Source: Fictibacillus halophilus (GTDB lineage Bacteria > Bacillota > Bacilli > Bacillales > Fictibacillaceae). From it: DNA of 64,000 nt. The notes under the pieces are model-generated. The model saw only the letters and a program-made list of their open reading frames with translations. It ran no database searches and had not been told where the DNA came from. How positions within the stretch are numbered: the first letter of the stretch is position 1; every line of letters begins with the position of its first letter. The stretch is from NCBI RefSeq assembly GCF_016401385.1, contig NZ_JAEACF010000001.1, positions 1 through 64,000 of the forward strand. Direction: 5' to 3'. Positions 1 through 64,000 of the stretch are shown piece by piece. The position numbers and the translations under genes are program-made.

Positions 1-186
1 TAGCTGGGTAGCTACGTGTGGACGGGATAAGTGCTGAAAGCATCTAAGCATGAAGCCCCCCTCAAGATGAGATTTCCCATCACGCAAGTGAGTAAGACCC
101 CTTAGAGATGATGAGGTTGATAGGTCTAGTGTGGAAGCGTGGTGACACGTGGAGCTGACAGATACTAATCGGTCGAGGGCTTATCC
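1..186 (+). rRNA. 23S rRNA, 3' end (partial)
   Basis: The first bases match the conserved 3' terminus of bacterial 23S rRNA, including the domain VI stretch ending in ACTAATCGGTCGAGGGCTTA. The 5' part lies outside the window. The exact mature 3' end is uncertain by a few bases. It is followed by 5S rRNA and tRNAs, as in Bacillus rrn operons. Confidence 0.93.
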
Positions 187-248
187 TTAAAAAGCATAAC
201 GTTTGGAAACGTCGTATCTAGTTTTGAGAGAACATCTCTCAATATAAT

Positions 249-370
<122 letters not shown>

Positions 371-378
371 ATACATAT

Positions 379-453
379 TCCACAGTAGCTCAGTGGTAGA
401 GCTATCGGCTGTTAACCGATCGGTCGTAGGTTCGAGTCCTACCTGTGGAGCCA
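379..453 (+). tRNA. tRNA-Asn (GTT)
   Basis: A complete cloverleaf with 7-bp acceptor stem TCCACAG/CTGTGGA, anticodon GTT, TTCGAGTC T-loop and encoded CCA. It is the first tRNA after 5S. Confidence 0.96.
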
Positions 454-457
454 TATT

Positions 458-549
458 GGAGAGCTGTCCGAGAGGTCGAAGGAGCACGATTGGAAATCGT
501 GTATACGGTCAACCCCGTATCAAGGGTTCGAATCCCTTGCTCTCCGCCA
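458..549 (+). tRNA. tRNA-Ser (GGA)
   Basis: A class II tRNA with a long variable arm, acceptor GGAGAGC/GCTCTCC, anticodon GGA and encoded CCA. Confidence 0.95.
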
Positions 550-576
550 GATACATACTCTCTAGCTCAAAAATCT

Positions 577-651
577 GGCCCGTTGGTCAAGCGGTTAAGA
601 CACCGCCCTTTCACGGCGGTAACACGGGTTCGAATCCCGTACGGGTCACCA
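577..651 (+). tRNA. tRNA-Glu (TTC)
   Basis: Acceptor GGCCCGT/ACGGGTC, anticodon TTC and encoded CCA. The cloverleaf is complete. Confidence 0.95.
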
Positions 652-676
652 CTTATACATAACGATTTTAAAATAT

Positions 677-752
677 GGAGGATTAGCTCAGCTGGGAGAG
701 CACCTGCCTTACAAGCAGGGGGTCGGCGGTTCGAACCCGTCATCCTCCACCA
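677..752 (+). tRNA. tRNA-Val (TAC)
   Basis: Acceptor GGAGGAT/ATCCTCC, anticodon TAC, T-loop TTCGAAC and encoded CCA. Confidence 0.95.
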
Positions 753-779
753 TTAATTTTTATATCATATTCATATCAT

Positions 780-849
<70 letters not shown>

Positions 850-856
<7 letters not shown>

Positions 857-942
857 ATTTTATTTCATGGACAACGTCGAGATTACTTCTTGACCATGAA
901 ATATCTGTAGTGCCCTTAGGGTGCAACCAATTTTATTTCATG
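850..942 (+). repeat. 20-nt direct repeat copied from tRNA-fMet 3' end plus spacer
   Basis: The 20 bases GCAACCAATTTTATTTCATG, which are the fMet 3' tail plus downstream spacer, recur exactly at 923-942. The 73-nt period is about one tRNA unit. The material between is not a foldable tRNA. It contains an inverted pair, ATTTCATGG (862-870) and CCATGAAAT (893-901). This looks like the scar of a duplicated and decayed tRNA unit. Confidence 0.7.
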
Positions 943-945
943 AAT

Positions 946-1021
946 GGACTCGTGGTGTAGTGGTTAACATGCCTGCCTGTCACGCAGGAGATCGCCGGTT
1001 CGACCCCGGTCGGGTCCGCCA
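946..1021 (+). tRNA. tRNA-Asp (GTC)
   Basis: Acceptor GGACTCG/CGGGTCC (one G-T pair), anticodon GTC and encoded CCA. Confidence 0.95.
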
Positions 1022-1065
1022 TTTTTATTTAAACGGTGGCTTTACAACACCAAGATTTTTTTCTT

Positions 1066-1141
<76 letters not shown>

Positions 1142-1150
1142 TTTTTTTTT

Positions 1151-1226
<76 letters not shown>

Positions 1227-1308
1227 GTTTTTTCTTCCTGAATTGGAACAAAAAACTTATTGAAAAACAGGGTGATTATGTTTTATAATAAAACCTGTCT
1301 TCATTCGT

Positions 1309-1393
1309 GGAGGGGTAGCGAAGTGGCTAAACGCGGCGGACTGTAAATCCGCTCCCTCCGGGTTCGGCGGTTCGAATCCGTCCCCCTCCACCA
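1309..1393 (+). tRNA. tRNA-Tyr (GTA)
   Basis: A class II tRNA with variable arm CTCCCTCCGGG, anticodon GTA and encoded CCA. Confidence 0.95.
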
Positions 1394-1410
1394 TCTTTTA
1401 TTCCTTATAT

Positions 1411-1484
1411 AGGGGCATAGTTTAAAGGTAGAACGAAGGTCTCCAAAACCTTTGGTGTGGGTTCGATTCCTACTGCCCCTGCCA
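1411..1484 (+). tRNA. tRNA-Trp (CCA)
   Basis: Acceptor AGGGGCA/TGCCCCT, anticodon CCA and an encoded 3' CCA. Confidence 0.95.
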
Positions 1485-1497
1485 ATTTTAATACTGT

Positions 1498-1574
1498 GGC
1501 GGTCGTGGCGAAGTGGTTAACGCATCGGATTGTGGTTCCGACATTCGGGGGTTCGATTCCCCTCGTCCGCCCCA
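1498..1574 (+). tRNA. tRNA-His (GTG)
   Basis: Anticodon GTG with the extra G(-1) facing C73, the histidine identity pair. The acceptor GCGGTCG against CGTCCGC leaves one T-T mismatch at the fifth pair. CCA is encoded. Confidence 0.92.
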
Positions 1575-1583
1575 TTTAAATTT

Positions 1584-1658
1584 TGGGCTATAGCCAAGCG
1601 GTAAGGCATCGCACTTTGACTGCGACATGCGTTGGTTCGAATCCAGCTAGCCCAGCCA
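1584..1658 (+). tRNA. tRNA-Gln (TTG)
   Basis: Acceptor TGGGCTA/TAGCCCA, anticodon TTG and encoded CCA. Confidence 0.95.
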
Positions 1659-1717
1659 TTTTTATTTTTATAACATAAGATGATTTTAACAACATATTAT
1701 AAGTTAATTAAATGTTT

Positions 1718-1792
1718 GCGGAAGTAGTTCAGTGGTAGAATACAACCTTGCCAAGGTTGGGGTCGCGGGTTCGAATCCCGTCTTCCGCTCCA
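1718..1792 (+). tRNA. tRNA-Gly (GCC)
   Basis: Acceptor GCGGAAG/CTTCCGC, anticodon GCC and encoded CCA. Confidence 0.95.
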
Positions 1793-1804
1793 TTTTTGTT
1801 TTCT

Positions 1805-1879
1805 GGCGGCATAGCCAAGTGGTAAGGCACGGGTCTGCAAAACCCTTATCCCCCGGTTCGAATCCGGGTGCCGCCTCCA
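1805..1879 (+). tRNA. tRNA-Cys (GCA)
   Basis: Acceptor GGCGGCA/TGCCGCC, anticodon GCA and encoded CCA. Confidence 0.95.
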
Positions 1880-1907
1880 TAAATTCCAATTCAAAAAAGA
1901 TTCAAAT

Positions 1908-1992
1908 GCCGGTGTGGCGGAATTGGCAGACGCGCACGACTCAAAATCGTGTTCCTTCTGGAGTGTCGGTTCGACCCCGACCACCGGTACCA
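1908..1992 (+). tRNA. tRNA-Leu (CAA)
   Basis: A class II tRNA with a long variable arm, anticodon CAA in the loop CTCAAAA, and encoded CCA. It is the last tRNA. B. subtilis trnD has two leucine tRNAs at this point; only one is present here. Confidence 0.94.
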
Positions 1993-2021
1993 TTTTACTT
2001 AACTTAACATTTAAACTTAAG

Positions 2022-2049
2022 ACTTCTCACCTTTGTGGGGAGTTTTTTT
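2022..2049 (+). terminator. terminator of the rRNA-tRNA operon
   Basis: A 9-bp stem ACTTCTCAC/GTGGGGAGT with a 4-nt loop, followed by a run of T. Confidence 0.85.
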
Positions 2050-2116
2050 ATTTGCTTTTAAACTTTATACTTTAATTAACGATGAATATATTCAAGTTAC
2101 GAAAGGGTACTGATCA

Positions 2117-4297
2117 ATGAGAGATTTCTTCAATAAAATGAAAAATGATCTAGGCATTATTTTAAATGATGTTCAAAAGAATGCTGTTATGAAGACAGAA
2201 GGACCCCTTCTATTACTTGCTTCACCTGGTTCTGGAAAAACAACCACAGTCATTATGAGAATCGGTTATTTAATTATGGAAAAAGGAATACATCCTTCTC
2301 GTATAAAGGCTGTTACGTTCAGTAAGGCGTCAGCCAATGATATGAAAGAGCGTTTCGCAAAATTTTATCCTGATCTCCCTTCTGTGGACTTTTCGACCAT
2401 TCATAGCTTTGCTTTTGAGGTAGTCAGGAATCATTATAGAAATTTAGGAATCCCCTTTACAATTATAGAGGGTGATCACGATTTAGATGAGGGTTCGGCA
2501 GGAAACTTTCAATACAACAAAAAACTTATGCTGAGACATTTATTCAAGTCCGTTGTTGGGGAAAACGTAACCGAAGATCAAATGGAGGAGCTCACCACTT
2601 ATATTAGTTACATAAAAAACAAGATGATACCTATCGAACGTTGGTCAGAAGTTTCTTGTGATGTTCCGAAGGCTGAAGAGATATTTAAACATTATGAGGA
2701 ACTCAAACGTTCTGATTCGCATCATGTATTGTTAGACTTTGATGATATGCTCACGATCGGAAATGATGTATTAGAAAAGAATGAGCAGGTGTTACGTCAT
2801 TATCAAAACAGATATGACTATTTCTTAACCGATGAAAGTCAGGATACATCGCTTGTGCAGCATTCCATTATAGAAAAAATGGTTTCTACTCATCGAAATT
2901 TATGTGTTGTGGCCGATGATGACCAATCTATTTATAGCTGGAGAGGTGCTGAGCCTTCGTATTTACTTAAATTTAAGGAAAAGTACAGTGATGCATCTAT
3001 TTTGTTTATGGAGCAAAATTATCGCTCATCTGAGGATATTGTTAACGTTGCTAATTCGTTTATTAAAAGAAATAAAAATAGATATGAAAAAAATATGTTC
3101 ACTCAAAATCCTTCACAGCAACCGATTGAAGTAAAACAACTCGTTAATTTTAAAGAGCAATCCAAATACTTGATACGTGAACTGAATGAAGTCGTTGATC
3201 TAAAGGAAATCGCTATTTTATATCGTAACAATTCGTCATCCATTGGATTGATGAATGATTTAGAACGAGCAGGAATTCCGTTTTATATGAAGGATGCTGA
3301 TAATCGTTTCTTTTCACATTGGGTAGTTCAAGATATATTGAATTTTATGCGAATGGCCTTTACAGACAAGAGACCAGACATTTTAGAAAAAATTCATTTA
3401 AAGTTTAACGGCTATATTTCGAAGCAGCAGATGCAAGCACTCAAACAACTGAACAATAACGATTCTGTATTTGATAACCTGCTAAAACATGTGAAACTAC
3501 AGGAGTATCAAGTAAAACTTCTAAAGGCTAGTAAAGAGACCTTTAAAGAAATGAAGGAGATGAAGCCTCTTCAAGCTATTCGTGTGATCAGAGATCGATT
3601 AGGATATGACAAAGCCATAGAAAAGATTAGTAAGAGCCTAGGTTTTCGAATGGATTATTTAGTGGGGATCTTAAACACACTCGAAGAAATTGCAACAGAT
3701 CTTGAGAGCCTTGAGGATTTTGCTAAACGATTAAAGCATCTTGAATTCGTTCTGAAGACAGCAAAAAAGAAGAAGGGGCATGACGCGATAACACTTTCTA
3801 CCTTTCATAGTGCGAAAGGGCTCGAATTTGAGAGGGTATATATGATTGATGTAGTGGACGGAATCATCCCATCTAAAGAAGATCGTACTGATCATCAAAT
3901 GTTAGAAGAAGCAGCTCGTTTATTTTACGTAGGGATGACGCGTGCCAAGAAACAATTAACCCTAGTGACGTATCCTTATCGAGATGGGAAAAAAGTTGAA
4001 GAATCTGTGTTTGTAACGGATGTTAAAAATATATTAGATCCAACAAGAATGACGAAATCTGAACCTATAAAAAAGAATGTAAAAAAGATTAATGGAGTAC
4101 CTTTTAATCCGAATAGCATCAAAAAGAAGGAAGAATTACAAGTTGGTCTAAGTGTTACTCACCGTGTATTTGGGACTGGAGAGATAACAGAGGTCAGTGA
4201 AGAATTTATTTCTCTAAAATTTCAGTCTAAGGAAAAGAAATTATTAATCAGTGCGTGTTTGGAAATGGGACTTTTAGAGCCTTTAGTTCACACGTGA
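2117..4297 (+). CDS. UvrD/PcrA-family superfamily I DNA helicase (YjcD-like)
   Basis: An ATP-dependent 3'-5' DNA helicase of 726 residues, acting in DNA repair or recombination. Visible SF1A motifs in order are: Walker A SPGSGKTTT near residue 36-44, Walker B region TDESQD, motif III VADDDQSIYSWRG, motif IV QNYRSS, motif V STFHSAKGLEF and motif VI ARLFYVGMTRAKK. The tail (about residue 680 on) has the VTHRVFGTGEI segment, resembling the Tudor-like C-terminal domain of PcrA. The start follows GAAAGGGT with good spacing. It differs from PcrA proper, which is normally next to ligA; B. subtilis yjcD is the closest known type. It stands alone after the tRNA terminator. Confidence 0.9.
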   Translation: MRDFFNKMKNDLGIILNDVQKNAVMKTEGPLLLLASPGSGKTTTVIMRIGYLIMEKGIHPSRIKAVTFSKASANDMKERFAKFYPDLPSVDFSTIHSFAFEVVRNHYRNLGIPFTIIEGDHDLDEGSAGNFQYNKKLMLRHLFKSVVGENVTEDQMEELTTYISYIKNKMIPIERWSEVSCDVPKAEEIFKHYEELKRSDSHHVLLDFDDMLTIGNDVLEKNEQVLRHYQNRYDYFLTDESQDTSLVQHSIIEKMVSTHRNLCVVADDDQSIYSWRGAEPSYLLKFKEKYSDASILFMEQNYRSSEDIVNVANSFIKRNKNRYEKNMFTQNPSQQPIEVKQLVNFKEQSKYLIRELNEVVDLKEIAILYRNNSSSIGLMNDLERAGIPFYMKDADNRFFSHWVVQDILNFMRMAFTDKRPDILEKIHLKFNGYISKQQMQALKQLNNNDSVFDNLLKHVKLQEYQVKLLKASKETFKEMKEMKPLQAIRVIRDRLGYDKAIEKISKSLGFRMDYLVGILNTLEEIATDLESLEDFAKRLKHLEFVLKTAKKKKGHDAITLSTFHSAKGLEFERVYMIDVVDGIIPSKEDRTDHQMLEEAARLFYVGMTRAKKQLTLVTYPYRDGKKVEESVFVTDVKNILDPTRMTKSEPIKKNVKKINGVPFNPNSIKKKEELQVGLSVTHRVFGTGEITEVSEEFISLKFQSKEKKLLISACLEMGLLEPLVHT

Positions 4298-4488
4298 TAA
4301 ACAGTTTTTTATCTAATCTTATATTATAACAGGACTTAATACCTCATTATTATTTAATATTTTACAATTTTCTGATAAATAAGAAGGATTTATTCCTATC
4401 TCTTCCGAATAATACATTCTAGTAGAAGTGAATACCTGTTCATTTTTACAGAATGTATTTTATATTAGGGGAGAACGGGGGTAAAGGG

Positions 4489-6945
4489 ATGAACGCTTTT
4501 CGTTTGTTTGTGGCAGAAATGGCGAAGTTAGTAGGAAAAAAGGGTCTGCTGATCTCAGTCATTGCTGCGTTGCTCGTACCTGTCGTCTATGGTGGTATAC
4601 TTCTATCACCAAAATGGGGGCCTTACGACAACTTGTCAAACTTGCCTGTTGCGGTAGTCAACAAGGACAAGGGGGCTTTATCGGACGATGAGCCGATCAA
4701 TGTAGGAAAAGATCTTGTCGCAGATTTAAAGAAAGGAAAAGATCTCGGTTGGGAATTTGTAAGTGCTGAGGAAGCAAAAGAAGGCCTCGATAGTCTGAAA
4801 TATTACATGGTTATTGAGATTCCAGAGGATTTTTCACAAAGGGTAACAACTGTTTTAAGTGATAATCCCGAGAAGCTTCAGCTTACGTATATTCAAAACG
4901 AAGGATTAAATTTCATGGCAGCACAAGTCACAAGAAGTGCGACTGAAAAGCTCAGAGAAAAACTGGGAGATAAAATTACGGAGAAGTATGCGAACAACAT
5001 GTTCGCCAGTCTCGGTGATGTATCAGAAGGTTTTCAATCAGCTGCAGATGGATCTGCGAAATTAAATACGGGAATGACTGATCTACGAGATGGAACAAAC
5101 ACACTTTTGGAATCGCTTACAAATAAAGCGGCTGATATTTCAAAGCTTGCGAGTGGTGCAAAAGAACTTAAAAATGGTGTAGGACAAATGGCTAGTTCTT
5201 TGTCAGCCAAACAGCCGGATATTAGCAAACTGGCAAATGGTTCATCGCAACTAAGTGCTGGTATGAAGGAAATGCTTTCTTCTCTTCAATCTAGATCAGG
5301 TGATATTTCAAAGCTTGCGGCAGGTTCAGCTGCAGCTAATGAAGGAACAGGACTTTTATTACAAAATTTAAAAGATAAACAATCTGGAGTAAAAGACCTT
5401 GCAGCGGGTGCGAAACAACTTGGAGACAGCATACCGCAACTAAAAGCAGGAACAACGGGGATCTTAACAGGACTAAAAGGTGTTCAAAGTGCGATCAAGA
5501 ATGAAATCGCTCCTGGAACACAGCAGATCTCGCAAGGCGTTGCTCAAGTAGCAGATGAATCTGCAAACCTAGGTAAGGGGCTGCAAGTGTTATCAAGTGA
5601 TTTAAAGGCATATTTAGAGCAACACCCTGAACTATCCAAGGATCCTGCTTTTATGAAGATTTATGGTACGAGCCAAGCTATCACAACAGCTGCTACTGAT
5701 CCAGCAAAAGCACAAAAGCTCCAGTCACTACAACAAGGAGCTGCAAAAATCGCAGGAGCTTTCACTGCAAATGCTGAACCTAATCCAAAGTCTGTCGCTG
5801 ATGGGGTAAATCAGCTTGTAGCTGGCCAAACGTCAGTGGACAACGGTGTTGCGACATTAAGCCAAAAGGTACCTCTGCTTCAACAAGGGACCGCGTCGAT
5901 TGAGAGTGGCTGGAACACGATGGTAGGTAAGGTAGGAGAGCTGCACGCAGGAACGTCGCAGATTGCTGCAGGAAACCAATCAGTGAACACGGGTTGGACA
6001 TCTTTGACAAAAGGCGCATCCCAACTTAATGACGGTGCAACCCAAGTATCAGCAGGTAACTCTTCTGTTGAAAAAGGCTGGCGTGACCTAACTTCAGGCG
6101 CAACAAAGATTAATGATGGTATGTCACAGGTGAGTGATGGAAACGCAACAGTTGAAAAAGGCTGGGGTGACTTAACGGAAGGTGTAACCAAATTAAATGA
6201 TGGTGCAGGGAAATTAAATGATGGAAGTAACGAGTTATCATCAGGTCTAAAAGATGGTGCAGAGAAAACAGGAGCGATTAAAGCGGCCAATGATAAGAAT
6301 CTAAGCATGTTTTCTTCGCCTGTTGAGTTGAAGAGTGAAACCGTCAATAAATATCCACTCTATCGTGATTCAACAGCTCCTTATGTTCTTTCACTAGCTC
6401 TATTCGTTGGAATCTTAATCATGTCGATGTTCATCAACTTTAGGAAACCAGAAGAAGTTTCAGCATTCTCTTGGTTCGGTGCTAAATTCATGAACCTAGG
6501 TGCACTGGCTGTTGTACAGGCATTACTTCTTTCGACGGTTGTTCTGCTCGTCTTAAATGTGAAAACTGAAAATCCACTTGGATTTATAGGTTTTGCGGTT
6601 TTTGTAAGTTTAGTATTTACTGGAATCGTCTTATTTTTTGCATCGTTAGGGAACATCGGACGATTCATCGCGTTCGCATTAGTGATTTTACAGCTTTCAA
6701 CGACAGGTGCTAACTTGCCGATCGATATGCTGCCAGAGAATTTGCGTGCGCTAAGTGAATTTTTGCCGTTCACGTATTCCATCGCGGGATTTAAGGCATT
6801 GATTTCATTGGGCAGTACGAGCTCTGCATTCTCCAATATGGGAATATTGTTCATCTATCTATTAAGTTTTAGTTTATTGTCGATCGCAGTCTATCTGTTT
6901 GCAAAGCCAAAAAGCGAACCGAAAAATCTAGATTTAGCGAGCTGA
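4489..6945 (+). CDS. YhgE/Pip family membrane protein
   Basis: A large membrane protein of the YhgE/Pip family (phage infection protein; related to type VII secretion EsaA-like proteins). One TM helix lies near the N-terminus (LISVIAALLVPVVYG). It is followed by a long extracytoplasmic region of about 570 residues rich in repeated motifs such as KLNDGATQVSAGN and VEKGW, which suggest a long helical stalk. About five TM helices form the ABC-2-like C-terminus. I chose the ATG preceded by a G-rich Shine-Dalgarno (GGGGGTAAAGGG); an ATG 36 bases upstream has no ribosome site. The family role is only partly known (phage receptor, export). It is monocistronic, ending at a strong terminator. Confidence 0.88.
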   Translation: MNAFRLFVAEMAKLVGKKGLLISVIAALLVPVVYGGILLSPKWGPYDNLSNLPVAVVNKDKGALSDDEPINVGKDLVADLKKGKDLGWEFVSAEEAKEGLDSLKYYMVIEIPEDFSQRVTTVLSDNPEKLQLTYIQNEGLNFMAAQVTRSATEKLREKLGDKITEKYANNMFASLGDVSEGFQSAADGSAKLNTGMTDLRDGTNTLLESLTNKAADISKLASGAKELKNGVGQMASSLSAKQPDISKLANGSSQLSAGMKEMLSSLQSRSGDISKLAAGSAAANEGTGLLLQNLKDKQSGVKDLAAGAKQLGDSIPQLKAGTTGILTGLKGVQSAIKNEIAPGTQQISQGVAQVADESANLGKGLQVLSSDLKAYLEQHPELSKDPAFMKIYGTSQAITTAATDPAKAQKLQSLQQGAAKIAGAFTANAEPNPKSVADGVNQLVAGQTSVDNGVATLSQKVPLLQQGTASIESGWNTMVGKVGELHAGTSQIAAGNQSVNTGWTSLTKGASQLNDGATQVSAGNSSVEKGWRDLTSGATKINDGMSQVSDGNATVEKGWGDLTEGVTKLNDGAGKLNDGSNELSSGLKDGAEKTGAIKAANDKNLSMFSSPVELKSETVNKYPLYRDSTAPYVLSLALFVGILIMSMFINFRKPEEVSAFSWFGAKFMNLGALAVVQALLLSTVVLLVLNVKTENPLGFIGFAVFVSLVFTGIVLFFASLGNIGRFIAFALVILQLSTTGANLPIDMLPENLRALSEFLPFTYSIAGFKALISLGSTSSAFSNMGILFIYLLSFSLLSIAVYLFAKPKSEPKNLDLAS

Positions 6946-6965
6946 TCAACATCAATGGGTTACAA

Positions 6966-7004
6966 AAAAAAGTTCCTGGCAACTTAAGCCGGGAACTTTT
7001 TTTT
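6966..7004 (+). terminator. terminator after yhgE-like gene
   Basis: Stem AAGTTCCTGGC / GCCGGGAACTT followed by eight T. Confidence 0.9.
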
Positions 7005-7057
7005 GAATCTTCTTCTTGTACACTGAATATGTAGGTGTAAAGGAGGTTATTTCTCTA

Positions 7058-7261
7058 ATGTATAGAGACCGGCGTGCTACAGTATGTCTGATATTAATGA
7101 CCATCTCCTTCGTTTCAATCCTCTTCATTTCTGCTGATATTTTTCACTATATGCACATGATTAATGGTCTGTTGATCAGGCTTTTTCAATCCGTTCGCTT
7201 GTTATTTGTCATGGTAATCCTTTTTCTCTTTTCTATCCTTGTATTATTTCGATATTTATAG
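7058..7261 (+). CDS. small two-helix membrane protein (hypothetical)
   Basis: A 67-residue protein of unknown function. It has a basic N-terminus (MYRDRRATV), a first hydrophobic helix about residues 8-26 and a second about 44-65, with a histidine/methionine-rich linker (FHYMHMING). The ATG follows AAGGAGG at 11 bases; an in-frame TTG 42 bases upstream lacks a ribosome site. It has its own terminator 12 bases after the stop. Confidence 0.6.
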   Translation: MYRDRRATVCLILMTISFVSILFISADIFHYMHMINGLLIRLFQSVRLLFVMVILFLFSILVLFRYL

Positions 7262-7272
7262 ATGAGTTCGAT

Positions 7273-7297
7273 ACCCCTTTTTTTAAAGGGGTTTTTA
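7273..7297 (+). terminator. terminator after small membrane protein
   Basis: Stem ACCCCTTT / AAAGGGGT with a TTTT loop and a T run. Confidence 0.85.
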
Positions 7298-7380
7298 TTT
7301 TGATAAAAAAGCATAATGTTTTATCAGTAAAATAAAATAGTTCAAAAGCCATACATATCTCATCATGAGGAGGAGATTTA

Positions 7381-8058
7381 ATGAAATGGGAATTATTGAA
7401 GTTTAAGAAGAAGTGGGTCTACTTTAGCTTAATGGCGTTGGTTTTAGTGGCGATTACCGCTATTTCAGCACATGCGATAGGTTACAACAAAGCTTCTGTT
7501 CTTCTCAAAGATAAAAAAGTGGTAGTAAGGGAAATTGATGGTGAGATCAAAGAATGGAAGAAAGAGTTAGAAAATATAGAAGAAAACGTTGAAGCGATGG
7601 AGGAAGAGGAAAGCAGTAAACAAGCTGAATTGGATGGGCTTCAAATACAGGTTGATGAAGCTTCGGAAATGATTAGCCAAAAAGAGACTATTCAAAAAGA
7701 ACTGGATGAATTGGGCGTTCAAGTAAAAGGAAGGAAAGATGAACTAAAAAAACTTGGTGGAGAGATCGCAAATAAAAAAAATGAGCTTGATACTTTAAAT
7801 AAAGGCATTCTTATTAAGAAAAAAGAGCCAAGAACCTTAGTAGCCGGCGTATTTATAGCGGGTAAAGATATTGCTCCAGGAAGATATAAAGTAGAGCCCG
7901 TGAATGGATTTGGAAATTACTTTGTAAACGGGGGAAGTAAAGTCAATATCATCTTAGGAAGAGGGGATGACCTGTTTCTTCCTGAATATGTGTTCGAATT
8001 GGATGAAGGAGACGAGATTGAAGCAACATTGTCCGTGAAATATACGTTAGTAGATTAA
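7381..8058 (+). CDS. membrane-anchored coiled-coil protein (hypothetical)
   Basis: A 225-residue protein with no firm family assignment. A short basic N-terminus precedes one TM helix (about 14-32). Then comes a strongly charged coiled coil (about 45-145, rich in KEL/EE heptads). A compact C-terminal domain begins around residue 157 (AGKDIAPGRYKVEPVNGFGN) and is similar in style to the small beta domain of several Bacillus surface or phage-associated lipoproteins. Orientation is predicted as N-in with the coiled coil outside. The start is clear (GAGGAGGAG, 7 bases before the ATG). It is monogenic. Confidence 0.65.
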   Translation: MKWELLKFKKKWVYFSLMALVLVAITAISAHAIGYNKASVLLKDKKVVVREIDGEIKEWKKELENIEENVEAMEEEESSKQAELDGLQIQVDEASEMISQKETIQKELDELGVQVKGRKDELKKLGGEIANKKNELDTLNKGILIKKKEPRTLVAGVFIAGKDIAPGRYKVEPVNGFGNYFVNGGSKVNIILGRGDDLFLPEYVFELDEGDEIEATLSVKYTLVD

Positions 8059-8159
8059 TAAAAAATTTAGGCAGGAGATTTTTTTAAGAAAGTATAAAGA
8101 ACTTGTCATAAATGTCCTACTTGCTGCTTATATATAGAACAAGTTAGTTGTAGGTTTTA

Positions 8160-8203
8160 ATGCAGGGCTTCGTTGATCCAATGAAGCCCTGCATTTTTTT
8201 GTA
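8160..8203 (+). terminator. strong terminator after coiled-coil gene
   Basis: A perfect 12-bp stem ATGCAGGGCTTC / GAAGCCCTGCAT with an 11-nt loop and a run of seven T. It lies 100 bases after the stop codon. Confidence 0.85.
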
Positions 8204-8222
8204 CTATAAAGCGCAATTTTTA

Positions 8223-8327
8223 TATATTGACGAGTTTGCCTATTTTATTGAAACTTTCACACGATATATTCACCAATTTCCCCATTATATTGACGAGTTT
8301 GTATGCTATATCGACGAGTCTACATCA
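8223..8327. repeat. array 1 of degenerate 21-nt tandem repeats (5 units)
   Basis: Five units of exactly 21 nt follow one another, best seen as TATATTGACGAGTTTGCCTAT, TATATTGACGAGTTTGTATGC and TATATCGACGAGTCTACATCA. The two inner units are more diverged. An open frame through them would read as a heptapeptide repeat (YIDEFAY, FIETFTR, YIHQFPH, YIDEFVC, YIDESTS), but it begins inside a terminator stem and has no ribosome site. It is treated as intergenic repeat DNA, and resembles the arrays at 13232 and 55446. Confidence 0.8.
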
Positions 8328-8380
8328 TTCGACATCAGCTGTATTTAATGATAACTTGTGGCCAAACGAGCATTTCGTAA

Positions 8381-8398
8381 TTTAAACAACTGTTTAAA
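8381..8398. repeat. palindrome TTTAAACA-NN-TGTTTAAA, copy 1
   Basis: Two 8-bp arms, extended by A/T to 9 bp, around AC. The TAA stop of the B3/B4 gene is embedded in it. Other copies are at 36563, 44000, 48961 and 59368. Confidence 0.8.
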
Positions 8399-9047
8399 TC
8401 ACCTGAATCTCAGCACTCCCACCATTCACTTGAGTGAACATCTTTGCCATAGAATCCAAGAGTTCATGCGCTTCATTTTCATTCATAGATGGCTGCAGGT
8501 ACACGATATGCAGTGCATTCTTAACGCTCTCATCTACCATCGTGCGTTTTGAATCTACGATTGGACTGCCAAAGGCACCAACATCGTCTCTAGACAGTAA
8601 CTTACCTTCCATGTTCATCTCACGCCCGTTTAACCCTTCATACGTATCTTTAGCACCGCCAATTAGAATCTCCACATCGCCTTCAATCTTATCAAGGTTG
8701 TAAAGACCGATTGGAATCGCAAATCGGATAGAAAAGAAGTTGTTAACATCAACGCCAGAATTAATCGGAGGTAGGTCCTTGCCGCTTAAAACGCGACGCA
8801 ACAATGCTTCCGAAGCGGGACGATATCTGGAGGGGTCCATTCCTAATGTTTTAAACACGTGACGATATTCAGCCACTCCAGGATAATCGGCAGCATTTTT
8901 TTCTTCAAGTCGCAAGGATTCTGTAAATAGCTGGAACCTGCCTTTAATCATTTGCGGTGATTCGCTAATCGCGATATTATGGTATGTAAGTGTGCCTATT
9001 TTAAAGTTCGGGACAAGCTCGTTTAGTTTAGGATTAATTGTGATCAT
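8394..9047 (-). CDS. B3/B4 tRNA-editing domain protein
   Basis: A protein of about 217 residues resembling the B3/4 domain of phenylalanyl-tRNA synthetase beta chain, the fold that hydrolyses mischarged Tyr-tRNA(Phe). Stand-alone copies are common in Firmicutes. Seen are the typical segment HVFKTLGMDPSRYRPASEAL, then DLPPINSGVDVNNFFSIRF and IPIGLYNLDKI. Two adjacent Met codons (9050, 9047) follow GGGG; the second has the better spacing. Longer upstream frames would overlap the divergent queG gene. Its exact substrate is unknown. Divergent from queG with a shared promoter region of about 75 bases. Confidence 0.8.
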   Translation of the reverse strand: MITINPKLNELVPNFKIGTLTYHNIAISESPQMIKGRFQLFTESLRLEEKNAADYPGVAEYRHVFKTLGMDPSRYRPASEALLRRVLSGKDLPPINSGVDVNNFFSIRFAIPIGLYNLDKIEGDVEILIGGAKDTYEGLNGREMNMEGKLLSRDDVGAFGSPIVDSKRTMVDESVKNALHIVYLQPSMNENEAHELLDSMAKMFTQVNGGSAEIQVI

Positions 9048-9123
9048 CATGTAACCCCGTTTCTTATTTAAGTAATAGTAGTTTATCATAATTGTGGAAA
9101 ATAAATGTAAAGGAGGGATATGC

Positions 9124-10269
9124 GTGACAAGTGCCCAGTTGAAGGAAGAGATTGTTGCATATAGTAAAGAAATCGGAATCGACAAAATTGGTTTTGCACA
9201 TGCTGATGTATTTGCTGAGCTCAAAGAACGTCTCCGATTACAGCAAGACCTTAACTATCAATCAGGATTTGAAGAAAGTGATATAGAAAAGAGAACAGAG
9301 CCAAGTCGGCTCTTGTCGGGAGCTTCCAGTATTATTTCAATCGCTCTTGCATATCCCTCCAAGATGAAAGATGCTCCGAGAAGTGTTCGAGGAGAGCGCA
9401 GAGGAATTTTTTGCAGAGCATCATGGGGTAAAGATTACCACCATATATTAAGAGAAAAGCTCTCATTACTGGAAGCTTTTATTATAGAAAAAGTTCCAGA
9501 TGCCACTGTGAAATCAATGGTAGACACAGGTGAACTTTCTGATCGTGCTGTTGCTGAAAGGGCTGGGATTGGATGGAGTGCCAAAAACTGTGCCATCATG
9601 TCACCGGAGTTTGGTTCTTACATGTATCTCGGTGAAATGATCACAAACATTGCGTTTCCTGCAGACACACCAATGGAAGATCAGTGCGGTTCATGCAACA
9701 AATGTGTCGATGCATGTCCGACTAATGCTCTTGTACAGGGAGGACAGCTTGATTCGTCAAAATGTATCGCCTTTTTAACACAAACGAAAGGATTTTTGCC
9801 TGATCAGTATAGAGATAAGCTCGGTAACCGTTTATATGGTTGTGATACGTGTCAGACCGTTTGTCCTGAAAATAAGGGAAAAGATTTTCATCATCATGTG
9901 GAAATGGAACCTGACCCAGAGATTGCAAAACCCCTCTTAAAGCCATTGTTGTCGATGAGCAATAGAGAGTTCAAAGAGAAATTCGGCCATGTTTCTGGTA
10001 GCTGGAGAGGGAAAAAGCCTATTCAGCGAAATGCGATTATCGCTTTAGCTCATTTTAAAGATGAAACAGCTATTCCAGATTTAGTAACGGTACTCCATAA
10101 TGACCCACGACCCGTTATAAGAGGAACTGCGGCATGGGCCATAGGTAAGATTGGCGGGATAAATGCGGAATTGGAACTATTATCTGCAAAAGAGCGTGAA
10201 AAAGACGATTTGGTCACGTTAGAGATTGAAAAAGGACTGAAAATGGTTCGAAATCAAGAAATTTCGTAA
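9124..10269 (+). CDS. queG: epoxyqueuosine reductase QueG
   Basis: A cobalamin-dependent enzyme that reduces epoxyqueuosine to queuosine at tRNA position 34, in the cytosol. The 381 residues contain two ferredoxin-type 4Fe-4S motifs, CGSCNKCVDACPTNAL and GCDTCQTVCPENK, and a C-terminal HEAT-repeat segment (AIPDLVTVLHNDPRPVIRGTA). The GTG start follows AAGGAGGG at 7 bases and gives the N-terminus typical of YhbA. Same place in order as B. subtilis yhbA, followed by yhbB and trmL; ogt is inserted between. Confidence 0.95.
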   Translation: MTSAQLKEEIVAYSKEIGIDKIGFAHADVFAELKERLRLQQDLNYQSGFEESDIEKRTEPSRLLSGASSIISIALAYPSKMKDAPRSVRGERRGIFCRASWGKDYHHILREKLSLLEAFIIEKVPDATVKSMVDTGELSDRAVAERAGIGWSAKNCAIMSPEFGSYMYLGEMITNIAFPADTPMEDQCGSCNKCVDACPTNALVQGGQLDSSKCIAFLTQTKGFLPDQYRDKLGNRLYGCDTCQTVCPENKGKDFHHHVEMEPDPEIAKPLLKPLLSMSNREFKEKFGHVSGSWRGKKPIQRNAIIALAHFKDETAIPDLVTVLHNDPRPVIRGTAAWAIGKIGGINAELELLSAKEREKDDLVTLEIEKGLKMVRNQEIS

Positions 10270-10328
10270 TCGCAAATGTTTGGAGTGTCCGATATAGTAA
10301 GGTCAAGTAATGAAAAGAAGGGATAATT

Positions 10329-10865
10329 ATGTGTCAGATTAAAACGTTACTCTATTACGAAGAAATGGAAAGCGTAATCGGACCGTTAACAATCATTGCA
10401 ACGGAGAACGGAATCTGCCGTCTCGATTTTGGTTCAATGGAGGATAACCTTCCAACTTTACGTTCATGGATGGCGAAACATTTTATTAAAGGAGAACTTA
10501 TACACTCTCCAGAACGATTGGACGATGCCGTTCAACAACTACACGCTTACTTTGCAGGCAACCTGCATGAATTTAGCGTGAACTATGATTTATTTGGTAC
10601 CGCTTTTCAAAAAAAGGTATGGAACCAGCTAACGAGTATTCCTTATGGCGTAACTTGTTCGTATAAGGAAGTGGCTCAAGGCATTGGTGCACCAAAAGCC
10701 GTTCGAGCTGTAGGCAGCGCGAACAACCAAAATCCCGTACCTGTTTTTATTCCATGTCACCGAGTGATTGGAAGTAATGGAGCACTTGTAGGCTATGGCG
10801 GGGGATTAGATAAAAAAGAAATATTGTTATCGATCGAACAGAATAGCTGCAAGAAGACATCCTAG
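10329..10865 (+). CDS. ogt: methylated-DNA--protein-cysteine methyltransferase
   Basis: A suicide repair enzyme that takes the methyl group from O6-methylguanine in DNA. The 178 residues show the active-site motif IPCHRVIG and the helix-turn-helix-like DNA-binding region (FQKKVWNQLTSIPYGVT...SYKEVA). Length and layout fit Ogt/AdaB. It lies 59 bases after queG and ends at a terminator, so it may share the queG transcript. There is no Ada regulatory domain. Confidence 0.93.
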   Translation: MCQIKTLLYYEEMESVIGPLTIIATENGICRLDFGSMEDNLPTLRSWMAKHFIKGELIHSPERLDDAVQQLHAYFAGNLHEFSVNYDLFGTAFQKKVWNQLTSIPYGVTCSYKEVAQGIGAPKAVRAVGSANNQNPVPVFIPCHRVIGSNGALVGYGGGLDKKEILLSIEQNSCKKTS

Positions 10866-10866
10866 A

Positions 10867-10890
10867 GAGCCCTTAAAGGGTTCTTTTTTT
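10867..10890 (+). terminator. terminator after ogt
   Basis: Stem GAGCCCTT / AAGGGTTC followed by eight T. Confidence 0.8.
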
Positions 10891-10933
10891 TGATATCTCA
10901 CTCATATGTTAGTAGAAGCAGGAGGGATGTCTG

Positions 10934-11815
10934 ATGTGGATGGAAACACTTAAAGCTTATATCCAAAACCAATCTCAATGGATGATACATGCAGATGCAG
11001 ACGGAAGAGGCTTCTTTTTAAGAGAAGAACAAGAGAGTTTTATTCGAAAAAAACAAATGTATACCGATAGAAATGCATTTATCGTGAACAATCAAACGAA
11101 CGGAAGCGTATTACGAACGACTGAGTCCGAAGATAAGGTTCAAGTGGATTATTTGGTGCATTATAGTTTCTTGATCAAACACGGGTTTGATTTTTATGTG
11201 GAAGAGATCTCTCAAGAGCGACGTGCTACTTTTCAAGACGGTGATATGAAAAGCGATGAACCTGTGAATGTGGAAGGAAACTACAGAGAACTTCCAAAGA
11301 TTGAGCGGGAGAACGAGTCGATCGCACCAACGAAGGGCGGTTATGATAGACTTGCTGCTGTACGTTATGCAGAGAGATGGTGGAATACATTTAATCCTGC
11401 TTATAAATCTTTTGAGAATGATTGCACGAACTATATTTCTCAAAGTCTTCATGCAGGTGGCATTCCGATGACTTCTCAATCTATTAAATCGAAGGGCTGG
11501 TGGATGCGAAATAACTCTTGGAGCTATAGCTGGTCGGTAGCAAATGCGATGAGATGGTATTTGAGCGGCTCTAAATCAAGTCTCCAGGCGCAAGAGAAAT
11601 CTGCGGCACACCTGTTATTGCCGGGAGATGTGATCTGCTATGACTTTGATGGAGATGGTCACTATCAGCATACGACGATTGTGGTCGCAAAGGATCCTTC
11701 AGGAGAACCACTCGTAAATGCCCATACAACAAACAGCAGAATGAGATATTGGGGTTATGAGGATTCTACTGCGTACACAAAGCGCATTCAATATAAATTT
11801 TTTCATATTCTTTAA
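10934..11815 (+). CDS. yhbB: amidase-domain protein YhbB
   Basis: A 293-residue protein with a C-terminal putative amidase domain (Amidase_6 type, CHAP/NlpC-like fold). Seen are the catalytic-type Cys in FENDCTNYISQSLHAGG, GDVICYDFDGDGHYQHTTIV with the His, and a late Asn/His segment NAHTTNSRMRYWG. The N-terminal half is poorly conserved. There is no signal peptide, so the site of action is unclear; in B. subtilis the gene belongs to a sporulation-era cluster. The start follows AGGAGGGA. Position between queG and trmL matches B. subtilis yhbA-yhbB-cspR. Confidence 0.85.
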   Translation: MWMETLKAYIQNQSQWMIHADADGRGFFLREEQESFIRKKQMYTDRNAFIVNNQTNGSVLRTTESEDKVQVDYLVHYSFLIKHGFDFYVEEISQERRATFQDGDMKSDEPVNVEGNYRELPKIERENESIAPTKGGYDRLAAVRYAERWWNTFNPAYKSFENDCTNYISQSLHAGGIPMTSQSIKSKGWWMRNNSWSYSWSVANAMRWYLSGSKSSLQAQEKSAAHLLLPGDVICYDFDGDGHYQHTTIVVAKDPSGEPLVNAHTTNSRMRYWGYEDSTAYTKRIQYKFFHIL

Positions 11816-11900
11816 GAAGAAGCTTACCTTCAGAGAGTGATATTCCAAAAAAAGTGCTATAATAAGTACTTGTTGGAATATTGTTTTTGAGGTGAGCTTT

Positions 11901-12374
11901 TTGGCTATACATGTCGTTTTATTTGAACCGTTAATTCCTGCGAACACAGGAAACATCGCACGTACGTGTGCAGGAACAGGTGCACATCTGCATCTCATTC
12001 ATCCACTTGGATTTTCTTTAGAAGACAAATATTTAAAGCGTGCTGGCCTTGATTATTGGGAGCATGTAAAATTGTCTCATCATGATTCTTTGGATGCTTT
12101 TTATAACGAATACCCAGATGGGGAATTTTACTATATCACCAAGTTCGGTGAACAGACGTACTCGAATTTTGATTACTCTGATTCAGAGAAGGATGTTTTC
12201 TTTGTTTTTGGAAAAGAAACGAAGGGACTTCCGCGTGAAGTGATTGATGCGAACATGGAGAGATGCCTGCGCATTCCGATGAATGAACACATTCGTTCAT
12301 TGAACCTATCGAATACGGCAGCAATCTTGATCTATGAAGCACTGCGTCAGCAGAGTTTCGGAGAGTTGAAATAA
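11901..12374 (+). CDS. trmL: tRNA (cytidine(34)-2'-O)-methyltransferase TrmL
   Basis: A SPOUT-class enzyme that methylates the ribose of wobble C/U34 in tRNA-Leu. The 157 residues show IPANTGNIARTCAGTG near the N-terminus, FVFGKETKGLP and the trefoil-knot motif IPMNEHIRSLNLSNTAAI at the C-terminus. I take TTG (leu codon before AIHVV) as start because GAGGTGAGC lies at proper spacing; an in-frame GTG nine bases earlier overlaps that ribosome site. Known as cspR/yhbC in B. subtilis. Confidence 0.94.
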   Translation: MAIHVVLFEPLIPANTGNIARTCAGTGAHLHLIHPLGFSLEDKYLKRAGLDYWEHVKLSHHDSLDAFYNEYPDGEFYYITKFGEQTYSNFDYSDSEKDVFFVFGKETKGLPREVIDANMERCLRIPMNEHIRSLNLSNTAAILIYEALRQQSFGELK

Positions 12375-12389
12375 AATAAGCAAAAATAA

Positions 12390-12422
12390 AAAAACGTCCT
12401 GATTGAAAAGGGACGTTTTTAC
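12390..12422 (+). terminator. terminator after trmL
   Basis: Stem AAAAACGTCC / GGGACGTTTTT with a loop of about 10 nt. Confidence 0.85.
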
Positions 12423-12439
12423 TTCCATTTGTATATGGA

Positions 12440-12529
12440 TTAGTTTTTTCCAGGACGATCGTTATAGCCTGCTGTAAAGATGGCAGTCAGGAAGGCGAGC
12501 ATCACGAGTAGGATGAGGATAAAATCCAT
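12440..12529 (-). CDS. 29-residue membrane microprotein
   Basis: A very short frame reads MDFILILLVMLAFLTAIFTA followed by GYNDRPGKN. It is one TM helix with a polar, basic C-terminal tail. The ATG is preceded by AAAGGAGG at 8 bases, one of the best ribosome sites in the window, which makes chance unlikely. Function is unknown; the form resembles small membrane bioenergetics or sporulation microproteins of Bacillus. It lies between trmL and the YufK-like gene, on the opposite strand. Confidence 0.7.
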   Translation of the reverse strand: MDFILILLVMLAFLTAIFTAGYNDRPGKN

Positions 12530-12656
12530 TTGAACTCCTCCTTTGAAAGTAATATTATTCTTTCCAGTATCTTTTCTCATTATAAATGAAAACGGTTTTC
12601 ATGGGAATGTATTTCTGCTGAAATTTAACAATTTGAGGGGATTCGTGCAAGCATAG

Positions 12657-13214
12657 ATGAAGAAAAACGTATATATGACAGGGTATCTTCCCTTGTTTTC
12701 TATTATTCTGTTCAGTTCAGGGTTCGCCATTTACTTTGAAAGACTCTTCATCGATAAACTTACATACTTTGGTGTTTATCAGGGGATGCAAGAATTATTT
12801 GAAGATCATGTGATTCACTTATCGATAGGCTTTTGTTTGTTTCTGCTGTTCTTTATGATATTTGCAGCTCTAAAGCTGCTTTCTGACACATTAACGCACC
12901 TCAGTCTGTTCTTTTTCTCAAAAGATACAGAAGGGACATTGCTTCAGCAAGGAAAAGGCGGTAGCTGGTACTTTTTTGTTGGTGGTATGCTTGCGATCTT
13001 GCTGAACCATTCCGTGTTGCTGATAGGTGTTGTGTTCATGGTTTCATCTCTTTTGTACTTTTTTCAATTCTTATTGCGGATCAGCTCGAGTTTATCAACC
13101 ATAGGTATCATGGGAATGGTATTTCTACATTTATTCTTTTGGACAGGCTTCGGCTTGCTTGTAGTCTATACGGTGATGCGTTTGTATAATGCGTTTGTGG
13201 CAGCTATTACTTAG
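12657..13214 (+). CDS. YufK-like (DUF5366) four-helix membrane protein
   Basis: A 185-residue integral membrane protein with four predicted TM helices (about 10-28, 53-75, 105-135, 155-180). The N-terminus MKKNVYMTGYLPLFSIILFSSGFA resembles B. subtilis YufK/DUF5366, a family of unknown function and similar length. The ribosome site is weak (GAGGGG 18 bases upstream), so the exact start is less sure. The gene is monocistronic, with repeat DNA directly downstream. Confidence 0.6.
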   Translation: MKKNVYMTGYLPLFSIILFSSGFAIYFERLFIDKLTYFGVYQGMQELFEDHVIHLSIGFCLFLLFFMIFAALKLLSDTLTHLSLFFFSKDTEGTLLQQGKGGSWYFFVGGMLAILLNHSVLLIGVVFMVSSLLYFFQFLLRISSSLSTIGIMGMVFLHLFFWTGFGLLVVYTVMRLYNAFVAAIT

Positions 13215-13231
13215 AGATCTATCTATAGACT

Positions 13232-13336
13232 GGCGGGAATATCATAAAAACTCGCAGGAATATTTCAATCATTTACGGGATTATCTCAAAATCTCGCGGG
13301 ATTAATATGAAATATCGCGGAATTATCCTAAATATT
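13232..13336. repeat. array 2 of degenerate 21-nt tandem repeats (5 units)
   Basis: Five consecutive 21-nt units, for example CGCAGGAATATTTCAATCATT, TACGGGATTATCTCAAAATCT, CGCGGGATTAATATGAAATAT. Consensus is about CGCGGGATTATCNNAAAATNT. The reverse complement (ATTCCCGCGAGTTTT) matches the motif of the arrays at 8223 and 55446. It lies between two convergent genes. Confidence 0.85.
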
Positions 13337-13354
13337 CGTATACAAGTACCAGCT

Positions 13355-13389
13355 AAAAACCCTGCCACTATTGTAGTGACAGGGTTCTT
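13355..13389. terminator. bidirectional terminator between YufK-like and PBP genes
   Basis: Stem AACCCTGCCACTA / TAGTGACAGGGTT with a TTG loop; A-rich on the left and T-rich on the right, so it can serve both strands. Confidence 0.8.
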
Positions 13390-13391
13390 TC

Positions 13392-15230
13392 TCATTTTTG
13401 GTGTGCTTTTCTCATTATATCTCGCCATATCATGACTTCTGGAGACGCACTCTCAATAGAATGAAGACTGCTTGGTTTATCACGACCCACCCAAACGCCT
13501 GCGGTATAACGATCAGTCAGTCCGATAAACCAAAGATCGCGGGCATCGTTTGTCGTTCCAGTCTTTCCGCCAATATACGTTGATCCCGCGAACCGAGCAT
13601 CCCTTGCCGTTCCTGAGGTCGTTACGGCCGCAAGCATCTCACGCATCACGCTATTTGTTTTCCCACTCCATACTGAAACAGGTTCCTCTTTCCAAGCATA
13701 TAACACCTTTCCGTTCTTATCTTTTACAGAAGTTATCAACCTAGGTTTTACAAATGTTCCACCAGAACTAAAAGCAGTATACGCACTGGTTAGTTCAAGC
13801 GGAGAAAAGCCCTTTGAAAATCCGCCGAGCGCACTTGCAAGTTGATGGTCTTCTTTCGTTACAGATGAAAATCCAAAGTGCTGTAAGTAAGAAAACGCCT
13901 TATTTACTCCTGTTCTCCTTAGTGCTCTGACTGCTGCGGTGTTAATTGAACTCGCCATCGCTTTTTTTAAGGAGACTGTACCGTAAGAAGCTCCACCATA
14001 GTTGTTTGGACAATAGTTACCTTCACAAATACTTGCTGCAGAAATGAGCGAGTGTGGTTTTGCGCCGTACACATCTACATAGGGACCATAGACGAGTAGT
14101 GGTTTTATTGAAGAACCCGGCTGTCTTTTCGCTTGGTGGGCACGGTTAAATTCTTCTAAACCAACATTCTTTCCGCCAACCATAGAGACGATCTCTTTTG
14201 AAACATGATCAACAATAACGACAGATCCTTCCACATCGTTATAGGGCAACCGATTATTCAAAGCACGCACTGCTTCTTTTTGTAGCTCAGGATCTAATGC
14301 AGTCTCAACGACAACACCGCTTTTAAATAGCTGATCTCTCTTTAGCAGAAGCTCTTCTGCAGTCAGTCCTTTATTAGCGGGAGCGGTCGCTATTAAACTT
14401 AGAAGTTCCTCTTTTATGTAACCCACAATTTCAGGATAAGGGACGACAGGCTGTGAAACGCTTAATGTAATCTTTTGTTTAAGTGATGCTTCATAAGCAG
14501 CCTCGTTTATGTATCCTTGCTCCTTCATCTTCAATAAAATCCACTTTTGCCGTTTCATCGTGTTTTCAAGCTGTGTTAGAGGGTCATACAGCATTGGATT
14601 GTTTGGAATGGCCGCGAGCAGTGCTGTTTCAGCTACAGAAAGTTCACCAACCGGCTTGCTGAAGTAAAATCGACTAGCCTTTTCAATTCCATAGACACCA
14701 TTTTGAAAATAAATCGAGTTGATATAAAGCTCTAAGATTTTCTCTTTGGATAATTGTTGCTCGATTCTGTAAGAGATTAATAGCTCTTTTAATTTTCGGT
14801 CATATGTACGTTCGTGTGTTAGGAATAGGTTGCGTGCCAGCTGCTGTGTGATCGTACTGCCACCTTGCTGAACAGATCCTGCTGATGAATTTGTAATAAA
14901 AGCTCGGGCGATCGCTTTTCCATCGACCCCATGATGCTGTATGAAACCTTGATCTTCTGTTGCGATAAAAGCTTTGCGCACATGTTCTGGTATTTTGCTG
15001 TATTCCAGATAAACACGGCTCTCATTGCTCTTGAACTCATAAAGAAGATCTCCGTTTCGATCAAGGAGGCGACTGTTTTCATCTAGTTTCATATTCTCCA
15101 GTTGAGCAAGAGAAGAAATCGCTTTTTGAAAAGGAATATAGTTTTCATGTTCATTTCTTAAACCCATAAATGAAAAGAACACGATGCAGAGCATGAAGAG
15201 CACTGTTAGAAGGCCAAGCTTTTGATTCAT
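13392..15230 (-). CDS. class A penicillin-binding protein (transglycosylase/transpeptidase)
   Basis: A bifunctional peptidoglycan synthase anchored by one N-terminal helix (about 7-23). The GT51 transglycosylase domain (about 50-220) shows ATEDQGFIQHHGVDG, GGSTITQQLARNLFL and the helix ending KILELYINSIYF. The transpeptidase domain (about 320-590) shows SSIK (Ser nucleophile) in RQPGSSIKPLLVY, the SIN triad in MASSINTAAV and KTG in IGGKTGTTNDARD. At 612 residues it is shorter than PbpF/PbpG (about 690-715), lacking a long tail. In B. subtilis such paralogues act in spore-wall synthesis. The upstream site CGGAGAAA fits the start. Confidence 0.93.
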   Translation of the reverse strand: MNQKLGLLTVLFMLCIVFFSFMGLRNEHENYIPFQKAISSLAQLENMKLDENSRLLDRNGDLLYEFKSNESRVYLEYSKIPEHVRKAFIATEDQGFIQHHGVDGKAIARAFITNSSAGSVQQGGSTITQQLARNLFLTHERTYDRKLKELLISYRIEQQLSKEKILELYINSIYFQNGVYGIEKASRFYFSKPVGELSVAETALLAAIPNNPMLYDPLTQLENTMKRQKWILLKMKEQGYINEAAYEASLKQKITLSVSQPVVPYPEIVGYIKEELLSLIATAPANKGLTAEELLLKRDQLFKSGVVVETALDPELQKEAVRALNNRLPYNDVEGSVVIVDHVSKEIVSMVGGKNVGLEEFNRAHQAKRQPGSSIKPLLVYGPYVDVYGAKPHSLISAASICEGNYCPNNYGGASYGTVSLKKAMASSINTAAVRALRRTGVNKAFSYLQHFGFSSVTKEDHQLASALGGFSKGFSPLELTSAYTAFSSGGTFVKPRLITSVKDKNGKVLYAWKEEPVSVWSGKTNSVMREMLAAVTTSGTARDARFAGSTYIGGKTGTTNDARDLWFIGLTDRYTAGVWVGRDKPSSLHSIESASPEVMIWRDIMRKAHQK

Positions 15231-15329
15231 AACGCTTTCTCCGTTTCAAAACTTAATGATAAACATATTTTACCATGGTTATGCAAATGGGAATTCCAAC
15301 TTTTTTAAATAAAAATCGCTATACAAACA

Positions 15330-15358
15330 GAATGATTACGGACATCCCCGCATAGAGT
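15330..15358 (+). promoter_or_regulatory. candidate sigma-E promoter upstream of prkA
   Basis: GAATGAT, 14 bases, then CATAGAGT resembles the sigma-E pattern (KMATATT-N14-CATACANT) at 5 of 7 and 6 of 8 positions. B. subtilis prkA is under sigma-E, which supports the idea. By-eye match only. Confidence 0.4.
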
Positions 15359-15400
15359 AGATTAACACTTGATGGAGCCAATACAATCAAGGAGGTACTC

Positions 15401-17296
15401 ATGGATATTTTATCGAGAATCCAACTGCATCGTGAAGAAGAACAGCGTTTAGCCTGGGAAGGTACCTTCGCTGAATACCTTGATATTTTACGAGATCGGC
15501 CATTTGTTGCCCAGTCTGCGCATTCAAGAGTATACAACATGATCAAAGATGCTGGCATTTCAGAAAAAAATGGTCAAAAGGTGTATCATTTTTTCAGCGA
15601 TCAGATTTTTGGATTAGAAGAATCAATCGAAAGACTTGTTGAAGAGTATTTTCATCCTGCCGCTAAACGCCTTGATGTTCGTAAACGTATCTTATTGTTG
15701 ATGGGACCAGTATCCGGTGGTAAATCCACTTTAGTTACAATGCTTAAAAGAGGATTAGAGCAATACACAAAAACACCTGCGGGAGCGGTCTATGCGATTA
15801 AAGGCTGTCCGATGCATGAAGATCCGTTACATCTTATTCCACAGCACTTAAGAAAAGAGTTCTTCAATGATTACGGCATTCGAGTGGAGGGAAGTTTATC
15901 TCCACTTAATACGATGAGGCTTGAACACGAATATGACAACCGTATTGAAGATGTTATGGTAGAGCGTGTTTTCTTCTCAGAAGATAAGCGAACAGGGATT
16001 GGTACGTTCAGTCCATCTGATCCTAAGTCACAGGATATCGCTGATTTAACCGGAAGTATCGACTTCTCCACGATTGCAGAGTACGGATCAGAATCAGATC
16101 CGCGTGCCTATCGCTTTGATGGTGAGCTGAACAAGGCTAACCGAGGAATGATGGAGTTTCAGGAAATGCTGAAGTGTGATGAAAAATTCTTATGGCATCT
16201 TCTTTCTCTGACGCAAGAAGGAAACTTTAAAGCAGGAAGATTTGCACTGATCTCAGCGGACGAATTAATTGTCGCGCATACGAATGAATCAGAATACAGG
16301 TCGTTTATTGCGAATAAGAAAAACGAAGCTCTGCATTCAAGGATTATTGTGATGGGTGTTCCGTATAACTTAAAAGTTTCAGAGGAAGAAAAAATTTATG
16401 CGAAGATGATCTCAGAGAGTGATATGTCTCATGTTCATATTGCGCCGCACGCATTAAGAGTGGCTGCCACGTTCTCAGTGCTAACCCGATTGAAGGATTC
16501 TAAGAAACAAGGAATGGATCTTTTGAAGAAGATGAGGTTGTATGACGGTGAGATCGTAGAAGGTTTCAATCACGTTGATCTTGAGGAACTGAAGAAAGAG
16601 TTTGCAGATGAAGGCATGTCTGGTATCGACCCGCGTTACGTTATCAACCGAATATCATCAGCAATCATTCGCAAAGAAACACCGTCAATCAACGCGTTAG
16701 ATGTTCTGCGTTCATTAAAAGATGGGCTTGATCATCATGCATCCATATCGAAGGAAGATAAAGAGAGGTTTATTAACTTTATCTCGGCAGCTCGTAAAGA
16801 GTACGATGATATTGCGAAGAAAGAAGTTCAGAAAGCGTTCGTTTACTCGTACGAAGAGTCTGCAAAAACGCTTATGGACAATTATCTCGATAATGTTGAG
16901 GCGTATTGCAATAAGAATAAATTACGTGATCCGCTTACTGGTGAAGAGATGAGTCCAGATGAGAAGCTGATGAGATCGATTGAAGAACAGATCGGAATCT
17001 CTGAGAATGCAAAAAAAGCGTTCCGTGAAGAAATTCTGATCAGAATCTCTGCATATGCGAGAAAAGGAAAGAAATTTGACTATAATTCTCATGAGCGGTT
17101 AAGAGAAGCGATTCAAAAGAAATTATTCGCAGATCTTAAAGATGTTGTAAAGATCACTACATCATCTAAAACTCCTGATGAGTCACAACTGAAGAAGATC
17201 AATGAGGTTATTGCACGCCTTGTAGATGAACATGGCTATAATACAACTAGTGCCAACGAACTACTAAGATATGTAGGCAGTTTACTAAACCGATAA
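15401..17296 (+). CDS. prkA: serine protein kinase / AAA+ protease-like PrkA
   Basis: A 631-residue PrkA, with an AAA-like N-terminal core and a distant kinase-like C-terminal domain. It is expressed in the mother cell during B. subtilis sporulation and is the homologue of E. coli YeaG. The Walker A motif MGPVSGGKSTLV lies about residue 102-113. Length is typical. The ATG follows AAGGAGGT at 7 bases. It functions with YhbH and SpoVR in most genomes; here yhbH is 1.2 kb downstream and spoVR 16 kb away. Single-gene unit ending at a strong terminator. Confidence 0.96.
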   Translation: MDILSRIQLHREEEQRLAWEGTFAEYLDILRDRPFVAQSAHSRVYNMIKDAGISEKNGQKVYHFFSDQIFGLEESIERLVEEYFHPAAKRLDVRKRILLLMGPVSGGKSTLVTMLKRGLEQYTKTPAGAVYAIKGCPMHEDPLHLIPQHLRKEFFNDYGIRVEGSLSPLNTMRLEHEYDNRIEDVMVERVFFSEDKRTGIGTFSPSDPKSQDIADLTGSIDFSTIAEYGSESDPRAYRFDGELNKANRGMMEFQEMLKCDEKFLWHLLSLTQEGNFKAGRFALISADELIVAHTNESEYRSFIANKKNEALHSRIIVMGVPYNLKVSEEEKIYAKMISESDMSHVHIAPHALRVAATFSVLTRLKDSKKQGMDLLKKMRLYDGEIVEGFNHVDLEELKKEFADEGMSGIDPRYVINRISSAIIRKETPSINALDVLRSLKDGLDHHASISKEDKERFINFISAARKEYDDIAKKEVQKAFVYSYEESAKTLMDNYLDNVEAYCNKNKLRDPLTGEEMSPDEKLMRSIEEQIGISENAKKAFREEILIRISAYARKGKKFDYNSHERLREAIQKKLFADLKDVVKITTSSKTPDESQLKKINEVIARLVDEHGYNTTSANELLRYVGSLLNR

Positions 17297-17302
17297 ATAT
17301 GG

Positions 17303-17347
17303 CAACACACCCTGTACACGAGATAAGACTGTCAGGGTGTGTTTTTT
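17303..17347 (+). terminator. terminator after prkA
   Basis: Stem ACACACCCTG / CAGGGTGTGT with a T run. Confidence 0.9.
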
Positions 17348-17486
17348 TACAGAAATTTAGGGGAAACTAAACAAATTGCAGAGTAGAATTTACAATCGTA
17401 TTTATGTTAAAAATAATTGAACTTGTTTTTACTTACTTAAAAATGGTAAATTGATACTAATAAGCTAACTAAAGGAAGTGAGCCCG

Positions 17487-18062
17487 ATGAGCTCGACTAG
17501 AAAAGAAAGAAACGGATTAGTGGATTGGATTAAAGCAATTGGTGTTGCACTTATACTAGCAATTATTATAAAAAAGTTTTTGATTGAGCAATATGTCGTT
17601 TACGGTGAATCTATGATGCCGACCATCCAAAATGGCAATCGGCTGATTGTAAATAAGATTGGTTATGAAATTAGTCAACCAGAAAGATTTGACCTGATCG
17701 TCTTCAAGGCAAATCCTGAAGAGGATTATATTAAGCGGGTGATCGGTATTCCAGGTGACCACATTGCATACCGTGACGACAAATTGTACATCAACAACAA
17801 ACCAGTGGCAGAACCTTATTTAAAAGAATTTAAACGCTTTGCCGGGAATCGGACACTCACTGGCAACTTTACTCTTGAAGAGATTACAGGACACGATACG
17901 GTTCCTAAAGGCAAGATCTTCGTACTTGGTGACAACAGACTTCACAGTATTGATAGCCGCCATATTGGTTTTGTTGAAATGACGGATATTGTAGGCGAAG
18001 CTAATATCCGTTATTGGCCAATGGATGAATTGAAGGTTTTCAATGGTTTTAAAAAGGAATAA
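17487..18062 (+). CDS. type I signal peptidase (SipS/SipT-like)
   Basis: A membrane protease that removes signal peptides on the outer face of the membrane. The 191 residues hold one N-terminal TM helix (about 14-32), catalytic Ser42 in GESMMPT and catalytic Lys83 in DYIKRVIGIPGD, plus the conserved GDNR...DSR box near residue 150. This is the prokaryotic (P-type) Ser/Lys enzyme, not SipW. The ATG after AAAGGAAGTGAG is preferred over the GTG nine bases upstream, which overlaps the ribosome site. A small gene follows after 32 bases and may be cotranscribed. Confidence 0.94.
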   Translation: MSSTRKERNGLVDWIKAIGVALILAIIIKKFLIEQYVVYGESMMPTIQNGNRLIVNKIGYEISQPERFDLIVFKANPEEDYIKRVIGIPGDHIAYRDDKLYINNKPVAEPYLKEFKRFAGNRTLTGNFTLEEITGHDTVPKGKIFVLGDNRLHSIDSRHIGFVEMTDIVGEANIRYWPMDELKVFNGFKKE

Positions 18063-18094
18063 ATGGGGAAAATTTCAGTAAGAGGTGAATCCCT

Positions 18095-18268
18095 ATGACA
18101 AAACAAAATAAAGAACCTAAACGAAAAAACAGTTCAATGGTATCTAACTTTGAAGAAATGAAAGAACACGGAAAAGTGATGGAACACGTATCTACAAATG
18201 AACAAGTACGTAAAAGTGGTAAAACGCCAGATCCCGAGCAGCATGATAAAGAGGAATATAATAAATAA
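18095..18268 (+). CDS. 57-residue hydrophilic protein (hypothetical)
   Basis: A short, highly charged, soluble protein beginning MTKQNKEPKRKNSSMVSNFEE and ending DPEQHDKEEYNK. No family is recognised. The ribosome site AAGAGGTGA lies 5-6 bases before the ATG, and a terminator follows the stop, so the frame is bounded like a real gene. It is probably cotranscribed with the signal peptidase. The composition resembles small acid/stress or spore-related Bacillus proteins, but this is only an impression. Confidence 0.65.
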   Translation: MTKQNKEPKRKNSSMVSNFEEMKEHGKVMEHVSTNEQVRKSGKTPDPEQHDKEEYNK

Positions 18269-18279
18269 ATACAAAACGA

Positions 18280-18317
18280 GCCTTCTTTTCTTTTTTGAAA
18301 AGAGGGCTTTTTTATCG
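18280..18317 (+). terminator. terminator after the 57-aa gene
   Basis: An 11-bp stem GCCTTCTTTTC / GAAAAGAGGGC with T runs on the right. Confidence 0.85.
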
Positions 18318-18465
18318 TGAAAGTTTAGCAATTCTAAGAAGTACTTGCATATGATAGAGTAACCAACCCTTTTTTTCTGATAATAGCTGATTGTAAAAAG
18401 CAAGTTATGCCCCGGGTTGATCAAGAAAAGCAGCATTGACTCTTGCTGCTCTGGAGGGGAAAACA

Positions 18466-19632
18466 ATGAGTGAGCCGGAAAAGAACAATTTTGTTGTGTC
18501 TCAGGAAAACTGGTCCCTCCACCGAAAAGGATATCAAGATCATCAAAGGCATATGGAAAAAGTGCAGGAAGCCATTAAAAACAACTTGCCGGATTTGATA
18601 AGTGAAGAAAATATCATTTTATCCAACGGACGTGATGTGATTAAGATCCCGATCCGTTCAATGGATGAATACAAAATCCGATACAACTACGACAAAAACA
18701 AGCACGTAGGCCAAGGTGATGGAGATAGTCAGGTGGGGGATGTAGTAGCCAGAGATGGACGTGCCGGACAGAGCGGGGCCGGAAAAGGGAAAGGACCAGC
18801 AGGTGACAAACCAGGTGTCGATTATGCAGAAGCTGAGGTTTCTATCTTAGAACTGGAAGAGATGCTGTTTAAAGAGCTGGAGCTTCCTAACCTTAAGCAA
18901 AAAGAGCAAGACGAGATTGTGTTGGAAAAGATTGAATTTAATGATGTTCGCAAAAAAGGGCTCATGGGGAACGTGGATAAAAAGAGAACGATTCTAACGG
19001 CGTTTAAACGAAATGCTTTAATAGGAAAGCCAAGTGTTGCTCCTATCCACAATGACGACCTTCGCTTCAAAACATGGAACGAAGTCATCAAACCTGAATC
19101 AAAAGCAGTTGTCCTAGCCATGATGGATACTTCGGGTTCGATGGGAATCTGGGAAAAGTATATGGCGAGAAGTTTCTTCTTCTGGATGACACGCTTTTTG
19201 CGATCGAAGTATGAAAAAGTAGAGATTGAATTTATCGCTCATCACACGGAGGCAAAAGTTGTTTCAGAGGAAGATTTCTTTAACAAAGGTGAAAGTGGTG
19301 GAACGATTTGTTCATCAGCTTACCGGAAAGCGCTTGAGTTGATCGAGACGAAATATTCATCCAGCCGTTTTAACATTTACCCGTTCCATTTCTCTGATGG
19401 AGATAACCTTACGAGTGATAATGCAAGATGTGTGAAACTCGTTCAGCAAATCATGGAGCACTCTAACATGTTTGGTTATGGCGAAGTGAATGCCTATAAT
19501 CGACATTCGACTTTGATGAGTGTATATAAGAATATGGATAATCCGAAGTTTAGTCATTATATTCTAAAAGAAAAAGCTGATGTGTATCACGCGATGAAGA
19601 GCTTTTTTAAGAAAAATGAAGTGAATGCATAA
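18466..19632 (+). CDS. yhbH: sporulation protein YhbH
   Basis: A 388-residue protein of the YhbH/YeaH (DUF444) family, with a VWA-like region: the [20 protein letters not shown] segment carries a DxSxS metal-site motif near residue 222. A glycine-rich linker (about 100-120) follows the N-terminal part. In B. subtilis it is made in the mother cell under sigma-E and works with PrkA. The ATG after GGAGGGGAAAAC is the clear start; ten upstream codons in the same frame lack a ribosome site. It lies third downstream of prkA. Confidence 0.95.
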
Positions 19633-19656
19633 AGAGTATAAATGCAGTTAATGGAA

Positions 19657-19790
19657 GTAGTTGATCTCCGTTTCAGATGCTCGCTTTCCGCGGGGCAGGC
19701 GGTGAGCCACATTCGTACGTTTCACTCTTAAGTGTCTCACCTGCCCACCTGTCCCGCAGGAGTCTCGCATCTTCCACTCCGATCAACTTG
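19657..19790 (+). repeat. ~135-bp dispersed Bacillaceae-type repeat, copy A
   Basis: GC-rich element starting GTAGTTGATCTCC and ending CCGATCAACTT, with inner blocks CGCTTTCCGCGGGGC, GCGGTGAGCC and GTCCCGCAGGAGTCTCGC. The ends are partly complementary (GTTGAT / ATCAAC), so it can fold into one long hairpin. Copy B, in opposite orientation, is at 41036. Apart from this, the 19633-20016 gap holds only a hairpin near 19909. Confidence 0.8.
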
Positions 19791-19908
19791 TCGATGAAGA
19801 AAATAATTAAAGTGACTTAAAAGCAACAATCATTTCAGATATAATTCTAAGCAATATTCTGTAACATAAAGCTTTTTCGAAAACGAATATTCAAAATAAA
19901 ACAAAACG

Positions 19909-19941
19909 CCCGCATCCATGTATTGGATAGCGGGCTTTGTT
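19909..19941 (+). terminator. hairpin, possible terminator
   Basis: Stem GCCCGC...ATCC / GGAT...GCGGGC followed by TTTGTTGTT. It is far from the yhbH stop, across copy A of the repeat, so its role is uncertain. Confidence 0.5.
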
Positions 19942-20016
19942 GTTGAATTTAACAAAATTACATATAACTAAGGTTACGCATTATGGACGAAAAAATCACG
20001 TAAAGGGGTGTGAGAT

Positions 20017-20874
20017 TTGAAAACACTTAACAAGTTAGCTGTGTTCTGTCTGAGCTTGATGCTTCTGTTAACAATCGTTCCTCATAAAGCTCGAGCGGAC
20101 TGGTTTGATCCGTTGACGATCCATTTTTTAGACGTTGGGCAAGCTGACTGTATTCTTATTAAAGCGCCAAACGGACAAACGATGCTAATTGACGGTGGCG
20201 ATGAACATGACGGGGAGAAGATTATCTCTTATCTTGAAAAAGAAGGCGTTACCCATCTTGATATTGTTGTGGCTACTCATCCTCATCACGATCATATCGG
20301 GTCGTTAGATGATGTGATACGAGCGTTTCCAGTGAGTGTTCTATACATGCCGAATCTTCCATACGACACTAAATATTATCATGACCTTTTTCGAGTGATC
20401 AATGAAAAACAAATTCCTGTAGATCGTGCAAAAGCAGGTGTAAATTTTAAGATGGGGTTTTCAGTAAAGGTAGAAATGTTAGCCCCTAAAGGCTCGTATT
20501 ATAAACACATCAATGATTACTCGGCTGTGATTAAGATCAAGCATGGCAAAAAGAATTTTCTTCTCATGGCAGATGCAGGTGCTGAAGAAGAAAAAGAGAT
20601 ATTGAAACGTGGTGGGGTTAAGGCAGATGTAATTAAATTGGGTCATCATGGAGCAAATACGGGTACGACGATGGAATTTTTGAAAAAAGTAAAAGCAAAA
20701 ACGGCTGTGATCTCAGTCGGAAGGAATAATCCTTATCAGTTTCCATCAAAAGAGGTGTTGTATCGTTTAGACAATAGAAAGATGACCGTATATCGTACAG
20801 ATCAGCTCGGGGCGATTATTGCCACAAGCAATGGAAAAAAGATCATGTTTAGAACGAATGTCCTTCATCAATAA
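20017..20874 (+). CDS. secreted ComEC/Rec2-like metallo-beta-lactamase-fold hydrolase
   Basis: A 285-residue MBL-fold protein with a signal peptide (hydrophobic 8-22, cleavage near ARA-DW). Metal-binding motif ATHPHHDHIGS lies near residue 88; FLDVGQAD at the N-terminus and the late GHHGANTG (about 212) are typical of the ComEC/competence-like branch. It is stand-alone and not fused to ComEC membrane helices. Probably an extracytoplasmic nuclease or phosphodiesterase; substrate unknown. A TTG start with GGGGTGTGAG upstream is used. Confidence 0.85.
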   Translation: MKTLNKLAVFCLSLMLLLTIVPHKARADWFDPLTIHFLDVGQADCILIKAPNGQTMLIDGGDEHDGEKIISYLEKEGVTHLDIVVATHPHHDHIGSLDDVIRAFPVSVLYMPNLPYDTKYYHDLFRVINEKQIPVDRAKAGVNFKMGFSVKVEMLAPKGSYYKHINDYSAVIKIKHGKKNFLLMADAGAEEEKEILKRGGVKADVIKLGHHGANTGTTMEFLKKVKAKTAVISVGRNNPYQFPSKEVLYRLDNRKMTVYRTDQLGAIIATSNGKKIMFRTNVLHQ

Positions 20875-20945
20875 TCGGTTTTCTTGCGTCTTTTAGTAAA
20901 ATTTAAGAAAATAGTATAAAACGCTTAAGATGGGGTTGGTTAACC

Positions 20946-21608
20946 GTGATTAAGGCATTGGTATTTGATTTTGATGGCACGATTCTAGATACGGAAACAC
21001 AGCATTACAATGCTTTCCAAGAGTTGTATCAGGAACATGGAAGCGATCTACCGCTAGAAGTTTGGGGAGAATGCATCGGTACCCATTCTGATTTTAATCC
21101 TTACGAATATTTAGAAAGACAGATCGATCAAAAGCTTGATCATGATGTACTACGAGCAAAAAAGACGGAACGTGCGCTTGCTTTGATATCTGAACAACGG
21201 GAACTTCCAGGCATTCTTGATTACCTTGAAGCAGCAAAAGAACTCGGGTTAAAGATCGGTCTAGCATCCAGTTCTTCGCGTAAATGGGTAGAAGAGCATT
21301 TAGGAAGAATTGGTTTGATGCACTATTTTGAAGTGATTAAAACAGCAGACGATGTTGAAAAAGTTAAACCAGATCCTGCTCTTTATCTCGAAGCGGTTAA
21401 AGCCTTAAATATAAAACCTCATGAAGCTATCGCGTTTGAAGACTCTGTAAACGGATCGATGGCAGCAAAAAAAGCGGGATTATATTGTGTAGCCATCCCG
21501 AACCCTGTTACCAAACACATGACCTTTAGCGATGTTGATCATCAGATGGAAACTTTAGCAGAGTTAAACCTCGCATCCTTAATTAACCAGGCAGAGAATA
21601 AAGGTTAA
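20946..21608 (+). CDS. yhcW: HAD-family phosphatase YhcW
   Basis: A cytosolic HAD hydrolase of the beta-phosphoglucomutase/phosphatase branch, 220 residues. Motif I FDFDGTILDTE is at residues 7-17, motif II ASSSS about 108-112, and motif III-IV KVKPDPALY...FEDSVNGSMAAKKAG. The start is GTG with a weak ribosome site. It is followed closely by the VOC gene and yhcX; yhcW-yhcX also neighbour each other in B. subtilis. Confidence 0.88.
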   Translation: MIKALVFDFDGTILDTETQHYNAFQELYQEHGSDLPLEVWGECIGTHSDFNPYEYLERQIDQKLDHDVLRAKKTERALALISEQRELPGILDYLEAAKELGLKIGLASSSSRKWVEEHLGRIGLMHYFEVIKTADDVEKVKPDPALYLEAVKALNIKPHEAIAFEDSVNGSMAAKKAGLYCVAIPNPVTKHMTFSDVDHQMETLAELNLASLINQAENKG

Positions 21609-21613
21609 AGAAA

Positions 21614-22009
21614 ATGTTTAAAGTTCAAGGTATAAATCATATTACCATCAGAGTTTCTAACTTAGATGAATCAATAAAATTTTATGTGAACGTACTAGGT
21701 GCTAAAATCGTTCATAAAGGGAATACAGATATATACTTAGACGTCGGGGGAGTGTGGCTGTGTTTGATAGAAATAAAAGATGCAAAACCTATGGATAAAA
21801 ATCAAGTAGGTGTTGATCACTTTGCATTTACAGTTTCTGAAGAACATTTTCCTAAAGCGGTTCTAATGCTACATGAGCAAAAAGTCAGTTTTACGAGGGG
21901 CCCGATACAAAGAGGTGGAGGGAACACCGTTAGCTTTACCGACCCGGATGGAAATGAAATAGAATTCTTTACTGGCAGCCTTCAAAAACGGATGAAGAAT
22001 TGGAATTAA
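21614..22009 (+). CDS. VOC-family metalloenzyme, Fos-like
   Basis: A 131-residue vicinal-oxygen-chelate protein. Two beta-alpha-beta-beta-beta modules are visible: NHITIRVSNLDESIKFYVNVLGAKIVH and VDHFAFTV..., with metal ligands His9, a His in VDHFAF and a Glu in DPDGNEIEFFTGSL. The layout and the ending TGSLQKRMKNW resemble the fosfomycin thiol transferases (FosB/FosA group), so fosfomycin modification is possible, but other VOC enzymes are equally likely. It starts 5 bases after yhcW, so it is in the same operon; such a gene is not in the B. subtilis yhcW-yhcX pair. Confidence 0.75.
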   Translation: MFKVQGINHITIRVSNLDESIKFYVNVLGAKIVHKGNTDIYLDVGGVWLCLIEIKDAKPMDKNQVGVDHFAFTVSEEHFPKAVLMLHEQKVSFTRGPIQRGGGNTVSFTDPDGNEIEFFTGSLQKRMKNWN

Positions 22010-22040
22010 GATATGTAAGCAAGTAAGAGGAGTGGATAAG

Positions 22041-23591
22041 ATGAGTGAGATCGATGTTTCAAAATTTGAGAAAAAAATAGAACTACGCAACATTGAGTTT
22101 GAAGATATTGACGAAATCTTAGAACTTCAGCAGATCTGTTTTCCAGGAAACATGGAGCCATGGAAACGAGAGCAGCTGGAGAGTCATCTAAGGATCTTTC
22201 CTGAAGGACAATTTTGTGTAACGTATGAAGGAAAGATTGTTGGAAGCTGCTCTAGCTTGATGGTTAATTTTGATGAGTATGATGATAAGCATACGTGGGA
22301 TGAAATCACAGATAAAGGCTACATTACGAACCATGATCCAGAAGGTTTTAACTTATATGGTATTGAAGTGATGGTCCACCCGGAATACCGCCGAATGAAG
22401 ATCGGTGCTCGCCTATACGAAGCACGTAAAGAATTAGCTGAGCAGAAGAATTTAAAAAGTATTATTCTAGGCGGAAGAATTCCAAACTATCATAAGCATT
22501 CTAAGGAAATGACACCTCGCGAATATGTGAGAGAAGTCATTCAGCACAATATTTATGATCCTGTCTTAACCTTTCAATTGATGAACGGCTTTACTGTGAT
22601 GCGTCTAAACAAGAGTTATCTACCTGATGACAAACAATCAAACGCTTATGCCACATTAATGGAATGGAACAATGTTGATTACATTCCGAATAAAACGAAA
22701 AAGTATTTTAAAACAAGTGAGCCAGTTCGTATCACGACGATTCAATATATGATGAAGACGATAAGTTCTTTTGAAGACTTTGCGACACAGGTTGAATATT
22801 ATACAGATGTTGCATCTGATCAAGGATCAGATTTCGCTGTTTTCCCGGAGCTTCTTACAACTCAGTTGTTATCGTTCTGTGAAGAGAAGAGTCCTAGCTT
22901 AGCCATTCGTAAGTTAACAGAATTTACAGAGCAATACATTGAACTCTTTACGAATCTTGCAGTACGTTATAACGTGAACATAATCGGTGGCTCACACTTT
23001 GTTGAAGAAGACGGAGATATTTATAACGTTGCTTATCTATTCCGAAGAGATGGAACGATTGATAAGCAATATAAGATTCATATCACACCGAACGAACGAA
23101 AATGGTGGGGAATTACGGCTGGTGATAAAGTACAAGTATTTGATACAGATTGCGGAAAGATTGCGATTCTGATCTGCTATGATATCGAATTCCCTGAACT
23201 TTCACGGATCGTAACCGATCAAGGTGCCAAGATCATCTTCACACCTTTCTGTACGGAAGATCGTCAAGGGTATCTACGCGTTCGATATTGTTCGCAAGCG
23301 CGAGCGATTGAAAATGAGATCTATACAGCAATTGCAGGAACGGTTGGGAACTTATCGCAAGTTGAGAACATGGACATTCAGTATGCACAGTCTGGTATCT
23401 TTACTCCTTCTGATTTTTCGTTCCCGAGAGACGGAATCGTTGGGGAATGTCATCCCAATATTGAGACAGTCGTTGTAGGTGATGTGGATTTAGAGATTTT
23501 AAGAAGACAACGTAAAACAGGAAGCGTAACCCTTCTTAGAGATAGAAGGTTAGATCTGTATAGCGTTGTTCAAAAAGATAAAAGCAAATAA
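22041..23591 (+). CDS. yhcX: GNAT acetyltransferase-nitrilase fusion YhcX
   Basis: A two-domain protein of 516 residues. Residues 1-200 form a GNAT domain (VMVHPEYRRMKIGARLYEAR contains the acetyl-CoA loop). Residues about 225-510 form a carbon-nitrogen hydrolase with the Glu-Lys-Cys triad in FPELLTTQ, KQYKIHITPNE and LICYDIEFPEL. The reaction is not known; an amidase coupled to N-acylation is likely. The ATG after GAGGAG is preferred to the GTG nine bases before it. Matches B. subtilis YhcX in length and domain order. Confidence 0.92.
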   Translation: MSEIDVSKFEKKIELRNIEFEDIDEILELQQICFPGNMEPWKREQLESHLRIFPEGQFCVTYEGKIVGSCSSLMVNFDEYDDKHTWDEITDKGYITNHDPEGFNLYGIEVMVHPEYRRMKIGARLYEARKELAEQKNLKSIILGGRIPNYHKHSKEMTPREYVREVIQHNIYDPVLTFQLMNGFTVMRLNKSYLPDDKQSNAYATLMEWNNVDYIPNKTKKYFKTSEPVRITTIQYMMKTISSFEDFATQVEYYTDVASDQGSDFAVFPELLTTQLLSFCEEKSPSLAIRKLTEFTEQYIELFTNLAVRYNVNIIGGSHFVEEDGDIYNVAYLFRRDGTIDKQYKIHITPNERKWWGITAGDKVQVFDTDCGKIAILICYDIEFPELSRIVTDQGAKIIFTPFCTEDRQGYLRVRYCSQARAIENEIYTAIAGTVGNLSQVENMDIQYAQSGIFTPSDFSFPRDGIVGECHPNIETVVVGDVDLEILRRQRKTGSVTLLRDRRLDLYSVVQKDKSK

Positions 23592-23598
23592 TGATAAG

Positions 23599-23635
23599 GA
23601 GAGCGGTGAGCTGAATATAGCTTGCCGCTTTTTTT
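23599..23635 (+). terminator. terminator after yhcX
   Basis: Stem AGCGGTGAGCT / AGCTTGCCGCT with a T run. Confidence 0.85.
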
Positions 23636-23822
23636 CTATTTCTCGGGAAATATCACGAACCATGTCAATGTGAAGAGTGCTTTCCAGCGATATTTTATTT
23701 TTTGTGCTGAAAGCGGTATAATAAAGGCCGTATTTAATAGATATGGCAGGAATAACTCGATTCATATCGAAACTAACAAAAACAATTAGCAATCATTTTA
23801 TATAACATAAGGAGGCAGTACT

Positions 23823-25571
23823 ATGTCCTGGGAGACAACATATGAGAAATGGGTAGGGAATGAAGAACTTGAACAACCATTAAAGGCTGCATTAGAGGAA
23901 ATCAAGGAAAACAGGACAGCACTTGAAGACTGCTTTTATAAAAATTTAGAATTTGGAACAGGTGGTATGCGGGGAGAAATTGGACCTGGTACAAATAGAA
24001 TGAACACGTACACGGTTCGTAAAGCTTCATTAGGGTTGGCACATTTTATAGAAGAGCAAGGTGAGAAGGCTAAAAAGCGCGGTGTTGCGATTGCATACGA
24101 TTCTCGTCATCAATCACCTGAATTTGCGATGGAAGCGGCGAAAACATTAGCATCTCAAGGTATTCAAGCTTATGTGTTCGAAAGCTTAAGACCTACACCA
24201 GAGCTATCATTTGCGGTTAGATACCTGAAAGCTTATAGTGGTATCGTCGTTACAGCAAGCCATAACCCTCCGGAATACAACGGATACAAAGTATATGGTC
24301 CAGATGGCGGACAACTGCCGCCAAAAGAGGCTGATGAAGTCATCGGGAAAGTAAATGCAGTTGAAGATGAACTTTCTATCAAAGTGAGATCTGAAGAGGA
24401 ACTAAAAAGTGAAGGGTTGATTCAGGTTGTTGGTGAAGAAATCGACAAAGCTTACATGGAGCAACTATTAAAAATTAGTTTGAACCGCGAAGTGATCAAA
24501 GAGATGCATGACTTAAGCATCGTTTTCACTCCTCTTCACGGAACAGCAAACATTCCTGTAACAGAAGGACTTCACCAGCTAGGATTTACGAATGTAACGG
24601 TCGTCAAGGAACAAGAACAGCCTGATGCTAACTTTTCAACAGTGAAATCTCCAAATCCAGAAGAGCATGCTGCCTTCGAATTGGCAATTAAGTATGGACA
24701 AGAAGTTGATGCAGATATTTTGATGGCAACAGACCCTGATGCAGACCGAGTAGGAATCGCGGCTAAGAACAGCAAAGGTGAATATGAGATCCTTACAGGA
24801 AATCAGACTGGTGCACTCATGATTGAATATATCCTTTCTCAACGTGAAGAGAAAGGCAGCCTATGTTCAAAAGGAATCATCTTTAAAACGATTGTAACTT
24901 CAGAACTTGGTCGAGTTATCGCAGAGTCATATGGTCTGACGTGTGAAGATACCCTTACAGGTTTTAAGTTTATCGGTGAAAAAATTAAGGAGTACGAAAA
25001 AAGCGGGAAACATACGTTCATTTTCGGTTATGAAGAAAGCTACGGTTCTTTGATCGGAGATTTTGTGCGTGACAAGGATGCTGTGCAAGCTTGTTTAATG
25101 GGCGCTGAAATGGCTGCTTATTACAAAAAACAAGGAAAAACCCTTTTTGATGCTTTAGATGATGTTTACAAAAAACACGGGTTTTATAAGGAAGGTCTTG
25201 AGTCCCTAACATTAAAAGGTAAGTCTGGAGCAGAACAGATTGAAAATCTATTGGCCGGCTTTAGAGCGGATATGCCGCTTGAAGTAAACGGGCAAAAATT
25301 AGTTGTTTCTGAAGACTACAAGGCGAGCGTTCATTACGATGTAGGTAAAGATGAAAAGAGTGACATCCATCTTCCGAAATCAAATGTACTTAAATACCAA
25401 TTAGAAGATGGTTCTTGGTTCTGCGTAAGACCATCCGGAACAGAACCGAAAGTGAAATTTTATTTTGGAGTTAATGCTGATTCACACGAGAAAGCAGATG
25501 AAGCATTAACAGATCTAAAACAATCCGTAATGGATTTAGTTCATGAAAGAATGCAAAAAGTGGCACAATAA
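23823..25571 (+). CDS. pgcA: alpha-phosphoglucomutase PgcA
   Basis: Interconverts glucose-1-phosphate and glucose-6-phosphate, feeding UDP-glucose, glycolipid and teichoic acid synthesis. The 582 residues show the phosphoserine loop [13 protein letters not shown] near 145, metal loop DPDADR near 305, sugar-binding GYEESYG near 405 and the phosphate-binding [13 protein letters not shown] near 540. AAGGAGG precedes the ATG. Length is as in B. subtilis PgcA (YhxB). Confidence 0.96.
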
Positions 25572-25621
25572 AAAGTATGAGGCTGTGAGGATTTTACCTT
25601 GCAGCCTATTTTTCTAAAGAG

Positions 25622-25664
25622 TTGACATAAACAACAAACGGATGTAATATACCCCTATAGGTAT
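25622..25664 (+). promoter_or_regulatory. sigma-A promoter with CstR operator O1
   Basis: TTGACA (25622-25627), 17 bases, TAATAT (25645-25650). The palindrome ATACCCCTATAGGTAT (25649-25664) overlaps the -10 box, so a bound repressor would block polymerase. Confidence 0.85.
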
Positions 25665-25682
25665 TTTCAAGGAGGTGCTGAA

Positions 25683-25946
25683 ATGGAATACACACAAGAA
25701 ATGAAGAATCGTTTGAAAAGAATTGAGGGGCAAATACGTGGAGTATTGCGTATGCTAGAAGAAGAACAAGATTGTAAATCTGTTATCACTCAATTATCCG
25801 CATCACGTACAGCTATTGACCGTTCAATTGGATTAATCGTAGGCACCAACCTTGAACAGTGTTTACGTGAACAAATGGCTAACGGAGAAGAAATGAATTC
25901 AGATATTGTTAAAGAAGCTGTGCAACTTTTAGTAAAAAGTCGATAA
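25683..25946 (+). CDS. cstR: persulfide-sensing repressor CstR (YrkD-like, CsoR family)
   Basis: A small all-helical CsoR-family repressor of 87 residues. Cysteines fall at residues 31 and 60, the two reactive Cys of CstR. The copper ligand His of CsoR, four residues before the second Cys, is Asn56 here, so copper sensing is unlikely. In CstR, polysulfides link the two Cys across a dimer and release DNA. The neighbours (rhodaneses, TusA, MBL dioxygenase, DsrE, TauE) fit this. It would autoregulate through O1. AAGGAGGTG precedes the ATG. Confidence 0.92.
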   Translation: MEYTQEMKNRLKRIEGQIRGVLRMLEEEQDCKSVITQLSASRTAIDRSIGLIVGTNLEQCLREQMANGEEMNSDIVKEAVQLLVKSR

Positions 25947-25968
25947 GTATCTGTCAGTAGTAAGACTG

Positions 25969-26011
25969 TTGACAGATTTCCTTTTATTCTTTAGTATACC
26001 CCTATGGGTAT
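25969..26011 (+). promoter_or_regulatory. sigma-A promoter with CstR operator O2
   Basis: TTGACA (25969-25974), 17 bases, TAGTAT (25992-25997), with ATACCCCTATGGGTAT (25996-26011) overlapping the -10. Same architecture as O1. Confidence 0.8.
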
Positions 26012-26077
26012 ACGGGGTATCTACTCAAAAAGTAAGAATGGAGTCCGAAGTTAGTATAAATTTTTTTATCATTTTAT

Positions 26078-26093
26078 ATACCTATAGGGGTAT
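26078..26093 (+). promoter_or_regulatory. CstR operator O3
   Basis: ATACCTATAGGGGTAT, the exact reverse complement of O1, located 31 bases before the rhodanese start. Confidence 0.8.
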
Positions 26094-26124
26094 GGGTATA
26101 TATGATAGAAGGGAGATAATAATT

Positions 26125-26430
26125 GTGTCTTTTAACACTATTGAACCAAAAGAAGTAGAACGATTATTAGAAAGCGATAATACGCTGAACATCATTGATG
26201 TGCGAGAAAACGATGAAGTGGCTCAAGGCATTATTCCGACTGCTACTCACATCCCACTAGGTGAAATTCGTAAGCGCATGAATGAGCTTGAACTAAATAA
26301 AGAGTATGTTGTGGTTTGCAGATCTGGTAAAAGAAGTGAGAAAGCATGTACGATATTAGCTTCCAACCAATTCAAAGTAATAAACATGACAGGCGGTATG
26401 CTTTCCTGGAAAGGCAAGATAAAAATTTAG
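26125..26430 (+). CDS. single-domain rhodanese
   Basis: A sulfurtransferase of 101 residues. Seen are IIDVRENDEV and the active-site loop VVCRSGKRSEKA with persulfide-carrying Cys. GTG start after GAAGGGAGA; longer frames run through the operator region and are rejected. It likely passes sulfane sulfur to or from the TusA/rhodanese proteins encoded next. Confidence 0.88.
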   Translation: MSFNTIEPKEVERLLESDNTLNIIDVRENDEVAQGIIPTATHIPLGEIRKRMNELELNKEYVVVCRSGKRSEKACTILASNQFKVINMTGGMLSWKGKIKI

Positions 26431-26452
26431 AACATGTGGAGGTTTTTAAAGA

Positions 26453-27019
26453 ATGAGTATTAAAGTAGATCAGGTATTAGATTGTAAAGGATTATCTTGT
26501 CCGTTGCCAATCGTTCGTACAAAAAAAGCGATGGATCAGCTTGACGCAGGTCAAGTCATTGAAGTTCAGGCAACAGATAAGGGCTCATTGGCCGATATTC
26601 AAGGCTGGGCAAGAAACACAGGAAATCAATATTTAGGTACAAAAGAAGATGGAGATGTTCTTAAGCACTATTTAAGAAAATCAAATCCTGGTGAAGTCAA
26701 AGAAACTACTAAATTTGAACATACCATTCAAAATGATGAGCTTGAAAAAGTACTGGCTGAAAAAAATGATGACAGGATATTATTAGATGTTAGAGAGCCA
26801 GCAGAATTTGAGTTTAAACGTATACCTGGGGCAGTATCGATTCCATTGGGAGAACTTGAAAGTAAATTAGACACACTCGATATAAATAAAGAAATTCATG
26901 TAATTTGCCGTACAGGATCAAGAAGTGATATGGCAGCACAAATGCTTTCTGAAAATGGGTTCCAACGTGTTAAGAACGTATTACCTGGTATGGATGAATG
27001 GAATGGGCCGACTGAATAA
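26453..27019 (+). CDS. TusA-rhodanese fusion (YrkF/CstA-like)
   Basis: A 188-residue sulfur carrier. The N-terminal TusA domain (1-75) has the Cys in LDCKGLSCPLPIVRTKKAM. The C-terminal rhodanese (about 90-188) has LLDVREPAEF and the loop VICRTGSRSDMA. S. aureus CstA has a further TusA-like domain; this two-domain form matches B. subtilis YrkF. It starts 22 bases after the rhodanese gene in the same operon. Confidence 0.9.
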   Translation: MSIKVDQVLDCKGLSCPLPIVRTKKAMDQLDAGQVIEVQATDKGSLADIQGWARNTGNQYLGTKEDGDVLKHYLRKSNPGEVKETTKFEHTIQNDELEKVLAEKNDDRILLDVREPAEFEFKRIPGAVSIPLGELESKLDTLDINKEIHVICRTGSRSDMAAQMLSENGFQRVKNVLPGMDEWNGPTE

Positions 27020-27037
27020 AAAAATTTAGCATAAAAT

Positions 27038-27053
27038 ATACCCCGGGAGGTAT
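27038..27053 (+). promoter_or_regulatory. CstR operator-like site O4
   Basis: ATACCCCGGGAGGTAT keeps the outer half-sites of O1 and contains the GGGAGG ribosome site of the next gene. It may act as an internal operator or reflect only the Shine-Dalgarno. Confidence 0.5.
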
Positions 27054-27060
27054 TTGAGAA

Positions 27061-28185
27061 ATGATAAAAGCATTATCAGCTAAAGAAGTGGCAAAACGAG
27101 TTGTTAAAGGAAACATGTTCATACTAGATGTTCGTAATGAAGCGGATTATAAAGATTGGAGAATTGAAGGAAAAGGGATCAAATCGATTAATCGTCCTTA
27201 CTTTGACTTGATCGACAGTGTTGAAGATGTTCTAGAACATCTTCCGAATGAAGAAATTCTCGTTGTCTGTGCAAAAGAAGGCTCATCTGTCATGGTAGCA
27301 GAGATGCTGGATGAAGCAGGCGTAAAAGACGTTTATTATCTCGAAGGTGGTATGAAGTCTTGGAGTGAGTATTTGATGCCAGTTAAGCTTGGAGACTTAA
27401 AAGATGGAGGCTCGATCTATCAATTCAACCGTATTGGTAAGGGATGTCTTTCTTACCTTGTAGAATCCAATGGTGAAGCGGCTATTATTGATCCTGCTCG
27501 TACGATTGAAGCGTATGAAGATTTTGCAAAAGAAAATAATCTTAAAATCAAGCACATGATCGATACGCATCTTCATGCTGACCATATTTCAGGTGGACGC
27601 AAACTTGCAGAAAAGACAGGTGCAACTTATTGGTTACCTCCAAAAGATGCTGAAGAAGTGACATTCTCTTTCGCTGCATTAGAAGAAGGAAAAGTTATTA
27701 CGATCGGAAACACGAAGATTGAGATTCAACCTTTATACACACCTGGTCATACAATTGGAAGTACTTCTATGATCGTTGACGGACAATTCTTGCTTTCTGG
27801 AGATATTCTGTTCGTTGATTCAATCGGACGTCCAGATCTTGCCGGTAAAGCAGAGGATTGGGTTAGTGATTTACGCGATTCGCTATATAACAAATACAAC
27901 AACCTTTCTAAAGAGTTAGTCGTGTTACCTGCTCACTTTGGAAAGATTAGCGAACTAGATAAAAAAGGTTCGGTTTCAGCCCCACTTGGAGTGCTTTTTG
28001 AAAAGAATGATGGATTGAACATTAAGAATGAAGATGAGTTTCGAAGAGCTGTAACGGAAAACTTACCGCCACAACCAAATGCATATCAAGAAATTCGTCA
28101 AACGAACATGGGGAAAATCGACCCTACAAACGATGAGCAGCGCGAGATGGAAATTGGTCCAAACCGCTGTGCGATCACTGAGTAA
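27061..28185 (+). CDS. rhodanese-persulfide dioxygenase fusion (YrkH/CstB-like)
   Basis: A 374-residue protein oxidising low-molecular-weight persulfides to sulfite/thiosulfate. The N-terminal rhodanese (1-105) has [11 protein letters not shown] and a Cys loop [11 protein letters not shown]. The MBL domain (about 115-370) has [19 protein letters not shown] and [17 protein letters not shown], the non-heme iron site pattern of ETHE1-type dioxygenases. In S. aureus CstB the rhodanese lies after the MBL domain; here it precedes it. Confidence 0.9.
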
Positions 28186-28217
28186 CTAAACAAAAAAACT
28201 ATATGGAGGTTTTACAA

Positions 28218-28445
28218 ATGAACGTAACTCAAACTTTAGACACAAAAGGATTATCTTGCCCGATGCCGATCGTCAAAACAAAGAAAGCGATGGATACCCT
28301 TGTAAGTGGAGACATTTTAGAAGTATTAGCTACCGATAAGGGAGCTGTAAATGATCTATCTGCATGGTCTAAATCTTCTGGTCATGAATTATTAGAGCAT
28401 AAAGAAGAAGACGGTGTATTTAAGTTTTATATCCAAAAAGGTTAA
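28218..28445 (+). CDS. TusA-family sulfur carrier (YrkI-like)
   Basis: A 75-residue TusA protein with the sulfur-carrying Cys in TKGLSCPMPIVKTKKAM. The ATG after ATGGAGGTTTTACAA is preferred over an upstream in-frame ATG at 28203 that overlaps the ribosome site. It shares high similarity with the TusA half of the fusion protein two genes upstream, suggesting duplication. Confidence 0.9.
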   Translation: MNVTQTLDTKGLSCPMPIVKTKKAMDTLVSGDILEVLATDKGAVNDLSAWSKSSGHELLEHKEEDGVFKFYIQKG

Positions 28446-28466
28446 TAAAAAAATTTGTGCAACCAG

Positions 28467-28482
28467 ATACCTATAGAGGTAT
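28467..28482 (+). promoter_or_regulatory. CstR operator O5
   Basis: ATACCTATAGAGGTAT, one base from O3. It lies in a wider hairpin with arms ACCAGATACC / GGGTATCTGGT, 30 bases before the DsrE gene. Confidence 0.75.
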
Positions 28483-28512
28483 GGGTATCTGGTTCAAAAG
28501 GAGCGTTCAATA

Positions 28513-28995
28513 ATGGAACAAACACAAGATAAATCAACAATGGTCGTATTTAGTGGTGACCTTGATAAAGCGATGGCCAGTTTTATTATTGCAACAGGTG
28601 CAGCAGCAATGGGGAAACAAGTTACGATGTTTTTCACATTCTGGGGATTAAACATCTTAAGAAAAGAAGAATACGTGAACGTAAAGAAAACATTCATGGA
28701 TAAAATGTTTGCAAAAATGATGCCGCAAGGACCTGAAAAGTTAGGTATCTCAAAAATGAACTATGGTGGTTTAGGCGCGAAGATGATGAAGTATACGATG
28801 AAGAAGAAAAACATCGTAACGCTAAAAGAATTAATTGAAATGGCGCAAGACTTAGATGTTAAGATGGTTGCTTGTACGATGTCAATGGATGTCATGGGTA
28901 TTACGAAAGAGGAACTTATCGATGGTTTAGATTATGCAGGAGTTGCTTCATACCTAGCTGATGCAGATGAGTCTAAGATCAACTTGTTTATTTAA
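28513..28995 (+). CDS. DsrE/DsrF-like protein (YrkE-like)
   Basis: A 160-residue sulfur-relay protein. [25 protein letters not shown] and the late [12 protein letters not shown]ys segment fit the DsrE-like family found with TusA and rhodaneses. Probably receives persulfide from TusA. The ATG follows AAAAGGAG. Same operon, possibly boosted by a promoter at O5. Confidence 0.9.
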
Positions 28996-29024
28996 ACAAT
29001 ATCAGCTTTAGGGGAGGTGAAGTC

Positions 29025-29804
29025 ATGGAATTGGGGTTCATTATTACAATCTTTCTAATAGGCTTTATAGGTTCTTTTATATCTGGAATGGTAGGTATCG
29101 GCGGATCCATCATCAAGTACCCAATGCTTCTCTATATTCCAGCGATGCTCGGCTTCACAGCATATTCTGCTCATGAAGTATCAGGGATCAGTGCGGTTCA
29201 AGTATTCTTTGCAACGATAGGTGGCGTTTGGGCGTATCGTAAAGGCGGTTATCTGAACAAGACATTGATCATCTATATGGGTAGCGCCATCCTAGTCGGT
29301 AGTTTTATTGGTGGATTTGGTTCAGAAGCGATGTCAGAAGGGCAAATCAATATCGTTTATGCTGTACTAGCTACATTAGCTGCTATCATGATGTTGATTC
29401 CAAAAAAAGGGATCGATGACATTCCGCTGAATCAAGTTAAGTTTAATAAATGGCTTGCTGCAGTTCTAGCATTTGTTGTAGGTGTAGCAGCGGGTATTGT
29501 AGGGGCAGCAGGCGCATTTATCCTTGTACCGATCATGTTAGTCGTCTTAAAGATACCAACGCGAATGACGATTGCAACATCACTTGCCATTACTTTTATT
29601 TCGTCAATTGGTGCTACGGTTGGTAAGATTACGACAGGGCAAGTGTTATTATGGCCAGCTGTGATCATGGTGGTAGCTAGTTTGATCGCTTCTCCACTTG
29701 GGGCGCAGTTTGGGAAAAAGATAAATACAAGAATTCTTCAATTTATCTTAGCAGCACTTATTATTGCTACGTCGATCAAGATTTGGCTAGATATACTTGG
29801 ATGA
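29025..29804 (+). CDS. TauE/SafE sulfite exporter (YrkJ-like)
   Basis: A 259-residue membrane protein with eight or so TM helices and the TauE/SafE signature ([21 protein letters not shown] at the N-terminus, repeated as [20 protein letters not shown] in the second half). It would expel sulfite or a similar anion made by the persulfide dioxygenase. GGGGAGGTGA precedes the ATG. Last gene of the operon. Confidence 0.92.
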
Positions 29805-29837
29805 AGTTAAAGTTTTAAGATAGTCGAGAATAATGAA

Positions 29838-29876
29838 GGACCTGAAATACTCTATGAGTACTTCAGGTCCCTTTAT
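29838..29876 (+). terminator. terminator of the sulfur operon
   Basis: A 15-bp stem GGACCTGAAATACTC / GAGTACTTCAGGTCC, then CTTTAT. Confidence 0.85.
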
Positions 29877-30021
29877 AATTCTTGAACTAGTAATAGGAAA
29901 TAGTGTGATTGACTTACCTAACAAATCGAAAGCAATGACAAAGACTATATGATATTGAGCATATGGATAGATGGCGAAGAGTAGATTGAAGCGGGAAATA
30001 AATTGTAAGGGGTCAGTCCCC

Positions 30022-30618
30022 CTAGATACTTCTATAGAAATTTATCGATCGGATCAGTGTCATGGTCATGGTTGCGAATCCTACGGAAAGAATCGTTACT
30101 AAGGAGTAGAAAAGAATGCCTTCTCCCATCACATAAAGCCCAGCGAGGATGACTGCAGCATCGATCAAGAAGATAACCATTCCTACATTAATAGAAAACC
30201 ATCTGGAAAGGAAAAGAGCGATCAGGTCTGTTCCACCTGTACTTGTTTCATGACGCAGCATCCAACCGATCCCTGTTCCGATGAACAGCCCTCCGATCAT
30301 AGAACCTTCCATAACGGAGACAGAAAACATTCCTCTTAAAGGAGATAAAAGGTCAATGATCAATGACGAAACAAGTAATCCATGTACACTGTTTATAAAG
30401 TATCGTCGCTCTAGTTTCCAAGCTATGAGATAGATGGGGATGCTCAGAGTGATGATTGTTAGCCCCACTTTATAACCCCACACATATTTTACGAGAAGAC
30501 TAATGCCGATCATTCCTCCATCGAGGAGATGAAAGGGGACAATGAAACCATTAATGCCTATGCCAAGCAACACGCTTCCTAAGAAAATCGCTATCGTCCG
30601 TTCAAACATGGCATTCAT
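30022..30618 (-). CDS. YitT-family membrane protein, short form
   Basis: A 198-residue integral membrane protein with about five TM helices. The hallmark is the N-terminal GIGINGFIVPFHLLDGGMIGISLL segment with its repeat STGGTDLIALFLS in the second half. Usual YitT proteins are about 280 residues with a cytosolic DUF2179 domain; that domain is absent here. Substrate unknown. A third-codon-later ATG (30609) has better spacing to AGGG and may be the true start. Confidence 0.85.
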   Translation of the reverse strand: MNAMFERTIAIFLGSVLLGIGINGFIVPFHLLDGGMIGISLLVKYVWGYKVGLTIITLSIPIYLIAWKLERRYFINSVHGLLVSSLIIDLLSPLRGMFSVSVMEGSMIGGLFIGTGIGWMLRHETSTGGTDLIALFLSRWFSINVGMVIFLIDAAVILAGLYVMGEGILFYSLVTILSVGFATMTMTLIRSINFYRSI

Positions 30619-30766
30619 CCCTGTCTAAGATTATTTCTACATAATATGCTTGGTAGTACAAGAATAGTCATCTGCACAGGGTGTTTGTCCGTGTCTCTTT
30701 TTACTTTTTTGCATGTAATAGTATAGAAAGCCCCTTGCTTGCAGTGCAAAATAGGGAAGGTGATTG

Positions 30767-30967
30767 GTGTTGAAGAACTTCAGAAGAGAAGCAAAGTGTC
30801 TTTTGGAGAGGCAAGTTGTGGTGGATACAACAAATCATTCTTACGAAGGCAGACTTAGAGCAGTGGAAAGAGATTATATTACGCTATGTGTCATGAGCGA
30901 TAGCCATAACTATTGGGATCAGATCATTATTCGTATTGAAGAGATCGTTGCGATATCTACCATTTGA
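30767..30967 (+). CDS. small Sm-like/DUF2642-type protein
   Basis: A protein of about 66 residues. The core LERQVVVDTTNHSYEGRLRAVERDYITL plus IRIEEIVAI resembles the short Sm-like beta barrel of DUF2642 (YuzF-type) proteins, often spore-associated in Bacillus; the match is by eye. Three candidate starts (TTG 30764, GTG 30767, TTG 30770) follow GGAAGGTGA. Ends at a bidirectional terminator. Confidence 0.6.
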   Translation: MLKNFRREAKCLLERQVVVDTTNHSYEGRLRAVERDYITLCVMSDSHNYWDQIIIRIEEIVAISTI

Positions 30968-30970
30968 TCA

Positions 30971-31012
30971 TAAAAAAATCCCTCGCACCTAAAATTGTGC
31001 AGAGGGATTTTT
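30971..31012. terminator. bidirectional terminator
   Basis: Stem AATCCCTCGCAC / GTGCAGAGGGATT with A and T tracts on both sides, serving the small gene and arsI. Confidence 0.88.
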
Positions 31013-31016
31013 TTCT

Positions 31017-31481
31017 TTATTTTTTTGTGAAACCTAGCGTGATCGGTTGAGGCTGAGGTGGTGCACAGCATAGAGATAAATCACGTGCATCACCAGCGGA
31101 TTCAAATTCAGAGTCTTCTTTGGTATAGAAAATCTCCCAAGCGTTGCCGTCGGGATCATATACCCACACTTTATCCTGAACGGCATAACAGCATGTTGTA
31201 TCCATCTCGTCGATTAACAGCAGTCCTGATTCTCTAAGTCTTTCTCCCATGGCTAGAACATCTTCCGTGTTGTTTACTTGGAAACCGAGATGATTAAGGA
31301 CTCCGTCTTTTGAAAAGGGACGTGCATTCAATGAAAAGTGAAGAGCGGGTTGATCAAGCTCAAATTTCGCGTAATTCTCTTTTACTTTTGTCGGTTCCGT
31401 GCCGAAAAAGCTTTTATAGAACGCTAGAGATTTTTCTAAGTCTGAACAATTTACTGCGACATGCATGCGTTGAATCATCAT
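31017..31481 (-). CDS. arsI: ArsI/CadI-type C-As lyase (VOC family)
   Basis: A Fe(II) dioxygenase that cleaves the C-As bond of trivalent organoarsenicals. The 154 residues include MHVAVNCSDLEKSLAFYKSFFG, NHLGFQV and a vicinal Cys pair near residue 97-98 in DTTCCYAVQDKVWVYDPDG, the arsenical-binding feature of ArsI. A further CC near the C-terminus (LSLCCAPP). It is third in arsR-arsB-arsI, consistent with induction by As(III). Known in Bacillus as YqcK. CadI-type metal-inducible proteins share the fold, but the arsenic operon favours ArsI. Confidence 0.9.
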   Translation of the reverse strand: MMIQRMHVAVNCSDLEKSLAFYKSFFGTEPTKVKENYAKFELDQPALHFSLNARPFSKDGVLNHLGFQVNNTEDVLAMGERLRESGLLLIDEMDTTCCYAVQDKVWVYDPDGNAWEIFYTKEDSEFESAGDARDLSLCCAPPQPQPITLGFTKK

Positions 31482-31496
31482 GATCTCTCCTTATTA

Positions 31497-32798
31497 TTAA
31501 GATAGTAGCAATAACCATAAGTAAAGTCCGGTAAGCGTAATGAAAAGTGTTGGGACAGTCAAGATGATTCCGATCTTGAAATAATAGCCCCATGTTATCT
31601 TCACACCTTTTTTCGATAAGACGTGCAGCCATAAAAGAGTGGCTAGTGAACCGATAGGAGTGATCTTTGGTCCTAAGTCAGAACCAATGACATTCGCGTA
31701 GATCAATGCTTCACGAATAACTCCTGATGTTTCCGTTCCCTGTATAGCTAGTGCATCGATCATAACTGTTGGCATGTTGTTCATAACAGATGATAAAACA
31801 GCAGCTAAGAATCCCATTCCGATTGTAGCAGCGAATAAACCTTGATCAGCGATAACTTGAATCCAGCTGCCGAGCATATCTGTAAGTCCTGCATTACGAA
31901 GACCATAGACGACTACGTACATACCAATAGAAAAGACAACTACAGTCCAAGGAGCATCCTTGATTACTTTTTTTGTTTGAATCGCAGGACTTTTCCGAGC
32001 AACGATGATAAAGAAAAGAGCTGCAGCTCCTGCGATAAATGAGACAGGAACACCAATAAATTCACTCGTTAAGTACCCGATAAGTAGAACAGCTAGTATG
32101 ATCCATGAAAGCTTGAACATCTTCTCATCTCGAATAGCTTCTTTCGGTTGCTTGAGCTGAGAGAGATCATAGTTCTTCGGTATATCTTTTCTGAAAAAGA
32201 GGAACAAAACAAGCATACTAGCGAACAGTGAAAAGAAGTTCGGCACGATCATGCGGCTTGCGTATTCAACAAATCCGATGTTAAAGAAATCTGCAGACAC
32301 GATATTTACTAAGTTTGAGACAACAAGCGGTAATGATGTGGTATCTGCAATAAATCCACTTGCCATAATAAACGGTAATATCATGGCTTCTTTTAATTTA
32401 AGTGCTCGAACTTGAGCAAGTACGATAGGAGTCAGAATTAATGCTGCGCCATCATTTGCAAAAAAGGCTGAAACTGCAGCTCCGAGCAGAATCACATAGG
32501 CAAACATTTTCTTACCGTTTCCACCTGCAAGTCGCGCCATATGTAAGGCTGACCATTCGAAGAAACCGATCTCATCTAAAATAATCGATATGAGTATGAT
32601 CGCAACAAACGCTAATGTAGCATTCCACACAATCCCGGTAACCGTCCACACATCAGATAGTGAAACGACGCCCAGAAGAAGTGCGATTATAGCTCCAACG
32701 GTCGCAGACCATCCGATGGAAAGCCCGCGTGGCTGCCAGATTACAAAAATAATCGTCACTAAAAATACAGCGAAGGCCATAAACGCCATGCTGTCCAT
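31497..32798 (-). CDS. arsB: arsenite efflux pump ArsB
   Basis: A 433-residue antiporter with 10-12 TM helices that extrudes As(III)/Sb(III). Sequence features of the ArsB (not ACR3) family include [18 protein letters not shown] and [17 protein letters not shown]. The ATG follows GGGGGGGA; an ATG 15 bases upstream overlaps the ribosome site. Lies 29 bases after arsR and 15 bases before arsI. No arsA ATPase is present, so transport is driven by the membrane potential. Confidence 0.95.
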
Positions 32799-32827
32799 AA
32801 AAATCCCCCCCATTATGTAATTCTAAG

Positions 32828-33148
32828 TTAGCAACAAACTTTTCCACCTGAAGCTTTTAACTCTTCGATCTTATCTGACATATCAGGCAGAACATCTAAA
32901 TTTGATTTAATGAATGGATAGACCTCTCCATCGATGGAGTAGAAGATCCATTGGCTGTTTCGTCGTTCTTTAACGAGTTTAGCTTGCTTCAATTTTCTTA
33001 AGTGTTGTGAAATACTAGGCTGTGTCATCTTTAAGATATCAACTAACTCACATACACATAACTCTTCGTGGCGGAGTAATGCTAATATATTCAATCGTGT
33101 TTTATCTGCCATTGCTTTATAACATTCCGTTAACTGATCAAGTTCCAT
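32828..33148 (-). CDS. arsR: ArsR repressor 1
   Basis: A 106-residue winged-helix repressor with the arsenite site ELCVCELVDIL (CVC at about 33-35) and recognition region MTQPSISQHLRKLKQAKLV. The C-terminus ends in KVCC. The start is the ATG after GAGGTGAAG; longer frames extend through the promoter and arsC. It is divergent from arsC and would bind the two ATATAA-N8-TTATAT sites between them. Confidence 0.93.
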   Translation of the reverse strand: MELDQLTECYKAMADKTRLNILALLRHEELCVCELVDILKMTQPSISQHLRKLKQAKLVKERRNSQWIFYSIDGEVYPFIKSNLDVLPDMSDKIEELKASGGKVCC

Positions 33149-33169
33149 AATTGACTTCACCTCATTAGT

Positions 33170-33189
33170 ATATAACCATATGTTTATAT
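33170..33189. promoter_or_regulatory. ArsR1 operator candidate A
   Basis: Dyad ATATAA-N8-TTATAT, 21 bases before the arsR start. Confidence 0.6.
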
Positions 33190-33220
33190 GAAATGTCAAA
33201 GAATATATAAATAAATATTG

Positions 33221-33240
33221 ATATAAGGATATACTTATAT
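33221..33240. promoter_or_regulatory. ArsR1 operator candidate B
   Basis: Dyad ATATAAG-N6-CTTATAT, 46 bases before the arsC start; same arms as candidate A. Confidence 0.6.
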
Positions 33241-33286
33241 TATGATGGTCTCGAAAGAAGTTCTTTACTACAGGAGGTTTTACAAA

Positions 33287-33688
33287 ATGGCTAAACCAAT
33301 CATCTATTTCCTTTGCACAGGTAATTCTTGTCGTTCTCAGATGGCAGAAGGGTTTGGACACCACTACCTTGGTGATAAATATGACGTATACTCAGCTGGC
33401 ATCGAAGCACATGGTGTGAATCCAAACGCGATTAAAGCGATGAAAGAAGTGGATATTGACATCACGAACCAGACATCAGATGTGATCGACAAAGACATTC
33501 TAGAAAAAGCAGACTTAGTCGTAACATTATGTGGTCATGCAAACGATGTATGTCCAGCAACACCACCTCACAAAACACGTGAACATTGGGGATTCGATGA
33601 TCCAGCAGGAAAAGAGTGGAGTGAATTCCAACGCGTTCGTGACGAAATCGCGGCACGTATCAAACGCTTTGCTGAAACAGGAGAATAA
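33287..33688 (+). CDS. arsC: thioredoxin-coupled arsenate reductase ArsC
   Basis: Reduces As(V) to As(III) by a low-molecular-weight phosphatase-like mechanism. The 133 residues hold the P-loop Cys10 in [11 protein letters not shown] and the redox pair Cys82 and Cys89 in [10 protein letters not shown], exactly the triad of Gram-positive ArsC. CAGGAGG precedes the ATG; upstream in-frame codons cross the promoter. It is transcribed alone and divergent from arsR-arsB-arsI, unlike the common arsR-arsB-arsC order. Confidence 0.96.
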
Positions 33689-33696
33689 AGTTATAC

Positions 33697-33731
33697 AAAG
33701 CTCAGGAACTTCATAGTTCCTGAGCTTTTTT
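33697..33731 (+). terminator. terminator after arsC
   Basis: Stem AAGCTCAGGAACT / AGTTCCTGAGCTT with a T run. Confidence 0.9.
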
Positions 33732-33777
33732 AGTATGATTTTCTTCATTTCGCTCATGTTACTAATGAGGTGATCAT

Positions 33778-34998
33778 GTGAAACGTCTATTTATTTGCGG
33801 ATTGATATTTATAAGTATATTCATTAGCCATACAAACTTTGCGGAAGCTCCTGATAGAAGAGCGGCATTTATAAGAAGTGATGGACTTTGGCTTAAAGAA
33901 GGTGAATTAGAAAGAAAGCTTGTTGAAGGTTCTGATCTTACTCATCCAAAGTTTTCGAGTAACGGAACTTACATTAGTTACATAGCGGATAAAGGAAAAG
34001 AGCTATGGGTTTATAACCGTGTAACGCGTTTAAAAAGAAAAGTATTTGATGGCGATGTGAGTTTAACGAGATGGTCTCCGACACAATCGAAGCTTGCGTG
34101 GAAAAGCGGAGGTGTGCTTAATGTAATTGACCTAACGAGACCTGCTTCATCCTTTCAAAATGTCATCCTTGGTACAGGAAACTACAGTTGGGCACCTGAC
34201 GGGAGAGGATTTGTTGTATCATCTTCTGCAAACCTAGAACCTGATGGCTGGAGTCCAGTTCGACTCTATTATGTTCCTCAGAATGCAAACGGAGATTTGA
34301 ACAAAGTACAAAACATTACGACGCTGCCTAAGATGAGTGATACGTTCTTTGCTATAGGCACTACAGAATTCAAGTGGGGATTGGATGATCAATGGTTTGC
34401 ATTCATCGCATGTCCAACAGCATCCATGTCAGCAGACAGCAACACATTAATGATTGTTTCTTTAGACGGCTCTAGAACTCGTATCATTGGAAACATGTTG
34501 AATCAGCCGAACTGGTTCCACTGGTCGCCGAATACGAAACAGCTCGGCTTTATAAAAGGGATTGGAAGGGTGACATCTGAAAATAAACGATTAACGGTAT
34601 GGGAACCTAAGAGCGCGAAGGAAATAAATCTAGGATACACCGGTTATGCTGACGGCGATTTTACTTGGCTGAATGATAAGAAAATCATCGTGAGCCGTCA
34701 AATTGAGTGGGGTTATGGAGTGCCTGATGAAAAAAGGTCAAATCCTTTCTTAGTTAGTGTAAAAATAGATGACGGAAGTGCAAAGAGATTAACGAATCCA
34801 GGACGAGGGGAAGCAGATGTTTATCCAAAAACATTACCAGGTGAAGAACTAAATTGGATTCGTACGAATGGCCAAAGTGCAAAAGTAATGGTGAAAGAAC
34901 ATTTAGATTCACCTGAAACGTTATGGATAAATAATCTGCAAACGCCAAAAGAATGTGCTGGGTGGTCGTGCACGTTAGATATATATGAAGCAAGATAA
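33778..34998 (+). CDS. secreted TolB-like beta-propeller protein
   Basis: A 406-residue protein with a signal peptide (hydrophobic 3-18, cleavage near NFA-EA). Repeated blade-like segments such as HPKFSSNGTYISYIA, LTRWSPTQSKLAW, YSWAPDGRGFVV and FHWSPNTKQLGFIKG fit a WD40/TolB beta-propeller. Function is unknown; probable wall-associated binding protein. A GTG start with GAGGTGATC is used. Monocistronic. Confidence 0.78.
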   Translation: MKRLFICGLIFISIFISHTNFAEAPDRRAAFIRSDGLWLKEGELERKLVEGSDLTHPKFSSNGTYISYIADKGKELWVYNRVTRLKRKVFDGDVSLTRWSPTQSKLAWKSGGVLNVIDLTRPASSFQNVILGTGNYSWAPDGRGFVVSSSANLEPDGWSPVRLYYVPQNANGDLNKVQNITTLPKMSDTFFAIGTTEFKWGLDDQWFAFIACPTASMSADSNTLMIVSLDGSRTRIIGNMLNQPNWFHWSPNTKQLGFIKGIGRVTSENKRLTVWEPKSAKEINLGYTGYADGDFTWLNDKKIIVSRQIEWGYGVPDEKRSNPFLVSVKIDDGSAKRLTNPGRGEADVYPKTLPGEELNWIRTNGQSAKVMVKEHLDSPETLWINNLQTPKECAGWSCTLDIYEAR

Positions 34999-35002
34999 AA
35001 AC

Positions 35003-35043
35003 TAAGGTGAATCCGTGAAAGTGGGTTCGCCTATTTATTTTTA
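35003..35043 (+). terminator. terminator after TolB-like gene
   Basis: Stem TAAGGTGAATCC / GGTTCGCCTA-like arms followed by TTTATTTTT. Confidence 0.7.
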
Positions 35044-35152
35044 AAATAAGATGAGTTTTTATAAAACCCGTCCAATATTTCACTTGTTTTCTCATGAATG
35101 CCTGTTTTGTTTCATACAGTTAAAAGTAAGGAAATAGCAGGAGGGGGAAAAT

Positions 35153-36562
35153 ATGAACTGGGACTTGCAAAATAAGGAGCTAGAAAAAGCAATAGCTGAA
35201 ATTACCGAGATTGCTGACCACTTTGGCCTTGATTTTTACCCGATGCGGTATGAGATATGTCCTGCCGATATTATTTATACATTTGGTGCGTACGGAATGC
35301 CAACCCGTTTTTCTCATTGGAGCTTCGGCAAACAGTTTCATAAAATGAAGCTTCAGTATGACTTAGGATTGAGTAAAATTTATGAGCTCGTTATCAACTC
35401 AGATCCTTGTTACGCATTCTTACTAGATACGAATTCGCTTATCCAGAATAAATTAATCATTGCCCATGTACTTGCACACTGTGATTTCTTCAAGAACAAC
35501 GTTCGCTTTTCTAATACAAGAAGAGACATGGTTGAATGCATGACGGCTACAGCCGAACGAGTAGCTCAATATGAACATCTATACGGCAAGAAAGAGGTCG
35601 AACAGTTCTTAGACGCTGTTCTCGCCATACAAGAACACATCGATCCGTCCCTTGTGCGAAACAAACTAAATTATGTATTTGAAGACGAGGAAGACCTTAC
35701 ACCTAAGAAAGAAACACCTTATGATGATCTATGGAAGCTGGACGATAAGAAAGGTCCAAAACCAGCGTTAAAAAAGAAAAAATCATTTCCACCACAGCCT
35801 GAAAAGGACATTTTATTATTTATTGAGCAATATAGCCGCGAGCTTGAAGAATGGCAGCGTGATATCCTTTCCATGATGAGAGAAGAGATGCTTTACTTCT
35901 GGCCACAACTGGAAACAAAAATCATGAACGAAGGCTGGGCATCCTATTGGCACGCAAAGATTCTGCAAGAGATGGATCTGACATCACACGAAACCATCGA
36001 GTTCGCGAAACTTAACGCGGGTGTTGTCCAACCTTCGAAGACTTCGATCAACCCGTATTATTTAGGGCTACAAATCTTCAAAGACATTGAAGAACGCTAC
36101 AATAACCCAAATGAAGAGCTGATCAGACAAGGTGTTAAACCAGGGTCAGGACGTGAAAAGATGTTCGAAGTCCGCGAACTGGAATCGGATATGTCGTTTA
36201 TCCGAAATTACCTGACCAAAGATCTCGCTCAGCGGGAAGATATGTATCTATTCCAAAAGCAGGGCAAAGAATACAAGGTAGTCGACAAGCAGTGGGAAGA
36301 AGTACGTGATCAACTTGTGAGTATGAGAGTAAATGGCGGATTTCCTTACATCACAGTGAACGACGCAGATTATATGAAGAACGGAGAGCTTTACCTTAAT
36401 CATAGTTTTGAAGACATGGAGCTGGATGTGAAATATCTTGAAAAAGTGCTTCCGCATCTTCATTATCTCTGGGGGCGACCTGTTCATATGGAAACGAGGA
36501 TTGAGCAGAAGCCTGTATTGTTCACGTATGATGGGAAAACGGTGCATCGTAAGTATCTATAG
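35153..36562 (+). CDS. spoVR: stage V sporulation protein SpoVR
   Basis: A 469-residue SpoVR/YcgB family protein, needed for spore cortex formation in B. subtilis; biochemical role unknown. Typical segments are [47 protein letters not shown] and [15 protein letters not shown], with His residues suggesting metal binding. AGGAGGGGG precedes the ATG. It is a member of the PrkA-YhbH-SpoVR functional group. Confidence 0.96.
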
Positions 36563-36580
36563 ATTAAACAAGTGTTTAAT
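36563..36580. repeat. palindrome TTAAACA-NN-TGTTTAA, copy 2
   Basis: ATTAAACA-AG-TGTTTAAT with perfect 8-bp arms, starting one base after the spoVR stop codon and before its terminator. Confidence 0.8.
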
Positions 36581-36592
36581 GTTCACGAGGGA

Positions 36593-36624
36593 AAGCACGC
36601 TTAAAAAAGTGTGCTTTTTTTTTG
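36593..36624 (+). terminator. terminator after spoVR
   Basis: Stem AAAGCACGCT / AGTGTGCTTT with nine T. Confidence 0.85.
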
Positions 36625-36705
36625 TACAAGAAAATATAAACTCAGCAAACAAGTTTGTTTTTTGCTATTTTTAATACAAATAGTTTGAAAGGAAGTTGGA
36701 ATAGT

Positions 36706-37206
36706 ATGTGCAGTTCTTACTTTATAGATAATATGCAAACCAATGATTGGCCACATGTAAGAAACATCTATTTAAAAGGTATTGCTACAGGTAATGCTAC
36801 CTTTCAGCAGGAAGCTCCTTCATGGAATGAATGGGATAACAGTCATTTATCATGTTGTCGTTTCATTGCTCGCTCTACGACTCAAGTATTGGGGTGGGCT
36901 GCTTTAAGTACGGTGTCTAGCAGATGTGTATATGCGGGAGTGGCTGAAGTAAGTATATACATAGATCCTGTTCATCAAGGGAAAGGGCTTGGAAGTTCTT
37001 TAATGAAGAACCTTATTGAAACCAGTGAGGAAAATGGGATTTGGACATTACAAGCAGGGATTTTTCCTGAAAATCAGTCGAGCATAGCTCTACATAAAAA
37101 GTGGGAATTTAGAGAAGTAGGTCTTAGAGAGAAAATTGGTGAGATGAACGGAGTGTGGCGTGACGTCATCTTGCTGGAACGAAGAAGTAAAAAAGTTGGA
37201 GTATAA
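36706..37206 (+). CDS. PAT/ArsN-like GNAT N-acetyltransferase
   Basis: A 166-residue GNAT enzyme of the phosphinothricin/arsinothricin acetyltransferase type. Seen are VSIYIDPVHQGKGLGSSLM (acetyl-CoA loop), LQAGIFPENQSSIALHKK and the ending IGEMNGVWRDVILLERRS, which is the signature C-terminus of PAT and ArsN1. The adjacent arsR2 and arsP favour an arsenic role (N-acetylation of arsinothricin), but bialaphos-type or other amine substrates are possible. Start is the ATG after GAAAGGAAG. Confidence 0.8.
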   Translation: MCSSYFIDNMQTNDWPHVRNIYLKGIATGNATFQQEAPSWNEWDNSHLSCCRFIARSTTQVLGWAALSTVSSRCVYAGVAEVSIYIDPVHQGKGLGSSLMKNLIETSEENGIWTLQAGIFPENQSSIALHKKWEFREVGLREKIGEMNGVWRDVILLERRSKKVGV

Positions 37207-37209
37207 AAA

Positions 37210-37225
37210 ATCAATTTTTTTTGAT
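37210..37225. promoter_or_regulatory. ArsR2 operator O1
   Basis: ATCAA-TTTTTT-TTGAT, just upstream of the arsR2 -35 box and 3 bases after the acetyltransferase stop. Confidence 0.75.
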
Positions 37226-37232
37226 TTATTAG

Positions 37233-37284
37233 TTGCGAATTAGTAAATAAAGGATATAATGAAATTACATCAAATAATTTTGAT
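37233..37284 (+). promoter_or_regulatory. arsR2 promoter and ArsR2 operator O2
   Basis: TTGCGA (37233-37238), 16 bases, TATAAT (37255-37260). The dyad ATCAA-ATAATT-TTGAT (37269-37284) lies in the early transcript region. It resembles the known Bacillus ars operator. Confidence 0.8.
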
Positions 37285-37300
37285 GTTAGGAGTGATACAA

Positions 37301-37636
37301 ATGAAAAAAGAAATTCCTTTATTAAATACCATAACTACAGCATCAAACCAAGATTTAGAGAAATATGAACAAAAGTTTAAAGCGCTCGCTGATCAGCAGC
37401 GACTGCAAATTATCAATATCCTGGCTGTTAAAGAAAGTGTATGTGTATGTGATCTCACGCCGATTATTGACATGCCGCAATCCAAGCTATCGTATCATCT
37501 AAAAATTCTGTTAGAAGCAGACTTAATAAAAAAGGAAAAACAAGGTACCTGGAACTATTATTCTTTGAATGTAAGTGAACTAAAAGGAATTTTATCAGAT
37601 CAATTATGCTGTGTGTTTTTACCATCATCTTGTTAA
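37301..37636 (+). CDS. arsR: ArsR repressor 2
   Basis: A 111-residue winged-helix repressor with metalloid site SVCVCDLTPII and recognition helix region MPQSKLSYHLKILLEADLI. The C-terminus is Cys-rich (DQLCCVFLPSSC). It diverges strongly from ArsR1 (ELCVCELVDIL...). Start is the ATG after AGGAGTGA. It is flanked by four ATCAA-N6-TTGAT sites, so it most likely controls itself and the downstream microprotein-arsP genes. Confidence 0.92.
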   Translation: MKKEIPLLNTITTASNQDLEKYEQKFKALADQQRLQIINILAVKESVCVCDLTPIIDMPQSKLSYHLKILLEADLIKKEKQGTWNYYSLNVSELKGILSDQLCCVFLPSSC

Positions 37637-37638
37637 AT

Positions 37639-37670
37639 GACGTACTACACTTGTAGTGCTTCATTTTTAC
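37639..37670 (+). terminator. terminator between arsR2 and microprotein 1
   Basis: Hairpin around ACTACA-CTT-GTAGT, with outer AATGA/TCATT pairs and TTTTTA after. It separates arsR2 from a second regulated promoter. Confidence 0.65.
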
Positions 37671-37677
37671 ATAAAAC

Positions 37678-37715
37678 ATCAATTTTTTTTGATGTATAAA
37701 TCAATTATTTTTGAT
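37678..37715. promoter_or_regulatory. ArsR2 operators O3 and O4 (tandem)
   Basis: ATCAA-TTTTTT-TTGAT (37678-37693) and ATCAA-TTATTT-TTGAT (37700-37715), centres 22 bp apart, about two helical turns. A TATAAA (37695-37700) between them may be the -10 box of a second promoter. Confidence 0.75.
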
Positions 37716-37735
37716 ATAACAGGAGGAAAATTTTT

Positions 37736-37900
37736 ATGAATATTTATTATCTGGAAAAGATGTTTGAAATGAAGAAAAGAGAAGTGGAGCAGTTTGCGAA
37801 AGAAAATAGCAGACCAAAACAAATAAAATCAAACACTTTTAGTAGATCACTCTTAAAAAAAAGGGAAACAACACAATCAAATCAAGTATGCTGCGCTTGA
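37736..37900 (+). CDS. 54-residue microprotein ending in Cys-Cys (arsenic cluster)
   Basis: A short basic, helical protein beginning MNIYYLEKMFEMKKREVEQF and ending SNQVCCA. Its only cysteines are the vicinal pair at the C-terminus. The ribosome site AGGAGGAAA lies at ideal spacing, with two ArsR2 operators directly upstream and arsP 21 bases downstream. No family recognised. A role as As(III)-binding carrier or accessory to ArsP is inferred from the Cys pair and context only. Confidence 0.7.
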   Translation: MNIYYLEKMFEMKKREVEQFAKENSRPKQIKSNTFSRSLLKKRETTQSNQVCCA

Positions 37901-37921
37901 TAAAAAGGGAGAAGAAATATT

Positions 37922-38788
37922 ATGTGGATGGATACCTTTCAAAGTTTTTTAAGTATAGCCATTGAACTTTCGATTCTGTTCGTAGTGATCTCGTTTGTTA
38001 TCAATTTACTTCAAGCTTATATCCCTTATGAAAAAGTTGAGAAATATTTGGGAGGAAAGAACAAAGGAATAGGAGCATTATTCGCATTACTCTTTGCTTT
38101 TGTAACACCTTTTTGTTCTTGCTCTACCATACCAGTTGTTGTGAACATGTTAAAAAAGAAAATGCCTTTTTCCATAGTGATGGTATTTCTTTTTTCCTCA
38201 CCCGTACTTGATCCGACGATCATCACTATTATGGGAGTGTTATTAGGGTGGAAAGTAACGATCCTCTACACCATCATCACAGCGGTATTTTCTGTGATCA
38301 TCGGTTTTGCACTTGAAGCATTAGGATTTGAGAAATCAGTAAAGAACGTCGTGATGTCAGGGTATCAAAAAGAAACGAAAAAGTTTGATGTGAAAGTTGC
38401 TCTTTTAGAAACAATGAATTTGATGAGGAGTGTTTATCCTTATCTTTTACTCGGAGCAGCTATTGGAGCTGTTATTCATGGATTGGTACCAACAAATTGG
38501 ATTGCAAGTACGTTTGGCAGCGATAACTGGTGGATCGTTCCGATAGCGGCGGTTGTAGGGATTCCTTTATACATCAGGCTATCGAGTATGATTCCGATCT
38601 CTCAAGTTCTGATCGCAAAAGGAATGGCGCTTGGCCCTGTGATGGCACTCATGATCTCATCAGCTGGTGCGAGCCTTCCAGAGGTTGTTCTCTTAAAGTC
38701 CATTTTTAAGAAAGAACTCGTCATTATGTTTGTCCTATCTGTGATTACCATGTCAACAATTTCTGGTTTTATTTTCTATCTTGTTTAA
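37922..38788 (+). CDS. arsP: ArsP-type permease (DUF318 / PF03773)
   Basis: A 288-residue membrane protein with about eight TM helices. The hallmark is FVTPFCSCSTIPVVVNMLKKK near residue 58-78; its paired Cys bind trivalent organoarsenicals in ArsP. A second half-repeat appears as GIPLYIRLSSMIPISQVLIAKG and SSAGASLPEVVLL. Known ArsP proteins export methylarsenite and roxarsone(III). Start ATG 14 bases after GGGAGAAG. Context with arsR2 and Cys-pair microproteins supports the role; other PF03773 permeases of unknown substrate exist. Confidence 0.85.
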   Translation: MWMDTFQSFLSIAIELSILFVVISFVINLLQAYIPYEKVEKYLGGKNKGIGALFALLFAFVTPFCSCSTIPVVVNMLKKKMPFSIVMVFLFSSPVLDPTIITIMGVLLGWKVTILYTIITAVFSVIIGFALEALGFEKSVKNVVMSGYQKETKKFDVKVALLETMNLMRSVYPYLLLGAAIGAVIHGLVPTNWIASTFGSDNWWIVPIAAVVGIPLYIRLSSMIPISQVLIAKGMALGPVMALMISSAGASLPEVVLLKSIFKKELVIMFVLSVITMSTISGFIFYLV

Positions 38789-38827
38789 GATCTTTCACAA
38801 AGCTTGAAAGGAAAGGAGGTGAGATTA

Positions 38828-38974
38828 ATGAGTTTCATAAAAATTTTCTTCGGAAACAAAAATGAAAAAGAAGCTAACTGCTGCAGCGTTCAAATTGTTG
38901 AAGTAAGTGATAGAGAAGAAACAGTATGTTGTGAAACAGAGAATAGTAAAGATCAAAACAAATGTTGCGTATAA
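38828..38974 (+). CDS. 48-residue microprotein with three Cys-Cys pairs
   Basis: A small acidic protein beginning MSFIKIFFGNKNEKEANCCS and ending DQNKCCV. CC pairs lie at residues 18-19, 34-35 and 46-47, spaced 16 and 12 apart, with almost no other hydrophobic content after residue 9. AAAGGAGGTGA precedes the ATG at ideal distance. It follows arsP by 39 bases and ends at a terminator. It looks like a thiol-rich metalloid-binding peptide; function not known. Confidence 0.75.
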   Translation: MSFIKIFFGNKNEKEANCCSVQIVEVSDREETVCCETENSKDQNKCCV

Positions 38975-39007
38975 ACCAAACTAATTAATCCCCATATATT
39001 CATCAAA

Positions 39008-39036
39008 AACATTCCTGCTACAGGGATGTTTTTTTA
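39008..39036 (+). terminator. terminator of the arsP operon
   Basis: Stem AACATTCCTG / CAGGGATGTT with CTA loop and seven T. Confidence 0.9.
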
Positions 39037-39103
39037 TGAATAAGAACATACATGACATACGTCTTAATAATAAAGTTTTGTTAGAAAGGATGTTTGCACG
39101 AAA

Positions 39104-39908
39104 GTGGAACTTTTTAAAAATGCTGTTCCAGTATTTCTAACGATTTGTATGATTGTATTGTTCGGAGCCTTACCTATCCTTATTGTGGGAACTGAGATCC
39201 ACTTTAGTGCTTATGTAATAGAAACGAAGAATCTGATTCTTAGCCTGATTCAACCATATGAAATCACCTATTTCATTACAAAACCAGAACGTCCGCTATT
39301 CCCAGAGATATTTAATCCTTACCTTTACAGCATGAGCATTTATTTCTTAGCTTTTTTCCTCTCCATTTTGCTTGGACTACTACTGAGTTTTGTCACGATA
39401 AACTTTTTTTCAAAGTCGGCAAAAAGGTTCATATCGTTTATTGTGTTTGTTTTAGAATCATTGCCTGATCTGTTTATCGTCGTCATGATACAAATGGGGG
39501 GTGGTTTGGTTCTTTAAGAAAACTGGAATTCTTGTAATGCCATTTACCTCTCTCCCTGATGAACGATCTTATTTCATTCCTATTATAGCGCTATCGATTC
39601 TACCTACTGTTCAATTTTTCAAAATGTTTATGCTTTCTTTAGAAGAAGAAGTACAAATGGATTATGTAGTTTTTGCAAGAGCAAAAGGTATGCCATTCAT
39701 CAAGATCCTTCCTTTCCATGTTTATCGAAACACATTGATGAGCATCTTTTATCAATCAAAATCGATTTTATGGATGATGCTTTCTAACCTTTTAGTACTG
39801 GAATATATCTTGAATATGAATGGATTTACTTCGTTTATTTTTACTTACTTGTCTCCTGAACTTTTTGTTGTAGGACTCATTATGCTACTTTTACCAACTT
39901 ATTTGTAA
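39104..39908 (+). pseudogene. peptide/nickel ABC transporter permease, frameshifted
   Basis: Two frames together make one DppB/OppB-type permease. The first (39104-39517) ends ...LESLPDLFIVVMIQMGGGLVL. The second (overlapping from 39501) continues with FFKKTGILVMPFTSLP and contains the EAA loop FARAKGMPFIKILPFHVYR. Removing one G from the six-G run at 39496-39501 restores a single frame. The C-terminus also looks cut (PTYL stop) where one extra T would restore FVIAYL. So one or two homopolymer indels, either real decay or assembly error. No ATPase or binding-protein gene is adjacent. Confidence 0.8.
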
Positions 39909-39964
39909 TTGCTTATCTTTAAAATTTTCATAAAAAAACTCAATAATGAAGAGGTGGTCCTATA

Positions 39965-40966
39965 GTGAAAACATTTTTTGTGCGGAATTTTTATATCCTA
40001 TTAGGATCTAGCTTTATAGTTGGCGTTTTGTTAGCAAGTTGTATAAATGGTGTGTTCTTTGACGGGGAGATCAAACAGACGCAGGCTATATATGTAGATG
40101 CTTATCCTGTAGATAAAGCTCCCTTTGAACCGGCACATAGTTTCTGGCTTGGAACAGATACGAACGGCAGGCACTTGTTACATGTCATCATAGAAGGAGC
40201 AAAGTATACGATTGGTTTGGGTTTATTTATTGCGATCTTTAGAATGTTTTTCTCGTTTGTTTTAGGAACGATTTATGCGCTGTACCTGCAAAAATACCAA
40301 AGAGTTCTATCCGCATTAAGTAATGCATTTCAATATATTCCGGTTGTGTTATTGGCTTATTTTCTATTAAGTCCGGTCTTGAATCAAGCTTTTGAGGGTT
40401 TTCAGTATTCATTTGCAACTAGGGTATGGTATGAAATTATTTTGCTAGTGCTATTGGCTCTTCCAACAGTCTCTTTAGTAATCGGAAACGAAATCTCGAT
40501 TATTCTAAGAAAAGAATTTATCCAGAGTGCTAAAACACTTGGAGCAAGTTCTTTCTTCATCCTTCGAAAGCACGTCATCGTACATATATATCGTCGCTTG
40601 TTAATCATCTTCACTCAGCAAGTGATACAGGTCTTATTGATCTTAGCTCATTTAGGATTGTTCGAACTTTATCTTGGTGGAACCAAAATTGATTATAGCA
40701 TCATGAAAGCTGCTCCGATTACCACTACATATGAATGGTCAGGGCTAATTGGTGATTATTTTGATCTATTTATTGTATATCCGTGGATTCCACTTGTTCC
40801 AATCGGCGCTTTCACCTTAGCGATTCTCTCCTTGAATCTTATTGTAAAAGGTCTCGAAAAGAATATGGATCCTGAGCTAGCCCCTCAAACAAAGAGATTA
40901 AAGCAAACGGAAATCAAAGAGGGAAGACGTAAAGAGTTTAGTTTCCAGGTAGTCACACGAGATTAA
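39965..40966 (+). CDS. peptide/nickel ABC transporter permease (DppC/OppC-like)
   Basis: A 333-residue permease with an N-terminal helix (about 9-27), a short extracytoplasmic segment with FWLGTDTNGRHLLHVIIEG typical of OppC, about five further TM helices and the EAA loop QSAKTLGASSFFILRKHVI. GTG start with AGAGGTGGT. It is the partner of the frameshifted upstream permease; without ATPases nearby, it may depend on shared ATPases or be a relic. Confidence 0.85.
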   Translation: MKTFFVRNFYILLGSSFIVGVLLASCINGVFFDGEIKQTQAIYVDAYPVDKAPFEPAHSFWLGTDTNGRHLLHVIIEGAKYTIGLGLFIAIFRMFFSFVLGTIYALYLQKYQRVLSALSNAFQYIPVVLLAYFLLSPVLNQAFEGFQYSFATRVWYEIILLVLLALPTVSLVIGNEISIILRKEFIQSAKTLGASSFFILRKHVIVHIYRRLLIIFTQQVIQVLLILAHLGLFELYLGGTKIDYSIMKAAPITTTYEWSGLIGDYFDLFIVYPWIPLVPIGAFTLAILSLNLIVKGLEKNMDPELAPQTKRLKQTEIKEGRRKEFSFQVVTRD

Positions 40967-41035
40967 CGAAAAAGCGTGTCTTTTTTTAGTTCTAAAAGTG
41001 TATCTCATTTTATGATGTTCTTTTTTCTTCCATGC

Positions 41036-41172
41036 AGGTTGATTGTAGCGTAAGGTGGCGAGACTCCTATGGGACGAGCGGTCAGGTGGAGACTCCTAAA
41101 GGCGCGAAGCGGCAGGAGGCTCACCGTTCGCCCCATGGAAAGCGAGCTGCCTGGAGCGGAAATCAACTACTT
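41036..41172 (-). repeat. ~135-bp dispersed Bacillaceae-type repeat, copy B
   Basis: Read on the minus strand it begins GTAGTTGATTTCCGCTCCAG and shares GCTCGCTTTCC, GGTGAGCC, AGGAGTCTC and the end ATCAACCT with copy A at 19657. Inner parts carry matched indels. The rest of the 40967-41304 gap shows no gene. Confidence 0.8.
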
Positions 41173-41304
41173 TCCTAAAGGTAGCAATGTAACGAAAACA
41201 TCCTATCTTTTTGAACGTTTCGTGACATGTAAAACTGTCCAGTTGACTGTATGGTTTAGTCTATTGTACATTGTATGTAATTATCAAGAGGAAGAGGTGA
41301 GGAT

Positions 41305-41724
41305 ATTGGGAAGGCGTATCGTATTGGTGAACTAGCAGAGGTAACAAATGTATCTAAAAGAACCATCGACTATTATTCCCAGATTGGTTTACTCCAGCCT
41401 CTTCGAACGGATTCGAATTATCGACTATATGACGAAGAGACGATTCATGTATTAGGGTTAATCGAGCATTATAAGAAGCTGAACATGCCCTTGCATGAAA
41501 TCAAGTCTGTGATTGAACTAGTCAAATTGAAAAGTACTGAAAATGAACACGTCGAAAAGTACGTAGACCAGATCGCAGAGCTCATGAAACACCTAGAGGC
41601 AGAAATCAAAGAGATCAAGCCGATCATGGAAAGCTTAAACGATAAGCAAAGAGAGCTGCTCTTAAATAAAGTCTCTCCTCAAGGCATGACTTTAGCGCAT
41701 TCATTACTTTTACTTTTCGGGTAA
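41305..41724 (+). CDS. MerR-family regulator with non-standard start (ATT)
   Basis: A 139-residue MerR protein. Reading from codon 41308 gives GKAYRIGELAEVTNVSKRT, then IDYYSQIGLLQP and NYRLYDEETIHVLGLIEHY, a complete MerR helix-turn-helix and wing, followed by a coiled-coil helix (KLKSTENEHVEKYV...). No ATG, GTG or TTG exists in frame before it. The ribosome site AGAGGTGAGG (41293-41302) points to ATT at 41305 as the initiation codon, or to a point mutation of ATG. The only in-frame ATG (41485) would cut off the DNA-binding domain. It precedes the CNNM gene by 99 bases, like yhdQ next to yhdP in B. subtilis. Confidence 0.8.
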   Translation: MGKAYRIGELAEVTNVSKRTIDYYSQIGLLQPLRTDSNYRLYDEETIHVLGLIEHYKKLNMPLHEIKSVIELVKLKSTENEHVEKYVDQIAELMKHLEAEIKEIKPIMESLNDKQRELLLNKVSPQGMTLAHSLLLLFG

Positions 41725-41823
41725 ATAATAGTTGAGAGATATTCTTCGTGTTTAACGATCTAAACTATTTATACAACCTGGGAGGTGTATTCCTTGTGGT
41801 TCATGTAACCATGAGGAGAACAT

Positions 41824-43134
41824 TTGGAGATTATTAACTTAATTATGGTAGCTATTTTAATCGCGTTGACTGCTTTTTTTGTAGCTACCGAATTTGCGAT
41901 TGTAAAGATTCGTACAACAAGATTGGATCAACTCGTAACAGAAGGGAATACGAAAGCGGTAGCAGCTAGAAAGGTTGTCGGAAATCTCGATGAATACCTT
42001 TCTGCCTGTCAACTTGGTATTACCATAACTGCACTAGGATTAGGGTGGTTAGGAGAGCCGACAGTAGAGCACTTGTTGCATCCTCTATTTGTAGAGCTTG
42101 ATCTGTCTGAGTCTGTTTCAAGTATCTTATCGTTTATTATCGCCTTTGCTTTAATTACATTCTTACACGTAGTTATTGGAGAGCTTGCACCAAAAACACT
42201 TGCTATTCAAAAGGCGGAAGCCGTTACGTTAAGAATTGCAAAGCCAATCATGTTTTTCTATAAGATCATGTATCCGTTTATTAAAACATTGAACGGATCT
42301 GCGCGTATTTTTACAGGATGGTTTGGTTTGAAGCCTGCATCCGAACATGAACTTGCTCACTCGGAGGAAGAGTTGAGACTCATCCTTTCTGAAAGTTACA
42401 AAAGCGGTGAGATCAACCAGTCAGAGTTTAAATATGTGAACAATATCTTCCAATTTGACGATCGTACCGCTAAAGAAATTATGGTACCTCGCGTTGATAT
42501 GATAACACTTGATAAATCTGAAACAGTAAAAGAAAGTATTGCTGTTGTAACAGAAGAGAACTATACCCGTTATCCAATCGTAGATGGAGATAAAGACAGT
42601 GTTGTCGGTATGGTTAATATGAAGCAAGTATTAACGGACTTTGTTAACGGAAAGAACCCAGATGCTTCACTCGAAGAGTATGTAAGACCTGTTATTCAGG
42701 TTTTTGAAACAATGCCTATACACGATCTTTTGTTAAAAATGCAGAAAGAACGTGTTCATATGGCGATTTTGATCGATGAATATGGCGGCACATCGGGACT
42801 TGTAACCGTTGAAGATATTCTAGAAGAAATCGTAGGCGAAATTCGAGATGAATTTGATGAAGATGAAGTTCCTGATATTAAGAAGGTTGATGAAAACAGA
42901 ACAATCCTTGACGGGAAAGTATTGATTTCAGAAGTAAACGATCTTTTTGGCCTGAATATTAATGATGAAGATGTTGATACGATCGGTGGATGGATTCTTT
43001 CTGAAAAGATCGAGATCAAAATGGACGATGAGGTTTCCGTGGAAAATTATCGTTTCAAGATATTGGAAATCGATGGGTATCATGTTAAATCACTTGAAGT
43101 ACTAAAAGTGAAGAACGAAGAATCTCTAACTTAA
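41824..43134 (+). CDS. CNNM/CorC-family transporter (MpfA/YhdP-like)
   Basis: A 436-residue membrane protein. The CNNM transmembrane domain (1-190, about four TM helices) includes TALGLGWLGEPTVEHLL and HVVIGELAPKTLAIQ. Two CBS domains follow (about 215-335; MVPRVDMITLD...NYTRYPIV), then a CorC_HlyC domain (about 350-430). B. subtilis MpfA (YhdP) exports Mg2+. A TTG start after GAGGAGAAC fits. The MerR gene upstream may regulate it. Confidence 0.9.
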   Translation: MEIINLIMVAILIALTAFFVATEFAIVKIRTTRLDQLVTEGNTKAVAARKVVGNLDEYLSACQLGITITALGLGWLGEPTVEHLLHPLFVELDLSESVSSILSFIIAFALITFLHVVIGELAPKTLAIQKAEAVTLRIAKPIMFFYKIMYPFIKTLNGSARIFTGWFGLKPASEHELAHSEEELRLILSESYKSGEINQSEFKYVNNIFQFDDRTAKEIMVPRVDMITLDKSETVKESIAVVTEENYTRYPIVDGDKDSVVGMVNMKQVLTDFVNGKNPDASLEEYVRPVIQVFETMPIHDLLLKMQKERVHMAILIDEYGGTSGLVTVEDILEEIVGEIRDEFDEDEVPDIKKVDENRTILDGKVLISEVNDLFGLNINDEDVDTIGGWILSEKIEIKMDDEVSVENYRFKILEIDGYHVKSLEVLKVKNEESLT

Positions 43135-43140
43135 TCAAAC

Positions 43141-43170
43141 GAGACGTGCAAGCTTTGCACGTCTTTTTTA
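43141..43170 (+). terminator. terminator after CNNM gene
   Basis: Stem GACGTGCAA / TTTGCACGTC with six T. Confidence 0.85.
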
Positions 43171-43228
43171 TAAAAAAAGCAGAAGATGCTTTTGAAAAGT
43201 TTTAGTTATAGAGACAAAGGAGTTATTT

Positions 43229-43840
43229 ATGGAGAATTGGTTAATCAATATTATGAACGAATTTGGATATTGGGGAATTCTACTGTTAATTGCATTAGAA
43301 AACGTATTTCCCCCGATTCCATCTGAAATCATCTTGACATTTGGAGGGTTCATGACGAATTCTTCAGATTTAAATATAGTAGGAGTCATTTTAGCAGCAA
43401 CAGTAGGTTCTGTTCTAGGAGCGGTGATTCTATATGGTGTAGGACTGCAGCTTGACGTTGAACGAATGGAAAAGATCATAGACAGATGGGGACATATCCT
43501 TCGATTAACGAAAAAGGATATTCATAAGGCTGATGCATGGTTTGATAAATATGGCCCATGGACGGTATTCTTCTGTCGATTCATTCCGTTGATTCGAAGC
43601 TTAATCTCTATTCCTGCGGGCATGTCTAACATGAATTTTGGTTTATTCCTTGTTCTTACAACATTCGGAACGCTAATCTGGAACATTGCTCTCGTCAACT
43701 TAGGTGCTTATTTTGGAGCTTCATGGGAAGTTATTGTAGGGTATATGGACGTTTACTCCAAAATTATCTATGCTGTTTTGGCGTTACTCTTTGTTTCTGT
43801 TGTCATTCTTTATGTACGAAAGCGAAGACAAAATAGCTAA
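43229..43840 (+). CDS. DedA-family membrane protein
   Basis: A 203-residue protein of the DedA/VTT family, some of which flip undecaprenyl phosphate or phosphatidylethanolamine. The family motifs are visible: ALENVFPPIPSEIILTFGGF, then FDKYGPWTVFFCRFIPLIRSLISIPAGMSNMNF with the key F-x-R-x-x-P-x-x-R arrangement. Four or five TM helices, ending in a basic tail. AAAGGAG precedes the ATG. Confidence 0.93.
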   Translation: MENWLINIMNEFGYWGILLLIALENVFPPIPSEIILTFGGFMTNSSDLNIVGVILAATVGSVLGAVILYGVGLQLDVERMEKIIDRWGHILRLTKKDIHKADAWFDKYGPWTVFFCRFIPLIRSLISIPAGMSNMNFGLFLVLTTFGTLIWNIALVNLGAYFGASWEVIVGYMDVYSKIIYAVLALLFVSVVILYVRKRRQNS

Positions 43841-43882
43841 CTTTACTCTTAATTTTAAACAAATATAATTGTACATTTTAAT

Positions 43883-43913
43883 GAATCTCCTAGTAGGGGA
43901 TTCTTTTTTTTTT
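43883..43913 (+). terminator. terminator after dedA-like gene
   Basis: Stem GAATCTCC / GGGGATTC with TAGTA loop and ten T. Confidence 0.9.
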
Positions 43914-43999
43914 GAGAGTCGGCTGTTTTCAAAGGTCTCCCATTATTCAAGGTAAAAAGTCTGCGAAAGTGACCTTTACAGCGTTGAAATGCTTGAACA

Positions 44000-44015
44000 T
44001 TAAACAGTTGTTTAA
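44000..44015. repeat. palindrome TTAAACA-NN-TGTTTAA, copy 3
   Basis: TTAAACA-GT-TGTTTAA with 7-bp arms, 133 bases before the tetR start. This is the only copy lying upstream of a gene rather than at a gene end. Confidence 0.75.
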
Positions 44016-44099
44016 AACACTGCTAGGGGATATTTTTTGTTATTATTTACAATTTTGTGAATCTCTAAGAAAACGCATTCTATTATCTGTTAAAAAATG

Positions 44100-44123
44100 T
44101 ATAATAAAATAGAACGGTCGTTC
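44100..44123 (+). promoter_or_regulatory. tetR -10 box and TetR operator candidate
   Basis: TATAAT at 44100-44105 (no good -35), followed by the dyad GAACG-GT-CGTTC at 44112-44123. It sits over the start of the transcript, just before the ribosome site, so autorepression is likely. The rest of the 43841-44147 gap holds a terminator and palindrome copy 3. Confidence 0.65.
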
Positions 44124-44147
44124 AATTTAGAGAAAGGAATTAAACCG

Positions 44148-44735
44148 TTGAGCAAAAGAAGATACAACAGTGAAACAGCAAAACAAGAAATCATGGAAAA
44201 AGCCTTTTTACTCTTTTCACAAAAAGGTTACACACAAACGTCAGTAGCTGATATCTCAAAAGCTTCTGGTTACAGCAAAGGGCATATCTATTATCATTTT
44301 CAGAATAAAGAAAAGTTGTTTGTGTTATTAGCACAACGAACGATGAACGAGTGGTATATCAAGTGGATGAACAAAGAACATGACTTTACTTGTGCATCCG
44401 ATAAGCTATATGGAATGGCTATGCACGTTCTTTATAATTACCAAACCCCTTTATTAAAAGGAGGGCAAGAGCTTGCCTCAAATCCCGAATCAAGTCCTGA
44501 ATCCGTTAAGCAGCTATACGAATTAGCGGTTATTCCAATGGGTGCATATCGTGCAATTCTCGTTCAAGGGATAGAAGAAGGAGAGTTTAAGAACGGCAAT
44601 GTGGAAGAATGGACGGTGTTGATCGGTACGTGGCTTGGTGGACTTTGTCAGCTTACGAATACTCAAGAGCTTTCTAGCTTAGAGCCGCTTTTTAAGAAAG
44701 CTGTAAGTATGTTTTTAGAGTCCATTCAAAAATAA
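44148..44735 (+). CDS. TetR/AcrR-family repressor
   Basis: A 195-residue regulator. The HTH (about 8-55) reads EIMEKAFLLFSQKGYTQTSV then ADISKASGYSKGHIYYHFQNK. The C-terminal ligand domain is helical. TTG start after AGAAAGGAAT gives the usual short N-terminal extension; an upstream ATG crosses the operator dyad. It is followed after 12 bases by the SGNH hydrolase gene, so the three genes tetR-SGNH-SDR probably form one operon. Confidence 0.9.
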   Translation: MSKRRYNSETAKQEIMEKAFLLFSQKGYTQTSVADISKASGYSKGHIYYHFQNKEKLFVLLAQRTMNEWYIKWMNKEHDFTCASDKLYGMAMHVLYNYQTPLLKGGQELASNPESSPESVKQLYELAVIPMGAYRAILVQGIEEGEFKNGNVEEWTVLIGTWLGGLCQLTNTQELSSLEPLFKKAVSMFLESIQK

Positions 44736-44747
44736 GGAGGAAAAGTT

Positions 44748-45443
44748 ATGAAAATCGGATTAATCGGTGACAGTCTAACAGAGGGACGACCTGGTGTTTC
44801 TTTTTTTCACCTCTTACAAAAACAATCTCCACACATGACATTTGTGAACCTGGGAAAGCCGGGGGAGTCTGTTAAAAGCTTGCATAGCCGCCTAACAAAA
44901 AAGAAGTTAGAAAACTTTGATCTTGCTTTCCTGTGGATTGGGGTTAATGACGTTTATTCAAAACTACTTAGTGTGCAAGCACAGCCAGTTGCAAAGGACC
45001 ATGAAGAGTTTAAAGATTATTATCAAAAAGTATTAGAGTGTGTTTTATCTTCCTCAAGTAGTGTAATAACCGTCACCCCAGCAATAGTTGGTGAAAACAT
45101 CAATAATGTTTCAAACAAAGAAATAAAGCAATTAAATACCCTCATCGCAACCATCACGAACAAACATGCAAATGCTACCACACTAAATCTACATTCTGTT
45201 TTTGAACAACACCTATCTTCAGTAAAGAGTTCCGACTATATCAGTACAAAAGTTTTAAGAGTTATGAAAGATGTTCTTTTTTATAAAAAACCATCAAGAA
45301 TTGATCAGATGTCAAAGAAACGTGGATTGCATCTGACACTAGATGGCATTCATTTGAATAGCAAAGGCGCTCAAATTGTTGCAGACGAATATGCTGCAAT
45401 AATTGATCAACATCAATGTATCGATAAGAACGCTATAAAGTAA
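44748..45443 (+). CDS. SGNH/GDSL-family hydrolase
   Basis: A 231-residue esterase/lipase-like enzyme without a signal peptide. Block I GLIGDSLTEG (catalytic Ser about residue 9), block III GVNDVY and block V DGIHLNSKG (Asp, His) are present. Probable intracellular acyl-ester hydrolase; substrate unknown. AAGGAGGAAA precedes the ATG. Confidence 0.9.
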   Translation: MKIGLIGDSLTEGRPGVSFFHLLQKQSPHMTFVNLGKPGESVKSLHSRLTKKKLENFDLAFLWIGVNDVYSKLLSVQAQPVAKDHEEFKDYYQKVLECVLSSSSSVITVTPAIVGENINNVSNKEIKQLNTLIATITNKHANATTLNLHSVFEQHLSSVKSSDYISTKVLRVMKDVLFYKKPSRIDQMSKKRGLHLTLDGIHLNSKGAQIVADEYAAIIDQHQCIDKNAIK

Positions 45444-45482
45444 TCTTGGAATAAAAACGAGTAAATAGAGGTGGTTGATCTG

Positions 45483-46298
45483 ATGGATAAACGGAGGGTT
45501 GCAATTGTAACGGGTGGTGCTTCAGGAATCGGTTACGCTCTTTGTAAGGAGCTCGTCTCACAAAACGTATTTGTCATCATCACGGATATCAATCGTGAAT
45601 TAGGCAAACAAGTTGAAGAGAAATTAAACAGTGGTGCCATAAATACAAGATTTCAGTATTTAGACGTAACCGATGCAGAACGTGTAGAGAAAATAGTTAA
45701 AGAGGTATATCAGGAGTTTGGAAGGCTAGATTATCTTTTTAACAATGCTGGCATCGCGATGTACGGTGAATTGTATGATACAACGTTAGATGATTGGAAT
45801 ACAATTATGACCGTTAACCTTTGGGGAGTTATCTACGGAACTAATGTGGCCTATCGATTAATGAAACAACAAGGATTTGGCCATATTGTAAACACAGCTT
45901 CAGCTGCAGGGCTTGGTCCTTCGCCTGTTTCTGCAGCTTACGGAACCACGAAACATGCAGTAGTTGGGTTAACAACATCCCTACATTATGAGGCAGAAGA
46001 ATTCGGTATTAAAGTGAGCACGCTTTGTCCAACATTTGTGGACACACCAATTTTTGAGAAAGCAAAAGCAATTCACATTGATAAAGATGTAATTTTGAAA
46101 CAATTTCAAAAACAGAAGATGATGTCTCCAGAAAAACTAGCAAAAATCACACTAGACGGTATACATAAAAATAAGCCTATTATATGCCCTATGCCCTTTC
46201 GAAGAACAATGGACGTCTTTTTTACTCTAGTCCCCATAGCGCATAGAGGATTAATGAGGTTAGTTTGCAGAGTAAGCAGAAAAGCAAGGCTAACTTAA
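45483..46298 (+). CDS. short-chain dehydrogenase/reductase
   Basis: A 271-residue classical SDR with Rossmann motif TGGASGIGYAL, NNAGIAMYGE, catalytic Ser (TASAAG), Tyr and Lys (YGTTK). Asp in the FVIITDINRE loop favours NAD. ATG follows AGAGGTGGT. The C-terminus is longer and basic (RRTMDVFFTLVPIAHRGLMR), like membrane-associated lipid-modifying SDRs. With the TetR and SGNH genes it could form a lipid or ester detoxification unit. Confidence 0.9.
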   Translation: MDKRRVAIVTGGASGIGYALCKELVSQNVFVIITDINRELGKQVEEKLNSGAINTRFQYLDVTDAERVEKIVKEVYQEFGRLDYLFNNAGIAMYGELYDTTLDDWNTIMTVNLWGVIYGTNVAYRLMKQQGFGHIVNTASAAGLGPSPVSAAYGTTKHAVVGLTTSLHYEAEEFGIKVSTLCPTFVDTPIFEKAKAIHIDKDVILKQFQKQKMMSPEKLAKITLDGIHKNKPIICPMPFRRTMDVFFTLVPIAHRGLMRLVCRVSRKARLT

Positions 46299-46311
46299 AA
46301 AACCCATAAAG

Positions 46312-46347
46312 TGGACTGCTAACGTTCTAGAGCAGTTCATTTTTTTA
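46312..46347 (+). terminator. terminator after SDR gene
   Basis: Stem TGGACTGCT / AGCAGTTCA with seven T. Confidence 0.85.
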
Positions 46348-46391
46348 TTCTTCGTTATAATATAAGTAATCTAACTTTTGGAGGAGTAACC

Positions 46392-47087
46392 GTGAAAACC
46401 ATTTTAATCGTGGAGGACGAACCAAAGCTATTGGAGGTTGTCTCTTCTTATCTGAAGAAGGAAGGGTTTAACACTTTAGAAGCTCTGACTGCTAACGAAG
46501 CAATCCATTTTGTAACAAATAACTCTGTAGATTTTGTGATTCTTGACCTTATGTTGCCAGATATGAGCGGAGAAGCACTCTGTCAGAGAATTAGACAGAC
46601 ACATACATTACCCATTTTAATGTTGACTGCAAAGGTGAGTGAAGAAGATCGCATCAACGGGTTATCGCTCGGTGCAGATGATTATATGGTGAAACCTTTT
46701 AGTCCGCGCGAGCTTGTTTTACGAGTTAAAACGATTCTACGTCGGTCAGGAGAAGAGGGCTTATTGGCTGAGCAGATTACATATAACAGAGGAGAGCTTA
46801 AAGTAGATACTCGTAAACAAGAAGTTTACAAACATGGAAATCTAGTCAATCTTACACCGAATGAATATAAGCTATTGCTGACATTTGGCAGACATCCGAA
46901 TCGCGTTTTTTCACGAGAAGAACTAGTTGAGAAGATTCTAGGTTTCGACTATGAAGGCGACAGCAGAACGATTGATCAACACGTAAAAAATTTAAGGTAT
47001 AAAGTTGAGGAGGATTCAAAGAAACCACGTTATATCGTTACAGTGTTTGGTGTAGGATATAAGTTTACAGGAGGCCGACATGTTTAA
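46392..47087 (+). CDS. OmpR-family response regulator
   Basis: A 231-residue regulator. Receiver domain (1-118) with acidic pocket ED at 8-9, phospho-acceptor Asp52 in ILDLMLPDM, conserved Thr in LTAKVSEEDR and Lys in DDYMVKPFSPREL. The winged-helix output domain (about 130-230) shows LTPNEYKLLLTFGRHPNRVFSR and YIVTVFGVGYKF. GTG start after GGAGGAG. Overlaps the kinase gene by 8 bases, so they are translationally coupled. Confidence 0.95.
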   Translation: MKTILIVEDEPKLLEVVSSYLKKEGFNTLEALTANEAIHFVTNNSVDFVILDLMLPDMSGEALCQRIRQTHTLPILMLTAKVSEEDRINGLSLGADDYMVKPFSPRELVLRVKTILRRSGEEGLLAEQITYNRGELKVDTRKQEVYKHGNLVNLTPNEYKLLLTFGRHPNRVFSREELVEKILGFDYEGDSRTIDQHVKNLRYKVEEDSKKPRYIVTVFGVGYKFTGGRHV

Positions 47088-48150
47088 AGGTCTGCATGCG
47101 AGATTAACTATCATCTTTATTTTGGCCGCATCATCAATTCTCATCATAGCCGGTCTCATTATCATGTATGAAGTTCATTACCACTTTACGATGTTTCAAA
47201 AAGATGTCCCTGAATTTCAAGGTATAGAGCCTTTGACACATCACTTTGAAAAGGCTCTGCTAAGTTCAGTTCTTTGGACGTCGATGGGTGCTATTCTTTT
47301 GGTATGTATCATTAGTTATTTTGTCGCAAAGAACTTATCAAGACCTATGGTAGAAATGAGGAAAGCGGCAGAAAAGATGGCTAAGGGAGAGCTTCAAGTC
47401 AGAGTACAGACGCTTGGAGATGATGAACTAAATGACCTTGGGAAATCTCTAAATCAGCTTGCCACTAAACTACAATTACAAGAAACTTCTCGGAAAAATA
47501 TGACTTCAGATATTGCTCATGAGCTCAGAACGCCTTTAGCTACGATTAAAAGTCATCTCGAAGCTTTCGAGGATGGCGTTTTCGAGCCCACTACAGCTCG
47601 GATTCAGTCACTGAAAAATGAAATTGACCGACTGATCTCTATCGTGCAAGATCTCGAGTATCTGACGGCTATGGAAGCACCAGAGTTCACATTAAAGAAG
47701 AAACCTGAACCACTAAACCACCTCATCAAAAAAAGTGTGGATGCCGTATCAGGAGCATTTGTACAAAAAGGAATATCGCTAAGAAGTGAACTAGATCAAG
47801 ATGTTGAAATAAATATGGATTCAAAACGAATGTCTCAAGTTTTTATGAACCTATTCAGCAATGCTTTAAGGTACACCCCTAGTGGTGGAGATGTTACAGT
47901 TGCCACTCATGTTGATAACGAATCAGTTTTGATATCAATACGTGATACTGGAATCGGTATTCCAGAAGAGGAGAGTAAACAAGTTTTTGAACGCTTCTAT
48001 CGTGGAGAAAAATCAAGAAACAGAGAACATGGTGGCAGCGGAATCGGATTGACGATTGTAAAAAGAATCGTTGAAGCTCACGGTGGACATATTGTGATAA
48101 ATGGGGAGTATAAGCAAGGCACTGAGGTTAAAATGAAATTTTTAAAATAA
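47080..48150 (+). CDS. sensor histidine kinase
   Basis: A 356-residue membrane kinase. TM1 about 10-30, a short external loop with acidic/His residues (HYHFTMFQKDVPEFQGIEPLT cut at 20 here), TM2 about 66-88, HAMP (about 90-140), HisKA with phospho-His in DIAHELRTPLATI, and HATPase with NLFSNALRYTP, DTGIGIPEE and GGSGIGLTIVKRI. Signal unknown; the convergent YdhK lipoprotein and the metal-rich setting hint at envelope or metal stress. Confidence 0.94.
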   Translation: MFKGLHARLTIIFILAASSILIIAGLIIMYEVHYHFTMFQKDVPEFQGIEPLTHHFEKALLSSVLWTSMGAILLVCIISYFVAKNLSRPMVEMRKAAEKMAKGELQVRVQTLGDDELNDLGKSLNQLATKLQLQETSRKNMTSDIAHELRTPLATIKSHLEAFEDGVFEPTTARIQSLKNEIDRLISIVQDLEYLTAMEAPEFTLKKKPEPLNHLIKKSVDAVSGAFVQKGISLRSELDQDVEINMDSKRMSQVFMNLFSNALRYTPSGGDVTVATHVDNESVLISIRDTGIGIPEEESKQVFERFYRGEKSRNREHGGSGIGLTIVKRIVEAHGGHIVINGEYKQGTEVKMKFLK

Positions 48151-48154
48151 GAAT

Positions 48155-48183
48155 GCCGGCGTGATTTGGGACGCCGGCTTTTT
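48155..48183 (+). terminator. terminator after histidine kinase
   Basis: Stem GCCGGCGT / ACGCCGGC with five T. Confidence 0.88.
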
Positions 48184-48225
48184 CAATATTTGCGTATACT
48201 TTTGTCGAAAAGCCTATAAATAAAA

Positions 48226-48786
48226 TTATTTGTCCTTAGATAATTCGCTTTCTGTCACCCATTTGTGGTTTTTCATGCGTTCCCCACCCGTTGTAGGAGT
48301 ATAGTCGACCATATAGACAGTAGTTTGTTCTGCAGAATCAATTGTAGCTTTTGCACCTTTCATACCTTTCATATGATCTGCCTCAAGAATAACTTCTGTT
48401 CCTGGAGTTAGAGGTTTATCACCTGCATCTTTAATCTCTTCGTGTATGACCCACTTATGATTCTTTACTTTTTCCCCCCCAGTTGTAGGTGTGTAAGTCA
48501 CGGTATATACGGTCGTATCATATGCGCCTGAAATTGTAGCTTCTGCGCCGTCCATGCCTTTCATATGATCCGCATTGATAACCGCTTTACTTCCAACTTG
48601 ATATGTTGGGCTTTCTGCCTCTTTTAGTCCTTTAGGAACTTCGCCTGAGCCTGAATGATTCATTGCTCCGTGATCTGCATGGTCTTGACTATCTTCACTC
48701 TTTTTTTCCGTCTCATCATTTCCACATGCTGAAAGAACGAGTGAGAATGAAAGCAACAGCATAACAAACAGCTTATTTTTTATCAT
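48226..48786 (-). CDS. YdhK-family lipoprotein (two DUF1541 repeats)
   Basis: A 186-residue lipoprotein with lipobox LVLSAC at about 16-21. A His/Met/Asp-rich spacer (DHADHGAMNHSG) follows, then two similar DUF1541 domains, each with ADHMKGM and TVTYTPTTGGE/VDYTPTTGGE and KNHKWV. The His/Met-rich part may bind copper; YdhK homologues lie next to copper genes in some Bacillus. Convergent to the two-component system. Confidence 0.9.
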   Translation of the reverse strand: MIKNKLFVMLLLSFSLVLSACGNDETEKKSEDSQDHADHGAMNHSGSGEVPKGLKEAESPTYQVGSKAVINADHMKGMDGAEATISGAYDTTVYTVTYTPTTGGEKVKNHKWVIHEEIKDAGDKPLTPGTEVILEADHMKGMKGAKATIDSAEQTTVYMVDYTPTTGGERMKNHKWVTESELSKDK

Positions 48787-48901
48787 TAGTAAATCCTCCT
48801 TTATTGGCTAGTATTAGTATTCTTCTTCGAGAGAAGTTTATGAACATATGATTAGCATAAAGGACAATTATGTAGAAGTTGTGAAGAGATGCGCGATTAT
48901 A

Positions 48902-48950
48902 TTAAAAAAAAGAAACTGCTGAGCTCGGTGGGAACACAGGCAGTTTCACT
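48902..48950 (-). terminator. terminator of the padR-chrA operon
   Basis: Stem GAAACTGC / GCAGTTTC with a loop of about 20 nt; on the minus strand it ends in eight T. Confidence 0.75.
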
Positions 48951-48960
48951 TTATAAAAAA

Positions 48961-48978
48961 TTTAAACAAGTGTTTAAA
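48961..48978. repeat. palindrome TTTAAACA-NN-TGTTTAAA, copy 4
   Basis: Perfect 8-bp arms around AG, three bases after the chrA stop codon (minus strand) and before its terminator. Confidence 0.8.
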
Positions 48979-48981
48979 ATC

Positions 48982-50169
48982 TCACATGAATGTCATCAAT
49001 AAACCGCCGAGTGCACCAGTGAGGACGACCACCCATGGAGGGAGTTTCCAATACACCAACATGCTGAACAATACAGCTGCCAACGCAAAGTCGATCGGTT
49101 TTAGTATCGTACTTGTCCAGATAGGCTGATAGAAGGCGGATATTAAAATTCCGACTACTGCAGCATTAACTCCCATTAAAGCCCCTTTTATCTTAGCGTT
49201 CTGTCTAAGCATGTTCCAAAAGGGAAGAGAGCCTAAAATTAACAAAAAAGCAGGTAAGAAGATCGCGATCGTTGCAAGTAATCCACCTTGCCAACCATTC
49301 ATCACTGCTCCAATATAGGCTGCAAACGTGAACAAAGGTCCAGGTACGGCTTGGGCGGCTCCATAACCAGCCAGGAATGCTTCTTCACTTATCCAACCAT
49401 TAGGCACAAATTCTCGTTCGAGCAATGGAAGGACAACATGTCCGCCGCCAAATACAAGCGATCCAGAACGATAGAAACTGTCAAAAATAGCGATCCAGTT
49501 GTTAGAAGTCACATCTCTTAGGAACGGCAATAAAAATAGTAATACAAAGAATAAACTTAAACAGATGACAGCAAACTTTTTTGAGATAGGAAATTCATAT
49601 TTCGTTGCATCGTTATCCGTCTGGTCTCTATAAAACAGAAATCCTAATAAACCTGCTAATAGGATCACACCAACTTGAGAGAAAGCGGTCTGCCACAATA
49701 GCGTTCCGATTAAAGCTAACAATGCGATGGTTTTTCTTTTTAAATCAGGTGTTAGTTTTTCAGCCATTCCTAGAATGGCATGTGCCACAACTGCAACTGC
49801 TACAAGCTTTAACCCGTGGATCCAGCTTAGATCAGAAATATTTAATCCTTGTAAAATAAGTGCAAAAACAATGAGTGCGACAACAGAAGGAAATGTGAAA
49901 CCGATAAAGGACACAATACCTCCTAACAGGCCTCCTCGCATAACACCGATTCCGATTCCCACTTGGCTGCTTGCAGGGCCAGGAAGAAACTGACACAATG
50001 CCACAAGGTCAGCGTAGCTTTTTTCATCCATCCATCTGCGTTTTCTAACATATTCCTCATGAAAATAACCTAGGTGTGCGATGGGCCCACCAAAAGAAGT
50101 GAGACCAAGCCTTGTTGAAACGATAAGAATTTCTAATAGTGTTTTAAGTAAACTTATGTTTTGTACCAT
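48982..50169 (-). CDS. chrA: chromate transporter ChrA (long chain)
   Basis: A 395-residue CHR-superfamily transporter with 10-12 TM helices in two homologous halves. First-half motif FGGPIAHLGYFHEEYV and CQFLPGPASSQVGIGIG; second half FGGGHVVLPLLEREFV and GYGAAQAVPGPLFTFAAYIG. Exports chromate in known members. It lies 17 bases after padR, so it is co-transcribed and probably regulated by it. Confidence 0.94.
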   Translation of the reverse strand: MVQNISLLKTLLEILIVSTRLGLTSFGGPIAHLGYFHEEYVRKRRWMDEKSYADLVALCQFLPGPASSQVGIGIGVMRGGLLGGIVSFIGFTFPSVVALIVFALILQGLNISDLSWIHGLKLVAVAVVAHAILGMAEKLTPDLKRKTIALLALIGTLLWQTAFSQVGVILLAGLLGFLFYRDQTDNDATKYEFPISKKFAVICLSLFFVLLFLLPFLRDVTSNNWIAIFDSFYRSGSLVFGGGHVVLPLLEREFVPNGWISEEAFLAGYGAAQAVPGPLFTFAAYIGAVMNGWQGGLLATIAIFLPAFLLILGSLPFWNMLRQNAKIKGALMGVNAAVVGILISAFYQPIWTSTILKPIDFALAAVLFSMLVYWKLPPWVVVLTGALGGLLMTFM

Positions 50170-50186
50170 TTTATGTTCACCTCTTA

Positions 50187-50492
50187 CTATTTGATTTCTT
50201 TAAACAGTTCATATGCTTTTTTTCTCGCTTCTGATAAGACGAGTTTCCCTTTCTCAGTTGCGGTGTAGTACTTTCTAATTTTTCCTTCAACGTTCTTGTT
50301 TTCCTTTGTCAAAAGTCCGTCTCTTTCCATGGAGTGAAGAATCGGATATAGTGTACCGGCGCTAATGTTATAGCCATGTTCTCTGAGTTCTTCTAGCATC
50401 CATACGCCGTAAATCGGGTGTTCAAGTGCGTGGTGCAGAATATGTATTTGTATGAAACCAAGAAAAAGTTTTCGTAACGTTTTCTCTTCCAT
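50187..50492 (-). CDS. PadR-family transcriptional regulator
   Basis: A 101-residue winged-helix protein: ILHHALEHPIYGVWMLEELR, ISAGTLYPILHSMERDGLLT and a basic wing, with a short C-terminal helix. Short (subfamily 2) PadR. The upstream AT-rich region repeats ATATCG (50521-50541), possibly its operator. PadR-chrA pairs are frequent in Bacillaceae. Confidence 0.92.
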   Translation of the reverse strand: MEEKTLRKLFLGFIQIHILHHALEHPIYGVWMLEELREHGYNISAGTLYPILHSMERDGLLTKENKNVEGKIRKYYTATEKGKLVLSEARKKAYELFKEIK

Positions 50493-50845
50493 ATAATCAC
50501 CGCCTATATTTGCATCTCAATATCGATTACCTATATCGGTTTTCGAAATAAAAATAACATGAGTTCTTTTTCTTTTCAACCTGATCACTATAAGGTTTAC
50601 ATACTCTTTATATTTACCTTGATTTTTTCGAGAAGGCCTACTGTAGAAGAATGTTTGGTTCAATTGCTTCTCTATATTAACAACCTGATTGGAGAAGGAA
50701 GTGTGTGGCTAGAAATACTTCTCGAAAATCCTCAGCACCTGTTTCTTTTATTATTTTCACAGTTTAGCCAATTACTGGTTTTTTAGTGATAAAATCATAG
50801 AAGGTATGATAATAAAACTATTTTTCTTGATATGGAGTGAAGAAG
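50493..50845. other. 353-bp gap between padR and rsbR-like gene
   Basis: No supported gene. A possible 75-codon frame (50559-50786) lacks a ribosome site and has no family features. An inverted pair, TTTTTTCGAGAAG (50624-50636) and CTTCTCGAAAATCC (50720-50733), could pair over about 85 bases. Promoters for both flanking genes must lie here. Confidence 0.5.
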
Positions 50846-51670
50846 ATGAAGTCGACATTAACGGTTGCTCATTATCTAAAAGAAAATGCAGAGCTTCTAG
50901 CTAATAAAATCGTTGATGATATTATCGGGCAGTTTGGTTTCCAAGTAAGCGAGACTGATATTAGTCAGGCCAGAAAAGTGTATGCAGAATTCCTATCCTT
51001 TTTAAGTGAATCTATTGATTGTGAAGAAGGTTCTGTCCCAGAAGAACTATTGGAGTGGAGTCGAGAAAACGGAGAGAAAACAGCAGCAAAGCATCATCGA
51101 ATCTCTGATATATTAATCCGTTATCCTGACACTCGAATGGTGTTTGCGGATTTTATTTTAAATATAAGCATTGATTTCGGACTTTCTACGGAAGATGTCG
51201 TATTAATCATTAAGCGTGTTCATCATATGCTGGATGTAAGCATTAATGAAACGGTTCTTGCCTTTGAACGAAAGTCAGAGGAGATTTTAGAGAAAACAAA
51301 GAGAGAGCTTCGTGAGCTTTCTACACCTGTCGTTCCTATCGAGAATGGACTGGCTGTTTTGCCATTGATTGGCACCATCGACGCTGATCGGGCAGAGCAT
51401 CTTATGAATCATGTGCTGCCTAAAATCCCTGAACTTCAAGTTGAACGGTTAATCATGGATTTTTCAGGAATCGTCGACATTGATACTGAAGTGGCGTCTC
51501 ATATTTTTAATGTATACCGTGTTTTGGCATTACTTGGTATTAACGTAATGGTGACTGGTTTGCGTCCTGAGCTAGCGATTAATGCGGTTTCTGAAGGTAT
51601 CGATTTTTCATCAATAAAAACATTTGCGAATGTAAAACAAGCGATAGAAAGTAACAAACAAAAAAACTAG
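50846..51670 (+). CDS. RsbR-type stressosome protein (STAS domain)
   Basis: A 274-residue protein. The N-terminal non-heme-globin-like helical domain (1-145) is of the RsbR type; the C-terminal STAS domain (about 155-270) has GTIDADRAEHLMNHVL, LIMDFSGIVDIDTEVASHIF with the phosphorylatable Thr, and VTGLRPELA. RsbR paralogues form the stressosome that gates sigma-B. Start ATG after GGAGTGA. No rsbS/rsbT adjacent, so it is a stand-alone paralogue. Confidence 0.88.
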   Translation: MKSTLTVAHYLKENAELLANKIVDDIIGQFGFQVSETDISQARKVYAEFLSFLSESIDCEEGSVPEELLEWSRENGEKTAAKHHRISDILIRYPDTRMVFADFILNISIDFGLSTEDVVLIIKRVHHMLDVSINETVLAFERKSEEILEKTKRELRELSTPVVPIENGLAVLPLIGTIDADRAEHLMNHVLPKIPELQVERLIMDFSGIVDIDTEVASHIFNVYRVLALLGINVMVTGLRPELAINAVSEGIDFSSIKTFANVKQAIESNKQKN

Positions 51671-51690
51671 CATGCGTGCTAGTTTTTTTT
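51661..51690. terminator. bidirectional terminator between rsbR-like and gerC
   Basis: Stem AAACTAGCA / TGCTAGTTT with short TGCG loop, A tract on the left and T tract on the right. Confidence 0.85.
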
Positions 51691-51691
51691 G

Positions 51692-52816
51692 TTAGTCTTT
51701 ATACTTCTGACTTCCTGCATGAACGATTTGTACTTTCACTTTGACTGAATCCAAAGAGTCGTTCTGCAAAGCATACTTTTTAACTAAAGACGGTGACTTT
51801 CGATAAGTAGAACGGGTTAAATTATAAATGTCACTGTCTATAGAAATTCCATTTAAATAAGTCTGCTCAATATCCTTCTTCATTTTATGGACGATTTTCT
51901 TTTCAAGTTCTTTACGAGGAACAATATCTAAATTTTCATCGATCGTTGCTTTTGCTTTGACGTCAATTGTATACTTAAGTTCATTTTGAACGGGCTTATT
52001 CAGCTTTATTTTATATCCTTTTACGTCTAGTTCAACAACAGTGTCCCCTAATGAAATCTCAAGCTTGTTCTCTTTTTTTTCTTTCGTTAACCATTCCAAT
52101 CCATGAAGTTCTGCATCATTCAGCTTTCCTTTAAAGTTCATACTATTAAGTACATAACCTCCATTAATAGTGGGTAACATGGGTTTATCATTATCTTCGT
52201 GCCACTTTCCTTTTACTAATTTTATATTAGGAATTATGGCTGATCCGAATGGTTCGCTGCCATCTCTTAATAGCATCTGCATAGATAATGGATTAACAGA
52301 GTGGTTTCTTTGCAACATACTATCTGGATGAAACAGTACTTTGTATGTCGGTGCTTGCTTAAAAAGAGATTTTGCCATTAATACTTCGTTTATTTCTTCT
52401 GACGTACCAAAAATCCATGCTGTAAATCGAATTAGAGGATCGTGACCGATGTGAGAAATCACTTCACTCAGCTTTTCTTTAATCACCCTCTCGCTAAACA
52501 GTATTACTTGCACGTGTCCGTAATATATTGGAAATTGGGAAGATTTTTCTAACTTCCTAAAAGCCATTGTAAGGGTATCTCCTTCCTCTCTTCCGACTAA
52601 AACAGGAGATTCAGCTGCCTGAGCGCCACCACCCTCTTGTTTAGCGATTGATGAGAAGACAGCGGATTCTGTATAAACGATATACTTGCCATCTTTGTAA
52701 TCTACACCTAAAGCCTCAATATAGAGCTGCTCATTAATGCCCCTAGAGCCCCAGCAACCTGTTAACATAAGAAGCAAGATAAACAACGTGAACATGATCT
52801 TTGTTTTATTTCTCAT
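51692..52816 (-). CDS. spore germination lipoprotein, GerAC/GerKC family
   Basis: A 374-residue C subunit of a nutrient germinant receptor. Signal peptide with lipobox LMLTGC near residue 14-19, then typical GSRGINEQLYIEALGVDY, GHVQVILFSERV and a C-terminal LEKKIVHKMKKDI segment. The start after AAGGTGATCGC overlaps the end of gerA by 11 bases, indicating coupling. Anchored on the outer side of the inner spore membrane. Confidence 0.94.
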   Translation of the reverse strand: MRNKTKIMFTLFILLLMLTGCWGSRGINEQLYIEALGVDYKDGKYIVYTESAVFSSIAKQEGGGAQAAESPVLVGREEGDTLTMAFRKLEKSSQFPIYYGHVQVILFSERVIKEKLSEVISHIGHDPLIRFTAWIFGTSEEINEVLMAKSLFKQAPTYKVLFHPDSMLQRNHSVNPLSMQMLLRDGSEPFGSAIIPNIKLVKGKWHEDNDKPMLPTINGGYVLNSMNFKGKLNDAELHGLEWLTKEKKENKLEISLGDTVVELDVKGYKIKLNKPVQNELKYTIDVKAKATIDENLDIVPRKELEKKIVHKMKKDIEQTYLNGISIDSDIYNLTRSTYRKSPSLVKKYALQNDSLDSVKVKVQIVHAGSQKYKD

Positions 52817-54281
52817 TGCGATCACCTTGGCGAGTAGCGTCTTTTGGATACAGGTACGAAGATCTTTTCTTGATAAGAGTAAAAGGAGCTTTAAAAAATG
52901 TTTTAAACGTATCAGCCACATTTGGTGCAGCTAAAGATTCTATATATGGATAGTCAAAGGAACGAAGGGAACTGACTAGCAAGAATATACTAAGCATAGA
53001 TATGAAAAATCCAAACAGTCCAAATGTTGCACACATGAGAAGGGTATATATCCTTAAAAAAAGTAGATTCCCACTCAATGATTGGTTAACGAACGTATAA
53101 CTAGCAATCATCGTTATAGCTACAACAACAAGTGTTGTAGGAGAGGTTAACCCTGCCCGGATTGCCGCATCCCCAACGATTAATCCGCCTAATACCGCTA
53201 CGGTCTGACCAACAGCTCTAGGAAGTCTAGCTCCTGCTTCTTTAAACAATTCAAACAAAACGACCATGATCATCATTTCAAGTGGCAACGATAACGGTAA
53301 TCCTGTTCGTGAGAGTGTTAACGTTGCGAGCAGAGGATAAGGAAGCTGATCTGGGTGAAAGGTTGTCAATGCTATCCAGAGCCCTGGTAAGGATACGGTT
53401 GTAAAAAGTCCAGTAAATCGAAGGACTCGTTCAAACGATACCATGTAAAAACTGGCATGAGCATCTTCTGGAGATTTCAATGTAATCGCAAGTGAAGCGG
53501 GACCAATGAGCACTGTAGGTGAACCGTCTACAATAATGACAAATCTTCCTTGAAGTAATGATTGAACCGCAAAATCGGGACGACCTGTATTATCAAGCAG
53601 GGGGAAAATGGAAAAAACAGAATCAGATAATTCTTCTTCTAGTTCACTGCTTGATACAAGGGCATCTATATCAATCTTAGAAAGACGCTGCTCGACGCGT
53701 ACGACGAGATCAGGATCGATTATGTCTTCAATAAAGAGTAAAGAAATAGCCGTTTGACTCCTTCTACCAATCGTAAAAGATTTGCTGTTGAGTGAAGATG
53801 TTTTTAGACGTTTTCGGATTAAAGCAAAATTGATTTCCAAATCTTCAATAAAACCGTCACGCGCACCACGGATTGAAATCTCCGTATTCGATTCTTCTGG
53901 TGTTCGCTTTGGCATATTTGCAAGATTGATGGCATATAGAGAATTTTTTGAACCGGTTAACAGTACTTGTCCTGAAAACAAGCTATGCTCAATCTTTCTT
54001 TTGTTTTGAGAATCAATAGTGATTTCATGAACCACAAATCGACTTTTTAAAGAGTTAAACATAGCAACATCATCCTGCTCAGCGATGTCATTTAAGAAGG
54101 GAAGCAAGCTTTCTTCTAATAATTGGGTATCAACTAGCCCTTTACAGAACATTAAGGTATATGCAGAATTTGTTTTTTCTGCAAACAAATCATTTTTTAC
54201 CACTACGTCTGTGGAATGACTGAACCAGCTAAGAAGTTCATGAATTTTAGTATTTTCTTTACGGTGGATAAACTTCATCAC
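52806..54281 (-). CDS. spore germination receptor A subunit, GerAA/GerKA family
   Basis: A 491-residue protein. N-terminal cytoplasmic domain (1-290) with EISIRGARDGFIEDLEINFALIRKR, then about five TM helices beginning after residue 295 (LPGLWIALTTFHPDQLPYPLL; SRTGLPLSLPLEMMIMVVLFELFKEAGARLP shown in part). The middle gene of the operon B-A-C. Together with GerB and GerC it forms a ligand-gated germination complex; the germinant is unknown. Confidence 0.95.
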   Translation of the reverse strand: MMKFIHRKENTKIHELLSWFSHSTDVVVKNDLFAEKTNSAYTLMFCKGLVDTQLLEESLLPFLNDIAEQDDVAMFNSLKSRFVVHEITIDSQNKRKIEHSLFSGQVLLTGSKNSLYAINLANMPKRTPEESNTEISIRGARDGFIEDLEINFALIRKRLKTSSLNSKSFTIGRRSQTAISLLFIEDIIDPDLVVRVEQRLSKIDIDALVSSSELEEELSDSVFSIFPLLDNTGRPDFAVQSLLQGRFVIIVDGSPTVLIGPASLAITLKSPEDAHASFYMVSFERVLRFTGLFTTVSLPGLWIALTTFHPDQLPYPLLATLTLSRTGLPLSLPLEMMIMVVLFELFKEAGARLPRAVGQTVAVLGGLIVGDAAIRAGLTSPTTLVVVAITMIASYTFVNQSLSGNLLFLRIYTLLMCATFGLFGFFISMLSIFLLVSSLRSFDYPYIESLAAPNVADTFKTFFKAPFTLIKKRSSYLYPKDATRQGDRNEK

Positions 54282-54288
54282 AGATACC

Positions 54289-55353
54289 TCATTTCTTAAC
54301 TAGAACATAAAGACAGACAATCGAAATAATGGGCAGCATCACATACATCTGTATCGGAAAGAAGTAATGATACAAAAAGTTAAAAACAGAAATGTTTGAT
54401 ATAGGAGCAAGTGTATAAGCAATCGCAAGTATATATAGGGAAGCAACTAGCCATATCCTGTGTTTTTTTACTTTAATTAATTTTGTAACTAAGTACATCA
54501 GTAGACTCACTCTAATAAAAGCACCAGAAATCCATTGGAAGATGGAAAGGAAGTCCATCCTGGTGATCTCTTTACTAATCGTTAGAAGCTTCCATTGTTC
54601 AAAAGCAGGGTATCTTAATTTATTAGCTTCATAAGGGCCAAACTCTGCGATGGCTGCCATTGTTGGTCCTAACATAAGTCCCACTAAAACAAAACTCACA
54701 AAAATGATGTGTTTCCACTTAAGCGTCTTATGTGTGTGATGGACAAGGAATAAAAGCGTACTTAACTCTGTTAATCCGGATAAAACATAAACTCCACCTT
54801 TAAACACAGGAGACCAGCCATTTTCTGCAATGGGCAATAGCATAGAATAGTCTTTATGCGGAATGTTTCCAATCGCAATAAAGAAGCCGAATGTTACTAC
54901 TAACGGTAAGGCAATCAAAGCTACCATGCTTAACTCCTTAAGTCCTTTATAAGTCCCTAAAAAACAGAGCACACCTAATAAAATACATAGGACAAGAGCT
55001 GGAGTATCCATTAGATAATTTGTTTTTGTCCATGTAATGGTATCTCGGAAAGTGATCGTAGCATTTAAGAAAAAGTATAAGATAAATACACCGCTGAGCA
55101 GATAGACAGGGACAGGGCCGAGTCGTTTTTTTATAAAATCTACAAAATTTTGATTTCCTAATTTTTTTAAAACCGAACCAATAAGCAAAATAAAAAGGAT
55201 GTAAGGAACAATTGAAAGAAGAATACTTACCCAAGCATCTCTTCCTGAAGCTGATAAGATGACGGGTATAATCAGAACATGATTTACGAGGCCGGATGAA
55301 AGAATTAAAAGAACATAAATATGAATTGGAGCTACACCAGGTTGAATTCTCAT
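54289..55353 (-). CDS. spore germination receptor B subunit (APC-type permease)
   Basis: A 354-residue membrane protein with 10 TM helices, GerAB/GerKB family (Spore_permease). Residues typical of the family: HIYVLLILSSGLVNHVLIIP near the N-terminus. It binds the germinant in known receptors. First gene, 7 bases before gerA; order B-A-C differs from the common A-B-C or A-C-B. Confidence 0.93.
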   Translation of the reverse strand: MRIQPGVAPIHIYVLLILSSGLVNHVLIIPVILSASGRDAWVSILLSIVPYILFILLIGSVLKKLGNQNFVDFIKKRLGPVPVYLLSGVFILYFFLNATITFRDTITWTKTNYLMDTPALVLCILLGVLCFLGTYKGLKELSMVALIALPLVVTFGFFIAIGNIPHKDYSMLLPIAENGWSPVFKGGVYVLSGLTELSTLLFLVHHTHKTLKWKHIIFVSFVLVGLMLGPTMAAIAEFGPYEANKLRYPAFEQWKLLTISKEITRMDFLSIFQWISGAFIRVSLLMYLVTKLIKVKKHRIWLVASLYILAIAYTLAPISNISVFNFLYHYFFPIQMYVMLPIISIVCLYVLVKK

Positions 55354-55445
55354 ACGTTCCTCCGGTTAATTGAATATGAATTAGTATTGTTTTAATTTGA
55401 AGGCATTATTCTATAGGTAAATACAATTCTTAAGCTCAATCACAT

Positions 55446-55512
55446 TTTTTCCCGTGAGTTTGGATGGAATCCCGTAAATTTTCAACTTAATTCCGCAAGT
55501 TGCTAATGGACC
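55446..55512. repeat. array 3 of degenerate 21-nt repeats (about 3 units)
   Basis: Units TTCCCGTGAGTTTGGATGG, ATCCCGTAAATTTTCAACTT and ATTCCGCAAGTTGCTAATGG. First spacing is 20, second 21. Same motif (ATTCCCGYRAGTTTT) as arrays at 8223 and, in reverse, 13232. Located upstream of gerB. Confidence 0.7.
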
Positions 55513-55567
55513 AGTTACGCCCTGTAGAATACCTCAATCCATAATACACAGCTTGGTTTACGCAAAC

Positions 55568-55604
55568 GAAAAAACTCAAACAAAAGATCATCCTTTTGTT
55601 TGAG
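55568..55604 (-). terminator. terminator after the 94-aa membrane protein gene
   Basis: Stem CTCAAACAAAA / TTTTGTTTGAG; on the minus strand followed by six T. It directly abuts the stop codon. Confidence 0.88.
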
Positions 55605-55607
55605 CCA

Positions 55608-55892
55608 TTACTTCGTTTTATCTATTATGTAGCGTGTGTAACCGTCACGATGTCCACCTTGATCAATTATTTTTCGTACATAATAGGGATCTTTTAATAA
55701 GCCGTTCTGTTTATCCAGTTCAATCCACTTCTTGATCTCAGGGATATCGTTTAATTCTTGGAACCATTCTTCGTGTTCTAACTCTGCCCATAATTCATGA
55801 ATATCAGGGTCTTTCATCTTTAAAACATGCTTTTGAAAGATCTCTATAAAAAAACCTGCAGTGAGTAAACAAAGCAATAAGAATAGCAGCAT
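55608..55892 (-). CDS. small membrane-anchored protein (hypothetical)
   Basis: A 94-residue protein. One N-terminal TM helix (LLFLLLCLLTAGFFIEIF) is followed by a soluble acidic part (MKDPDIHELWAELEHEEWFQ...) with no recognised domain. The ATG after GGAGG at 10 bases is preferred; a longer frame starts inside a T-rich region. Has its own terminator. Function unknown. Confidence 0.7.
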   Translation of the reverse strand: MLLFLLLCLLTAGFFIEIFQKHVLKMKDPDIHELWAELEHEEWFQELNDIPEIKKWIELDKQNGLLKDPYYVRKIIDQGGHRDGYTRYIIDKTK

Positions 55893-55939
55893 ATCATTTG
55901 AACCTCCAGTCTTATTACCATACACCAAAATGAGCGTAT

Positions 55940-55970
55940 AAAAAAATAGCACGTTTTTTAACGTGCTATC
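55940..55970 (-). terminator. terminator of the ribA-ribD-HAD operon
   Basis: Stem ATAGCACGTT / AACGTGCTAT with seven T on the minus strand. Confidence 0.88.
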
Positions 55971-55999
55971 TTAAGAGACATCAAACAAAAGAATGCGTA

Positions 56000-56578
56000 C
56001 TATTTTTTATCGGTATGTTTTTTTATAATTTCCTTTAACTCAGACCAATTCGTTAAACGAGGCATGTCCAAATGTTTGTTGTAATTCTGATGTCTAACAT
56101 ATAATTGAATAGGCTCTTGGTTAAGAGTATCTAAAACATTAGGCTTATCATCAAAGTAAAAGTCTAGATTAAGATCTTTAATAATATGGATTTTCTCTTC
56201 ATCTTTCATGCCACAGAAAAAGCGTCCCTCTTGTACAGGAAAACCAGCGTTTTCTACCCATTTCTTAGTTTCTTCACAATGTTTAGCAGGTCTTGCTGTA
56301 ATGTAGAAGATTTCATGACCTTCTTTATCGAGCTCTTGTAACACCTCAATCGCATCCGGATAAGCAGGACAATCTGTAAAATAGATTTCTTCCATAGAAT
56401 CTATCCACATCTGATTTCCTTCTTTTGTTGAAAGTCCGAACGGCTCGTGAATCTCCAACGTTTCAATCGTGTCAAAAACATCAATCGGAACATCTTGTTT
56501 TAATTTTCTATTGTAGATATGAAAAGCATGTTGTCGTAAATTTATTAGCGTATCGTCAATGTCAAAACCAAATCTCAT
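56000..56578 (-). CDS. HAD 5'-nucleotidase-like phosphatase (NT5C type)
   Basis: A 192-residue HAD phosphatase. Motif I FDIDDTLIN at residues 5-13, motif II YITARP about 114-119, motif III/IV around EEKIHIIKDLNLDFYFDDKPNV. The pattern fits the 5'(3')-deoxyribonucleotidase family. It is the third gene after ribA and ribD, so it may dephosphorylate the pyrimidine intermediate, the step done by HAD enzymes in B. subtilis. Start ATG after AAGAGG. Confidence 0.85.
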   Translation of the reverse strand: MRFGFDIDDTLINLRQHAFHIYNRKLKQDVPIDVFDTIETLEIHEPFGLSTKEGNQMWIDSMEEIYFTDCPAYPDAIEVLQELDKEGHEIFYITARPAKHCEETKKWVENAGFPVQEGRFFCGMKDEEKIHIIKDLNLDFYFDDKPNVLDTLNQEPIQLYVRHQNYNKHLDMPRLTNWSELKEIIKKHTDKK

Positions 56579-56591
56579 ATTGTATAACCTC

Positions 56592-57680
56592 TTATTCGTA
56601 TTTAGGGTAACTTGAAAACTTAAAGTCAGGGCCGATTTGAGTAACTGTAAGATTTTGCAGCAAAATGGCATCTGACATCTTATCAATTCCAGTACCGCCA
56701 AAAAATGATGGTGAATGCTGTCCACCAATCAGTTTAGGAGCGATGTAGAAAACCGCTTTATCAACAAGCTTGTTTTCTAGGAATGAAGCGTTGATCGTAC
56801 CACCGCCCTCAATCAAAAGGGAAGAAATCAAGTTACTTCCTAGTGTTTTTAAAACTTCAAGCGGGTCAACTTGTGATTCACCAGCAATAAACACTTTTAC
56901 ACCATGAGCTTCTAGCCGAAGCTTTTTTTGCTTGTCATAATTTTCAGTAGTGAACACCCAAGTTTCAGCTTGATTGTCTCTTACAACTTTAGATTCTAAA
57001 GGGATTTTAAGTGTTGAGTCCATAATCACTCGAAGTGGATTTCGACCATTCGGAATTCTTGTCGTTAGTTCAGGGTCATCATGAATAACGGTATTAACTC
57101 CAACAAGAATTGCTTTATTTTCGTTTCTCAGTTTGTGCACATCTTCACGCGCTTCTGGTGATGTGATCCATTTGCTGTTGTTCGTACGACTCGCAATCTT
57201 TCCATCAAGTGTGATGCCTGATTTTAAAGTTACAAAAGGAATCTTTTGAACGATAAATTTATTGAATACTTCATTCATCTTTTCCGATTCTTCTTGAAGT
57301 ACTCCAGTCTCCACTTCAATGCCAGCATCTTTTAAGATCTTCACGCCTTTTCCAGAGACAAGCGGGTTCGGATCTAATGCGGCGATAACCACTTTTTTAA
57401 TTCCGGCTTCTACGATCGCTACAGCACAAGGTCCCGTTCTTCCATGGTGAGAGCACGGCTCGAGTGTAACATAGATCGTACCACCTTTTGCCTTATCCCC
57501 AGCCATGCGAATAGCGTGAATTTCAGCATGTGGTTCACCAGCTTTTAAATGCGTACCTACTCCAACGATTTCGTTATGATTTACAATAACAGACCCCACT
57601 AACGGGTTAGGGTCTGTTTGGCCTTTCATCGCTTGAGCATTGCTTAGAGCTAGCTGCATATAAAATTCATGACTACTCAT
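56592..57680 (-). CDS. ribD: riboflavin biosynthesis deaminase/reductase RibD
   Basis: A 362-residue bifunctional enzyme. N-terminal deaminase (1-145) with zinc ligands in PHAEIHAI and LEPCSHHGRTGPC; C-terminal reductase (about 148-360) with TLKSGITLDGKIA, GVNTVIHDDPELTTR and LLIEGGGTINASF. Converts the GTP cyclohydrolase product to 5-amino-6-ribitylamino-uracil phosphate. Start ATG after AAGGAG; overlaps the ribA stop by 8 bases. No ribE, ribH or FMN riboswitch nearby. Confidence 0.95.
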   Translation of the reverse strand: MSSHEFYMQLALSNAQAMKGQTDPNPLVGSVIVNHNEIVGVGTHLKAGEPHAEIHAIRMAGDKAKGGTIYVTLEPCSHHGRTGPCAVAIVEAGIKKVVIAALDPNPLVSGKGVKILKDAGIEVETGVLQEESEKMNEVFNKFIVQKIPFVTLKSGITLDGKIASRTNNSKWITSPEAREDVHKLRNENKAILVGVNTVIHDDPELTTRIPNGRNPLRVIMDSTLKIPLESKVVRDNQAETWVFTTENYDKQKKLRLEAHGVKVFIAGESQVDPLEVLKTLGSNLISSLLIEGGGTINASFLENKLVDKAVFYIAPKLIGGQHSPSFFGGTGIDKMSDAILLQNLTVTQIGPDFKFSSYPKYE

Positions 57681-58428
57681 TCGTGAATACTCCTTCATCT
57701 AGATGGCCAGATCGCTTGATCTTTGTTTGCAAATACTTCTCGTTATATTCAGAAACATCACCCCAAATTGGAGCTCTTGACGTAACGGAGAGACCTGCTT
57801 GGTGAAGTGCTTCTAATTTTTTCGGATTGTTCGTAATCAGAGTTACTGGCTTTGAACGTAATGCTTTTAATACCTCGATGGCATCTTCATAATTTCTAGA
57901 ATCATCGACAAAGCCAAGACTCTCGTTTGCCTCAACAGTATCTTGTCCACTTTCTTGGAGAAGATAAGCCATTGCTTTACTGAATAGCCCGATTCCACGG
58001 CCTTCGTGGTTTGCTAAATAAAAGAGTGCACCTGTACCATGTTCTACAATCATTTTCATCGATTGCTTCAACTGATAACCGCAGTCACATCGTTTGCTGC
58101 CAAAGATATCACCCGTGTGACAAATGGAGTGCATACGAATAAGTGCTTCATCATTGTAAGCAAAGTCACCATAAACTAAAACACTGGATTGCTGATATTC
58201 TGCCAAGTTCGCTGAGGAAAGCTTTTCGATCACTTCTTCAAAGTTTTCTGTTTGTTCACAGCCTTCAAGCCAGCAGTACCAGTTGAAAACAACGGTATCT
58301 CCATATAGATTAACAGGCAGACGGATGGGACCAACTAAATAAATCGCACCTTCGTCTTTTTTAATAAGTTGTATTTTATCTTCAAGTATGGAAAGAACTT
58401 TTTGTTTTAAGTTTTTACTTTGTAACAT
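57673..58428 (-). CDS. ribA: GTP cyclohydrolase II (RibA-type, single domain)
   Basis: A 251-residue enzyme opening GTP to 2,5-diamino-6-ribosylamino-pyrimidinone phosphate. Zinc-binding Cys lie in HSICHTGDIFGSKRCDCG; catalytic region NHEGRGIGLFSKAMAYLLQE. It lacks the DHBP synthase domain usually fused in B. subtilis RibAB, so it is a stand-alone enzyme. The N-terminal 60 residues are atypical. RBS AAGGGGTATA before the ATG. First gene of a three-gene operon. Confidence 0.9.
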   Translation of the reverse strand: MLQSKNLKQKVLSILEDKIQLIKKDEGAIYLVGPIRLPVNLYGDTVVFNWYCWLEGCEQTENFEEVIEKLSSANLAEYQQSSVLVYGDFAYNDEALIRMHSICHTGDIFGSKRCDCGYQLKQSMKMIVEHGTGALFYLANHEGRGIGLFSKAMAYLLQESGQDTVEANESLGFVDDSRNYEDAIEVLKALRSKPVTLITNNPKKLEALHQAGLSVTSRAPIWGDVSEYNEKYLQTKIKRSGHLDEGVFTNE

Positions 58429-58849
58429 ACTTATACCCCTTTTGTAGTTGATACGTATTTTGTCGGTTACTTCGGTGAATATGTTTATTTTATACTAGAT
58501 AATTCGATTGAAAGTAGTGTTTTGCTCTCAATGGAAAAAAAAAGCATCGAAGCCCTCAAATGATGGTTCAATCCTTGTGTCTTCATCATGCATTTCATAA
58601 AAGAGAACATTTTCCTTTCATCTTTAATACGCTAAATGTAGATACCTTTGTATAAGGTATGAAAAAAGTACAAGAAAAGCGTGTATGTTAGACTATTTCT
58701 CTACATTATTTCGTTAATGGTTAAGAGTGACCATACAGTTTTTGAAGGCATAAATCTTCCTTCATATTAGATGAAACCCTTGTTTTTTATTAGGATTAGT
58801 AGAAAAATACAATTATATGTTTTACATAATAGAGAGGAATGAGATTCTT
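58429..58849. other. 421-bp intergenic region between ribA and dinB
   Basis: AT-rich divergent promoter region. Conserved blocks of the FMN (RFN) riboswitch are not found upstream of ribA, which is notable. No gene, tRNA or strong hairpin is seen. Confidence 0.5.
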
Positions 58850-59371
58850 ATGAAAAAGATGATAGCCGGGGATGAGTACGCAGAGTATTATCAAACATAT
58901 GTAAGCTTAGTGCCTGAAGGGGATATCATTCAAGTACTAACAGATCAAATGAAAGAAACAGTGGGAATCACAAGCATGTTAAATGATGAACAGCTTTCCT
59001 ACCGGTATGCAAAAGGGAAGTGGAGCATCAAAGAAGTGATTGGTCACATTACGGATACGGAAAGAATCATGAGCTATCGTTTATTATCGATCGCACGAGG
59101 GGAAACAACCTCACTTCCTGGATATGATGAAAATGCGTATGTAGAGGAAGCCGGCTTTGATGACATTCCGGTGAGAGATTTGCTAGAAAATTTTGTTTCA
59201 GTGCGTTTGTCGACAATCCAGCTTATTAAAAGTTTGAGTAAAAAGGCTTTGGAAAGGAAAGGAACGGCAAATGGGCATGCCGTTACCACTCGTGCTCTAA
59301 TGATGATCATAGCGGGTCACGAAATACACCATCGTAATATCATCATAGAGCGATACTTAACCAAAAATTAA
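58850..59371 (+). CDS. DinB-family protein
   Basis: A 173-residue four-helix bundle of the DinB_2 family (putative metal-dependent thiol transferase or hydrolase). Metal His residues lie in VIGHITDTERIMSYR and GHEIHHRNII. ATG with GAGGAATGAG upstream; eleven earlier codons have no ribosome site. Function is unknown; some members use bacillithiol. Confidence 0.85.
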   Translation: MKKMIAGDEYAEYYQTYVSLVPEGDIIQVLTDQMKETVGITSMLNDEQLSYRYAKGKWSIKEVIGHITDTERIMSYRLLSIARGETTSLPGYDENAYVEEAGFDDIPVRDLLENFVSVRLSTIQLIKSLSKKALERKGTANGHAVTTRALMMIIAGHEIHHRNIIIERYLTKN

Positions 59372-59383
59372 ACACATGTTTAA
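59368..59383. repeat. palindrome TTAAACA-NN-TGTTTAA, copy 5
   Basis: TTAAACA-CA-TGTTTAA. The TAA stop codon of dinB lies inside the left arm. Confidence 0.8.
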
Positions 59384-59419
59384 AAACGAGCCAATAACGC
59401 GATAAGAGGGCTCGTTTTT
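59383..59419. terminator. bidirectional terminator between dinB and amine oxidase
   Basis: Stem AAAACGAGCC / GGGCTCGTTTT with A and T tracts on both sides. Confidence 0.88.
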
Positions 59420-59436
59420 GTGTATATCTATAAGCT

Positions 59437-60897
59437 CTACATCTCATTCATCTCAATCGCAGCTCTAACCCCTGACTCCACGGCTCCTTCCACCCATCCA
59501 TGCTTGAGTGTAGTATGCTCACCTGCAAAATGCAGTCTTCCCTCCGGAGCTTTGATCGCTTCAAACAACTCTAACTCCTGATATGGCTTAAACATGGTGA
59601 AGCAGCCACCTGCATTTGGATCCGTAGACCAATCATGGCTAAACCCTGTAACAAAATGTTGATAGATATCTTCGCCGTGAAACTGTGCGATATATTTTAA
59701 TGTTTCTTTAATTTTCATCTCATTTGATGAGCTTCTCCAAGGAAACGTATCATCTTCCCACGTGTAACTTCCGATTACGACACCAGAAGGAATATCTTTT
59801 CGTATACGGCTCGGATAATGAGTGAAGCGTGATGCTTGATCAGTGACGGTTTTTCCACCAGAGAGACCGTTTTTTTCCCAGAAACGATGTTTGAATTCGA
59901 TTCCGATCTTAATTGATGGCACATAATGAAGCTCTCGAATCGCTTTTCTTTTAAGGTAGGAGAGGGAATGAAATGGTTCGAATTCAACAAAATTTAGAAC
60001 CGAATAAGGTAAAGTAATTAAAACTTTGTCGGCTTCAAAAGAAAAACGGTGTAAGGTTTGAGGACTTTCTGTATACAGTTTAACGCTTGATTCTGTCTGG
60101 ACAATCCTTGTTAGCTTTTGACCAAAATAGATGTGATGCCGCAATTCTTTAAGAAAAGCACGAGGCAGCTGATCGTATCCACCTGTAACTTCAAAATATT
60201 TGAGAGGAGGTTTTTTGAAAATGATTAAGATGTCACGAAGCATCTCTAAAAGAGAAAGTTCAGGAAGACCTTCTAGCGATAGAAGAACCTTGATTTTATC
60301 TATGGCTCCAGCAGATAACGATCTACCGTAAGGATTGTTTCTTAAATAGTTATCAAGGGAGTACGATTGAAAGTTTTGTATGACGATCGGCCAGTTTTTA
60401 TCAGGATCACGATCAATAAAATCCGCAATCGGCTGGACGGCATAAGCGATTAATTCTTCAGCTGTTCTTCCTTTTTCATTTTCCAAAACAGGAAAACCTA
60501 AGATGTCGGGATTCTTTTCGTAAGCTTCATAAGTCGTTCGAATACCGTTGACTAGCAGAAGGTCGTGGGGATTGCTGTTAACAAATTCATTTGTAGCAAG
60601 GTTAAATTTATTGATGTACGCTAAAACAAGTTTATGCATCTCAGGAATTCGCATTGCACCTGCTTCAAAATAGTTACCGTGTGTAAAAGGTGATCTGACT
60701 GTGTAAATGCGACCGCCAACTCGATGAGTAGATTCTAGAAGGATAATTTCGTGTCCAGCATTTTTTAAAAGCGTGGATGCGACGAGTCCTGCCATGCCTG
60801 CTCCAACCACTACAATTTTTTTTGAAGTGTTCGTCATGGGTAAACCGTTCTTAATAACATCTAGCATTCCTTCAACTGTCAGACGGCTCCTATTCAT
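59437..60897 (-). CDS. flavin monoamine/L-amino-acid oxidase
   Basis: A 486-residue FAD oxidase. Dinucleotide motif VVVGAGMAGLVASTLLKNAG at about 31-50 with following ESTHRVGGR, ISxF-like middle part, and FAD-closing FAGEHTTLKHGWVEGAVESG at the C-terminus. Oxidises amines or L-amino acids to imines with H2O2. Cytosolic (no signal peptide). ATG after GGGGGGA. Substrate not predictable. Confidence 0.9.
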   Translation of the reverse strand: MNRSRLTVEGMLDVIKNGLPMTNTSKKIVVVGAGMAGLVASTLLKNAGHEIILLESTHRVGGRIYTVRSPFTHGNYFEAGAMRIPEMHKLVLAYINKFNLATNEFVNSNPHDLLLVNGIRTTYEAYEKNPDILGFPVLENEKGRTAEELIAYAVQPIADFIDRDPDKNWPIVIQNFQSYSLDNYLRNNPYGRSLSAGAIDKIKVLLSLEGLPELSLLEMLRDILIIFKKPPLKYFEVTGGYDQLPRAFLKELRHHIYFGQKLTRIVQTESSVKLYTESPQTLHRFSFEADKVLITLPYSVLNFVEFEPFHSLSYLKRKAIRELHYVPSIKIGIEFKHRFWEKNGLSGGKTVTDQASRFTHYPSRIRKDIPSGVVIGSYTWEDDTFPWRSSSNEMKIKETLKYIAQFHGEDIYQHFVTGFSHDWSTDPNAGGCFTMFKPYQELELFEAIKAPEGRLHFAGEHTTLKHGWVEGAVESGVRAAIEMNEM

Positions 60898-60979
60898 CAC
60901 AAGTCCCCCCATGTGAACGTTCGTATCTTCTAATAATGTATTAATTATTATTAAAGAATATTATTTTGTAATTAAAACT

Positions 60980-61011
60980 AAAAATGACAGCCATGATGGC
61001 TGCCATTTTTG
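60980..61011. terminator. bidirectional terminator after hxlR gene
   Basis: Stem AAAATGACAGCC / GGCTGCCATTTTT, with ATGAT loop. Confidence 0.88.
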
Positions 61012-61015
61012 CTAT

Positions 61016-61372
61016 TTATACTAGTTCTTCAGTCTGAACCAAAACATCCTCTTTGTTCGGATAGGTCTTCTCAATATGCTGCTCACCCCATGCGCAGAGT
61101 GAATCTAAAATCCCTTTTAACGACCAACCATAATCGGTTAGAGAATATTCAACTCGTGGAGGAACCTGATTGTATACTTCACGGAGAATAACCCCGTCAT
61201 CTTCTAGTTCTCGAAGTTGTTGTGTGAGCATCTTTTGAGTAATTCCTGGCATTAATCGCTTCAATTCGCCTGTTCTTCGTTTATCTTTTATAAGATGGCA
61301 GAGGATGACGACTTTCCACTTTCCACCTATCACTTCTAGTGCAGCTTCAACAGGTATGTTGTATTTTTTCAT
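61016..61372 (-). CDS. HxlR-family regulator (YtcD-like)
   Basis: A 118-residue winged-helix regulator: EVIGGKWKVVILCHLIKDKR, GITQKMLTQQLRELEDDGVI and YSLTDYGWSL. A Cys at VILCHL may sense thiol stress as in some HxlR proteins. Divergent from the MFS gene, as in B. subtilis ytcD-ytbD. It ends at a terminator. Confidence 0.93.
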   Translation of the reverse strand: MKKYNIPVEAALEVIGGKWKVVILCHLIKDKRRTGELKRLMPGITQKMLTQQLRELEDDGVILREVYNQVPPRVEYSLTDYGWSLKGILDSLCAWGEQHIEKTYPNKEDVLVQTEELV

Positions 61373-61391
61373 CCATAATCACCTCTATCAC

Positions 61392-61445
61392 TTAATTGTT
61401 ACTTAAAAGTACCTACATTACTTAAAAGTGCGTACTTACTTTTAG
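61392..61445. promoter_or_regulatory. operator region of hxlR-MFS pair
   Basis: Direct repeats TTACTTAAAAGT at about 61399-61410 and 61419-61430, each with internal dyad TACTTAAAAGTA/GTACTT, between the divergent genes. Typical of HxlR control. Confidence 0.65.
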
Positions 61446-61527
61446 TTTGCGTATATTTCATAATAGCATTAAGTCATCCGAATGACTAGTTCATTCACCA
61501 ATTAAACATCAATGGAGGGATTTATAG

Positions 61528-62736
61528 ATGAATTCAACAGCCGTTCAAACGGAAACCGCTTCGAAGTCTAAAGGTGGATTTCCCGCATTATTAGCATTAG
61601 CCATTTCAGCTTTTGGTATTGGTACAACTGAGTTTGTACCCGTAGGACTTTTATCTTCATTAGCATCTGATCTAAACATTTCAATCACGCTAGCAGGGTT
61701 ACTCATCTCTGGATATGCGATGGGTGTCGCATTTGGCGCACCGGTTCTTACAGCACTTACGAATAAAATGAACAGAAAGACGTTATTGCTTCTGTTAATG
61801 GTCGTTTTTATCGCAGGTAACATGGTTGCAGCTGTATCTACAAGTTTTACGCTGCTATTGATCGCACGATTTATTACAGCATTTTCTCATGGTGTTTTCT
61901 TCTCAATAGGTGCAACGATCGCAGCAGATCTTGTCCCTGAACATAAACGTGCAAGTGCGATTGCATTCATGTTTACAGGACTTACTGTTGCAACTGTAAC
62001 TGGGGTTCCACTTGGAACATTTATCGGACAAACCTTTGGATGGAGAGCTACGTTTTGGGCAGTTGCTCTACTAGGTGTTGTTGCGATTATCGCTAGTGCT
62101 ATTTTGGTTCCAAAGAATTTAAAAGAAGCACCGCCATCAAGTTTAAAGGATCAACTTAAAATCATTAAAAACGGTCGCTTATTATTAGCTTTTGCGATTA
62201 CAGCTCTTGGTTATGGTGGAACGTTTGTAGCATTTACGTATTTAGCACCGATCTTGGAAGATGTAACAGGCTACGCTCCTAAAGCAGTCAGCTGGATTTT
62301 GTTAGGATACGGAATTGCTGTCGCAATCGGTAATACGATAGGAGGTAAAGCGGCAGATAAAAATCCAATTAAAGCATTGTTTTGGATGTTCGCAGTTCAA
62401 GCCGTTATTCTAGTGATCTTAACATTTACAGCACCTTTTAAAATTGCTGGGACGATTACAATTTTCTTTTTAGGACTTTTAGCGTTTATGAACGTTCCGG
62501 GTCTACAGGTTTATGTTGTGAAATTGGCTGAAAGATATGTACCATCTGCGGTAAATGTTGCATCAGCCATCAATATTGCTGCATTTAATCTAGGTATCGC
62601 GATTGGTGCATCAGTTGGAGGACTTATTGTCGACTCAATCGGCATCATTCATACACCTTGGATCGGCGGAGTCATGGTATTTGGTGCGGTTCTTTTAACG
62701 GCATGGAGCGCATCACTTGAAAGAAGAAAAGTTTAA
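61528..62736 (+). CDS. MFS transporter (DHA1, YtbD/AraJ-like)
   Basis: A 402-residue 12-TM major facilitator. FGIGTTEFVPVGLLSSLASDL is the DHA1 efflux motif; motif A-like NRKTLLLL and motif C-like GLTVATVTGVPLGTFIG are visible. Likely exports a toxic small molecule or sugar; regulated by the divergent HxlR. GGAGGGAT precedes the ATG. Confidence 0.9.
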   Translation: MNSTAVQTETASKSKGGFPALLALAISAFGIGTTEFVPVGLLSSLASDLNISITLAGLLISGYAMGVAFGAPVLTALTNKMNRKTLLLLLMVVFIAGNMVAAVSTSFTLLLIARFITAFSHGVFFSIGATIAADLVPEHKRASAIAFMFTGLTVATVTGVPLGTFIGQTFGWRATFWAVALLGVVAIIASAILVPKNLKEAPPSSLKDQLKIIKNGRLLLAFAITALGYGGTFVAFTYLAPILEDVTGYAPKAVSWILLGYGIAVAIGNTIGGKAADKNPIKALFWMFAVQAVILVILTFTAPFKIAGTITIFFLGLLAFMNVPGLQVYVVKLAERYVPSAVNVASAINIAAFNLGIAIGASVGGLIVDSIGIIHTPWIGGVMVFGAVLLTAWSASLERRKV

Positions 62737-62740
62737 AGGT

Positions 62741-62776
62741 AAAAAGAAGGCAGCCATTCTGGGTTGCCTTCTTTTT
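62741..62776. terminator. bidirectional terminator between MFS gene and gerB2
   Basis: Stem AAAAAGAAGGCAGCC / GGGTTGCCTTCTTTTT. Confidence 0.9.
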
Positions 62777-63869
62777 ATGCTGTTTTTTTATTATTCTTCA
62801 CTTTAGCCACAATCACGACAAACAAAAGGGGCAGGAATCCAAAGATAAATGTTACAGGGGTCTGCAGAAACGATCCAGATTCACCTAATTCGATTTCGTT
62901 CTTGTACATTGTAAGAGAAAGTAAGAATACAACAGCAGAAAGGATGTAAATAAAATGGGTAGCTTTTACTTTAAATAGCGTAGAGATAGCTTGATCAAGT
63001 ATATACAACAATAAAGAGATCTTCATGTATGTCCCTAGAATGAGTGCGATGCCAAAGATGGCTTCAACGCGTTCTACGATTTCTCCGATACTGATCAGCT
63101 GAGCAAGAACATGTAGCGGGAATTTCTTTAAAAATACTAAAGGTCCTAACCCCAATAATGAACAGAGAATGGTTAAAGTAAGTACGATTCCATTGATGAA
63201 TAAACCTATATAAAGCCATTTCTTAATGGACTGCCCAGGCTTTTGCTTTACCAGATAGATGATCATAGCAAAGAAGAGAACATCCATGTAAGGAAATCCA
63301 AAACCGACATATACGCCGTGCAGGATGGGTTTTAAGCCTAAAGGAGCTAAAGGAAGCAGATTGGTAATCTCATACGTGTTGTAAGGCAGAAATAACATGA
63401 TGATGAAGATGAATAACAAAATGTACATCAATAGATGGAACATGCGCGCCATCACTTCGATTCCAGCTTTTGCGGTTAAGCTCGAAGTGATTAAGATGAG
63501 TAGGTGAAAGATAAAGAGCGGCGTTTCTCTCATCATCGATGTAGTAAAATATTGCCCCATACCATATACAATGTTTGACGTAATATACAGCATGACTACG
63601 AACAAAGGGATGATAATAAAATAGGTCATCACGTTTCCGAGTGTTAAGCGAACTTGGTTCACATAACACTGATCAGGATAATCGTTGTGAAGGGTTAAGA
63701 CGAGATATAAGATGACAAAACCGACTAAGTTAGCGAGGAGCATAGCAATCCAAGCACTGTTTTGAGCTGCAGCCAACATTGGCCCTTGAATATTAATAAG
63801 TGCTGAACCCGTCATATACACTTGAAATAAGACTGCCATCTGCCAATAACTGATTTTTCCTGTATGCAT
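62775..63869 (-). CDS. second germination receptor B subunit (Spore_permease family)
   Basis: A 364-residue, 10-TM APC-type permease of the GerAB/GerKB family. HTGKISYWQMAVLFQVYMTGSALINI is the family N-terminus. ATG follows AAGGAGTACC; an 11-codon extension lies in the preceding gene's end. It is only distantly related to the gerB at 54289. gerA and gerC partners are not in the window downstream; the preceding gene is partial. Confidence 0.9.
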   Translation of the reverse strand: MHTGKISYWQMAVLFQVYMTGSALINIQGPMLAAAQNSAWIAMLLANLVGFVILYLVLTLHNDYPDQCYVNQVRLTLGNVMTYFIIIPLFVVMLYITSNIVYGMGQYFTTSMMRETPLFIFHLLILITSSLTAKAGIEVMARMFHLLMYILLFIFIIMLFLPYNTYEITNLLPLAPLGLKPILHGVYVGFGFPYMDVLFFAMIIYLVKQKPGQSIKKWLYIGLFINGIVLTLTILCSLLGLGPLVFLKKFPLHVLAQLISIGEIVERVEAIFGIALILGTYMKISLLLYILDQAISTLFKVKATHFIYILSAVVFLLSLTMYKNEIELGESGSFLQTPVTFIFGFLPLLFVVIVAKVKNNKKTA

Positions 63870-63883
63870 AAAGGTACTCCTTA

Positions 63884-64000
63884 TTATTTTACTTGCAGCC
63901 ATGAGGTGATTGCTTCAGCCATAGGACCAACGATTAACTGAAAGCCATCATCTAAGTTAGGAAGGTTCCGTCCAGTTAGATATGAATAAAGCATATATCC
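63884..64000 (-). CDS. 3' end of a gene preceding gerB2 (partial)
   Basis: The last 38 codons of a frame that enters from the right edge, ending LIVGPMAEAITSWLQVK and double stop TAATAA. It ends 14 bases before gerB2, so it is likely in the same operon and may be a gerA or gerC partner. The tail alone does not identify it. Confidence 0.65.
   Translation of the reverse strand, partial: GYMLYSYLTGRNLPNLDDGFQLIVGPMAEAITSWLQVK

Follow-up and report, generated by a model that had tools for sequence, protein, structure and literature searches.

An apparently undescribed family of very short vicinal-cysteine proteins linked to one clade of ArsP permeases, and a second Cys-tailed peptide under predicted ArsR control

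The 64,000-nucleotide stretch of Fictibacillus halophilus DNA that was analyzed (contig NZ_JAEACF010000001.1; hereafter, the window) contains two very short genes, UP and DN, that flank the arsP permease gene. Profile searches and the reading of individual loci argue that DN is a real and apparently undescribed family of ArsP partners, and that UP is a Cys-tailed peptide probably controlled by ArsR. That DN carries arsenicals to ArsP and loads them, with UP scavenging or ferrying the same ligand and the release of ArsR from its dyads switching both on, has in our judgment about an even chance of being correct as a whole. An arsenical carrier or loader is the best reading of DN because its first cysteine pair is fixed, it is tied to one clade of ArsP, and its neighbors include ArsM, ArsN1a-like proteins, and ArsR.

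The original prediction had four dyads (ATCAA-N6-TTGAT) framing arsR and a terminator-separated second unit of UP, arsP, and DN, and all of these are present. A GNAT acetyltransferase gene (36706..37206, + strand) precedes them; its nearest NCBIfam model is ArsN1 family A (arsinothricin resistance), at 133.9 bits against a cut-off of 170, and a GNAT/ArsN1a-like gene lies upstream in 7/16 Fictibacillus loci within a 1.5-kb flank. Dyads 1 (37210..37225) and 2 (37269..37284), like the other two found by pattern search as strandless ArsR-type operators, bracket a promoter-like TTGCGA-16-TATAAT (37233..37260, +), called only by a consensus scan that found 3 such matches in the region against a shuffle mean of 9.0; the scan listed none for the second unit. 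The arsR product (37301..37636, +) is an ArsR/SmtB repressor by HTH_5 (50.6 bits; cut-off 22) and by the NF033788 metalloregulator subfamily profile (89.8 bits; cut-off 55), although its Cys-site class, predicted as "ArsR2", is not fixed because CVCDL and a C-terminal CC..C are both present. An intrinsic terminator-like hairpin 3' of arsR (37642..37659, +), detected by the consensus scan and by folding relative to shuffles (z -4.9), is followed by dyads 3 (37678..37693) and 4 (37700..37715). UP (37736..37900, +) encodes 54 amino acids, with an N-terminal helix, a basic linker, and an end of ..NQVCCA; 21 nt later arsP (37922..38788, +) encodes a permease of 288 amino acids; and after a further 39 nt, which include AAAGGAGGTGA, comes DN (38828..38974, +), whose 48 amino acids hold three CC pairs and the core CCSVQIVE. 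Folding of the stretch 38965-39045 gave a terminator-like hairpin 3' of DN (inner stem 39005..39033, +; z -4.4) that the consensus terminator scan did not list; the same scan lists one match within arsP. The ribosome sites of both microproteins, AGGAGG for UP and AAAGGAGGTGA for DN, are strong, and the cysteines of both peptides in the window occur exclusively in pairs, as had been predicted.

The permease itself matches PF03773 (ArsP_1) at 187.6 bits (cut-off 32.3), and the ArsP of F. nanhaiensis DSM 23009 is given as 100% identical to it. Its nearest NCBIfam equivalogs are SaoE, the exporter of the SAO system (85.8 bits; cut-off 325), and the SO_0444 Cu/Zn exporter (79.1 bits; cut-off 300). 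The name ArsP is thus valid at the family level, because both scores are far under the cut-offs. Export of trivalent organoarsenicals is established for ArsP of C. jejuni, and two ArsP clusters may differ functionally (both PMC6205960); the protein in the window, with C65-S-C67 inside TPFCSCST, resembles cluster 2 of Yang et al. 2015 (PMC4435449), in which tPF stands ahead of C(S/T)C on a transmembrane domain. The parts consulted of these two papers name no small partner for ArsP, neither in the account of the permease in PMC6205960 nor in PMC4435449, where "small protein" occurs 0 times in the main text.

UP and DN look like real protein-coding genes under purifying selection that is weaker than that on the permease. 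Median pairwise dN/dS values in Fictibacillus are 0.40 for UP, 0.30 for DN, and 0.10 for arsP, and those in a second genus (g65; genus labels were assigned by hand) are 0.16 for UP and 0.15 for DN; the Cys codons of both genes vary (TGC or TGT), with Cys itself preserved. Selection, for which a dN/dS test had been proposed, is thus seen for both microproteins (0.15-0.40). UP is not intact throughout Fictibacillus: it has CC in 14/16 loci, WC instead of CC in L009, and a frameshift in L017. Single-sequence protein searches yielded two matches to DN and five to UP, the named ones being from Fictibacillus and one from a "Bacillota bacterium", and suggested genus-only genes, which direct reading of the loci refuted. 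A first UP profile, with matches in 10/299 genomes, likewise made UP appear genus-specific until corrected by position-based reading and a wider profile. Matches of UP to Biopterin_H (E 0.034), of DN to Galaxin_repeat (2/67 DN, best E 0.00039), and a scattering of others were attributed to sequence composition and disregarded, and a control with reversed ORFs gave no UP profile matches and one DN match.

The linkage of DN to arsP was determined directly by reading 125 arsP loci from family and order samples: 116 clade loci, with ArsP at least about 38% identical to that of the window, and nine divergent ones (28-35%); two paralogue loci from the window's own genome (L001 and L002) and a duplicate (L003) were omitted. 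DN lies within 1.5 kb of arsP at 104/116 clade loci, in 45/48 genera, as counted with a DN profile trained, like the wider UP profiles, on many of the loci it counts. The same profile and distance gave 0/9 at the divergent loci, whose ArsP proteins carry the same CSC motif yet have no DN. Same-strand downstream placement was the rule (89 of the 104, with 85 within 100 nt of arsP and a median gap of 28 nt), 12 were divergent upstream, and three were upstream on the same strand. Fisher tests, which count related genomes as though they were independent, carry no weight in these conclusions. Eight of the 12 clade loci that lack a nearby DN belong to one genus (g14), where a UP-DN pair sits elsewhere in the genome (L169 and L171; two genomes checked); the others are L096, L132, L142, and L159, and in the genome of L142, DN is on another contig adjoining an ArsN1a-like gene (L172; 154.9 bits, cut-off 170). 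ArsP was detected at E 1e-30 in 16 of the 18 Fictibacillus genomes, the window's own included, and DN in all 16 loci, although a frameshift close to the end of DN in L014 has cost it the third CC pair. Among named genomes, which overlap with the census, DN was found in 76/80 loci by profile, plus L260 by eye, and UP in 43/80; L255 and L270 have UP, with DN not found.

A less biased, position-blind profile built from 12 Fictibacillus DN sequences found 61 places in 60/299 genomes of the order, 52 of them close to arsP (coordinates matched by eye). The remaining nine were all read. Four (L174-L177), which fall within or across other ORFs, are probably fortuitous, and five are DN-like genes, so that DN, too, occurs away from arsP in five loci: L169 and L171 have UP but no other recognized ars gene, L170 has nothing recognized alongside, L172 has the ArsN1a-like gene mentioned above, and the DN of L173 is divergent from arsR in a genome without ArsP at E 1e-40. 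A 67-row DN profile run on 398 genomes of the phylum matched 26 times, with 24 of the matches outside the order and two within it. Counted from the DN side, from profile matches to their neighbors, 22/24 of the out-of-order matches have an ArsP-like gene no more than 1.5 kb away, which in some cases is fragmentary or only 31-34% identical. Homologs of DN near arsP in other genomes, which the original prediction called for, therefore exist in number.

The CCxVxIxE core is the conserved signature of DN, universality being limited to the first CC pair. The pattern CCx[VILFM]x[IVFLM]x[EQ] is present in 102 of 104 DN sequences. Of its occurrences in 479,995 bp of loci, 105 fall in DN-hit ORFs and seven outside them; in a 67-row alignment the first CC is invariant and the core I and E are nearly so. 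Only 13 of the 523 cysteines in the 104 sequences are unpaired. The expected conservation of the CC pairs thus stands for the first pair and fails for the second and third, as the number of pairs ranges from one to five and is one in 23/104. DN is 27-61 amino acids long (median 44), acidic from the first CC onward (median net charge -4), ends in CC, with or without one further residue, in 54/104, and has a ribosome-site-like word 5' of its start in 92/104. Its predicted structure is of low confidence (pLDDT 63.7) and has no fold. No membrane span was found in either peptide of the window, the maximum Kyte-Doolittle means over 19 residues being -0.66 and 0.18.

The dyads are predicted operators, tied by co-occurrence to the ArsR type of the window. 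Four perfect matches to ATCAA-N6-TTGAT occur in the window against 0.24 expected, and none of 100 shuffles had four or more; the 3.92-Mb genome has 18 sites, including these four, and a reversed-pattern control gave six. Dyads were present upstream of arsP in 66/66 loci with an ArsR like that of the window, in 0/37 with a MarR-type regulator, and in 10 of the 13 with neither. Where UP precedes arsP, a dyad is immediately 5' of UP in 38/39 loci, and a dyad lies within 90 nt of arsP in only 1/39 of these loci versus 33/75 of those where UP does not precede arsP.

UP is less widespread. It was found in 46/116 clade loci, each with DN nearby; the count started from 48 position-based rows, less 10 (seven ArsR C-termini, one spurious ORF, and two DN), plus eight (six g4 loci taken in because their UP adjoins DN, L095 from a profile match, and L026 on visual inspection), and excludes L009 and L017 as well as L111 and L129, whose candidates are spurious ORFs close to the arsP 3' end. 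UP with a Cys-rich end occurs around arsP in 40 loci of 15 genera, and in all six loci of genus g4 a UP-DN unit, with dyads in front, is divergent from arsR-arsP. A leave-one-genus-out profile, the less biased test of UP, recovered 31/39 at E 0.05 and missed eight. What is conserved is the N-terminal helix, which in many genera reads Y..E....K..E.E..A..AWK; the tip varies among CC, CCxxCC, and CxC types, and the length is 49-65 amino acids. The structure model has a helix at residues 3-24, with a mean pLDDT of at least 90 over the first 20 residues, and a flexible tail. The wider UP profile gave matches in 41/299 genomes, and all 18 loci away from arsP were read. Seven have ArsR-type dyads in front, and in all seven the C-terminal 14 residues include two Cys or more; this is so for only four of the 11 without dyads (both counts by eye). 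The UP helix is therefore seen to occur in a wider Bacillales group, whose Cys-tipped members probably lie in the ArsR regulon whether or not arsP accompanies them. Since UP also occurs where there is no ArsP, its role is probably not tied to ArsP alone, and a more general one as a scavenger or carrier is favored. The original prediction of a pair that feeds ArsP consequently fits DN, with its linkage, better than UP, because UP is in the minority and is found, Cys-tailed, behind dyads off arsP.

Trivalent arsenicals bind well to vicinal thiols, ArsD being an example (PMC12607644). We suppose that a trivalent arsenical would free ArsR from the dyads and thereby open a second transcript, UP-arsP-DN. 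DN would then be cytoplasmic and largely without fixed structure, and its first vicinal pair, in CCxVxIxE, would bind As(III) or methyl-As(III). An N-terminus that is rich in Lys and weakly hydrophobic may keep DN close to the membrane, where it could deliver the arsenical to the permease, the CSC motif of ArsP being a plausible acceptor. UP, in which a flexible basic linker connects a helix to a thiol tip, would scavenge or ferry the same ligand, and in other genomes might serve the ArsR regulon without ArsP. Much the same facts could be accommodated if UP and DN were simply inducible vicinal-thiol sponges that spare the thiols of the cell, with no hand-over to ArsP. UP does lie behind ArsR-type dyads with no arsP nearby, as in L304, where arsR is followed by three tandem UP copies; UP-DN pairs occur off arsP (L169, L171, and L307); and DN tails are acidic and may hold up to five CC pairs. 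A sponge would, however, have little use for the single CC pair of almost a quarter of DN proteins, nor does simple sequestration account for the confinement of DN to one ArsP clade and its absence from all nine divergent loci, and we consider it unlikely, though to be taken seriously.

Some DN proteins are parts of larger ones, and these suggest another role for the thiols. Domain fusions were found in seven of the 24 out-of-order matches. DN forms the start of a DUF2703 protein in six (L186, L187, L188, L189, L192, and L195) and is fused in L198 to Thioredoxin_3, of the NCBIfam ArsE family; in L183 it continues into a stretch without a Pfam match. DUF2703 is described in PMC6514093 as a thioredoxin-fold family. 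A plasmid cluster (L206) combines arsP, DN, and ArsN1 with trxB. The CC pairs might accordingly be pictured as thioredoxin-fed dithiols that reduce arsenicals or the permease CSC. Vicinal CC pairs make poor CxxC-type redox centers, however, and such a role for DN seems quite unlikely.

Nor need the ligand be arsenic: the cluster might handle Sb(III), Hg, Cu/Zn, or an organometal, "As" being only a label, and the nearest equivalogs of the permease, SaoE and the Cu/Zn exporter, however far under cut-off, lean that way. ArsR control points instead to arsenic, as do neighbors seen at single loci: arsM, which comes after DN in L182 and lies beside it in L183, one of the two out-of-order DN loci with no ArsP-like gene within 1.5 kb (the other, L189, is near an LMWPc, arsC-like, gene); ArsN1a-like genes in the window, L172, and L206; and in L178 a true ArsD (PF06953, 135.7 bits), apart from DN. 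We regard a different ligand as very unlikely. That UP is a Cys-codon leader peptide, as its terminal Cys codons directly upstream of arsP might suggest, or that both ORFs are by-products of regulation, is hardly credible, since the UP-arsP junction (37890-37930) is no more stably folded than its shuffled versions (z -0.2) and the attenuator reading was rejected with no terminator found between UP and arsP, selection acts at the protein level, the UP profile recovers most members with their genus left out, and DN is downstream and domain-fused elsewhere.

Among known proteins, ArsD and SaoC are the nearest in idea to DN and UP; profile membership was found in neither. ArsD, the As(III) metallochaperone of the ArsAB pump, is likewise a small cytoplasmic pump partner with the same proposed job, but its pump has an ATPase, whereas DN and UP go with a permease. 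Three vicinal Cys pairs are named in ArsD (PMC12607644), of which Cys12-Cys13 is the sole pair conserved in all. The ArsD family was absent among UP and DN matches at E 1, and for the 67 DN sequences at E 0.1. SaoC, a (seleno)protein of the SAO system styled "Cys-Cys-COOH" (PMC13188914), ends in a Cys pair, as do the DN proteins with a terminal CC. The Sao models, including that of SaoC, gave no match at E 0.1 among the 67 DN, and UP was checked with the window's copy alone. SaoC and SaoE, the latter the nearest relative of the permease among the equivalogs, belong to one system.

DN (67 members) lies outside every Pfam and NCBIfam model, no PDB chain matched the DN or UP profile, and the open-licence literature listings searched contained no description of such peptides. 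They are unmentioned in the parts seen of PMC12607644, PMC13188914, PMC6514093, PMC6205960, PMC11653729, PMC9213503, and PMC4435449. DN-like database proteins come from Priestia, Virgibacillus, Gracilibacillus, and the Bacillus cereus group; weak matches (E 0.05-0.07) are to Staphylococcus epidermidis. The name "alcohol dehydrogenase" is given in several such records, and of the plasmids, one has no listed gene (the PLSDB table is incomplete) and another calls it "hypothetical", bearing out the expectation that flanking genes this short are easily missed.

DN thus represents an unmodelled class of genes and, with UP, very short candidate metalloid carriers. Given DN at 104/116 clade loci and 22/24 distant matches, work on these ArsP permeases may have left out a partner. 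More tentatively, and with rather less than even confidence, one ArsP clade could depend almost without exception, throughout Bacillota, on DN as its soluble subunit, an arsenical carrier of as few as 27 residues whose CCxVxIxE loads the CSC motif, with UP as a second thiol carrier of the ArsR regulon. If that is true, ArsP would be a two-component exporter.

At locus L304, arsR is followed by three tandem copies of UP (the 54-residue microprotein ending VCCA, encoded 5' of arsP in the window), with ATCAA-N6-TTGAT dyads between (L304:629-1671); no arsP was recognised within the 3.15 kb read. The pairing of arsP with DN, the 48-residue microprotein with three CC pairs encoded 3' of the permease gene, is carried by two plasmids typed as mobilizable, Paenibacillus pJ45TS6 (L206) and Priestia megaterium pN447-3.1 (L207). 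DN has no listed gene on the former, nor, on the latter, does a UP-like ORF that follows DN.

Arsenite methyltransferase genes adjoin DN in L182 and L183, and in L182 arsP adjoins too. HesB-like proteins, assigned by eye, are encoded close to arsP in L051, L053, L178, and L255; those of L051, L053, and L255 have CC at the C-terminal end, and that of L178 scored 20.3 bits against PF01521, under the 26.3 cut-off. L258 and L270 are Bacillaceae-like ars loci whose source records probably carry the wrong organism label: the titles name Chryseobacterium sp. ISL-80 and Pseudomonas sp. ISL-84.

Downstream of the window cluster, two overlapping plus-strand ORFs (39104-39517 and 39501-39908), only the second of which has a Pfam match, look like a single OppB/DppB-type ABC permease gene broken in two; an OppC-like gene (39965-40966) follows.

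PadR-family regulators with a CC motif lie close to arsP-DN outside the Bacillales (L188:23-391 and L191:911-1300). At 37 arsP loci (L123 and 36 further), none of which has the dyads, a MarR-type regulator occurs instead of ArsR; that of L123 (956-1411) has Cys pairs close to both ends (..NKNCCSIG.. and ..SSVCCKPLF). The MarR-type protein standing in for ArsR at arsP loci is a candidate arsenical sensor.
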